NCBI GenBank assembly: GCA_030427935.1 | Contig: JAUICI010000016.1 | Span: 1 to 36,986 of the forward strand | Origin: Bacteroidia bacterium | GTDB taxonomy: Bacteria > Bacteroidota > Bacteroidia > Flavobacteriales_D > Crocinitomicaceae | Direction of reading: 5' to 3' | Length of the DNA stretch: 36,986 nt | Shown here: piece by piece, positions 1 to 36,986 of the stretch | How the letters are laid out: the number at the start of each line of letters is the position of its first letter | How positions within the stretch are numbered: the first letter of the stretch is position 1 | Program-made: the position numbers and the translations under genes | Notes under the pieces: generated by a model | What the model was told of the DNA's origin: nothing | The model's database searches: none | The model's input: the letters and a program-made list of their open reading frames with translations, nothing else

Positions 1-423
1 TATATCGATACTTTGAACAAATTACAAAATCTAGGTGTCATTATTTCAGATGCTCGTGGTGAATTGTATTCAGCATTATCACATGCTAAATCGCAATCAG
101 AAAGAGATTTCATTAAGCAGCAAATTGATATTAATAACAAGTATGGTTCTCCCTACGATGGGTTCAAAAAGAAAATGGATCAGCAATTGGAGATTCTTTC
201 TGAAATGCAAATCGTATTTGAACAAGCGGAGACAGATGCTAATTCGAAATTTACGCACAAGTTTATCGTGGAAATGGCCGAAAAAGCGGACAAGAAATCC
301 TATCCAGTGAGATGGTTGATTGTAGTCATTACGACTATTTCAGTTTTCTTATTTACAGTCCTTGTACTTCTCGTTTTGAATAAGATCAAAGAATTGCAAA
401 ACCAGTCGAAAGTTGACGCTTAA
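1..423 (+). CDS. Wzz-like polysaccharide chain-length/export protein, C-terminal part (5' truncated)
   Basis: The reading frame is already open at base 1 and no credible start is visible (the first possible start, a TTG at 13, is mid-protein), so only about the last 140 residues are present. They form a charged, helical, coiled-coil-like stretch, then a segment entering the membrane after YPVRW, a strong transmembrane helix (WLIVVITTISVFLFTVLVLL) and a short cytoplasmic KIKEL tail. That layout is typical of the C-terminal end of Wzz/GNVR polysaccharide co-polymerases, inner-membrane proteins that set polymer length. The next gene, an O-antigen ligase-like protein overlapping by 11 bases, fits this. 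The defining N-terminal Wzz domain lies outside the window, so the family call is an inference. Confidence 0.6.
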   Translation, partial: YIDTLNKLQNLGVIISDARGELYSALSHAKSQSERDFIKQQIDINNKYGSPYDGFKKKMDQQLEILSEMQIVFEQAETDANSKFTHKFIVEMAEKADKKSYPVRWLIVVITTISVFLFTVLVLLVLNKIKELQNQSKVDA

Positions 424-1867
424 TCTTCGGTCATCCATAGTTTACAGTCTTGTAGCAATTTTTGTATTGCTCAATGGAATCCTTTTTCTGAAAGGAATGT
501 ATTTCTTTTTGGCCGCACCGGTTGCACTTCTACTTATCTATGGGGCACTTTTTCATTTTGAAACCATATTTCTTTTTGTTGTATTCTGTGCACCCCTTTC
601 ACTTAATTTAGAAGATTTAGTCGGAAACGGAGGACTTTATCTACCTACTGAACCCATGCTGTTTGGGATGATGTTAATCATTATTCTCAGATCCATGCTG
701 AATGGGTTTATTTCTTACCGCATATTTTATCATCCCATTACTTTAATTCTAGGCCTTCAAGTGGTCTGGTTGTTCATTACCTCATTGACTAGCGAGATGC
801 CTGTGGTTTCTCTGAAATACACCATTTCAAGAATGTGGTTTTTAGTTCCAATGATCTTATTTGGTGCTAGTTTTTTCGAAAAACAGAAGAATTATCGGGC
901 CTTTCTTTCAGCGTTTCTAGCCTCGCTAGGAATTGTAGTCATGTACACTTTGATTCATCATGCTACAAACGGTTTTAGCGAGGAGTCTGGTCACTGGGTG
1001 ATGTCACCTTTCTTTAAAGACCACACTTCTTATGGAGCCGTACTTGCTCTGCTATTTCCCTTATGTTTTGCTTTATATTTTATCAATAAAGGGAATATCC
1101 TTGCTCGTTTTCTAGCTTTATGTTTGATTGGTTTGATCGGAGCAGGTATCGTTTTCTCCTACACTCGAGCAGCTTGGATCACTGTTTTAGGAGCTTTTGT
1201 TCTATATCTGATAGTTGTTTTACGCATTAAGTTCTACTACTTCATGGTTCCGGTTTTGATCGTTTCTGGCTTCATCTATTTGAATTTTGATAAGATCACC
1301 ATGGAAATGGAACGAAATAAAGTGGAGCATACTACCGAGGATCTTCAGGAAAGATTACAATCGGCCTCTAATATTACGACAGATGCTTCAAATTTAGAGC
1401 GATTAAACCGCTGGAATAGTGCCATCGAAATGTATAAGAGGCGACCAGTTTTGGGTTGGGGACCAGGAACTTACGCATTTGTTTATGCACCCTTTCAAGC
1501 CGATGATGACCTCACAATTATTTCTACGAATTTTGGAGATGGAGGGAATGCGCATTCGGAGTATTTAGGACCTTTAAGTGAACAAGGATTTCCTGGAATG
1601 ATTTTGATGATTGTTTTGGTGGTTGCCATTTTCTATTACGGCTTTACAACCTATGGAAGAATGCCCATTGGGAATGAGAAAACACTGCTTCTTTATTCCT
1701 TGCTCGGGCTTGCGACTTACTTTGTTCACGGTATTTTAAACAATTACCTCGATATCGACAAAGCAGCCATACCGGTTTGGGGAATGGTGGCCTATATCAT
1801 TGCCATGGACTTGAAATATCCATTTGAATCGGAAAAAAAGGGTATCCTTTCAAACTTTGGGCGTTAA
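413..1867 (+). CDS. O-antigen ligase / polymerase-like membrane protein (Wzy_C family)
   Basis: 484 residues, almost entirely hydrophobic, with roughly ten to twelve membrane helices. A large non-membrane loop (about residues 290-395) carries the family hallmarks: YTRAAWI at about 249, NRWNSAIEMYKRRPVLGWGPG at about 332-352, and NAHSEYLGPLSEQGFPG, whose histidine (H381) matches the conserved loop histidine of WaaL-type ligases. Proteins of this family join or polymerise undecaprenyl-linked glycans at the periplasmic face. The start is a TTG at 413; the first in-frame ATG (Met29) would remove the first helix, so TTG is preferred. It overlaps the upstream Wzz-like frame by 11 bases, suggesting translational coupling in a surface-polysaccharide operon. 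Whether it acts as ligase or polymerase cannot be told from sequence. Confidence 0.85.
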   Translation: MTLNLRSSIVYSLVAIFVLLNGILFLKGMYFFLAAPVALLLIYGALFHFETIFLFVVFCAPLSLNLEDLVGNGGLYLPTEPMLFGMMLIIILRSMLNGFISYRIFYHPITLILGLQVVWLFITSLTSEMPVVSLKYTISRMWFLVPMILFGASFFEKQKNYRAFLSAFLASLGIVVMYTLIHHATNGFSEESGHWVMSPFFKDHTSYGAVLALLFPLCFALYFINKGNILARFLALCLIGLIGAGIVFSYTRAAWITVLGAFVLYLIVVLRIKFYYFMVPVLIVSGFIYLNFDKITMEMERNKVEHTTEDLQERLQSASNITTDASNLERLNRWNSAIEMYKRRPVLGWGPGTYAFVYAPFQADDDLTIISTNFGDGGNAHSEYLGPLSEQGFPGMILMIVLVVAIFYYGFTTYGRMPIGNEKTLLLYSLLGLATYFVHGILNNYLDIDKAAIPVWGMVAYIIAMDLKYPFESEKKGILSNFGR

Positions 1868-1920
1868 AAAAATATGTTTCTCCCTCTATTTTGACTTCTT
1901 CATTTCATTAATTTTAGTCC

Positions 1921-2856
1921 ATGGAACTCCTTAGACTGGAAAATATTTACAAACGGTTTGGACAGAATGCGGCTCTCAGAGATGTCAATATTTCTGTTTC
2001 TAAAGGCAAAATTTATGGCCTTCTCGGACCAAATGGTGCCGGAAAAACAACTTTAATTAGAATCATAAACAAGATTATTTCACCAGATCAAGGGAGAATT
2101 CTGCTAAATGGCAGGGATATGATTCAAGAAGATGTGTTCTCAATAGGCTATCTTCCAGAGGAGCGCGGACTCTATCACAAAATGAAGGTGAAAGATTACC
2201 TCATGTTTATCGGGAGGCTAAAAAACATGTCCAAACAGGATGCTTCGGTTGCCATTGCAGATTGGGCAAGCAAGTTGAAGTTTCAGGAGTGGCAGAACAA
2301 AAAAATTGGTGAGCTTTCAAAAGGAATGGCTCAGAAAATTCAGTTTGTAGCTGCTATATTGAATGCACCGGATTTGATCATCTTAGACGAACCTTTTTCG
2401 GGCTTTGATCCCGTGAATGCAGAAGTCATTCGAAAGGAGATTCTAATTCTTAAAAAAGAGGGAAAGACGATCATTCTGTCCACTCATAATATGTCCAGCG
2501 TTGAAGAACTTTGTGATCATATTTTTCTGATCAATGATTCCGAGAAAATTCTAGATGGCAATGTCGCTGATTTAAAAGATCAAGTCGAAGAAAAAGTTTA
2601 TTCCATTCAGTTTAAAGGTATGATGATGGCCTTTGCAAATGCGCTTTGGGCTGGTTACGAAATCATTGAAAAGAAAGATTTGGGAAATGATCGCGCCAAA
2701 GTCTGGTTAAAAATGAGAAAAGGAAACAAAATAAATGACCTTTTTGATGCGGTAAAAAACGTAGTGGAAATTGAAGCCGTTCAAGAAGAAAAGCCTACAA
2801 TCAACGAGATCTTTATTTCAACGATTCAAAAAATGGAAGGGGGAGCAGATGAATAA
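1921..2856 (+). CDS. ABC transporter ATP-binding protein
   Basis: 311 residues. Walker A is GPNGAGKTT (36-44), the ABC signature LSKGMAQK (132-139), Walker B LIILDEP (152-158) and the D-loop SGFD (160-163); the H-loop histidine is in LSTHNM near 190. The Q-loop region reads YLPEERGLY (77-85), the form seen in NatA-like exporters, and the last ~80 residues match the C-terminal extension (DUF4162) of that group. It energises the permease encoded immediately downstream, whose start overlaps this gene by 8 bases. The substrate is unknown; NatAB-type sodium export is only one family precedent. A 53-base gap separates it from the O-antigen ligase. Confidence 0.95.
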   Translation: MELLRLENIYKRFGQNAALRDVNISVSKGKIYGLLGPNGAGKTTLIRIINKIISPDQGRILLNGRDMIQEDVFSIGYLPEERGLYHKMKVKDYLMFIGRLKNMSKQDASVAIADWASKLKFQEWQNKKIGELSKGMAQKIQFVAAILNAPDLIILDEPFSGFDPVNAEVIRKEILILKKEGKTIILSTHNMSSVEELCDHIFLINDSEKILDGNVADLKDQVEEKVYSIQFKGMMMAFANALWAGYEIIEKKDLGNDRAKVWLKMRKGNKINDLFDAVKNVVEIEAVQEEKPTINEIFISTIQKMEGGADE

Positions 2857-4120
2857 GATCTTACTCATTACAGCAAGGGAGTTTAAAGAAAAATTAACCA
2901 GTAAGTCTTTTATTTTAATGACTTTCATCGGGCCACTACTGATTCTCGCTTTTTTATTTTTGGTCTTTTGGATCAACATGGAATCAACCAAGCCAGTGAA
3001 AGTAGTTGTCTCTGATCCAGCCATGCTTCTAAATAATTATGTTCTCAAAAAAGATCATCCCGATATTCAATTTGATGTAATTAACGAACAGATTAATCGA
3101 GATGATTTTGAAAACAACGAGCTCTACGCCGACTATGATTTGCTTCTAGAGGTCAATCAGAAAATATTTCAAAATAATACGGCCTTGCTTTTTTATCGGA
3201 AAGACCCCGGTGCAAAGAGAGAAGCTTTCATTCAAAGGGCCCTGGAAAAACGTTTGGAGGAGATTAAGTTTGCGGAGCTGACTCAATTGCCGTATTCTAA
3301 ATTTCAGGAATTAAAAAAGCCTCTAAACCTCAAGACGGCGAATATCAAAACGGAAGAAAATGCCAAGATTAAAAGAATGTCGGGTTGGGTTGGCTGGTTC
3401 TTTTCGGGAATCATTTTTCTCTTTATTTTCATTTTTGGTTTTCAAGTTTTAAGAGGAGTTACGGAAGAAAAATCCAATCGGATTGTAGAAGTTATCGTGT
3501 CTGCGGTTCAGCCTGTCAAACTCATGTATGGAAAAATTCTAGGCATTGGTTTGGCAGCTTTTATTCAATTTTTGATTTGGACAGGGGTGATTATAATGGG
3601 ACTACTTCTAATTAAATCAACCATGTTTCCAGATCTTTATGATCCAGAAAATTGGAAAGCTGGTGATGCCATTGCAACCGAATTTGAATCTATCGCGAAT
3701 CAAAACGAATTTGTCAGTTTGGTTTACAATCAAGTCAATTATTCGGTTATGCTGAGCTGGTTTTTCGTCTTTTTTGTCTTGGGATATCTGCTTTATGCTT
3801 CCATTTTTGCAGCTGTAGGTGCTAAGATTTCGAGGGTTAGTGATGTGCAACAATTTTTAATTCCACTGACTTTGCCTTTGATCTTTTCTCTTTTTATATG
3901 CGGTTATGTGATTCAAGATCCCCAAGGCGATTTGGCTTTTTGGTTTTCACAGATTCCTCTGACTAGTCCCATTATCAATATGGTTCGTTTAGCAATGGGA
4001 ATACCACCCGAAAATGCTTGGGAAATCTATTCTTCAATTTTGATACTGGCAGGTTCTTTTGTTGGGATGACGATTTGGTCTGGAAGGATCTATAAAAAGA
4101 ACATTTTGATCTCTAAGTAG
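2849..4120 (+). CDS. ABC-2 type transporter permease (NatB-like)
   Basis: 423 residues from the ATG at 2849, preceded by an unusually purine-rich GGAAGGGGGAGCAG; this start is preferred over an upstream in-frame one at 2771 because it begins with a typical inner-membrane N-terminus (MNKILLITAREFKEKL). A first helix (~20-40) is followed by a ~140-residue extracytoplasmic domain and then about five or six helices. The family motif GVTEEKSNRIVEVIVSAVQP follows the second helix. This is the ABC2_membrane_3 architecture. It partners with the overlapping ATPase gene (8-base overlap), making a two-gene exporter of unknown substrate. Confidence 0.92.
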   Translation: MNKILLITAREFKEKLTSKSFILMTFIGPLLILAFLFLVFWINMESTKPVKVVVSDPAMLLNNYVLKKDHPDIQFDVINEQINRDDFENNELYADYDLLLEVNQKIFQNNTALLFYRKDPGAKREAFIQRALEKRLEEIKFAELTQLPYSKFQELKKPLNLKTANIKTEENAKIKRMSGWVGWFFSGIIFLFIFIFGFQVLRGVTEEKSNRIVEVIVSAVQPVKLMYGKILGIGLAAFIQFLIWTGVIIMGLLLIKSTMFPDLYDPENWKAGDAIATEFESIANQNEFVSLVYNQVNYSVMLSWFFVFFVLGYLLYASIFAAVGAKISRVSDVQQFLIPLTLPLIFSLFICGYVIQDPQGDLAFWFSQIPLTSPIINMVRLAMGIPPENAWEIYSSILILAGSFVGMTIWSGRIYKKNILISK

Positions 4121-4121
4121 T

Positions 4122-4985
4122 TTGAAGAAAGGCGTTTTAGATATTGGCTCGAATACGGTCAAATTCAAAATTTTCGATGGAAATGAATTGATTTTGTTTC
4201 ATACTTATCCTGTGCAAATAGGAACGGGTTTGGTGCAGAATCAACTGACCGATTCCATGATCAAAAAGATTCAAACTTGTTTCGATGGGGTGGAACGAAT
4301 TTTAAATGAACATCAAGCAAAATTATCAAGAGTAATTGGGACTTCTGCGCTCAGAGATGCCTCCAATTCAGAGCAAATCACAAACTACATTTCAGAATTA
4401 TTTGATCGCCAATTAGAAATTATTCCTGGAGATCAAGAAGCAGAACTCATTTACAAAGGTGTGAGAAAAGGTATTCAAACAGATGAAAATTACCTCATTT
4501 GCGATATTGGTGGGGGCTCAGTGGAATTGATTTATTGCTCCAATTCAGAATTGATTCGAGCTCATAGTTTTGAAGTTGGGGTGATTAAGCTCTATAAAAT
4601 GAGAAAAACAGCAGATCCATTTTCCAAGGAGGATATTGATTTTTTTACCCAATACCTGGATTCAAGTTTTTCTGAATTTCTGGAAGAAGTGGAGACCGAT
4701 TATTTGGTGGGTGCAGCCGGCTCATTTGAATCTTTGTATACTTTGAATACAAATCTTGAGTATTCCGGAGTGTTTGAGGATATTAAAATGACTGAATTAA
4801 ATCAAGTCATTGATCAAATCATAAAAAGTTCTCAGACCGAAAGAGATGAAAATCAATTGATTCCATTTGAAAGGAAAATTTTGCTTCCACTTGGCGCAAT
4901 TCTTGTAAATTATCTTCTAAATAAGCTAGAAATTAATAAATTCACGGTTTCGCCCAATTCTCTTATTGAAGGATTGGATTTATAG
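4122..4985 (+). CDS. Ppx/GppA family exopolyphosphatase-like protein
   Basis: 287 residues of the actin/ASKHA fold. The phosphate-1 motif DIGSNTVKFKIFDG lies at the very N-terminus, VIGTSALRDASN follows near 80, and the phosphate-2 motif CDIGGGSVELIY is near 125. The family hydrolyses polyphosphate or pppGpp; this short form lacks the C-terminal HD-like domain of long Ppx enzymes. The start must be the TTG at 4122: an in-frame stop lies just upstream (the previous gene ends at 4120) and the next in-frame Met would delete the phosphate-1 motif. It sits 1 base after the ABC permease and 26 bases before a response regulator, so co-transcription is likely. Which phosphate substrate it uses is not determined. 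Confidence 0.88.
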   Translation: MKKGVLDIGSNTVKFKIFDGNELILFHTYPVQIGTGLVQNQLTDSMIKKIQTCFDGVERILNEHQAKLSRVIGTSALRDASNSEQITNYISELFDRQLEIIPGDQEAELIYKGVRKGIQTDENYLICDIGGGSVELIYCSNSELIRAHSFEVGVIKLYKMRKTADPFSKEDIDFFTQYLDSSFSEFLEEVETDYLVGAAGSFESLYTLNTNLEYSGVFEDIKMTELNQVIDQIIKSSQTERDENQLIPFERKILLPLGAILVNYLLNKLEINKFTVSPNSLIEGLDL

Positions 4986-5011
4986 AGATCAAAATTGAAA
5001 AAAATACTACT

Positions 5012-6181
5012 ATGGCAAAGATTCTTGTGATTGATGATGAAAAAAGTATAAGAAGAACTCTAAAGGATATTTTGGAATTTGAAGAGTATGAAGTGCAACT
5101 TGCAGAAGATGGTAAGTCTGGACTAGAGATGGCTCTGAAAGATAGTTTTGATGTCATTTTTTGTGATATCAAGATGCCAAGAATGGACGGAATGGAAGTG
5201 CTTCAAAAATTACAAGAAAATGGTGTAGAAGCTCAAGTTATTATGATCTCAGGTCATGGTAATATCGAAACAGCTGTTGATTCCATCAAAATGGGCGCTT
5301 ATGATTTTATTGAAAAGCCTCTAGATTTGAATCGAATTTTGGTTACGATCCGAAATGCAAAAGAGAAATCATCCTTACTTACGGAAACGAAAGTTTTAAA
5401 ACAAAAAATTAGTAAAACTTCTAGTAGCGATATTGTCGGCGAAAGTCCAGGTATCATGGAAGTGAAGAAAATGATCGAGAAAGTAGCTCCGTCTCAAGCG
5501 AGGGTTTTAATTACGGGAGAGAATGGAACGGGTAAGGAGTTAGTTGCGCAACAATTGTACAAGCTGTCAGAAAGAAGCAAATTACCTTTCATTGAAGTAA
5601 ATTGTGCGGCAATCCCATCTGAGTTGATCGAAAGTGAATTGTTTGGTCATGAAAAAGGTGCCTTTACTTCAGCAAATAAAATGAAGAAAGGTAAGTTTGA
5701 GTTAGCCGATGGAGGTACACTATTCTTAGATGAGATTGGAGATATGTCTTTATCTGCTCAAGCAAAAGTATTAAGAGCACTTCAGGAAAATAAAATTACC
5801 AGAGTGGGGTCTGAGAAAGATATCAATGTGGATACGCGAGTTTTCGCTGCAACCAATAAAGATTTACAAAAGGAAATAGAAGAAGGTAACTTTAGAGAAG
5901 ATTTATACCATAGATTATCCGTTATTTTAATCAAAGTTCCACCATTAAATGATCGATTGGAAGACATTCCTTTATTAGCGGATCATTTTATGAAGCAAAT
6001 TTGCGGAAATCAAGGAATTCCTGAAAAAGTGTTTACAGAAGATGCAATCAAAGCACTTCAAGGTGTGAACTGGACAGGAAATATTCGAGAGTTACGAAAT
6101 ATCATTGAACGTTTAATCATCCTTTGTGATGCTGAAATAACGGAAGATGATATTAAACTATTTGCGAATCCTAAAGGGTAG
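5012..6181 (+). CDS. Sigma-54-type response regulator (REC + AAA+), no DNA-binding domain
   Basis: 389 residues. The receiver domain (1-120) has acidic D8/D9, phospho-acceptor D52, S80 and K102. An NtrC-type AAA+ domain follows (about 140-380): Walker A GENGTGKE (169-176), Walker B FLDE (D240/E241) and a [14 protein letters not shown] segment near the end. The loop that contacts sigma-54 reads GAFTSA (216-221) instead of the usual GAFTGA. The protein stops right after the AAA+ domain, without the C-terminal Fis-type helix-turn-helix. The stop is followed at once by a TGA and only 70 bases precede the next gene, so a frameshifted Fis domain is not hidden there. It may activate sigma-54 promoters without binding an enhancer, or rely on a partner. 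No histidine kinase is adjacent. Confidence 0.92.
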
Positions 6182-6200
6182 TGAATTCAGAAATAAGATC

Positions 6201-6237
6201 GAAGAATGTGGACCCTTTCAATAAATCTACATTCTTC
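6201..6237. other. Perfect inverted repeat between convergent genes
   Basis: GAAGAATGT (6201-6209) and ACATTCTTC (6229-6237) form a perfect 9-bp stem with a 19-base loop. It lies between the convergent ends of the response regulator and the first lipoprotein gene. Neither side has a clear T-run, so it may be a weak bidirectional terminator or an mRNA 3'-end stabiliser. Confidence 0.4.
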
Positions 6238-6251
6238 AATCTAAAATTCAA

Positions 6252-6647
6252 TTACTTTCGATTAAGATAATCCACAACGCCAACGCCCAATATTTGTTCG
6301 CCCAATTGGATTTGATCTTTTGACTTGATTAAATAGGTGATAGAAGAGGAGTTTCCGCACGGTGTAACCCAATCTGCTTCCAAGTATTCAAGGCGAATGG
6401 TCCCCTTTGAAGTATTTCCGATTTGTGTAGTCGACCATAGAAAGGGAATCGTATCCGCTGTAATACAGCCGTCATTCAGCCAAAAACTGGTTGAGTTTAT
6501 CGAATAACCCGTACCATCCGCATTAAAATGCATTTCACCTCCAGTATCTATGTTCCAAGTTCCAGGGAAAATTACCAATGGGTCTGTTTCACAACTAAAT
6601 AAAAACAGAATCCCAGCGATTAAAGGCAGGGCGAATAATTTTTTCAT
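6252..6647 (-). CDS. Small lipoprotein (paralogue of the neighbouring lipoprotein)
   Basis: 131 residues starting MKKLFALPLIAGILFLFSC; the lipobox ends at the Cys of LFSC, so the mature protein is lipid-anchored with an acidic start (CETDP). The ATG at 6647 is preferred to a TTG two codons upstream. The mature part is about 110 residues, with FPGTWNIDTGGEMHFNADG near the start and matching the next gene closely (PGTW-I-GGE, D-TIPF-W-TTQ-G-SKGT-RL-YLE). The FPGTW...GGEL..DG pattern recalls small lipocalin-like lipoproteins in Bacteroidota, but I cannot assign a function. It is separated from its paralogue by that gene's terminator, so it probably has its own promoter. Confidence 0.85.
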   Translation of the reverse strand: MKKLFALPLIAGILFLFSCETDPLVIFPGTWNIDTGGEMHFNADGTGYSINSTSFWLNDGCITADTIPFLWSTTQIGNTSKGTIRLEYLEADWVTPCGNSSSITYLIKSKDQIQLGEQILGVGVVDYLNRK

Positions 6648-6696
6648 AATCAATGAGTTTTGGATGAATTCCTAAATTAATCAAATATTTTGGCAC

Positions 6697-6725
6697 AAAA
6701 AAAAGCCCTACAAAATGCAGGGCTT
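6697..6725 (-). terminator. Rho-independent terminator after the second lipoprotein gene
   Basis: Read on the minus strand, AAGCCCT (6725-6719) pairs with AGGGCTT (6709-6703) around a 9-base loop and is followed by a run of Ts (the A-run at 6697-6704). It lies 19 bases beyond the stop of the gene at 6744-7145. Confidence 0.8.
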
Positions 6726-6743
6726 CTTTAAGTATAATAAAAT

Positions 6744-7145
6744 TTATTTTCTGCTTAAGTTCTCGATAATTCCGATTCCGAAAACTTCAGCACCAAGTTC
6801 GATCTTGTCTTTTCCTTTGATTGTGTAAGCAATCTCCGTATAAGCCCCACAAGTTGTTACTCCGTCAGACTCAAGATAATCCAATCTCAAAGTTCCTTTT
6901 GAGCTAGATCCAGTTTGTGTTGTCGTCCAATTGAATGGAATTGTATCAGAAGTGATACTCAAACAACCATTCGTGAAGTAGGAACTCGAAGCGTTTAAAG
7001 AATATCCTTTTCCATCCGTTCCGAAATAAAGTTCTCCTCCAGATTCAATCGTCCATGTTCCCGGGAACACCACTTGAGGATCCTTTTCACAGGATACAAA
7101 TAATAAGATTCCAGCAATTAGCGGTAAAAGTAAAAGTCTTTTCAT
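6744..7145 (-). CDS. Small lipoprotein (tandem paralogue)
   Basis: 133 residues starting MKRLLLLPLIAGILLFVSC, with a lipobox ending in FVSC. The mature sequence aligns along its whole length with the neighbour at 6252-6647: FPGTWTIESGGELYFGTDG near the start, ITSDTIPFNWTTTQTGSSSKG in the middle, ending in an IENLSRK tail where the other has VDYLNRK. A tandem duplication is the simplest explanation. Cysteines are present in the mature part of both copies (for example in GCLSI and VTTCG, matching GCITA and VTPCG), suggesting a conserved disulphide outside the cytoplasm. The function is unknown. Confidence 0.87.
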   Translation of the reverse strand: MKRLLLLPLIAGILLFVSCEKDPQVVFPGTWTIESGGELYFGTDGKGYSLNASSSYFTNGCLSITSDTIPFNWTTTQTGSSSKGTLRLDYLESDGVTTCGAYTEIAYTIKGKDKIELGAEVFGIGIIENLSRK

Positions 7146-7212
7146 TTTTTATGATTTTAAAATTTTTCCAATGATAATCATTTTATACTAAATAACTGAA
7201 ATCGAGAAAAAT

Positions 7213-7239
7213 AAAAAAGGACTTCCATTATTAAAGTCC
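7213..7239 (-). terminator. Rho-independent terminator after the TPR/PD40 gene
   Basis: On the minus strand GGACTT (7239-7234) pairs with AAGTCC (7224-7219) around a 9-base loop, followed by a T-run (A-run at 7213-7218). It is 27 bases past the stop of the gene at 7267-8646. Confidence 0.7.
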
Positions 7240-7266
7240 CTTGTACTAATCTACGATAAATAGTAT

Positions 7267-8646
7267 TTATTTTCTTTTCGTCATTTTTTCTAAATCCAAC
7301 TTACTTAGATCTATTTCGAGGATTTTGTGACCTCCAATCCCACTCTCAACAACGACTCTTGACATATGCCCTTTCTTTGAGTCGGGCACCATTCTAAAAT
7401 AAAAGTCATCGGTCTCCGAGTTAATGTTTACTCCTAAATTGACTGCTTTTTCAAATCCATCTCGACCTTTTTTGGAGACAAACACATCGTATCCACCCAT
7501 GTTATCAGCATGACCTTGGGAGCTGAAAAACAAATATTTTCCATCTGGTGTAATCCAAGGAGTCGTTTCTCTGTAAGGTGTATTAATACTGTCACCTAAG
7601 TTTACAGGTTTACCCCAGTCCTTACCAAGTTTATCCGCCATCCAGATATCGGATTGACCTTTACCACCTTTTCTTTCCGACACAAAGTACATGGTTTCTC
7701 CATCTGCAGTCAAGACCGCCGTACCTTCGTAAAATGAAGTGTTGATATTCTTTCCGAAAGGTCTTGGAGAATTCCAAGTTCCTCTCTTTGTTTTCTTAGC
7801 ATACCAAATATCAGATGAACCTGTTTTATATTTTGGTTTGTCTTCTGCCATTTCGTTGTTTACCGTCATGATAGCAAAGCTACCGTCTGCAGTTATGAAA
7901 CTGATAGACTCAAAACTTGGAGTGTTCAATCTAGATATTTCATTGGAAATTTTTTCATATACTTTAGTAGATTCATTCCATGTAGCTCCGTAAATGTCTT
8001 CGTAGTAAACATTGTCCGATGGATTAATTCCACCACCTTTTGTATCTGGTCTTCTCGAAGTGAAATAGGCAATTGAATCAGCCCAGATAAATCCATATTG
8101 AGGATAAATCGAATTAATGTCACCTGCTAAAACCTTTACCTCCATTGGGTTCTCGTTTGATTTTTGAGCCATTGCAAACTCGCATTGTGCAATCATATCA
8201 TCGATTCGAAGATCTCTTTTTCTTTCTTTACTCTTTATAATTGCATTTGCTTTCTCATAGTTTTCTTTGGCTTTCTTGAAATCCCCAAGGACATGATGAC
8301 ATTGAGCCATTAAGTAATGCACTTCATCCGAAACATCATTCTTGATCTTGTATGCATCCTGAGCTTTGTTTAAAGCACTTTCATATCTTTTTAGAAGGTA
8401 ATTGCATTCTCCCAAATAGTAATGCGCATTGGCATTTGTTTTATCTTTTTTAATCGCTTCTCTGAATTTCAATAAGGCTTGTCTTACATTTCCTTCGTTT
8501 AAAAAAGCTCTTCCTTCAGAAACAGCAAGACCCGCAGCCGTTTTATCAATGATATTGGCATTTGAATCTGGTGGCATGTAGGTGTAATCTTTAGCATTCA
8601 AGCTAAATCCAACTACGACAGCGGCTATTAAAAGTATAGTCTTCAT
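7267..8646 (-). CDS. Periplasmic TPR + PD40 (WD40-like propeller) protein
   Basis: 459 residues with a Sec signal peptide (MKTILLIAAVVVGFSLNA). Residues ~40-145 are tetratricopeptide repeats, including LLKFREAIKKDKTNANAHYY and YLMAQCHHVLGDFKKAKENY. Residues ~180-440 hold PD40 beta-propeller blades such as YFTSRRPDTKGG, MYFVSERKGGKGQSDIW and YLFFSSQGHADNMGGYDVF. This order matches the N-terminal half of Bacteroidota TPR-PD40-OmpA proteins, including the T9SS component PorE, but the peptidoglycan-binding OmpA domain is missing: the protein ends at LDLEKMTKRK. It probably acts as a periplasmic scaffold. A 78-base gap separates it from the upstream EI24 gene on the same strand, and a terminator follows. 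Confidence 0.88.
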   Translation of the reverse strand: MKTILLIAAVVVGFSLNAKDYTYMPPDSNANIIDKTAAGLAVSEGRAFLNEGNVRQALLKFREAIKKDKTNANAHYYLGECNYLLKRYESALNKAQDAYKIKNDVSDEVHYLMAQCHHVLGDFKKAKENYEKANAIIKSKERKRDLRIDDMIAQCEFAMAQKSNENPMEVKVLAGDINSIYPQYGFIWADSIAYFTSRRPDTKGGGINPSDNVYYEDIYGATWNESTKVYEKISNEISRLNTPSFESISFITADGSFAIMTVNNEMAEDKPKYKTGSSDIWYAKKTKRGTWNSPRPFGKNINTSFYEGTAVLTADGETMYFVSERKGGKGQSDIWMADKLGKDWGKPVNLGDSINTPYRETTPWITPDGKYLFFSSQGHADNMGGYDVFVSKKGRDGFEKAVNLGVNINSETDDFYFRMVPDSKKGHMSRVVVESGIGGHKILEIDLSKLDLEKMTKRK

Positions 8647-8724
8647 AATGATTAATTCTTAATTATTCGGTCAAAATATTTTGCAATCTAAGTAAATCCA
8701 ATAATTATTCCAAAGTGCTTCGAT

Positions 8725-9693
8725 CTATTCAGCTTCCTCTGTTAGAGGAGGTTCTTCATTTTCTGAAGTATCTTCTGTTTCTGAAGAAGTACTTGAGGCT
8801 TCGGTATCTTTAACTTCTTCCTTGTCCTCCTCATCTTTTTTACCTTCTAGGACATCTTTCTTTTTGATGGCCCATTCATTATTTTCTAAGCCTACAACTT
8901 TTTGCATGGAAAGCGTCGCAGCTGCCATGGCTAAAATTGGCGCAATAGTAACAGCTATGGTTGCAAATACCATGTAAACATAAGTATTGGAAAAAGCACC
9001 CGGAAAGAAATAGCGAAGAACTTCAGGAATCATGAAAACAATGGAGTAAACGGCTCCAATTGACATCGCAAGTCCACGATGGTTTCTTACAAAATAAGTA
9101 GATTGCTGAATATTTAATCTTCTTCTCTCATTAATGAAATCAATGAATCCAAATCCATAATAGTAGAAACCAATGATCAGAGGAATCGAAAAGATCAATA
9201 CTGCTTTGAATTCATTTTTCGGAAAAAAAGCAGCCAATCCTAAAACTACAACCAGAAAGAAATATTCCCAGAACATGTTTCGGAGGGCAATTTTAACACC
9301 TCTCCTTACATCGTGTACCAGTTGTGTGAAGTTGAAAGGATAGACATTCCCTGTCAGAATTTCTTCCATTTTCTCCGATAACATGGCTAATAGAGGTGAA
9401 AGGATGATGATCACAATATATTTGGTGAACTTGGTAAAGATGACATAAAACCCATCCGAAATAACCAATTCAATGTTCAACCAAATGAGTTCATTGAGGT
9501 TTTTGGGATTGTTCGCTTTGAGTTTTTCGTTGATGTCCAATTCAAGGCTAACAAAATACTGACCCAACATGAAAATCCCCAAACTCAAAATAGCAGGGAA
9601 AATGAAGTAATACCATAATTTATGTTTGAAGATAAACTTGGTTCCTTCTATGTAACTGGAAACCCCTGTCTTAAAATTTTCTATGAATCCCAT
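8725..9693 (-). CDS. EI24 / CysZ-like membrane protein with acidic tail
   Basis: 322 residues. The N-terminus (FIENFKTGVSSYIEGTKFIF) and the central LSEKMEEILTGN...VHDVRRGVKIALRNM region are typical of the EI24 domain, which includes CysZ sulphate permeases. About six hydrophobic segments occupy residues 25-260. The last ~50 residues are very rich in Glu, Asp, Ser and Thr, a low-complexity acidic cytoplasmic tail. The ATG at 9693 follows a good -7 element on the minus strand (9716-9723). Sulphate uptake is the known role of CysZ, but Bacteroidota EI24 proteins are not necessarily orthologous, and no sulphate-assimilation genes are next to it. Confidence 0.82.
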   Translation of the reverse strand: MGFIENFKTGVSSYIEGTKFIFKHKLWYYFIFPAILSLGIFMLGQYFVSLELDINEKLKANNPKNLNELIWLNIELVISDGFYVIFTKFTKYIVIIILSPLLAMLSEKMEEILTGNVYPFNFTQLVHDVRRGVKIALRNMFWEYFFLVVVLGLAAFFPKNEFKAVLIFSIPLIIGFYYYGFGFIDFINERRRLNIQQSTYFVRNHRGLAMSIGAVYSIVFMIPEVLRYFFPGAFSNTYVYMVFATIAVTIAPILAMAAATLSMQKVVGLENNEWAIKKKDVLEGKKDEEDKEEVKDTEASSTSSETEDTSENEEPPLTEEAE

Positions 9694-9715
9694 TGGATTA
9701 TTTTTTTGTCGCTAC

Positions 9716-9723
9716 CAAAGTTA
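9716..9723 (-). promoter_or_regulatory. Bacteroidota -7 element for the EI24 gene
   Basis: CAAAGTTA on the plus strand is TAACTTTG on the minus strand, an exact match to TAnnTTTG, 22 bases before the start codon at 9693. No TTG at the expected -33 distance is visible. Confidence 0.45.
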
Positions 9724-9767
9724 AAAATTGAATTGAATTATAAAAGCTATAATCTTTAAGTTTTTAG

Positions 9768-9775
9768 TAAATTTG
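9768..9775 (+). promoter_or_regulatory. Bacteroidota -7 element for purB
   Basis: TAAATTTG matches TAnnTTTG exactly and lies 20 bases before the purB start. It is divergent from the EI24 promoter. No clear -33 TTG is seen at the expected spacing. Confidence 0.5.
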
Positions 9776-9795
9776 CCTTTTTTTAAAATTTAGCA

Positions 9796-11151
9796 ATGGC
9801 ATTTTCGAGTTTAGAAGCGATTTCTCCAATTGATGGGAGATACAGAGGTAAAGTAGATGAGTTATCAGAATATTTTTCTGAAGCTGCATTGATCAAGTAT
9901 CGAACTTTAGTTGAAATCGAATACTTTATCGACCTTGTAAAAATTGGACTACCGGCTTTGGCTAATTTTCCTCAAGATAAATTCCCGATGATTCAAGGGA
10001 TTTACAAAAATTTCTCGATTGCTGATGCTGAAAAAGTTAAATCCATCGAATCGGTCACCAATCACGATGTAAAAGCAGTTGAGTATTTCATCAAAGAACA
10101 ATTCGATGCTTTAGGTTTGTCTGAATGGAAAGAGTATATTCATTTTGGGCTAACTTCTCAGGATATCAACAATACTGCTACACCTAAATTGTTGAAAGAC
10201 GCGGTAGAGCAGGTGTATTTACCAGCAATGAAGGAGTTGGTCAATCAGCTAAATACCTACAAAAATGACTGGAAAGATGTTTCTATGTTGGCTCGAACTC
10301 ATGGTCAACCAGCATCCCCGACGAAGCTTGGAAAGGAGATTCAAGTATTTACCGAGAGAATTGATGTGCAAATTAAACAACTAACTCAAGTACCTTATTC
10401 TGCTAAATTCGGTGGAGCTACAGGTAATTTTAATGCGCACAAAGCTGCATTTCCTGAGAAGAACTGGGTGGAATTTGCTAATAATTTCGTTAACAATACA
10501 CTTGGTTTGGATAGGAGTCAGACGACCACTCAAATTGAACATTACGACAATTTAGCTTCTCTATTTGACGCGATGAAAAGGATCAATAATGTGATTCTAG
10601 ATTTGGATCGAGACATGTGGACCTATATCTCCATGAACTATTTCAAGCAAAAGATCAATAAAAATGAAGTTGGTTCTTCAGCCATGCCTCACAAAGTAAA
10701 TCCTATTGATTTTGAAAATTCTGAAGGAAATATCGGGATTGCAAATGCGATTTTTGAACATTTGTCGGCTAAACTTCCAGTTTCAAGACTGCAAAGAGAC
10801 CTTACAGATTCAACCGTTTTAAGAAATGTTGGAGTTCCAGTGGCGCACACAATGATAGCTGTGAAATCGACCTTGAAAGGATTGAGTAAACTTTTGCTAA
10901 ATCAAGAGGCTTTTGATCAAGATCTTGAGGAGAATTGGGCAGTTGTGGCGGAAGCGATTCAAACAGTTTTAAGAAGAGAGAATTATCCAAATCCCTATGA
11001 AACACTAAAGGCGTTGACTCGAACAAATGAAGTAATCAATGCCCAAAGCATTGCGAAATTCATAGATACTTTGGAGGTTTCAGATGCCGTAAAGGAAGAA
11101 TTGAAACAATTTACACCATCTAACTACACAGGGGTTGATCTTGTAAAATAA
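9796..11151 (+). CDS. purB: Adenylosuccinate lyase
   Basis: 451 residues, close to the ~456 of the E. coli enzyme. It cleaves SAICAR to AICAR and adenylosuccinate to AMP, both releasing fumarate, in purine synthesis. The fumarate-lyase signature GSSAMPHKVNPIDFENSEGN starts at 293, giving catalytic Ser295 in the flexible loop; LARTHGQPASPTKLGKE supplies catalytic His169, and HFGLTSQDINNTA is the third conserved region. The N-terminus (SSLEAISPIDGRYRGKVDEL) is typical of the longer PurB subfamily, which fixes the start. It is a single-gene unit between divergent and convergent neighbours, with its own -7 element upstream. Its 3' end lies 23 bases from the convergent anti-sigma gene, with no obvious terminator between. 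Confidence 0.98.
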   Translation: MAFSSLEAISPIDGRYRGKVDELSEYFSEAALIKYRTLVEIEYFIDLVKIGLPALANFPQDKFPMIQGIYKNFSIADAEKVKSIESVTNHDVKAVEYFIKEQFDALGLSEWKEYIHFGLTSQDINNTATPKLLKDAVEQVYLPAMKELVNQLNTYKNDWKDVSMLARTHGQPASPTKLGKEIQVFTERIDVQIKQLTQVPYSAKFGGATGNFNAHKAAFPEKNWVEFANNFVNNTLGLDRSQTTTQIEHYDNLASLFDAMKRINNVILDLDRDMWTYISMNYFKQKINKNEVGSSAMPHKVNPIDFENSEGNIGIANAIFEHLSAKLPVSRLQRDLTDSTVLRNVGVPVAHTMIAVKSTLKGLSKLLLNQEAFDQDLEENWAVVAEAIQTVLRRENYPNPYETLKALTRTNEVINAQSIAKFIDTLEVSDAVKEELKQFTPSNYTGVDLVK

Positions 11152-11174
11152 GATCTGTACAAAAGTTTTCCGTT

Positions 11175-11402
11175 TTAGGAATTTCGTACTTTTTCTTTAA
11201 TCTCGATTTTATGCTCTTCAGCATAGACTTTGTCTTGTCGACAATTTCGAATGGCTTTATTCATGCTTGATGAATCATGACCATATTTCTTGCATGGGGG
11301 ACACATGAAAAAATGAAAACGCATGGTCAATTTCTCCCAAAAACTTAGTTGGGTATGATTGGATTTCTCCTTGAGATATGTTGCTTTCTCACATGCTTTC
11401 AT
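11175..11402 (-). CDS. Small soluble zinc-type anti-sigma candidate
   Basis: 75 residues, no signal peptide or membrane helix. Cys4 plus H30-x3-C34-x2-C37 reproduce the zinc-binding anti-sigma (ZAS) pattern, and the N-terminal MKACEKATYLKEKS plus WEKLTMRFHFFMCPPC layout resembles short proteins often encoded after ECF sigma factors in Bacteroidota. The C-terminal half is basic and charged. The gene overlaps the end of the upstream ECF sigma gene by 14 bases, so the two are probably translationally coupled. I infer that it binds and restrains that sigma factor; if so, it is a soluble, possibly redox- or zinc-responsive regulator rather than a membrane sensor. Confidence 0.75.
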   Translation of the reverse strand: MKACEKATYLKEKSNHTQLSFWEKLTMRFHFFMCPPCKKYGHDSSSMNKAIRNCRQDKVYAEEHKIEIKEKVRNS

Positions 11403-12012
11403 CCTTAAACCATTTTTTTTCTATGCAAGACCTTAACTTGATCTTAGCTCGGTGAATGATAACCCACAAATTCGACGTGGTGATTCCGTATTCCTTACAA
11501 ATTTCCTCCGTATCTCTATCGTTCAAGAGTTTTTCACTTGCAATTACTCGCTGACTTTCAGGTAAACTTTCAAAGCAACTCAGAATAATCGCTCTTAATT
11601 CTTTATTATCGAGTTCGTTTTCAAGAAAGTTAAGATCATTCTTAGACATGGCGTCCACTTTCCAGTGTCCTTCTTGACTACCACTATCTTGAAAAAATGA
11701 AGAAAAGGTATTGGTAGTTTTAACCTCTTTTTTTCTCCAGTGATCGATAATTTTTCTATTCAGTATGGTTCCAAGGTAAGATTTTGGATTTCCAATTTGA
11801 TCCAATCCTTCTTGGTTTTTCATCACAGCAATAAAGGTTTCTTGAACAAAATCATTTGCAAGATCTTCATCGTGTATTTTATAATAGGCCAGATTGTATA
11901 GAAAGTCGGAGTGCTCATCGACCCAGTTTTCCAATACATTTTTTTTCTGATCCAATCTTTTAAAGTTTGTTTGAAATGACTGCTTTTCTCCAATCGAAAA
12001 AAACAAATTCAT
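11389..12012 (-). CDS. ECF-type RNA polymerase sigma factor
   Basis: 207 residues. Region 2 spans ~30-100 (SDFLYNLAYYKIHDEDLANDF, FVQETFIAVMKN, PKSYLGTILNRKIIDHWRK), the core-polymerase and -10 recognition part. A variable linker (~100-135) leads to region 4 (LESLPESQR-type motif FESLPESQRVIASEKLL, then EEICKEYGITTSNLWVIIHRAKIKLRSCI), the helix-turn-helix for the -35 element. The family directs stress or envelope regulons. It is followed by an overlapping small ZAS-type anti-sigma candidate and is divergent from the lipoprotein/secreted-protein operon at 12092, a plausible target. A -33/-7 pair lies just before the start, leaving almost no leader. Confidence 0.93.
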   Translation of the reverse strand: MNLFFSIGEKQSFQTNFKRLDQKKNVLENWVDEHSDFLYNLAYYKIHDEDLANDFVQETFIAVMKNQEGLDQIGNPKSYLGTILNRKIIDHWRKKEVKTTNTFSSFFQDSGSQEGHWKVDAMSKNDLNFLENELDNKELRAIILSCFESLPESQRVIASEKLLNDRDTEEICKEYGITTSNLWVIIHRAKIKLRSCIEKKWFKDESM

Positions 12013-12026
12013 TTAGTTTGGAACAT

Positions 12027-12058
12027 TAAAGTTACCATAATGTTGTCAAAAATTCCAA
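12027..12058 (-). promoter_or_regulatory. Putative promoter of the ECF sigma gene
   Basis: On the minus strand TTG (12058-12056), a 21-base spacer and TAACTTTA (12034-12027, 7/8 of TAnnTTTG) form a Bacteroidota-type promoter. The predicted transcription start is within about 10 bases of the ATG. It interlocks with the divergent plus-strand promoter. Confidence 0.4.
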
Positions 12059-12073
12059 TTATGTCTATTTTTA
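12043..12073 (+). promoter_or_regulatory. Putative promoter of the lipoprotein/secreted-protein operon
   Basis: TTG (12043-12045), a 20-base spacer and TATTTTTA (12066-12073, 7/8 of TAnnTTTG) lie 18 bases before the ATG at 12092. It overlaps the sigma-factor promoter on the other strand, so the two directions could compete. Confidence 0.4.
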
Positions 12074-12091
12074 GGTCGATAAATAAATTTT

Positions 12092-12589
12092 ATGAGACTT
12101 CTCTTATCCTTAATTACCGTATCCCTATTCCTATTTTCGTGCACTTCAGAAAAAAAGAAGGATGACGAAAAAAAAGAAGACGAGGAAATCAAGGTAAATA
12201 ACAATGATGTTAAAGAACCCTTTAAGGATATTCAAGTAAAAAAGTTTTACGATGTAATTAGAAAAGACGGCGTCGAAAAGAAGTATAAATTTCGAGTAGA
12301 TTCTGTTGGTTCTGATAAGATTACCATGTACAATGTGAATTTGTTTGGTGAAGGAACGGAAGCTAGTGGACTAGCCATGTCGGCTGCATCTGATAGTGCT
12401 CAAGTATATTTTCTTGGAAATAAATTGGTAATTGAAATGAACGAAGGAGTTGCCAATTTTTTTAATCAGGATCAATTAAAAAAGACTGAAAGTTTTATCA
12501 AAAAGGAATACCGATTTGATAAAAATGATATTCGTCTTACAAAGGTGCATAAGAAAAACACCACAGAGGAAGAAGGACCTACCGAATAA
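12092..12589 (+). CDS. Lipoprotein, unknown function
   Basis: 165 residues. MRLLLSLITVSLFLFSC is a lipoprotein signal ending at an LFSC lipobox. A very charged Lys/Glu/Asp linker (residues ~18-45) precedes a ~110-residue globular part with alternating beta-like segments (KYKFRVDSVGSDKITMYNVN, AQVYFLGNKLVIEMNEG), and the C-terminus is charged again. I do not recognise a family. It is the first gene of a compact unit: 9 bases separate it from the first of two large paralogous secreted proteins, so the three probably act together in the periplasm or outer membrane. Confidence 0.85.
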   Translation: MRLLLSLITVSLFLFSCTSEKKKDDEKKEDEEIKVNNNDVKEPFKDIQVKKFYDVIRKDGVEKKYKFRVDSVGSDKITMYNVNLFGEGTEASGLAMSAASDSAQVYFLGNKLVIEMNEGVANFFNQDQLKKTESFIKKEYRFDKNDIRLTKVHKKNTTEEEGPTE

Positions 12590-12598
12590 GTTGATTCC

Positions 12599-14230
12599 AT
12601 GCCCAATTTTAAGCCCTTATCGGTTTTTATCTCAGTCATTTTTTTAGGGAATATTTTTGCCCAAGCAAATTTTGCTTTCGAAGATTTAATCTACATGATT
12701 GATGGCAAAGATTTAGGTACAAACGAAGTCCCGGTCTACGAAAACATTAATGTTGGGGTAAAAGACATTCAAGGTTATTTAATTGAAGACGAAAAGGTTG
12801 AACTCGGGATGGAAGTAGTGATTACGGATGTCAATTCCAATCGATTACTGTTTTCTCCGGACATGATGGAAGGAATTAGACTGTCCGAAGATGAAGTAAA
12901 AACTGTTCAATTCGATTTGAATTTGAATGAGGACTTTCGAAAAGGAGAAGAGTATTTCATCAAAATTAAAGTTTGGGACAAAAGAACATCTAAAAGCTAT
13001 TCTAAGCATTCCTCTTTCAAAGTGGTAGAAGGTCTTCGAAATGACCATGTATATATTGATGTAAGAAGATTGAATGTGGCAGGGTATAAATTCTTTTTAG
13101 ATCGTCAAAGACTCTATAAATCAAACTATGTCAGAAAAGGAAACGAAGTTGTAACCGACTTATTTTTTACGGAGCTCGAAATCGAAAAAGGTGAAGATAT
13201 TGTGATTTTAACCGAAATCATTGATGAGCAAAACTCAAAAACAATAAAACTAAAAAATGAACATCTAATTGAAGATAAAACGGAGGATTTGAAAAGTGTT
13301 TTGGTCCGAACTTTTTTTGATGATGAAAACCTGATACCGGGTAACTCTTATATCTATAATCTGCAGTTTCATAATGCTTCTCGAAATCAGAAATTGGACA
13401 TGAAATTTCGTTTTAATTTACTTCCAATTAATTGGGAAGAAAATGGCGTGAAATCCGGTGGAATAGCTCTAGAATCTTCTAAGAATAAAATCAAAACAAA
13501 ACCGAATGTGACCGTTGAAATTGGAGACCGACTGGATTTTACTCTTCTCGGTTTTGAATCGAAACAATTAAGTGACTTCGGCTTTGGGAAAATTGGAGGC
13601 GTACTGCAGGTGAGAGATGCGAAAGGAAAGTTATTCTCTTCAACGAAAGATTTGTTTAGTGAACTTGGTCCCTATCCTTTAACACAAACCGATGTTTTGA
13701 ATTTTGATTATGTAATCCCAAGTTCCTTGGCTTCAGGATCGAAATATACACTTGAATTTAAAGTGTGGGATAAGTATAGCAATGCTATAATCCATAAAAA
13801 GTTTCCGTTTAAAACTGCTAAGGTCAAAGAGATGCCATTTGGACTGCAAGAGAATCTGTTTTTGAAATGTAAATTCATGGATTCAAAACTAGTTCCCATC
13901 TCTGTTTATGTGAGCAAGAATGGCTATAAAAATCATTCCAATAATTTGAGACCTTTAGATGAAATTGATCTCATTTCTTCAGTCGAATTAAAAGAAAGCT
14001 ATCAAGCAAAAGAACTAACACGTCAGATTGAATTATTTGACGACCAAGGGAATTTGTTGACACATGATGAAGAGCTTATGGAAGGCTTTTCAAGGGGAGA
14101 AGTCATCGCCTCATTGGTCATTCCGGAAGCAGGAATTGAATTCAACAGAAATTATAGATTGATTGCATATTTGACAGATGGCGACCTGGAATTAATGCGA
14201 GTTGAATACACATTTTATATAGAACAATAA
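12599..14230 (+). CDS. Secreted four-module beta-rich protein A, unknown family
   Basis: 543 residues with a Sec signal peptide (MPNFKPLSVFISVIFLGNIFA; cleavage likely before QAN). I do not recognise the family. Internal comparison suggests four modules of ~110-130 residues (about 23-145, 160-275, 290-405, 420-541). Several contain a GDE/GNE-type turn (SNYVRKGNEVV, KPNVTVEIGDRLDF, HSNNLRPLDEIDL) and end in a hydrophobic strand with a WDK or TDG (FIKIKVWDK, YTLEFKVWDK, YRLIAYLTDG). This looks like repeated immunoglobulin-like beta-sandwiches. It is 9 bases after the lipoprotein gene and 2 bases before a paralogue with the same architecture. No T9SS C-terminal signal is evident, so it is probably periplasmic. 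Confidence 0.85.
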   Translation: MPNFKPLSVFISVIFLGNIFAQANFAFEDLIYMIDGKDLGTNEVPVYENINVGVKDIQGYLIEDEKVELGMEVVITDVNSNRLLFSPDMMEGIRLSEDEVKTVQFDLNLNEDFRKGEEYFIKIKVWDKRTSKSYSKHSSFKVVEGLRNDHVYIDVRRLNVAGYKFFLDRQRLYKSNYVRKGNEVVTDLFFTELEIEKGEDIVILTEIIDEQNSKTIKLKNEHLIEDKTEDLKSVLVRTFFDDENLIPGNSYIYNLQFHNASRNQKLDMKFRFNLLPINWEENGVKSGGIALESSKNKIKTKPNVTVEIGDRLDFTLLGFESKQLSDFGFGKIGGVLQVRDAKGKLFSSTKDLFSELGPYPLTQTDVLNFDYVIPSSLASGSKYTLEFKVWDKYSNAIIHKKFPFKTAKVKEMPFGLQENLFLKCKFMDSKLVPISVYVSKNGYKNHSNNLRPLDEIDLISSVELKESYQAKELTRQIELFDDQGNLLTHDEELMEGFSRGEVIASLVIPEAGIEFNRNYRLIAYLTDGDLELMRVEYTFYIEQ

Positions 14231-14232
14231 AT

Positions 14233-15855
14233 ATGACTAAATACCTTCTAATATTTCTATTCCTTTTTAATGGTTTGAATTCTATCGCCCAAGAATTTGG
14301 TTTTCAAAACTTGATTTTTTCCTCCGAAGGGGTTCAGTTAAAATCAAGAGAGCTCCCGAAATATGAGAAGCTAGTAATTAATGTTGTTGGGATTCAGGGT
14401 TTTGTACCGATAGAAAATGTCGCTAACCTGGCTATGGAAGTTCGTGTGAGTGATGAGAATGATAAAGAGATTGTCTTTAGTCCTGACATGTTTAATAAAC
14501 AGCCAATTCCTATTGAGAACATTCCATATCTGGACTTTAGTTTTGGCTTAGGAGAGGGTTTTGAAGTAGGAAAAACGTATTTTATTAAAGTGAGACTTTG
14601 GGATCGGAATTCCAATAAAGAAATGACTAAAGAAACTTCCGTTAAAGTTCTTCCTCGACTTATCAATAAGCATGTAAAAATTGAAGAAAAGGTACTTTCT
14701 AGTCTTGATGTAAAAGTCTATCTGAACAAGAACAGATATTTCGAAGGGAATTATGTTCGTGAAGGAGATGAACTGTATTTTGATATGTTTTTTGAAGACA
14801 TCAGATTAGACAAAAAAGTCTCAATGGATTACAGTGTGAATCTCATTGAAGTTGAAACCGGGAAAAAATATCCAGTCGAAAGTGATGTCATGGTCATCTC
14901 GGATCCTGAGCAATTAGGAAACATGAACTATGGAATCAAAATGGAAGGGAGCAATCTGATTCCCGGAAAGAAATATCAAATGGAAATTGGGTTTAAAATT
15001 GATGCAATTGAGGCATTTTTCAAGGCTACCTATTCCTTTGTTTTTCTGGGTAAAGGTTCTAGTTCAAATAAGGAACTGATTGCACATAAAGAATTCCAAC
15101 TCTATTTGAACAAAGAAGAGATTTCAGGTAAACCCACTTTATTCCCAGGAGATCGACTCGATCTGGCTATTCGAAATTTAAATACCCAATTGGAACAAGA
15201 AAACATGATCAATTCCATTGGAGCTGAGTGGGTTATATTTGATAGTAAGGGGAAGGAGATTACACGTTCTACGGATTTGTTTGTCGGAAACTCTAATGTT
15301 GGTTCGGATAAAACTTCGGAAATCACACTTAATTGGGCTTCTACTTGGGACATCGAAGAAAATCAATCCTATTTACTGAAAGCAGTGATTTGGGACAAGT
15401 TCTCCCTCAAAAGATTTGAATTCGACATCAATTTTAAAGGGGGGAAATTCAAGAAAAGACCTTATGGATTAGAGAAAAATAAAAATATCAAATTCTTTGT
15501 CGATAAAAATAAAATCAAACCCGTTGCGACCTATGTCATCCGAAATGGGTTTCCATACGATCAGAATTTGTTGAACCCTGGAGATGAGGTTTTTCTTAAG
15601 GTTTCAGGAATTAAGAATGAAGGAGTGGATACTAAAGACTTTAAAACGATTGTACAGATAACCGATCTCAATGGAAAAGTTCTAACTGAAAATGTGGAAG
15701 ATTCACCGAATTTTACTGAAGGAGAAATATTTTCTACCATCACCATTCCCTATTCCGGCGAAGATATCGGGAAATCCTTCATTTTAGTAAGTAAACTAAT
15801 GGATGGAAGTAAAGATGTTTTGAAGTCAGAATATACCTTCAAAGTTGTTAAATAG
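14233..15855 (+). CDS. Secreted four-module beta-rich protein B, paralogue of A
   Basis: 540 residues with a signal peptide (MTKYLLIFLFLFNGLNSIAQ). It aligns end to end with the preceding gene: FGFQNLIFSSEG against FAFEDLIYMIDG, IVFSPDMF against LLFSPDMM, YFIKVRLWDRNSNKEMTK against YFIKIKVWDKRTSKSYSK, and matching ends (SEYTFKVVK, VEYTFYIEQ). The same module signature recurs (EGNYVREGDELYFDMFF, GKPTLFPGDRLDL, DQNLLNPGDEVFL). The two differ throughout, so the duplication is old. The start lies 2 bases after protein A's stop. Its last 8 bases overlap the convergent CPBP gene. Function unknown; a paired or heteromeric envelope role is an inference. Confidence 0.85.
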   Translation: MTKYLLIFLFLFNGLNSIAQEFGFQNLIFSSEGVQLKSRELPKYEKLVINVVGIQGFVPIENVANLAMEVRVSDENDKEIVFSPDMFNKQPIPIENIPYLDFSFGLGEGFEVGKTYFIKVRLWDRNSNKEMTKETSVKVLPRLINKHVKIEEKVLSSLDVKVYLNKNRYFEGNYVREGDELYFDMFFEDIRLDKKVSMDYSVNLIEVETGKKYPVESDVMVISDPEQLGNMNYGIKMEGSNLIPGKKYQMEIGFKIDAIEAFFKATYSFVFLGKGSSSNKELIAHKEFQLYLNKEEISGKPTLFPGDRLDLAIRNLNTQLEQENMINSIGAEWVIFDSKGKEITRSTDLFVGNSNVGSDKTSEITLNWASTWDIEENQSYLLKAVIWDKFSLKRFEFDINFKGGKFKKRPYGLEKNKNIKFFVDKNKIKPVATYVIRNGFPYDQNLLNPGDEVFLKVSGIKNEGVDTKDFKTIVQITDLNGKVLTENVEDSPNFTEGEIFSTITIPYSGEDIGKSFILVSKLMDGSKDVLKSEYTFKVVK

Positions 15856-16411
15856 CATTTTTTGTTCCTTCTTTTAATGAATACAGAAGGACTAAGTCAT
15901 AGATAAAATGCGCGGTAATTGAACTCCAAATCCCATATTCCTCAAATAAGTACCCAAGTAGTACGGAGAATAAGGTCAAGAAAATACCAAAGACAAACAT
16001 TCCCAAATTGAAAATGTTGAGATAACCGTGAATGGCAATAAAAATAATTGAGGTGATCCAAATGCCTAATTGTCCCTGAATGGCTCCTCTAAAAAGAATC
16101 TCTTCACCAAAACCTGCGGCAAAGGAAAGAAAAATGACATCGAACGAGTTTAAATTTAGTCCTCTAAAAAATTCAGTGAGGTCATAGGTGGATTTCGAAA
16201 TGAAAGGAATTTCACTAATTCTTTCGGCAAGCATAGCAACCGATAGGCCGAATAATCCGCCTGCTAAGATCGAAGGCCAAGCATTCAATTCGACCTTTAG
16301 AACCTCCAATTTAAAACCCCCTTCAAATAAAAAATTTATCCCGAAACCCACTAAAGGAAAGCCAATTAGGGTGATTATACCTAGTATGTATAAATTGTTC
16401 TTCTTTAACAA
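15848..16411 (-). CDS. CPBP family intramembrane metalloprotease-like protein
   Basis: 187 residues with about five or six membrane helices. The Abi/CPBP motifs are present: GFGEEILFRGAIQGQL (EExxxR), IIFIAIHGYLN (FxxxH) and SSITAHFIYDLVLL (HxxxD-like). The family includes CAAX-processing Rce1-type proteases and bacterial bacteriocin-immunity or maturation proteases; the substrate here is unknown. The start is a TTG at 16411: an in-frame stop lies three codons upstream and no ATG precedes the first helix. The gene converges on secreted protein B and overlaps its stop by 8 bases, leaving no room for a separate terminator. Confidence 0.85.
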   Translation of the reverse strand: MLKKNNLYILGIITLIGFPLVGFGINFLFEGGFKLEVLKVELNAWPSILAGGLFGLSVAMLAERISEIPFISKSTYDLTEFFRGLNLNSFDVIFLSFAAGFGEEILFRGAIQGQLGIWITSIIFIAIHGYLNIFNLGMFVFGIFLTLFSVLLGYLFEEYGIWSSITAHFIYDLVLLYSLKEGTKNAI

Positions 16412-16432
16412 TGCTTATTCGGATTAAACCGT

Positions 16433-16440
16433 TAATTTTG
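16433..16440 (+). promoter_or_regulatory. Bacteroidota -7 element for the mechanosensitive channel gene
   Basis: TAATTTTG matches TAnnTTTG exactly, 24 bases before the ATG at 16465. No TTG is seen at the usual -33 distance. Confidence 0.45.
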
Positions 16441-16464
16441 AGGGCACAAAAGTAGACTAAAATT

Positions 16465-17724
16465 ATGAAAGAAAGTACGATTAAGTTTTTTCAAGACCTA
16501 GTTTCCGGAATTGGAGTTACAGGTGATGTAGCCAAATGGATCGAGTTGTTTATCATGGTTATCGGATTGGCAATTATTGTATTTGCCATGTGGTGGGTAA
16601 CCAAAAAGATTTTAATTGGAATCATCCACAGTTTTGCTGCAAAATCAAAAACAACATGGGATGATCATCTTGTTGAAGTTGGCTTCTTTGGTGTCTTGTC
16701 TAATTTGATGCCTTTATTCTTCATGGGCTTCTTTTTAGATATTGTTTTTTACGCCTTTCCAACAACCGAAACTTTTTTAGATCGGGCAGTTAAGATTTCC
16801 TTTGTTATAGTTATAAATATTGCCGCTTTAAGATTTTTAAATGCTTTTAGATTGGTTATTGAGGATCTCCCTCAGTTAAAGGATAAGCCTTTGAAATCAA
16901 TTTTCCAGCTGGTGAAGATCATTCTATCTCTATTCTTGGTTATTGTGATGCTGTCCATCGCAACGGGTGAGTCACCAACTTATTTCTTACTTTCCTTAGG
17001 TACCATTTCGGCAGTTCTTTTATTGGTTTTCAAAGACACCATTTTAGGTTTTGTTGGAAGTATTCAATTGTCTGCAAATGACATGATTCGTGTAGGGGAT
17101 TGGGTAACTATGGAGAAATATGGAGCCGATGGAGATGTAATGGAAATCAGTTTAACAACGGTGAAAGTTCAAAATTTTGATAAGACCATTACGACGATTC
17201 CAACCTATTCCTTCATTACAGATTCATTCAAGAATTGGAGAGGAATGGAAGAAAGTGATGGAAGACGAATTGTACGTTCCATTAATATTAAACAAGAGAC
17301 AATCAAGTTTTTATCGAAAGAAGATGTCGAGAAGTTCAAGAAAATTGACATGATCGCTGACTTTATCGACGCCAAGGAAAAAGAGATAGAGGAATACAAT
17401 AAAACACATAAAATCAAACATCCTGAAATCGGGATTAATGGAAGAAACCAGACCAATATTGGTTTGTTCCGAAAGTATATGGAGCATTATTTGAAAAACA
17501 ATCCAAATATCAATACCCAAATGACTTGTATGGTTAGATTAATGCCAGGAACTGAAACTGGAGTTCCATTGCAAGTTTATGTGTTCTCTAAAGTAAAAGC
17601 TTGGGCTGAATACGAAGTTATTGTGGGGGATATATTTGATCACTTGATGGCTTCCGTAAACTCATTCGACCTAGAAGTATTTGAAAATCCATCGGGATCT
17701 GATTTTAGAACACTTTCGAGGTAA
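16465..17724 (+). CDS. MscS-family mechanosensitive channel (YbdG-like)
   Basis: 419 residues. The N-terminal half has about five hydrophobic helices; the pore-lining/beta-domain entry LVFKDTILGFVGSIQLSAN is at ~187-205, followed by IRVGDWVTMEKYGADGDVME and LTTVKVQNFDKTITTIPTYS, which strongly resemble the YbdG subgroup of MscS. The C-terminal cytoplasmic part is longer than in E. coli MscS. Such channels release osmolytes on hypo-osmotic shock. It has its own -7 element and is closed by a strong terminator at 17747, so it is probably monocistronic. Confidence 0.94.
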   Translation: MKESTIKFFQDLVSGIGVTGDVAKWIELFIMVIGLAIIVFAMWWVTKKILIGIIHSFAAKSKTTWDDHLVEVGFFGVLSNLMPLFFMGFFLDIVFYAFPTTETFLDRAVKISFVIVINIAALRFLNAFRLVIEDLPQLKDKPLKSIFQLVKIILSLFLVIVMLSIATGESPTYFLLSLGTISAVLLLVFKDTILGFVGSIQLSANDMIRVGDWVTMEKYGADGDVMEISLTTVKVQNFDKTITTIPTYSFITDSFKNWRGMEESDGRRIVRSINIKQETIKFLSKEDVEKFKKIDMIADFIDAKEKEIEEYNKTHKIKHPEIGINGRNQTNIGLFRKYMEHYLKNNPNINTQMTCMVRLMPGTETGVPLQVYVFSKVKAWAEYEVIVGDIFDHLMASVNSFDLEVFENPSGSDFRTLSR

Positions 17725-17746
17725 TAATATTATAAAATAGATTACG

Positions 17747-17780
17747 AACCCTGACAGGCTAGCCCTCGTCAGGGTTTTTT
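17747..17780 (+). terminator. Rho-independent terminator after the MscS gene
   Basis: AACCCTGAC (17747-17755) pairs with GTCAGGGTT (17768-17776) around a 12-base loop that itself contains a GGCTAGCC palindrome, followed by TTTT. It begins 22 bases after the stop codon. Confidence 0.88.
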
Positions 17781-17893
17781 GTGTTCAATTGTTTGAGTTC
17801 TAAAATTTATTAATAAGGTATGCTTATGTGATAATTGTTACACCAGAAGATGATCATTCTACAGAAATTTGCACTCCAAATGAGAATCTGCAG

Positions 17894-19624
17894 ATGAAAA
17901 AGTTTTTACCCATTTTTGATTGGCTACCCAATTATCAGAAATCCTGGTTAGGAGGGGATTTGTCTGCTGGTCTAACTGTCGGAATTATGCTAATTCCTCA
18001 AGGTATGGCTTATGCCATGATTGCCGGTTTGCCTGCAGTTTATGGTTTGTATGCTGCATTGATTCCACAGGTGATCTATGCCATCTTCGGTACTTCGCGA
18101 CAACTAGCTGTTGGCCCTGTAGCGATGGATTCTTTATTGGTTGCAAGCGGTTTGATGGCTTTTGCATCAACAGGTTCTGATCAGTATATTTTATTAGCAA
18201 TTATTCTCGCACTCATGATGGGTGCCTTCCAATTGCTGATGGGACTTGTCCGAATGGGTTTCTTGGTTAACTTTCTTTCAAAGCCAGTTATTTCGGGTTT
18301 CACCTCTGCGGCAGCAATCATTATCGCTTTTAGTCAGCTGAAACATCTGATAGGGGTTGATATTCCTCGAAATAATAAAATTCATCTACTTCTTAAAGAC
18401 GCCTTTTATGCTTTGGATGAAATTCATTGGCTCACTTTAGGAATTGGAATTGGCGCGATTCTCATTATCAAGTTGATCAAAAGGTATACGCCTAAAATTC
18501 CTGCAGCATTAGTCGTTGTTGTTTTAGGTACGGGAGCAGTTGCTTTGTTGGGTATGCATACGCAGGGGGTTCGAATCGTAGGATCTATTCCAAAAGGATT
18601 TCCCTCTTTTTCGATTCCAGATTTGGCAAACGCACCCATATTAGATTTGATTCCGATAGCCCTGACCTTATCTGTTATTGCTTTCATGGAAGCTTTTTCA
18701 GTGGCCAAGGCGATTGAGGAAAAACACGATGATTATGAAGTGGATGCAAATAAAGAACTGATTGCATTAGGAATGTCAAATATAGTGGGATCCTTTTTTC
18801 AATCTTATCCAACTACGGGTGGGTTTTCAAGAACAGCCGTAAGTGATCAAGCTGGTGCTAAAACAGGCTTGTATTCTGTGATAGCTGCGCTAGTAGTCGC
18901 GCTAACCTTGCTATTCTTTACTCCCTTGTTTTACTATTTGCCTAATGCAGTTTTGGCCGCCATTATCATGGTAGCAGTATCTGGATTGATTGACTTTAAG
19001 CAACCCATTTATCTATGGAGAAATCAGAAAAGTGAATTCTTTTTACTCAATATTACTTTCATAGCAACACTTACAGTTGGCATTGTGACGGGAATTTTAG
19101 TAGGGGTTGTTCTTTCTCTTTTACTGCTCGTTTATCGAACATCCAAACCACATATTGCGGAATTGGTTCGGGTGGGAAACACAGATATTTTCAAGAACAA
19201 GAACCGTTTTGATGATGTACAAGATCGAAATGATATTTTAATCGTTCGTTTTGATGGTCAGGTTTATTTCGGCAATCAGCAATATTTCAGACAACAGATG
19301 AATAATATGATTCGCAATAAAGGGGAAGATCTCAAATTGGTTATACTGAGTGCGGAATCGGTTAACTTTATTGATTCTACAGGTCTAAATATGCTGAAAC
19401 AGTTTGTGAGTGAACTACATGCAAAGGGAATTCAGTTTTACATAAGTGGGGCCATAGGTCCTGTAAGAGATATTATCAATAATTGCGAATTGGTTCAGCT
19501 TATAACACCAGAGAATCAATTTATATCTGTGAACGATGCGATCAAATATTTTGATAATGGAGGGAGTGAAAGTTATGAGTTTCGAAAAATTAGTACACAA
19601 TGCTCATTTGCCGAGAATATATAG
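17894..19624 (+). CDS. SulP family anion transporter with STAS domain
   Basis: 576 residues from the ATG at 17894. Ten to fourteen hydrophobic helices begin with LSAGLTVGIMLIPQGMAYAM and AGLPAVYGLYAALIPQVIYA, the sulphate-transporter signature. SQLKHLIGVDIP and GGFSRTAVSDQAGAKT are further SulP hallmarks. Residues ~455-550 are a cytoplasmic STAS domain with NFIDSTGLNML. Family members carry sulphate, bicarbonate or other anions; specificity is not readable here. An upstream GTG at 17828 extends the frame by 22 residues (TPEDDHSTEICTPNENLQ), but those do not resemble the family N-terminus, whereas MKKFLPIFDWLPNYQKSWL does. A terminator precedes it, so it has its own promoter. Confidence 0.92.
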   Translation: MKKFLPIFDWLPNYQKSWLGGDLSAGLTVGIMLIPQGMAYAMIAGLPAVYGLYAALIPQVIYAIFGTSRQLAVGPVAMDSLLVASGLMAFASTGSDQYILLAIILALMMGAFQLLMGLVRMGFLVNFLSKPVISGFTSAAAIIIAFSQLKHLIGVDIPRNNKIHLLLKDAFYALDEIHWLTLGIGIGAILIIKLIKRYTPKIPAALVVVVLGTGAVALLGMHTQGVRIVGSIPKGFPSFSIPDLANAPILDLIPIALTLSVIAFMEAFSVAKAIEEKHDDYEVDANKELIALGMSNIVGSFFQSYPTTGGFSRTAVSDQAGAKTGLYSVIAALVVALTLLFFTPLFYYLPNAVLAAIIMVAVSGLIDFKQPIYLWRNQKSEFFLLNITFIATLTVGIVTGILVGVVLSLLLLVYRTSKPHIAELVRVGNTDIFKNKNRFDDVQDRNDILIVRFDGQVYFGNQQYFRQQMNNMIRNKGEDLKLVILSAESVNFIDSTGLNMLKQFVSELHAKGIQFYISGAIGPVRDIINNCELVQLITPENQFISVNDAIKYFDNGGSESYEFRKISTQCSFAENI

Positions 19625-19666
19625 TGCTGTGTAACATTTGTTACTTCCAATGATCTAAGTATCAGG

Positions 19667-19674
19667 TAAATTTG
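19667..19674 (+). promoter_or_regulatory. Bacteroidota -7 element for the thioredoxin gene
   Basis: TAAATTTG matches TAnnTTTG exactly, 25 bases before the ATG at 19700. The nearest upstream TTG (19638-19640) is 26 bases away, slightly too far for the usual spacing. Confidence 0.5.
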
Positions 19675-19699
19675 TAGAAGAAATATTTAAGAAAAAAAA

Positions 19700-20056
19700 A
19701 TGGCAACTAGTAAATTAAATTTAGAAACATTCAAAGAGAAGATCTTTGATTATACAAACGGAGGAGATTGGAAATTTGAGGGGGATAATCCTGCTATTAT
19801 AGATTTCTATGCGGATTGGTGTGGACCTTGTAAAATGGTTGCCCCAATATTAGAAGATCTTTCCGAAGAATATCAAGGAAAAGTGGATATCTACAAAGTA
19901 GATACTGAAGTGGAGCAAGAATTGGCGGCCATGTTCAGAATACGTTCAATTCCTTCGATTCTTTTTATACCAAAAGAAGGTAAACCCATGATGCAGGCTG
20001 GTGCTATGTCGGCAAATGGATTTAAAGAAGTAATTGAAAAAGAATTAATTAAATAA
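19700..20056 (+). CDS. Thioredoxin
   Basis: 118 residues with a complete thioredoxin fold. The active site is DWCGPCK (Cys41, Cys44), preceded by IIDFYA and followed by VAPILEDLSEEYQGKVDIYKV and the cis-proline segment RSIPSILF. No signal peptide, so it is cytoplasmic and likely a general disulphide reductase. The first 25 residues (with NGGDWKFEGD) are slightly longer than in E. coli TrxA and are common in Bacteroidota thioredoxins. It has its own -7 element, and the inverted-repeat element at 20065 starts 8 bases after its stop. Confidence 0.95.
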   Translation: MATSKLNLETFKEKIFDYTNGGDWKFEGDNPAIIDFYADWCGPCKMVAPILEDLSEEYQGKVDIYKVDTEVEQELAAMFRIRSIPSILFIPKEGKPMMQAGAMSANGFKEVIEKELIK

Positions 20057-20064
20057 GAATTTAG

Positions 20065-20178
20065 ATAGGAGAGGGGTGATACACAAAAGAGAATTTTACA
20101 AATTAGCTATGTATTGGACGCACTCGCTTTTGTGTTGAATAGTCGTTAGTAGTTTAGTCAAAGCAGCCCTTCTCCTAT
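20065..20178 (+). ncRNA. Putative structured RNA: nested inverted repeats between thioredoxin and cupin genes
   Basis: Three nested pairings are directly visible. An outer stem pairs 20065-20076 (ATAGGAGAGGGG) with 20167-20178 (CCCTTCTCCTAT): 12 consecutive pairs if transcribed on the plus strand, where one is a G-U wobble that would be an A-C mismatch on the other strand. An inner stem pairs ACACAAAAG (20081-20089) with CTTTTGTGT (20127-20135), 9 perfect pairs. A small hairpin AATTT-TAC-AAATT (20092-20104) lies inside. A ~31-base single-stranded-looking segment remains on the 3' side. It fills almost the whole gap between convergent genes and ends 2 bases before the cupin stop. It could be an independent small RNA, a 3'-UTR structure of the thioredoxin message or an elaborate terminator (only a short TTTT follows). 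I cannot match it to a known RNA class. Confidence 0.4.
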
Positions 20179-20179
20179 T

Positions 20180-20656
20180 TTATGTTAATCTTTGAACCAA
20201 TTCTTCTTGATTGGGAAGAATAGCAAGCATTTCCTCTTCGGTATACAACCTGAAATCATCAAAATCAAATCCTGGACTTACTGCACAAGCCACGAAACCA
20301 AAGCCTTTTTCTCCATCGATTAATTCAGAACCAAAAATGTAGTTCGCAGGAACCATTCCTTGATGTTTCTGTCCTTTTGAAAAGTCCGAACCTAAATCAA
20401 AATAAGTATAAACACCTTCAGGACTAATCATGTGAATACGCAATGCATCTCCTTCGTGGTGGTACCATAATTCATCACTTTTTATTGAATGAAAATGGGA
20501 TATATTTCCAGTTTCCAGTAAAAAATAGATGGAAGTTAGATTACTTCGCTCTTTAAGTTCAATTTCTCCTCGATAAGTCTCCTTGAAATAGCCACCTTCA
20601 GGATGGGCTTCTAATCCGTAATTATTTATAAGTTCTGCAATCCGATTCTTTGACAT
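20180..20656 (-). CDS. DUF985 family cupin protein
   Basis: 158 residues. The sequence EAHPEGGYFKETYRG near the start, TSIYFLLETGNISHFHSIKSDELWYHHEG with its His/Glu cluster, and FVACAVSPGFDFDDFRL near the end are the conserved blocks of the DUF985 (Cupin_5) family. These are small single-domain beta-barrels, and the histidines HFH and WYHHEG probably line a metal or ligand pocket. The biochemical role is not established for most members. The gene is divergent from the SPFH gene and convergent with the structured element at 20065. Confidence 0.9.
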   Translation of the reverse strand: MSKNRIAELINNYGLEAHPEGGYFKETYRGEIELKERSNLTSIYFLLETGNISHFHSIKSDELWYHHEGDALRIHMISPEGVYTYFDLGSDFSKGQKHQGMVPANYIFGSELIDGEKGFGFVACAVSPGFDFDDFRLYTEEEMLAILPNQEELVQRLT

Positions 20657-20673
20657 TTTTCTTAACTTTAAGA

Positions 20674-20681
20674 CAAATCTA
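20674..20681 (-). promoter_or_regulatory. Bacteroidota -7 element for the cupin gene (divergent promoter region)
   Basis: CAAATCTA on the plus strand is TAGATTTG on the minus strand, an exact TAnnTTTG match 17 bases before the cupin start. A 7/8 match for the plus strand, TAACTTTA (20663-20670), lies beside it before the SPFH gene, so the two promoters would be interlocked. Confidence 0.4.
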
Positions 20682-20697
20682 TATAAAAATTAAACCC

Positions 20698-21621
20698 ATG
20701 TCAGAAGAACAAATAGTCATCTACGCAGTATCAGGAGTTTTAGTCATCATCTTGTTATTGAAGTCCATAATCATTGTGAGAGAGCGAAATGCTGCGATCA
20801 TAGAAAGACTGGGGAAATTTACCCGCATAGCAAATCCTGGGATTGGTTTAATCATCCCTTTTATTGATCGAAGAGTTTTTACGCAGAATTTGAGAATTCA
20901 GCAATTGGATGTAAGCATCGAAACGAAAACATTGGATGATGTATTTGTGAATTTGAGAGTTTCTGTCCAGTTTCTTGTGATAAAAGAAAAAGTACATGAG
21001 TCTTATTATTCTTTGGATGATCCCTACAATCAGATCTCAGCATATGTGTTTGATGATGTGAGAGCAGAGGTTCCAAAGATGGAATTGGATGATGTTTTTG
21101 CGAAAAAAGAAGATATCGCTACAGCTGTTCAAAGAAATTTGCAAGATTCCATGGATGAATATGGGTATTCGATCATTAAAGCTTTGATTACGGACATTGA
21201 TCCAGATGCATATGTAAAGGAATCCATGAATAGAATTAATGCGGCTAAAAGAGATAAAGAGGCTGCAATGGAAGAAGCAGAAGCACAAAAGATTAAGATT
21301 GTAAAAGAAGCGGAAGCAGAAGCAGAGTCAAAAAGACTTTCTGGTGAAGGTATCGCTCAACAAAGATTAGAAATTGTTCGAGGATTCAAAGAGTCGGTAG
21401 AAGACTTTCAAAAATCGCTTAAAAATGTTACGCATGAAGAGGTTATGCAGTTTGTATTATTGACTCAGTATTTCGACACCCTAAACAATGTTGGGTCCCA
21501 TTCAAAGAATACCTCAATCATGATTCCATCATCTCCAGGAGCAATGAAGGATTTTCAACAGCAGATTATTGAAGGGACATTTGTAGGTCAAAAACTCAAT
21601 ACCAATACAGACAAGCCCTAA
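20698..21621 (+). CDS. SPFH/band 7 (stomatin-HIR-like) membrane protein
   Basis: 307 residues from the ATG at 20698; an upstream in-frame start at 20650 would add 16 residues and overlap the divergent cupin gene. A single membrane anchor (~7-26) is followed by the SPFH domain: IIVRERNAAIIERLGKFTRI, NPGIGLIIPFIDR, LDVSIETKTLDDVFVNLRVS. A long charged helix (~190-230, EAAMEEAEAQKIKIVKEAEA) is the usual oligomerising coiled coil, and EEVMQFVLLTQYFDTLNNVG is the conserved tail. These proteins form membrane microdomain scaffolds. There is no NfeD gene next door; instead a 140-residue four-helix membrane protein follows after 5 bases and may be its partner. Confidence 0.93.
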   Translation: MSEEQIVIYAVSGVLVIILLLKSIIIVRERNAAIIERLGKFTRIANPGIGLIIPFIDRRVFTQNLRIQQLDVSIETKTLDDVFVNLRVSVQFLVIKEKVHESYYSLDDPYNQISAYVFDDVRAEVPKMELDDVFAKKEDIATAVQRNLQDSMDEYGYSIIKALITDIDPDAYVKESMNRINAAKRDKEAAMEEAEAQKIKIVKEAEAEAESKRLSGEGIAQQRLEIVRGFKESVEDFQKSLKNVTHEEVMQFVLLTQYFDTLNNVGSHSKNTSIMIPSSPGAMKDFQQQIIEGTFVGQKLNTNTDKP

Positions 21622-21626
21622 ATGAG

Positions 21627-22049
21627 ATGATCAAAACAACGATCATTCTTATCCTAACTCTTGTATTTTTTGTAATCGGACTTAAATTCGGCTCTGATTA
21701 TATTGGCATAAGTTATGAGGAGGGCTTTTCATGGACGGTCATTATTATTGGTGCCTATTTTGTAGAAAGAATATTGAAATACGCTTTCATGTATCCTTTT
21801 AAGGTGCTTTTTCAAGAAGCAGCAGGCCATGTCTTGGCGAATCAAGTGCAGAATATCGGATTTACTTGTGCGTATATTTGTTTGTGGCTTTCCATTGGTA
21901 TAACACCAGTAAATGGTTTTGTAAAAGGCGAAATACCAGAGACGATTATTTCATATCCAATTTTTCTCAAATTATCGATCATTTTTATACTTTCTACTGT
22001 GTTTTTTAGTCTTATTTGGGCATTTACAGCAAAAATCTCCAAAAAATAG
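21627..22049 (+). CDS. Small four-helix membrane protein, unknown
   Basis: 140 residues with four clear hydrophobic segments (about 4-20, 32-50, 72-92, 110-135) and a basic C-terminal end (AKISKK). I do not recognise a family. The ATG at 21627 lies 5 bases after the SPFH gene's stop, so it is almost certainly co-transcribed and may function with it at the membrane. The segment between helices 2 and 3 (YAFMYPFKVLFQEAAGHVLA) is the most polar and probably lies at a membrane surface. Confidence 0.82.
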   Translation: MIKTTIILILTLVFFVIGLKFGSDYIGISYEEGFSWTVIIIGAYFVERILKYAFMYPFKVLFQEAAGHVLANQVQNIGFTCAYICLWLSIGITPVNGFVKGEIPETIISYPIFLKLSIIFILSTVFFSLIWAFTAKISKK

Positions 22050-22057
22050 GCTGTTTT

Positions 22058-22089
22058 TTGATGTCCTCGAGGCATTTGCCGTATTTTTG
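22058..22089 (+). promoter_or_regulatory. Promoter of the kinase-gpmI unit, with palindrome in the spacer
   Basis: TTG (22058-22060) and TATTTTTG (22082-22089, exact TAnnTTTG) are separated by 21 bases, the best-spaced -33/-7 pair in the window. The spacer contains the perfect palindrome CCTCGAGG (22065-22072), a possible operator. The kinase ATG is only 9 bases beyond the -7 element, so the mRNA would be nearly leaderless. Confidence 0.55.
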
Positions 22090-22098
22090 CAATTCTGA

Positions 22099-22992
22099 AT
22101 GAGGAAGACGACCATTATATTGATTTACTTTCTGAGTTTCTACATCATCTTGCAATTTGTTTGGTGGGGCTACCATTTGTTTCAACTCAATGAGCAAGTT
22201 TTGGATTCTGAGGACGAACTAAATCAAAAGTACACCATGATTATTGGTGAAGGAATCGTTTTCTTTTCCATACTCCTTTTTGGTATTGTTAAACTCATGA
22301 GATCGGTCAAGAAGGAGATCGCATTAAACCAACAAAAGCGTAATTTTCTACTAAGTGTAACACACGAATTGAAAACCCCTCTAGCAAGTGTCAAACTGAA
22401 CCTACAAACGCTGAAGAAAAGGAAATTGGACCAAGAAACGCAAGGAAAATTACTCGATAAATCGGAAGCGGAAATTGCCAGATTGGAAAACATCGTCAAT
22501 AATATTTTGGCGGTTACGAGGATGGAGAATAAAAATAATATCCTCGAAACTGAGGAGTTTGATTTGTCTCAGCTAACTGAACAAAAAGTGGAATTTCTTA
22601 GTCATAACTTTGGAAAAGACCATGAGTTTAAAACAGATATTCAAGAAGGAATCAGGTTTAAAGGGGATTCAGGATTGTTTGAATTGATTCTGTCGAATCT
22701 TTTAGAAAATGCGATTAAATATTCCCCGAAAAACTCTGTTGTGACGGTTGGTTTGTCTAAGCAAGGACAGAAAATTGAACTAATTGTTGCAGATGAAGGT
22801 CACGGAATTGCCAAAGAGGATAGAGAGAAAATATTCGATAAGTTTTTTAGGTCAGGCAATGAGGAGGTGCGACAAACCAAAGGTACCGGACTTGGACTTT
22901 TTTTGGTTAAAAATTTAATCGGCCATTATAATGGAGAGATTAAAGTGAGCAGTGAAATTGGTAAAGGAACTGAATTTAGAATAAGATTATGA
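22099..22992 (+). CDS. Sensor histidine kinase (orphan, short extracytoplasmic loop)
   Basis: 297 residues. Two membrane helices (~5-24 and ~48-67) flank an extracytoplasmic loop of only ~22 residues, so there is no periplasmic sensor domain; this is the layout of intramembrane-sensing kinases. There is no HAMP domain. The H-box is FLLSVTHELKTPLASVKL (phospho-acceptor His89), and the ATPase domain has the N-box LSNLLENAIKYSP, G1 VADEGHGIAKEDRE, F-box IFDKFFRSGN and G2 KGTGLGLFLVK. No response regulator is adjacent. Its last 4 bases (ATGA) overlap the gpmI start, so translation of the two is probably coupled. Confidence 0.95.
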   Translation: MRKTTIILIYFLSFYIILQFVWWGYHLFQLNEQVLDSEDELNQKYTMIIGEGIVFFSILLFGIVKLMRSVKKEIALNQQKRNFLLSVTHELKTPLASVKLNLQTLKKRKLDQETQGKLLDKSEAEIARLENIVNNILAVTRMENKNNILETEEFDLSQLTEQKVEFLSHNFGKDHEFKTDIQEGIRFKGDSGLFELILSNLLENAIKYSPKNSVVTVGLSKQGQKIELIVADEGHGIAKEDREKIFDKFFRSGNEEVRQTKGTGLGLFLVKNLIGHYNGEIKVSSEIGKGTEFRIRL

Positions 22993-24491
22993 GTGATAAA
23001 GTAGCTTTATTGATCCTTGATGGCTGGGGGATTGGAAAGAAAGATAAATCGGATGCGATTTTTAATGCGTATACGCCTAATATGGATCGATTGATGAAGG
23101 ATTTTCCAAATGGAACTTTGTTGACCATGGGCGAGCATGTGGGTTTACCCGAGGGACAAATGGGGAATTCCGAAGTGGGTCACATGAATATTGGAGCAGG
23201 AAGAATTGTGTTTCAAGAACTTTCAAGAATTAATAATTGCATTAAATCTGGTGAATTCCATTCAAAGAAGGAATTGCTAAACATTATCGATCATGCTGAG
23301 AAGAATGATACCGCAATACATTTAATGGGTTTAGTAGGTGAGGGTGGAGTACATGCCGCACAAAATCATATTTTCGCTTTAATCGAGTTTTTTGATAAGA
23401 ATACAGACCGTCCTTTTTATTTACATGGATTTACCGATGGACGAGATACGGATCCGCATTCAGCTAAGGGATTTGTTGCAGCAATTGAAGAAAAGTTAAA
23501 TGGAACAAAAGGAAAATTAGTGAGCTTGATTGGTCGCTATTATGCGATGGATAGAGATAAGAGATGGGAGCGTATAAAATTAGCTTATGATTTGTTGCTT
23601 TCGGGAATAGGGGAGCATTTCAATGATTCTGCAGAAGCGATTGAATGCTTTTATTCCAAAAATATTACAGATGAATTTTTTAAAGCTGCAGTTATTGATG
23701 GGGGCAAGAAAATCGAGGCAAACGATGCGGTGCTCTGTTTTAATTTTAGAACGGATAGATGTAGACAGATTACTGAAGTTCTAACTCAAAGAGATCTGCT
23801 GGACCACGGAATGAAAACAATCGATTTACATTATACGACAATGACCAATTACGACGAAAACTTCAAAGGGGTTCACGTTGTTTTTGATAAAGAAGATATT
23901 CGAAATACGCTTGGGGAAGTCATTGAATCCGCAAATAAAAAGCAAATACGAATTGCTGAAACTGAAAAATATGCCCATGTTACTTTTTTCTTTAGCGGAG
24001 GTCGAGAAGAAGAATTTAAAGGTGAAAAAAGAATCCTGGTGAATTCACCGAAAGTGGCCACCTATGATTTGCAACCAGAAATGAGTGCCTATGAAATCCG
24101 AGATGCCATTTTGAATGAGATAAATGCGCAATCGGCTGATTTCATTTGTTTGAATTGGGCAAATGCGGATATGGTTGGTCATACAGGAGTTTATGAAGCC
24201 ATTGTGTCTGCATGTGAAGCAGTTGATAACTGTTTAGGAGAAGTTGTACAAGCTTGTCAGAATAATGGTTACTCTGTGATTGTTATTGCCGATCATGGAA
24301 ATTCAGATAATGCAATCAATCCTGATGGGAGTCCAAATACCGCACATTCTCTAAATCCAGTTCCTTTTGTTGTGATTGATGAAAATGTACGAACTGTTGA
24401 AAGTGGTATTCTAGCTGATGTCGCTCCTTCAATTTTAAAGTTGATGGATATTCCTATTCCTAAAGAATTTACTGGAAAAGTATTGGTATAA
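22989..24491 (+). CDS. gpmI: 2,3-bisphosphoglycerate-independent phosphoglycerate mutase
   Basis: 500 residues, typical for the ~510-residue family. It interconverts 3- and 2-phosphoglycerate in glycolysis, using two Mn ions and a phosphoserine intermediate. Metal and catalytic motifs are complete: LLILDGWGIG (Asp11), MGNSEVGHMNIGAGR (catalytic Ser61), HGFTDGRDTDPHSA, LIGRYYAMDRDKRWER, FNFRTDRCRQI, ANADMVGHTG and IVIADHGNSDNA, then NTAHSLNPVPFV. The start overlaps the kinase by 4 bases, an unexpected partner for a core glycolytic gene. A strong bidirectional terminator follows immediately after the stop. Confidence 0.98.
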   Translation: MSDKVALLILDGWGIGKKDKSDAIFNAYTPNMDRLMKDFPNGTLLTMGEHVGLPEGQMGNSEVGHMNIGAGRIVFQELSRINNCIKSGEFHSKKELLNIIDHAEKNDTAIHLMGLVGEGGVHAAQNHIFALIEFFDKNTDRPFYLHGFTDGRDTDPHSAKGFVAAIEEKLNGTKGKLVSLIGRYYAMDRDKRWERIKLAYDLLLSGIGEHFNDSAEAIECFYSKNITDEFFKAAVIDGGKKIEANDAVLCFNFRTDRCRQITEVLTQRDLLDHGMKTIDLHYTTMTNYDENFKGVHVVFDKEDIRNTLGEVIESANKKQIRIAETEKYAHVTFFFSGGREEEFKGEKRILVNSPKVATYDLQPEMSAYEIRDAILNEINAQSADFICLNWANADMVGHTGVYEAIVSACEAVDNCLGEVVQACQNNGYSVIVIADHGNSDNAINPDGSPNTAHSLNPVPFVVIDENVRTVESGILADVAPSILKLMDIPIPKEFTGKVLV

Positions 24492-24519
24492 AAAAAGGGA
24501 GCTCAGAGCTCCCTTTTTT
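24491..24519. terminator. Bidirectional terminator between gpmI and the first giant surface-protein gene
   Basis: AAAAAAGGGAGCT (24491-24503) pairs perfectly with AGCTCCCTTTTTT (24507-24519) around a CAG loop. It has a T-run on both strands and lies between convergent genes, so it can end both transcripts. Confidence 0.93.
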
Positions 24520-24536
24520 GTTCTATCATAATTTAA

Positions 24537-27500
24537 TTATGGTTGTTTTATCACATGGATGAATCCTTGTCCTTCGAATTCAGTTCCATTTTGCGCTTTC
24601 GCAGTATAAACATAGGAGTAGACACCGTCAGAAACAGGCTTACCTGTGTTTTGGTTGCTTCCATCCCAGCTATTGCTAGCATTATACATTCCAGGAGTTG
24701 TAACTGGTTCTGTAATCTCGTAAACCACATGACCCCATCTATTTAGGATTGTACAAGTCATTGTTTCCATTCCTTCTGCAATAGGAGCCCATGAATCATT
24801 ATGTCCATCTCCGTTAGGCGTGATCACGTTTGGATCTGTAATCGATGGTTCTGGATAGATTTCGATATTCTGACAAAGTGTGTCATAACATTCGTAATCA
24901 TTAGCCACAACCAAACAGATTGTATAGTCACCCGCCATAAACGTTGTGTCGAATGGTGGCTGTAATGAATCATAACCTATGATGTAAGACTGTTGGTTTG
25001 TATCTGCATCAGAATAGAAAGACCAAGTATTCGTTACTCTGTCAGTCGATCCATCAGTTACAGTTACCGTTACAGGCTCAGTACCATTTACAGGGTTAGC
25101 CGTAAACTGAGCTACTGGATTCAAGGAATCCACATAAACAGAATCACAAGCTAAACATCCGTTTGCATCCATCGCACATAAGGTATACCATCCTGGAGTT
25201 CTATTACCCCAAGTATTGGTGTTGGATCCAAGTCCTGACTGTGAAGCCCACTGGTAAGAAATAGTTCCCGTTCCACCTGCTGCCGTTCCTGAAACAGTTC
25301 CTGAACCTGGGTAAATTCCGTTTCCTCTACAATAAGAAGGCTCTGCACTGATTGTTTGAATCGTCAATGCTGGAGGATCAGTTAAAGTAAACTGCTCTTG
25401 CCAGATACATCCAGCAGAATCTACCATGATTACCGTGTAAGTTCCATCCGACATGATAAATACAGAATCTTGTGCAATCTCACCTGGCTCTGGAGACCAA
25501 TCAAAGTTCACATCTCCTTGCGTTCCTGTAATGTTTACCACTTGAGCCCATCCTGAAGCATCTCCAGCACATAATGGGTTACCAGTAATCACATTTGCAA
25601 TAATATCATCCGGTTGATCTAAGAAAACAGAATCACTCAATGTACATCCGTTTCCATCTTCAATTGTACCGTAGTACCATCCAGTCGGAAGTAATTCCGC
25701 ACCGTTTGAGTTTCCTTGGTTCAATTGAGTTCCTTGATCATCTGTAATCGTGAAAGTATAGTTGTTATCACCACCAGTAGCATTGATATAAACCGAACCA
25801 TTGGACTGCTCAAAACAAATTGGTTGAGAAGTTGTAAAGTTCATAGCTAATGGATCTGGCTCATTTACAACAATGATAAAGTTGGATACACATCCGATTT
25901 GATCCACAATATCAACAGACCAAGTAGAACCGTAAAGGTTACATAATTGGTGGTTAACACCTCCTGCTGTAATTACACCAGTTTCAGTAATTGGTGCACC
26001 AGACTGTGGAGTCCAAATAATATCTAATGGGAATGGTCCGTCATTATCATCCACATTTACCAATTCAATACAACCATCTTGAGCCCCACCACAAGTTACA
26101 TCATCTACATTGAATGAAGCAATGGTTGGAGGTGTTCCAAGATCAGAACTAATAAATGCTGTAGTATCTAAAGAACATCCTGTTGCATTGTCTACAATGT
26201 TAATTTGGAAAGTCCCTTGGAAAAGTCCAGTAAACTGACCAGTTTGGTTACTCACAGACTGAGGTCCTTGACCACCGTTAATTGTAAAGTCGTAGTTACC
26301 TGAAACTGGGTTCATGATGATTTCAATTTCTCCATCTTGTGAGTTTGTCACACAAGAAGTAATATCTGTAATATTAATTGCAGTTACATCAACAGTTCCG
26401 ATCGTTACTCTTACTGAGTCAAGTAGCGTATAACAATCATCTGATGCCTCGATATAATACCAGGCAGTTGCACCAGGTGAGAAATCTGCATTCGCAGACG
26501 TATAAAGAACTGTTCCTTGATCGTCTGTCCATTCATATGTGATTGCACCGTTTGCGTTATTCAACTGTGCTGTGAATGAAGCGGTTTGACCAGGACAAAT
26601 TGTTTGTGAGTTACCTCCAGGAATTGTTAAAGTAGGAGATGGATTCACTGTAATTGTCATGTCATCAGTTGAGATACAACCATTCAAATCAGCAGTAACT
26701 GTATAAGTTGTTGTACCAGGAGTTGCTTGCGTAAAACTTTGACCATCGGTTACACCGTTATCCCAAGAGATATTTGCTCCATCTGGGTTGTCTGCAATTA
26801 AAGTAACCAATTCGTCAAAACAAACCGTTAAATCTGGCCCTGCATCCACAGAAGGAAGTGGGTTAATAGTTATTGTAATTTGCTCAACAGTTACACAAGA
26901 AGGATCAGAAGGATCCTCAGCTCTAATATAATAAGTAGAAGTACCTGTTTGTGAAATCACTGTTGATCCTAATGGATTCACATCATTCGCTGCATCGGCT
27001 GCAGAAGAGTGATATGAAATTACAGCACCACCTGGGTTACCAACACCAGTTGAGAAGTCAATTGTATTTGGCTCACAAACAGCTGCTGGAGGCGTAATGT
27101 TGATTACAGGGTTAGAACATGTAACACAAGGAGGAACGATTACTTCAACTGTATCTGGACAGTCGTCATCGTTTTGTCCATATAAATAATAAGTACCACC
27201 AACATTACCATCAACGGTAACCGGAGTACCAGAAGTATTATTAACTAATCCTGTTGGCTCCCACATATAAGCAGTACCACCAGAGGCAGTAATATCAACG
27301 TTTCCTTGAGCATCACAAGCTCCAACCGAAGCTTGGATATTTGAACCATTTACTACAGTTACAATCATCGTATCTTGAACACCACCACAGTTGTTTACTA
27401 GGGCTGGTGCATCTCCAATAATCATATAAGTACCTACTGCCGGAGGTGTACACACTACTGTATCACCAGTTGATTGGTTTAAGTGTGGTCCCGACCAGTT

Positions 27501-28550
27501 AACTGGGTTTCCGTCTTGTCCAGTTGCAATAATTGTAGCAGATGAACCTAAACAAATTGTTTGGTCACCACCTACAGATAAAGAACCTTCTACACCAGAA
27601 ACCGCTTGGATTACATAATCACATATATCTCCTGCATATCCATCGACCATTAAGTAGTATGTGTTTCCAGGTATTAAACCAGTTCCAGTAAAAGAATTCG
27701 TACCAACAGGCATTGGAGATTCACATCCAAGGTCAGTTACTGTTCCAGAACCACAGTTTCCTGGTAGTGAGAACATGAAAAACTGAATACCTGAGTTACA
27801 ATCATTGATTGGGTCCGTTACATCTACATTTAACTGCACAGTAGAAGCTGAAGCAGTAAATGTCATGAACGAGTTATTCTCAATAGATCCACAGAAAGGA
27901 GTTTCCAAACCAGACCATGCCTGATCGGAGTATCCTGAAGTAGAACCACAATATCCATCAAAAGTACAGATTGGAGTTGCATTTGCACAATCATCCCCAG
28001 CTGCAGGTGTGTTTCCACAATCGTAAGAGGTCGAGTTTGATCCTCCTTCAGCTGCATCATAAACACAAAGAGAAAAAGTCCCTTGCTCTAGTGGGTCACC
28101 AGGGAATACAAATACAGGTGGTTCGTAATTATCCCACACTCTTATAAAGATGTATGTTCCTGGAGTTAATCCCGTTAATTGCATGAAAGGCATGAGCGCA
28201 TTCGTAGAACCATCCAAATCACAAGCGATTTCTGTAAATGGTCCAGCACATGTAGCTGCTGTATAAACGGCTGCATTAATATTTGATAAAGATCCAGCCT
28301 GTGCATCCACATTCACTACTCCTGAAGGAGGAACGATTCCTACAAACCACACATCTTCTCCGTTATAGTTTTGACATGATGGGTTTGCAACAGTTGATCC
28401 AGTTGCTCCAAGATTATCGTATTGAACGTAACTACAAGATGGTCCAATATTCACCGGATAGGCTCCACATGGATCATCATTAACTGGTTGAGCTAAAACG
28501 CTTCCTGAAATAAATAAAATCAGTGAAGCTAAAATTAATTTCATATTCAT
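24537..28550 (-). CDS. Giant secreted surface protein, type IX secretion C-terminal domain
   Basis: 1337 residues with signal peptide MNMKLILASLILFISGSVLA. The N-terminus has two Cys-containing PPC-like beta domains (~22-165, with DPCGAYPV and GEDVWFVGIVPPSG; ~185-320, with DDCANATPICTFDGYCG). Several PKD/Ig-like repeats follow (TICLGSSATI, GPDLTVCFDELVTL, QTICPGQTASF), then SprB-like repeats (DDVTCGGAQDGCIELVN, QPICFEQSNGSVYINATGG, NPLCAGDASG). The last ~97 residues (NVITPNGDGHNDSWAP, NRWGHVVYEI, GKPVSDGVYSYVYTA, GQGFIHVIKQP) are the gliding motility-associated C-terminal domain, a T9SS sorting signal, so the protein is exported to the cell surface. It is probably an adhesin or matrix protein. 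It starts 13 bases after the small secreted gene upstream and shares its last ~700 residues with the gene at 29148. Confidence 0.93.
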   Translation of the reverse strand: MNMKLILASLILFISGSVLAQPVNDDPCGAYPVNIGPSCSYVQYDNLGATGSTVANPSCQNYNGEDVWFVGIVPPSGVVNVDAQAGSLSNINAAVYTAATCAGPFTEIACDLDGSTNALMPFMQLTGLTPGTYIFIRVWDNYEPPVFVFPGDPLEQGTFSLCVYDAAEGGSNSTSYDCGNTPAAGDDCANATPICTFDGYCGSTSGYSDQAWSGLETPFCGSIENNSFMTFTASASTVQLNVDVTDPINDCNSGIQFFMFSLPGNCGSGTVTDLGCESPMPVGTNSFTGTGLIPGNTYYLMVDGYAGDICDYVIQAVSGVEGSLSVGGDQTICLGSSATIIATGQDGNPVNWSGPHLNQSTGDTVVCTPPAVGTYMIIGDAPALVNNCGGVQDTMIVTVVNGSNIQASVGACDAQGNVDITASGGTAYMWEPTGLVNNTSGTPVTVDGNVGGTYYLYGQNDDDCPDTVEVIVPPCVTCSNPVINITPPAAVCEPNTIDFSTGVGNPGGAVISYHSSAADAANDVNPLGSTVISQTGTSTYYIRAEDPSDPSCVTVEQITITINPLPSVDAGPDLTVCFDELVTLIADNPDGANISWDNGVTDGQSFTQATPGTTTYTVTADLNGCISTDDMTITVNPSPTLTIPGGNSQTICPGQTASFTAQLNNANGAITYEWTDDQGTVLYTSANADFSPGATAWYYIEASDDCYTLLDSVRVTIGTVDVTAINITDITSCVTNSQDGEIEIIMNPVSGNYDFTINGGQGPQSVSNQTGQFTGLFQGTFQINIVDNATGCSLDTTAFISSDLGTPPTIASFNVDDVTCGGAQDGCIELVNVDDNDGPFPLDIIWTPQSGAPITETGVITAGGVNHQLCNLYGSTWSVDIVDQIGCVSNFIIVVNEPDPLAMNFTTSQPICFEQSNGSVYINATGGDNNYTFTITDDQGTQLNQGNSNGAELLPTGWYYGTIEDGNGCTLSDSVFLDQPDDIIANVITGNPLCAGDASGWAQVVNITGTQGDVNFDWSPEPGEIAQDSVFIMSDGTYTVIMVDSAGCIWQEQFTLTDPPALTIQTISAEPSYCRGNGIYPGSGTVSGTAAGGTGTISYQWASQSGLGSNTNTWGNRTPGWYTLCAMDANGCLACDSVYVDSLNPVAQFTANPVNGTEPVTVTVTDGSTDRVTNTWSFYSDADTNQQSYIIGYDSLQPPFDTTFMAGDYTICLVVANDYECYDTLCQNIEIYPEPSITDPNVITPNGDGHNDSWAPIAEGMETMTCTILNRWGHVVYEITEPVTTPGMYNASNSWDGSNQNTGKPVSDGVYSYVYTAKAQNGTEFEGQGFIHVIKQP

Positions 28551-28563
28551 AATTTCTCTGATT

Positions 28564-28947
28564 TTATTTTAATAGAATTTCTCTTTTACCTTGACTCAAC
28601 ATTCCACCATGAGCTTTTAGAATCTCATAATAGATTTTGTTGTTTGCAGTAGTACCTTCTGTTGTGACGCGAAGAACTTTCTTTGTCCCTACATTAATAA
28701 TATCTGCTTTAATAATTTGAGTGAACTTGGATTGCGCTAAGCCTTTCAAGTCATTTGCTTGAAATGCATTTGCACTTTTAAGTTCGTAATTGTAAACAAC
28801 AACAAGACCTTTATATTGGTCATTGTTATGTTTTTTGTTGTAGACAACCATTTCCTCAGCGGTGGTAATGTCTTTTTTCTTTTGGGCACTAGCGAAAGAC
28901 GCGGATGCGAAAATCACTAAGATTGCCAGTAGATGTTTCAACTTCAT
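28564..28947 (-). CDS. Small secreted protein, unknown, in operon with a giant surface protein
   Basis: 127 residues with a signal peptide (MKLKHLLAILVIFASASFASA, cleavage before QKKK). The mature ~105 residues are basic, with alternating beta/helix character (YKGLVVVYNYELKSANAFQA, FTQIIKADIINVGTKKVLRV, NNKIYYEILKAHGG). There are no cysteines and no recognisable family. It is 13 bases upstream of the 1337-residue surface protein on the same strand and has its own -7 element, so it leads a two-gene unit. A role in handling or anchoring the large protein is possible but unsupported beyond position. Confidence 0.83.
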   Translation of the reverse strand: MKLKHLLAILVIFASASFASAQKKKDITTAEEMVVYNKKHNNDQYKGLVVVYNYELKSANAFQANDLKGLAQSKFTQIIKADIINVGTKKVLRVTTEGTTANNKIYYEILKAHGGMLSQGKREILLK

Positions 28948-28992
28948 TTTTTTAAAATTAGTATACGATTCGTGTTAATAGCTATTAGACGT

Positions 28993-29000
28993 CAAAGTTA
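28993..29000 (-). promoter_or_regulatory. Bacteroidota -7 element for the small secreted/surface-protein unit
   Basis: CAAAGTTA on the plus strand is TAACTTTG on the minus strand, an exact TAnnTTTG match, 45 bases before the start at 28947. No -33 TTG is found at the usual distance. Confidence 0.45.
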
Positions 29001-29101
29001 TACAAAAGGTTTTATCACCTAAAAATTTTTTTTGATTTAGTGATTATGAAACGTCTTTAATCCCTTTGTTCGTGGGTTGTGCAGGTAATTAATTTAAATA
29101 A

Positions 29102-29128
29102 AAAAAGCCGCTAAAAAAGCGGCTTTTT
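29102..29128 (-). terminator. Rho-independent terminator after the second giant surface-protein gene
   Basis: AAAAAGCCGCT (29102-29112) and AGCGGCTTTTT (29118-29128) form a perfect stem around AAAAA. It lies 19 bases past the stop of the gene at 29148-32609. It is symmetrical, so it would also work on the other strand. Confidence 0.9.
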
Positions 29129-29147
29129 CTGGTATTTTGTTCCTTTA

Positions 29148-32100
29148 TTAAGGATTTTTGATCACATGTATAAAGCCTTGACCTTCGAATTCATCACCGT
29201 TTAAAGCGGTGGCTGTGTAGACGAAAGAGTATACACCATCCGCTACCGGTTTTCCAGTATTCGAATTTGTTCCATCCCATGTATCGGTTGGACTAGTCAA
29301 CTCAAAGACTTTATTACCCCATCTATTAAAGATTGTACAATTTAATTCTGACATACCTTCTGTTATTGGAGCCCATTCATCGTTATGTCCATCACCATTA
29401 GGTGTAATTACGTTTGGTAAGTTCGAGGATGGAACCGGGAATAAATCCAGAATCACGCACATGGTATCATAGCATTCAAAATCGTTGGATACAACTAAAC
29501 AGATCGCATGGTCTCCATCTTGTGTGAAAGTAGTGTCGAACGGAGCTTGAAGCGAATCATAACCAATGATGTATGAATTCGAAGTTGTGTCTCCGGCAGG
29601 ACCGATGAATGTCCAGCTGTTTGTTACTCTGTTTTCAGATGAATCCGTTACGGTAACTGTCACTGGAACTGTTCCGGATAATGGATCAGCAGTAAACATA
29701 GCTGCCGGATTCAATGAATCCACATAAATTGAGTCGGTTACAACACAGTTGTTTTGATCGGTTGCAAACAAGGTATACCATCCAGGAATTCGGTTACCCC
29801 ATGTATTGGTATTTGATGAAGCTCCCATTCCTGTCCAGCTATAGGTAATTGTTCCTGTACCACCTGCAGCAGTACCTGATACCGTTCCTGAACCTGGATA
29901 AATTCCATTTCCTCTACAGTACGAGGGCTCAGACGAGATTGTAAGAATATAGATAGAATCTGGATCATCTAAAGTGAATGAATACTGCCAGATACATCCA
30001 ACCGAATCAACAATTGTAACTGTATGGTTTCCTGCGTTCAAGAATCTCGCATAGTCTGTAGAATCACTTGTTGGGTTCCAAGAATACTGTACGGGTCCTT
30101 GCGCATTGAAAACTTGATCAACTAGAGCTTCACCAGAAGCTTGTCCATAACATTTTGGATCTGTTAATAAGATCGAAGCAAACATCGAGTCTGGTTGATC
30201 CAAGAAGATAGAATCTCCTAGATAACAACCATTGTCATCTGTAATCGCAGTGTAATACCATCCAGTTGGAATCAACTCTGCGGCATTTGAATTATTAGAG
30301 TTAATCTGATTGCTATCCGCATCATAAATTGTAAAAGTATATGGAGTAGTTCCTCCAGTTCCGTTAATGTAAACGGATCCATTTGACTGACCATAACATA
30401 AAGGCTCGTCAGAAGTTAAACCTAAACTAATTGGATCTGGTTCGTTGATTGTTACCGTGAATGTGTGTACACAACCAATTTGGTCTGCAATAGAAACCGT
30501 CCATGAAGATCCATATAAATTTGTATTTGAATGTGTTTGAGGATCAGTAGTAATAACTCCAGTCTCAATAATTGGGGCACCTGAAGTTGGTGTCCAAGTT
30601 ACATCATATGGCAAGTTTGCCGATGTTCCAGAAATATCAACCAATTCTATCGATCCATTCATGTCACCAGGACAAGTTACGTGCGTTACATTAAACGATG
30701 CTGGTTCTGGTGGTGTTCCAACTATAGCACCAATGGTAACAACAGTATCTAATTCACATCCTGTATTCACATCTTCAATGTTTACTTGGTAAGCACCGTT
30801 AAACAATCCTGTAAACACACCAGTTGTATTTGAAGCAGTTGTTGCAGGAATACCCCCATTAATATTGAAGTTAAAGTTTCCTACGGCAGCAGTTGGGTTC
30901 GTAATAATTTCAATTTCTCCATCGTCATTTGTACCCACACAAGAAGTAATGTCTTGAATGTTGATGGCAGTAACATCAACTGTTCCCATTAAAACTCTCA
31001 TGGAATCAATTACTGAGTTACAGTTGTCTGTTACTTGAAGATAAATCCAAGTATCTACAGTTGGAGAAACATCCCAAGTTGCTCCTGTGCTTTCAACTGG
31101 GTTGATCGAATTGTTATAAGACCATTCGTAATTAACCGTACCCGTGTTACCTGTAACGTTCGGTGTGATTGTAATTGTTTGTCCCGGACAAATTGTCTGT
31201 GTCGCACCTCCAGAGAATGTAATCGATGGTGGAGCAGGGGAGTTTACAGTTACATCAACTGTTCCTTGAGCAGTTACACCACATCCATCAGTTACGTCAA
31301 CTGTATAGGTTGTTGTACCTGTTGTTGGCGGAACTGAAACTGTAGCTCCAGTACCTTGTGCTCCCCAATCATATGTAAAAGGAGGAGTACCTGCGTCCGT
31401 GGAAGCAGAAATATCAATATCACCTGGAGGACAAGTTAAAGTCGTATCTGAAGTCACAACATTGAATGTTGGAGCATCAATAATCCAAATTGTTCCGTTC
31501 AGAGGAATTGTGTCCCCACAAGCAGAAATAATATAAGTTCCTAAAGTAATGGATTCTGGTCCTTCAGTCATACCATCCTGAATTGGCGTAATCGATACTG
31601 TAACCGAATCCACACCGTCAGGCATGCAAATAGAATCAGGAAGAACATTGTAATCTACACCAGGAGTTGCGGTACCACCCACAGCAAGTGGGTAACATAC
31701 ATCTCCAGTTGCATCATCTCTTGTAAATACAAGCAAGGCTTCTGTACATCCTTCTACAATCACTGAGTCAGTTGAAATTGTCCCGTCAGGGTTGATTGGA
31801 GATAAACTTACACTTGGACCTGTAGAAACAAATGATTCAGCTTCTAAGAATACCCCAGTATCGTAAATTCCATCTAGGTTATCGGCAAGTGCCATTTTAA
31901 TATGATAAGTTTCACCACATTGAAGTGGAGCTGCAATCGCCGTTAATGAATTGGTATAACCTTGAAAAGCCATTGGTGAACCAGTGTTCCAGTTAAAGTA
32001 TTGACAGTTTACACAAGGTCCAGCATTTCCAGTACCATTATTAATTGTTGCAATAGATACTTCCGTCGCTGTTCCAGGAACCAAAGCAATATTGATTGAG

Positions 32101-32609
32101 TTATTTGAAAATGGTCCAGTAATTCCAGGTCCACTTAGAAAGAATCCGAAAATATCGGCGTAACCAATAAATGTATTGTACTCTTCAGAACCGAAGGAAT
32201 AATTAAATAAAGCGGTATCGTTTGTCGCTAAAAAGTCAAACTCAATAACGATGGCGTCATTCGTTGCCGTACCATTGTTGATTTGAAGTAGATCTGGATC
32301 TGCACCACCGTTTAAGTCGGTACTTGCAAAAGCTCCTGCTGTTGCACAATCAACCGCGTTACCAGTTGACATTACAATACCGGTTGCAATTGGGAATCCA
32401 GTTCCTTGATCATCAAAATAACCTACTTGTGGATTCACCACGTTTGCAGGGGCACCATTTACGGTAACATTTGAGATTTGAACTCCAGGAGCTAAGACGT
32501 TAGTTATAAGGTCTTGCACAGTTTGGGTGTTTGTAACCGTAAACTGGGCACTAACATAGGAACTCATAAACATCATGGTTCCAAAAACGAATAAGGCAAT
32601 TCTTTTCAT
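29148..32609 (-). CDS. Giant secreted surface protein: choice-of-anchor L, repeats, type IX secretion C-terminal domain
   Basis: 1153 residues with signal peptide MKRIALFVFGTMMFMSSYVSA. Residues ~22-260 are a choice-of-anchor L domain (SFGSEEYNTFIGYADIFGFF at ~140, FNWNTGSPMAFQGYTN, YHIKMALADNLDGIYDTGVF). A Calx-beta-like segment follows (~265-360, GTATPGVDYNVLPDSICMP, DGMTEGPESITLGTY), then PKD/Ig-like and SprB-like repeats (FNVTHVTCPGDMNGSIELVD, EPLCYGQSNGSVYINGTGG). From ~1065 the gliding motility-associated C-terminal domain (NVITPNGDGHNDEWAP, NRWGNKVFEL, GQGFIHVIKNP) marks it for T9SS export. Everything from about residue 455 on is a paralogue of the other giant protein's C-terminal ~700 residues, while the N-terminal domains differ. 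It is monocistronic, with a terminator downstream. Confidence 0.93.
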   Translation of the reverse strand: MKRIALFVFGTMMFMSSYVSAQFTVTNTQTVQDLITNVLAPGVQISNVTVNGAPANVVNPQVGYFDDQGTGFPIATGIVMSTGNAVDCATAGAFASTDLNGGADPDLLQINNGTATNDAIVIEFDFLATNDTALFNYSFGSEEYNTFIGYADIFGFFLSGPGITGPFSNNSINIALVPGTATEVSIATINNGTGNAGPCVNCQYFNWNTGSPMAFQGYTNSLTAIAAPLQCGETYHIKMALADNLDGIYDTGVFLEAESFVSTGPSVSLSPINPDGTISTDSVIVEGCTEALLVFTRDDATGDVCYPLAVGGTATPGVDYNVLPDSICMPDGVDSVTVSITPIQDGMTEGPESITLGTYIISACGDTIPLNGTIWIIDAPTFNVVTSDTTLTCPPGDIDISASTDAGTPPFTYDWGAQGTGATVSVPPTTGTTTYTVDVTDGCGVTAQGTVDVTVNSPAPPSITFSGGATQTICPGQTITITPNVTGNTGTVNYEWSYNNSINPVESTGATWDVSPTVDTWIYLQVTDNCNSVIDSMRVLMGTVDVTAINIQDITSCVGTNDDGEIEIITNPTAAVGNFNFNINGGIPATTASNTTGVFTGLFNGAYQVNIEDVNTGCELDTVVTIGAIVGTPPEPASFNVTHVTCPGDMNGSIELVDISGTSANLPYDVTWTPTSGAPIIETGVITTDPQTHSNTNLYGSSWTVSIADQIGCVHTFTVTINEPDPISLGLTSDEPLCYGQSNGSVYINGTGGTTPYTFTIYDADSNQINSNNSNAAELIPTGWYYTAITDDNGCYLGDSIFLDQPDSMFASILLTDPKCYGQASGEALVDQVFNAQGPVQYSWNPTSDSTDYARFLNAGNHTVTIVDSVGCIWQYSFTLDDPDSIYILTISSEPSYCRGNGIYPGSGTVSGTAAGGTGTITYSWTGMGASSNTNTWGNRIPGWYTLFATDQNNCVVTDSIYVDSLNPAAMFTADPLSGTVPVTVTVTDSSENRVTNSWTFIGPAGDTTSNSYIIGYDSLQAPFDTTFTQDGDHAICLVVSNDFECYDTMCVILDLFPVPSSNLPNVITPNGDGHNDEWAPITEGMSELNCTIFNRWGNKVFELTSPTDTWDGTNSNTGKPVADGVYSFVYTATALNGDEFEGQGFIHVIKNP

Positions 32610-32653
32610 CGTATATAGTAAATTTTCATTTATTCATAAGCTAGACTGCTTAT

Positions 32654-32672
32654 TTGCACACAAGGTTGCACA
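32654..32672. repeat. Short direct repeat upstream of the surface-protein gene
   Basis: TTGCACA occurs at 32654-32660 and again at 32666-32672, a 12-base period (roughly one helical turn), 45-63 bases before the minus-strand start at 32609. It may be a paired regulator-binding site; there is no further support. Confidence 0.25.
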
Positions 32673-32777
32673 AAGAAATCATTTTTTTACCAAAATAGGA
32701 ATTTTTAATAGAAACACGTAGAGAAATGAGGTAGACTCTAGGATTTCTTATTGGTTAGATTGAAAAGAAACTTTTCT

Positions 32778-32785
32778 TAACTTTG
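32778..32785 (+). promoter_or_regulatory. Bacteroidota -7 element for the M20 peptidase gene
   Basis: TAACTTTG matches TAnnTTTG exactly, 25 bases before the ATG at 32811. A TTG at 32751-32753 is 24 bases upstream, at the edge of the accepted spacing. Confidence 0.5.
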
Positions 32786-32810
32786 GGGGTTCACAAACTC
32801 AAGACGAACT

Positions 32811-34217
32811 ATGGAAGAAACAATGGAAATGACGAAGACCAAACACTATTTTCAAGAGAATAAAGAGCGATTTTTAGAGGAGTTAATTGATATTTTAAAA
32901 ATTCCATCAGTAAGTGCTGATCCAGCCTATAAGACTGATGTGGCTAAGATGGCTCAAGCCTTGAAAGAAAATATGGAAGCTTCAGGAGTTGATCATGTGG
33001 AGATTTGTGAAACGGCGGGTCATCCGATCGTTTACGGAGAAAAAATTATAGATACTAGTCTTCCTACAGTTTTGGTTTATGGTCATTATGATGTGCAACC
33101 AGCAGATCCAGTTGAACTGTGGGATTCACCAGCTTTTGAACCGGTAGTAAAGAAAACCGATATCCATCCAGAAGGAGCAATTTTTGCTAGAGGTGCATGT
33201 GACGATAAAGGACAAATGTTCATGCACGTCAAAGCATTTGAATGCATGATTAAAACAAATACACTTCCATGTAACGTAAAGTTCATGATTGAAGGAGAAG
33301 AGGAAGTTGGATCTGAAAATCTTGGAACCTTTTGTGCTGCAAATAAAGAGAAATTGGCAGCTGATATCATTTTAGTTTCAGATACTGGAATGTTGGCAAA
33401 TGATATTCCATCAATTTGTACTGGACTTAGAGGTCTTAGTTATGTTGAAGTCGAAGTTGTGGGACCAAATAGAGATCTGCATTCAGGATTATATGGAGGT
33501 GCAGTTGCAAATCCATTGAATATTTTATCCAAAATGATTGCATCCTTGCATGATGAAGAAAATCGAATTACGGTTGAAGGTTTCTATGATAATGTTGTAG
33601 AGCTTTCTGCAGAGGAAAGAGCGGAAATGGCGAAGGCGCCTTTTAGTCAGGAAGAATACAATAAAGCATTGGATTTAAATTCGGAGTATGGAGAAAAAGG
33701 TTATTCAACTCCAGAAAGAGCTTCGATTCGACCAACTTTGGATGTGAATGGCATTTGGGGAGGATATATTGGAGAAGGTGCCAAAACGGTAATTCCTTCT
33801 AAAGCTTATGCCAAGATTTCGATGCGTTTAGTTCCAAACCAAGGTTCGGATGAAATCACGGAAAAATTTCAAAAACACTTTGAAGCCATTGCTCCTGCAG
33901 GGGTGACGGTAAAGGTAAAGCCACATCATGGAGGAGAAGCAGCTGTGACTCCGATTGATTCAATTGGGTACAAAGCAGCCAGCTTGGCGATGGAAGAATC
34001 TTTTGGTAAGACTCCAATCCCAGTGAGATCTGGTGGATCAATTCCAATTGTAGCTTTGTTTGAAAAAGAATTGGGTTTGAAAACGGTATTGTTTGGTTTT
34101 GGACTTGATTCTGATGCGATTCACTCACCAAATGAGCATTACGGACTATTCAATTTTTATAAAGGGATAGAAACGATTCCATTGTTTTACAAGAATTTTA
34201 CTGAATTGTCTAAATAG
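32811..34217 (+). CDS. M20 family metallopeptidase (dipeptidase)
   Basis: 468 residues. Metal-site motifs of M20 dipeptidases are all present: VLVYGHYDVQPAD (His92, with Asp94), FARGACDDKGQMFMH (bridging Asp at 131), MIEGEEEVGSENL (general base and metal Glu near 161-165), ILVSDTGML and DSDAIHSPNEH near the C-terminus. The insertion between them (~200-310, including GPNRDLHSGLYGGAVANP) is the dimerisation/lid domain of the carnosinase-like branch. It has no signal peptide and is presumably cytoplasmic, cleaving dipeptides. The start at 32811 is the first ATG; ATGs at codons 5 and 7 are alternatives. Its TAG stop is the first unit of a degenerate heptamer array. Confidence 0.94.
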   Translation: MEETMEMTKTKHYFQENKERFLEELIDILKIPSVSADPAYKTDVAKMAQALKENMEASGVDHVEICETAGHPIVYGEKIIDTSLPTVLVYGHYDVQPADPVELWDSPAFEPVVKKTDIHPEGAIFARGACDDKGQMFMHVKAFECMIKTNTLPCNVKFMIEGEEEVGSENLGTFCAANKEKLAADIILVSDTGMLANDIPSICTGLRGLSYVEVEVVGPNRDLHSGLYGGAVANPLNILSKMIASLHDEENRITVEGFYDNVVELSAEERAEMAKAPFSQEEYNKALDLNSEYGEKGYSTPERASIRPTLDVNGIWGGYIGEGAKTVIPSKAYAKISMRLVPNQGSDEITEKFQKHFEAIAPAGVTVKVKPHHGGEAAVTPIDSIGYKAASLAMEESFGKTPIPVRSGGSIPIVALFEKELGLKTVLFGFGLDSDAIHSPNEHYGLFNFYKGIETIPLFYKNFTELSK

Positions 34218-34256
34218 GTTCTAGGTGCTAAGTTCTAAGTTCTATGCTGAAAGTTA
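34215..34256 (+). repeat. Degenerate heptamer array beginning at the M20 stop codon
   Basis: Consecutive 7-base units read TAGGTTC, TAGGTGC, TAAGTTC, TAAGTTC, TATGCTG, AAAGTTA. The first three bases are the TAG stop codon of the peptidase gene. The array decays toward the next gene, whose ATG at 34262 follows within 6 bases. Confidence 0.7.
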
Positions 34257-34261
34257 GGAGT

Positions 34262-34783
34262 ATGATCAAATCGAAATGGTTTCGGACCGTTCTTGTTGTT
34301 AAGATCGTAGTTAAGGTTTTGATTTTGATGTTTGTGATGAACTCTTGCATGACTTATGAGGAAGTGCAGTTTCAGGGCGTGGATGGATTTAAAATTGATA
34401 AAGTAGACAAAGATCAGGTGAAGTTGAGGTTCAATGCGAAAATCAACAATCCTAATGATTATAATATTTCTGTGAAAGCGACCAATGTAGATCTTGGTGT
34501 GAATGGAAAGTCTTTGGCTCGTGCAAGCACTGGAAAGAAAGTTGTGATTAAGAAAAACACGTCAGATTCCTATCCAGTTGAAGTAACAGTGAAATTAAAA
34601 GATCTTTTGGGAGGTCTTGGGAATTCCATGATGAACATGTTTACTGGAGGCTCTCTCGATCTCACCATAAAAGGAGATGCAAAAGTAAGCGCTAAGGGAT
34701 TGTCGAAAAAGTTTCCTATTGAATTTACCTATCCTGTAAATCCTCAAGATTTGAATATGGGCGGATTCAATATGTTCAAATAA
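34262..34783 (+). CDS. LEA type 2-like lipoprotein or membrane-anchored protein
   Basis: 173 residues from the ATG at 34262; an ATG at 34244 lies inside the heptamer repeat and is less likely. The N-terminus (MIKSKWFRTVLVVKIVVKVLILMFVMNSCMTYEEV) is a signal with a possible, imperfect lipobox at MNSC. The mature part is a single LEA-2/WHy beta-sandwich: VDKDQVKLRFNAKINNPNDY, the typical 'NPN' motif, then VDLGVNGKSLARASTGKKVV and a final strand rich in basic residues. LEA-2 domains occur in desiccation proteins and in bacterial envelope lipoproteins; the function here is unknown. The gene ends 6 bases before the DUF255 gene. Confidence 0.85.
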   Translation: MIKSKWFRTVLVVKIVVKVLILMFVMNSCMTYEEVQFQGVDGFKIDKVDKDQVKLRFNAKINNPNDYNISVKATNVDLGVNGKSLARASTGKKVVIKKNTSDSYPVEVTVKLKDLLGGLGNSMMNMFTGGSLDLTIKGDAKVSAKGLSKKFPIEFTYPVNPQDLNMGGFNMFK

Positions 34784-34789
34784 GAAAAG

Positions 34790-36805
34790 ATGGACAATTC
34801 TTCCCGAAAATCGAATGCCTTAATTCACGAATCTTCCCCTTATCTGTTGCAGCATGCCTATAATCCTGTTGAATGGGTTTCATGGAGCGAAGAAGCTTTC
34901 AGTCAAGCTAAAGAGGAGAATAAATTAGTCATCATTAGCATTGGTTATTCCTCCTGCCATTGGTGCCATGTCATGGAACATGAATCATTTGAGGACGAAG
35001 AGGTGGCTAAAGTGATGAATTCACATTTCGTATGCATTAAAGTTGACCGTGAAGAGCGTCCAGATGTGGATCAGGTTTATATGACGGCTGTTCAGTTAAT
35101 GACTGGTCAAGGTGGATGGCCTTTAAATTGCATAACGCTACCTAACGGAAAACCGATTTACGGGGGAACCTATTTTAAAAAGGAACAATGGATTCAAATT
35201 CTAAACAAACTAGCAGATCTTTATAAAACAGAGCCTGATCGGATGGCCCAATATTCGGAAGAAGTTTCAGAGGGAATTCAGTCTTCTGATTTAATAGAGG
35301 TCAGCCAAGATCAAGATTTTTCCGAAGATAAATTGGATGAAATTTTGATCAACTGGAAACGTAGATTTGATACTACTGAAGGTGGTCCAAACAAAGCGCC
35401 GAAATTTCCATTGCCCAATAATTATGATTTTTTACTTCGTTCTTATTACCATAAAAGATATTCTGAACTAAAGGAACATATTGAATTGACCCTAGATAAA
35501 ATGGCCTGTGGGGGTATTTTTGATCAAATTGGTGGTGGCTTTGCGCGTTATTCTGTAGATGCACTTTGGAAAGTTCCTCATTTTGAAAAAATGCTCTATG
35601 ATAATGGGCAGATAATTGGTCTGTATTCTGATGCCTACAAAGTGTTCAGAAAAGCACATTATAAGGAAGTCGTTGAGAAAACCTTTTCTTGGCTTCAAAA
35701 TGAAATGAAGGATGAATCAGGTGCTTATTATTCCGCTTTGGATGCAGATTCGGAAGGAGAAGAAGGAAAGTTCTATGTCTGGAAAGAACAAGAATTGGTG
35801 GAAGTTTTGGGTGATGATTTTCAATTGGCTAAAGAAGTCTATCAAATCAATTCAAAAGGATTTTGGGAGCATGGAAATTACATTTTACACCGAAACGAAA
35901 ACCTTGAAAAAATTGCTGAAGAATTCAGTATTGATGAAGAGGCCTTAATCGGGAAAATCCACTTGATGGATCAAAAACTGATGAAAGTCCGATCGACTAG
36001 AGTTCGGCCCGGATTGGATGATAAATGTCTCACCGCATGGAACGCTCTGTTGATTTCGGGATTGTGTAAAGCCTACCAGACTTTCAAAGAAGAAAAATTC
36101 TTAACTACGGCAAAAGAAATTGGAAAATGGATCATTGAGATTCAATTGAAGGATGGTCAGCTATTTCATACCTACAAAAATGGAGCTTCAACTATTTCAG
36201 GATTCCTAGATGATTATGCAACTTCAATTCAAGCTTTTCTAGATTTATATGAGATCACTTTTGATTCGAATTATTTCAATACAGCCAAAGAATTGTTGAA
36301 AGAAACAGATACCTCGTTTTTAAATGAAGAGAATCAACTCTACTATTTTGCTTCTTCTTCAAGTGAGTTGATCGTTAGAAAAACAGAAACCGAAGACAAT
36401 GTGATTCCTTCAACGAATTCAATCATGGCAAGAAATCTTTTCCGAATAGGGACGATTTTAGATGATCAAATACTTCTCGATCGATCCAAGATCATGTTGT
36501 CCGCAGTTTACAATGGAATGGAACAATATGGTTCGGCTTATTCCAATTGGGGATTGCTCTTATTGGATCATGTTAAACCCGTGAATGAAATCGTTGTCAC
36601 TGGCTCAAATTGGCAGGAAAAACTCCAAGAAATTCAATCCAAATACATTCCAAATGCGATTTTTCTAGGAGGAGAATCCAATACAATCCAGAGTCCATTA
36701 GCGGAAGGGAAGTTTGGTGGTGAGCAAATTTTTGTATGTCAGAACAAGACGTGTGAGTTGCCTTCGGAGTCTATTGAGATTGCTTTGGGGAACGTTCTTT
36801 ATTAA
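34790..36805 (+). CDS. DUF255 / YyaL-type thioredoxin-fold plus (alpha/alpha)6-barrel protein
   Basis: 671 residues. The N-terminal thioredoxin-like domain (about 1-160) contains [19 protein letters not shown] and [20 protein letters not shown] with a CxxC pair at Cys56/Cys59, then [20 protein letters not shown] and [20 protein letters not shown]. The rest is an alpha/alpha barrel with [51 protein letters not shown] and [14 protein letters not shown], matching the YyaL/SPATA20 family (typically 650-700 residues), so it is full length. The biochemical role is poorly established; the barrel resembles N-acylglucosamine 2-epimerases and glycosidases. It is 6 bases after the LEA-2-like gene. Its TAA stop begins another heptamer array. 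Confidence 0.95.
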
Positions 36806-36858
36806 ATTAAAAATTAAAAATTAAAAATTAAAAATTAAAAATGAAGAATGAAGAATGG
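36803..36858 (+). repeat. Heptamer array beginning at the stop codon of the DUF255 gene
   Basis: Eight consecutive 7-base units: TAAATTA, four copies of AAAATTA, AAAATGA, AGAATGA, AGAATGG. The first unit starts with the TAA stop codon, and the sequence drifts gradually from AAAATTA to AGAATGG. Confidence 0.85.
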
Positions 36859-36874
36859 TCTCATTTTATACTTT

Positions 36875-36986
36875 CCAATAGTCCAATAGTCCAATAGTCC
36901 AATAGTCCAATAGTCCAATAGTCCAATAGTCCAATAGTCCAATAGTCCAATAGTCCAATAGTCCAATAGTCCAATAGTCCAATAGT
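36875..36986 (+). repeat. Perfect 8-bp tandem array (CCAATAGT), cut by the window end
   Basis: Fourteen exact, uninterrupted copies of CCAATAGT run from 36875 to the last base, so the true length is unknown. There are no spacers, which excludes CRISPR. The unit is not a multiple of 3 and carries stop codons (AATAG), so it is non-coding. Perfect copies suggest recent slippage-driven expansion and probable copy-number variation between isolates. Confidence 0.95.

Follow-up and report, generated by a model that had tools for sequence, protein, structure and literature searches.

Small RNAs (sRNAs) derived from untranslated regions (UTRs) exist in Bacteroides, according to the portions of two studies drawn on here (PMC7366714, PMC10994844). 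In B. thetaiotaomicron, 27 of the 49 high-confidence intergenic sRNAs with a terminator are called strain-specific in the relevant part of one of these studies (PMC7366714), and the portion of a third source used here gives the consensus of the -7 promoter box as TAnnTTTG (PMC9723704). The element described here is a concrete, conserved, and unclassified candidate for a structured RNA beside a core redox gene, the thioredoxin gene trx, of a poorly studied lineage. It lies in a window of 36,986 nucleotides, i.e., the whole stretch of DNA that was analysed.

An outer stem (P1) and an inner stem (P2) together occupy the whole gap between trx and a convergent cupin gene. The features of the locus are given below; G001 is the sole other member of the genus among the 39 genomes (the window's own included) in which relatives were sought.

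19631..19644, no strand: palindrome GTAAC-N4-GTTAC, likely operator, exactly 22 bases before the trx TAnnTTTG box in both species
19667..19674, + strand: TAAATTTG, mismatch-free TAnnTTTG box 5' of trx (G001: TACCTTTG, at 66709)
19700..20056, + strand: thioredoxin gene, trx (PF00085, E 4.9e-24)
20065..20076, + strand: 5' arm of outer stem P1, ATAGGAGAGGGG; 12/12 pairs identical in G001
20081..20089, + strand: 5' arm of inner stem P2, ACACAAAAG; 8/9 pairs kept in G001 on the hand alignment
20105..20124, + strand: conserved loop AGCTATGTA(A)TTGGACGCACT, the same in G001 save one extra A
20105..20110, + strand: 5' strand of candidate pseudoknot P3, AGCTAT, pairing in both sequences
20127..20135, + strand: 3' arm of inner stem P2, CTTTTGTGT
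20149..20154, + strand: 3' strand of candidate pseudoknot P3, GTAGTT (G001: ATAGTT)
20167..20178, + strand: 3' arm of outer stem P1, CCCTTCTCCTAT, the last T of which opens the T run
20180..20656, - strand: Cupin_5 (DUF985) gene, facing the element (PF06172, E 1.2e-43)

A first-pass annotation, made from the letters of the window, had placed a nested structure in a convergent gap. The gap is indeed convergent, with the trx stop codon at 20054-20056 (+) and the cupin stop codon at 20180-20182 (-), the latter overlapping the T-rich end of the element. The element starts (G at 20064) 7 bases past the trx stop in the window and 11 bases past it in G001. The outer stem is also as described, with 12 pairs (20065-20076/20167-20178) that include one G-U pair (20073 with 20170), and this G-U pair is present in both species. 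All nine pairs described for P2 exist in the window sequence, but they do not belong to the predicted nested minimum there; 31 bases (20136-20166) lie between the 3' arm of P2 and that of P1. The small innermost hairpin of the same description, AATTT/AAATT (20092-20096/20100-20104), is not kept: in G001 the AATTT faces ATATC. A short coding ORF was rejected, as 0 of 12 frames are open across the gap, and indels of 1, 2, and 7 between the window and G001 break the frame. Upstream, a SulP sulfate permease with a STAS domain (17828-19624) lies between an MscS-like gene and trx, while in G001 trx directly follows the MscS-like gene. Farther along the window, two large neighbouring proteins on the - strand (24537-28550 and 29148-32609) carry type IX secretion signal domains (CHU_C) together with SprB-type repeats (sub-threshold in Pfam for the first protein), and their C-terminal parts look very similar by eye. 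The CHU_C domains and the large number of Bacteroidota among the trx relatives suggest that the DNA belongs to Bacteroidota.

G001 has the same trx/cupin arrangement, a homologous element in the same gap, and the same loop, AGCUAUGUA(A)UUGGACGCACU. Between the window and G001, four genes of the block show saturation at their fourfold-degenerate sites (115/329 identical, 35%). In the gap, 100 of 117 ungapped positions are identical, and 90 of the 115 gap-free columns of a hand alignment are invariant. With the aligner used for comparing gaps, in which gaps are cheap, ungapped identity is 0.85 for the element gap versus 0.62-0.88 in ten other gaps of the block. Measured over the longer length, the identity of the element gap is 0.74, fourth of 11 and behind three divergent gaps (0.84, 0.81, and 0.76); the other convergent gaps have 0.69 (11152-11388, which holds an unlisted 75-aa frame), 0.50, and 0.40. 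The 75-aa frame (11175-11402, -) has a CPPC motif and no Pfam match, its gap is conserved in G001 (164/202 ungapped positions), and it possibly encodes a small anti-sigma-like protein; the gene directly preceding it is presumably sigma-factor-like, judging from its letters. Tandem paralogous lipoprotein-like genes at 6252-6653 and 6744-7145 (-), also without a Pfam match, both best match one and the same place on contig C33 of G001, which suggests a duplication in the window or a loss in G001. Beyond the genus, the five closest trx orthologues (L004-L008, 62-73% identity) have different sequence 3' of trx and lack the element, which is probably narrowly distributed. Relatives without both stems, named in the first-pass annotation as evidence against the structure, are thus found only outside the genus and not in the congener.

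The two stems differ in what the comparison with G001 offers. P1 is unchanged, whereas 8 of the 9 P2 pairs are kept in G001, two of them through changes on both sides. From the window to G001, one A-U pair becomes U-A, another becomes G-C, and a third becomes a U-U mismatch. These counts come from an alignment adjusted by hand to P2, and so biased towards it, because MAFFT's own alignments leave the two species' P2 arms out of register. When the partner columns are slid by 1-3 positions, 47.6-70.0% of cells are paired, versus 97.6% in register. Of 500 letter shuffles, 131 attain as much covariation as observed, two rows leaving little room for a higher score. In a simple simulation of arms that carry three and two changes, respectively, at least two compensations arise in 1.7% of runs and at least 8 pairs are kept in 5.4%. 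The compensatory changes that the first-pass annotation had proposed to look for in the aligned gap are seen on this alignment, two in P2 in one congener, and they support the stem, although two sequences cannot prove covariation. Because the sister species keeps the fold despite mutations in one stem, the element is probably real, and confidence in a conserved structured RNA is high.

The position of the putative promoter bears on how such an RNA would be made. Within the stretches scanned (19625-20200 in the window and 66596-67260 in G001), each species has a single mismatch-free TAnnTTTG box, in both cases 5' of trx, and neither has one beside the element; boxes with one mismatch are frequent. 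No TTG occurs 15-22 bases upstream of the trx boxes in either species. Copies of the GTAAC-N4-GTTAC palindrome number 4 in the window's genome and 2 in G001, against 13 in each for a reversed control, and only the trx copy falls outside a frame. A guess at its nature would be a Crp/Fnr-type site. Given the positions of the box and the palindrome, trx looks like its own transcription unit with an operator, and the element looks like the 3' end of that unit. Since the mismatch-free box lies 5' of trx and none lies beside the element, the element is most likely the 3'UTR of the trx mRNA rather than a free-standing sRNA.

An sRNA gene in its own right, acting in trans, driven by a separate promoter within the 3' end of trx and using the UUGGACGCACU loop as seed, is an unlikely reading with several points in its favour. 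The exposed loop is conserved, the stem ends in T, and a narrow distribution would be usual, given the strain-specific sRNAs reported for B. thetaiotaomicron in the part of the source cited above (PMC7366714). Complements of the loop (AGTGCGTCCAAT, at most one mismatch) number 13 in the window's genome and 10 in G001, versus 3 and 2 for the reversed control, but these counts include the elements themselves and the excess may reflect codon use. The 23 sites consist of the 2 elements and 21 that overlap frames of at least 80 aa, and inspection by eye showed no orthologous pair among them. The absence of a mismatch-free box beside the element in both species tells against this reading, as does the distance of about 100 bases between the element in G001 and the nearest upstream one-mismatch box on the + strand.

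The downstream end of P1 resembles a terminator in part. Counting the last base of the stem, the T run after P1 on the + strand is 4 bases long in the window and 7 bases long in G001, whereas no T run lies 3' of the stem on the - strand. A terminator scan that allowed loops of 3-8 found no site, and P1 encloses 90 bases (20077-20166) instead of a short terminator loop. That the element is a mere terminator for convergent genes, in which P1 ends the transcription of trx (and perhaps of the cupin gene) and the interior is incidental, is somewhat less likely again than a separate sRNA gene. The 12-pair stem spans the convergent gap from end to end and has its T run on the + strand, as a terminator might, but an interior of about 90 bases is not accounted for, the conservation of the inner loop and the compensatory changes in P2 would need another reason, and the - strand has no T run after the stem.

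The conserved loop may take part in a further helix. Its AGCUAU can pair with RUAGUU on the 3' side at 6 of 6 positions in both the window and G001, with one U-A/U-G change; a register chosen by eye, AAAUUA/UAGUUU, was dropped in favour of this one. Among 2000 column shuffles, about 2% give a common helix of at least 6 pairs, and 18% give one of at least 5. Judged from the two sequences, P3 would form a possible H-type-like pseudoknot inside P1. The most far-reaching reading, and a distinctly speculative one, is that a new pseudoknotted RNA class of one genus, probably in Bacteroidota, is built into the trx transcript. On that account, trx, its dedicated operator palindrome, and a 3' RNA released with its UUGGACGCACU loop exposed would be one regulatory unit, with the RNA relaying the redox signal to other targets.

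Folding energies set the element apart from shuffled sequence on both strands of the window. The + strand has a z of -3.10 and the - strand a z of -3.19, with 1 of 200 dinucleotide shuffles as good in each case; an equally unusual - strand is expected from a long inverted repeat. In G001, the + strand has a z of -3.06 (about -3.1) and the - strand one of -1.13 (about -1.1). The plus-strand preference that had been read from the G-U pair is therefore seen by fold z in G001 but not in the window. Of 300 mononucleotide shuffles of the gap, 16 contain a perfect stem of at least 12 pairs, counting G-U, and the longest has 14; the longest stem in the gap itself also has 14. The pairs of P1 have probabilities of 0.96-1.0 in the window and from 0.96 down to 0.35, at the innermost pairs, in G001. 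Those of P2 reach just 0.03-0.04 in the window, where the nested minimum (-33.8 kcal/mol) has a different inner fold and lies 3.3 kcal/mol below the fold with P1 and P2 enforced (-30.5 kcal/mol); the paired P2 positions of G001 reach 0.53-0.57. A two-state RNA, in which a ligand, a protein, or a pairing RNA switches between the nested fold of the window (with a GACGCA/UGUGUU apical helix) and the P2/P3 pseudoknot, would suit the use of conserved bases by both helices and the closeness of the two energies in the window before any pseudoknot bonus. It is nevertheless very unlikely, as G001 favours P2 and has a shorter apical alternative, no downstream gene on the + strand would be controlled, and two sequences cannot separate the alternatives.

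The distribution of the element was examined with a covariance model (R1) built from two sequences, the window element and that of G001. R1 scores 127 bits in the window's genome and 142 bits in G001, both of which are training rows, and it finds no further credible match in samples of 240 family, 299 order, 395 class, and 385 phylum genomes; these samples overlap, and above 40 genomes the filters were strict and only part of the candidates was scored. An independent blastn search of 100 family genomes with the G001 element finds the window's genome at E 9.7e-13; in the remaining 98, the best match has an E of 0.004 over 27 bases. Two second matches of R1 are taken as chance, each lying inside a coding frame: one of 24.5 bits in the window's genome (contig C280, in a frame presumed from its protein letters to be glycosyltransferase-like) and one of 27.4 bits in another genome (G772, contig C180, in a frame presumed on the same grounds to be aminotransferase-like). 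Four matches in the order sample (E 0.057-0.085) were set aside, two being short P1-only hairpins, one having P1 largely broken, and one holding the inner part only. A mobile or repeat element of the MITE/REP type was also rejected, since each genome has one copy at the same site (blastn; R1 at E up to 0.01). Nothing above 16.4 bits was found at 80 trx loci of a contig collection and at L004-L008; the scan of the collection listed no trx above 71% identity, and the collection may omit records close to the window. Neither blastn against phages and plasmids nor the exact loop pattern in viral contigs gave a match.

Known families were compared through Rfam 15. The window has no match at gathering scores, the best up to E 10 being 16 bits against a cut-off of 96.1, and the G001 element has four weak matches, the best with 16.3 bits against a cut-off of 40. 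Nor does the element fit a riboswitch, as the next downstream gene (the cupin gene) faces it. RF00013 (6S) was found in 0 of 7 genomes (its control was positive in 5 of 14), and RF01685 (6S-Flavo) in 0 of 7, with its control silent; among 119 class genomes, RF01685 appears in 3, all below the cut-off and in families (f33 and f65) other than the window's. A 6S-type RNA of this lineage is hardly credible: the length is near that of 6S-Flavo (108 model positions) and neither RF00013 nor RF01685 was found in the window's genome or G001, but no 6S match occurs among the Rfam matches up to E 10, no credible match turned up in the remaining 238 genomes of the family (unlikely for a housekeeping RNA), and the G001 fold is without a symmetric central bubble.

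A structured 3'UTR with a terminator-like end of trx, and with possible release of an sRNA, is on balance the account that best fits the sequences. Transcription would start at the TAnnTTTG promoter 5' of trx, continue through the gene, and end in the T-rich stretch 3' of P1. P1 would act as the 3'-closing stem, terminator-like and protecting against exonucleases, and P2, inside P1, would display the conserved loop. There AGCUAU may pair with RUAGUU as a pseudoknot, leaving UUGGACGCACU single-stranded. The most likely role of the domain is to stabilise the trx message and bring it to an end. Cleavage may also free it as an sRNA of about 115 nt, whose exposed loop would then pair with a partner or be bound by one. 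The initial reading of a lineage-specific sRNA or a plus-strand 3'UTR element is the best supported (a homologue in G001, two compensations, no Rfam family, no credible copy outside the genus, and a plus-strand bias of folding in G001), minus its innermost hairpin. The element offers an exact fold for probing. If it is released as an sRNA, thioredoxin control would extend from protein to RNA; if it is a terminator only, it would suggest that selection keeps long structured 3' ends in these bacteria.

Among known systems, 6S-Flavo RNA (RF01685) is of the same size class but differs in sequence and structure line and gives no match. Bacteroidetes candidates that are now Rfam families (such as RF01685, RF01692, RF01693, RF01694, and RF01705) do not match the element either, although it is structured and narrowly distributed like the lineage-specific candidate RNAs described for Bacteroidetes in the part of that work used here (PMC2864571). 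Like intrinsic terminators, it has a strong stem with T residues after it on the strand that encodes trx; in contrast to them, its stem encloses about 90 bases, a conserved hairpin among them, in place of a short loop, and the T run of the window is short. With the 3'UTR-derived sRNAs of Bacteroides, the element was compared in sequence through Rfam. As a putative RNA, it would resemble these sRNAs, as the portions of the two studies present them (PMC7366714, PMC10994844), in its location where a coding gene ends, in a 3' end shared with that gene, and in its small size.
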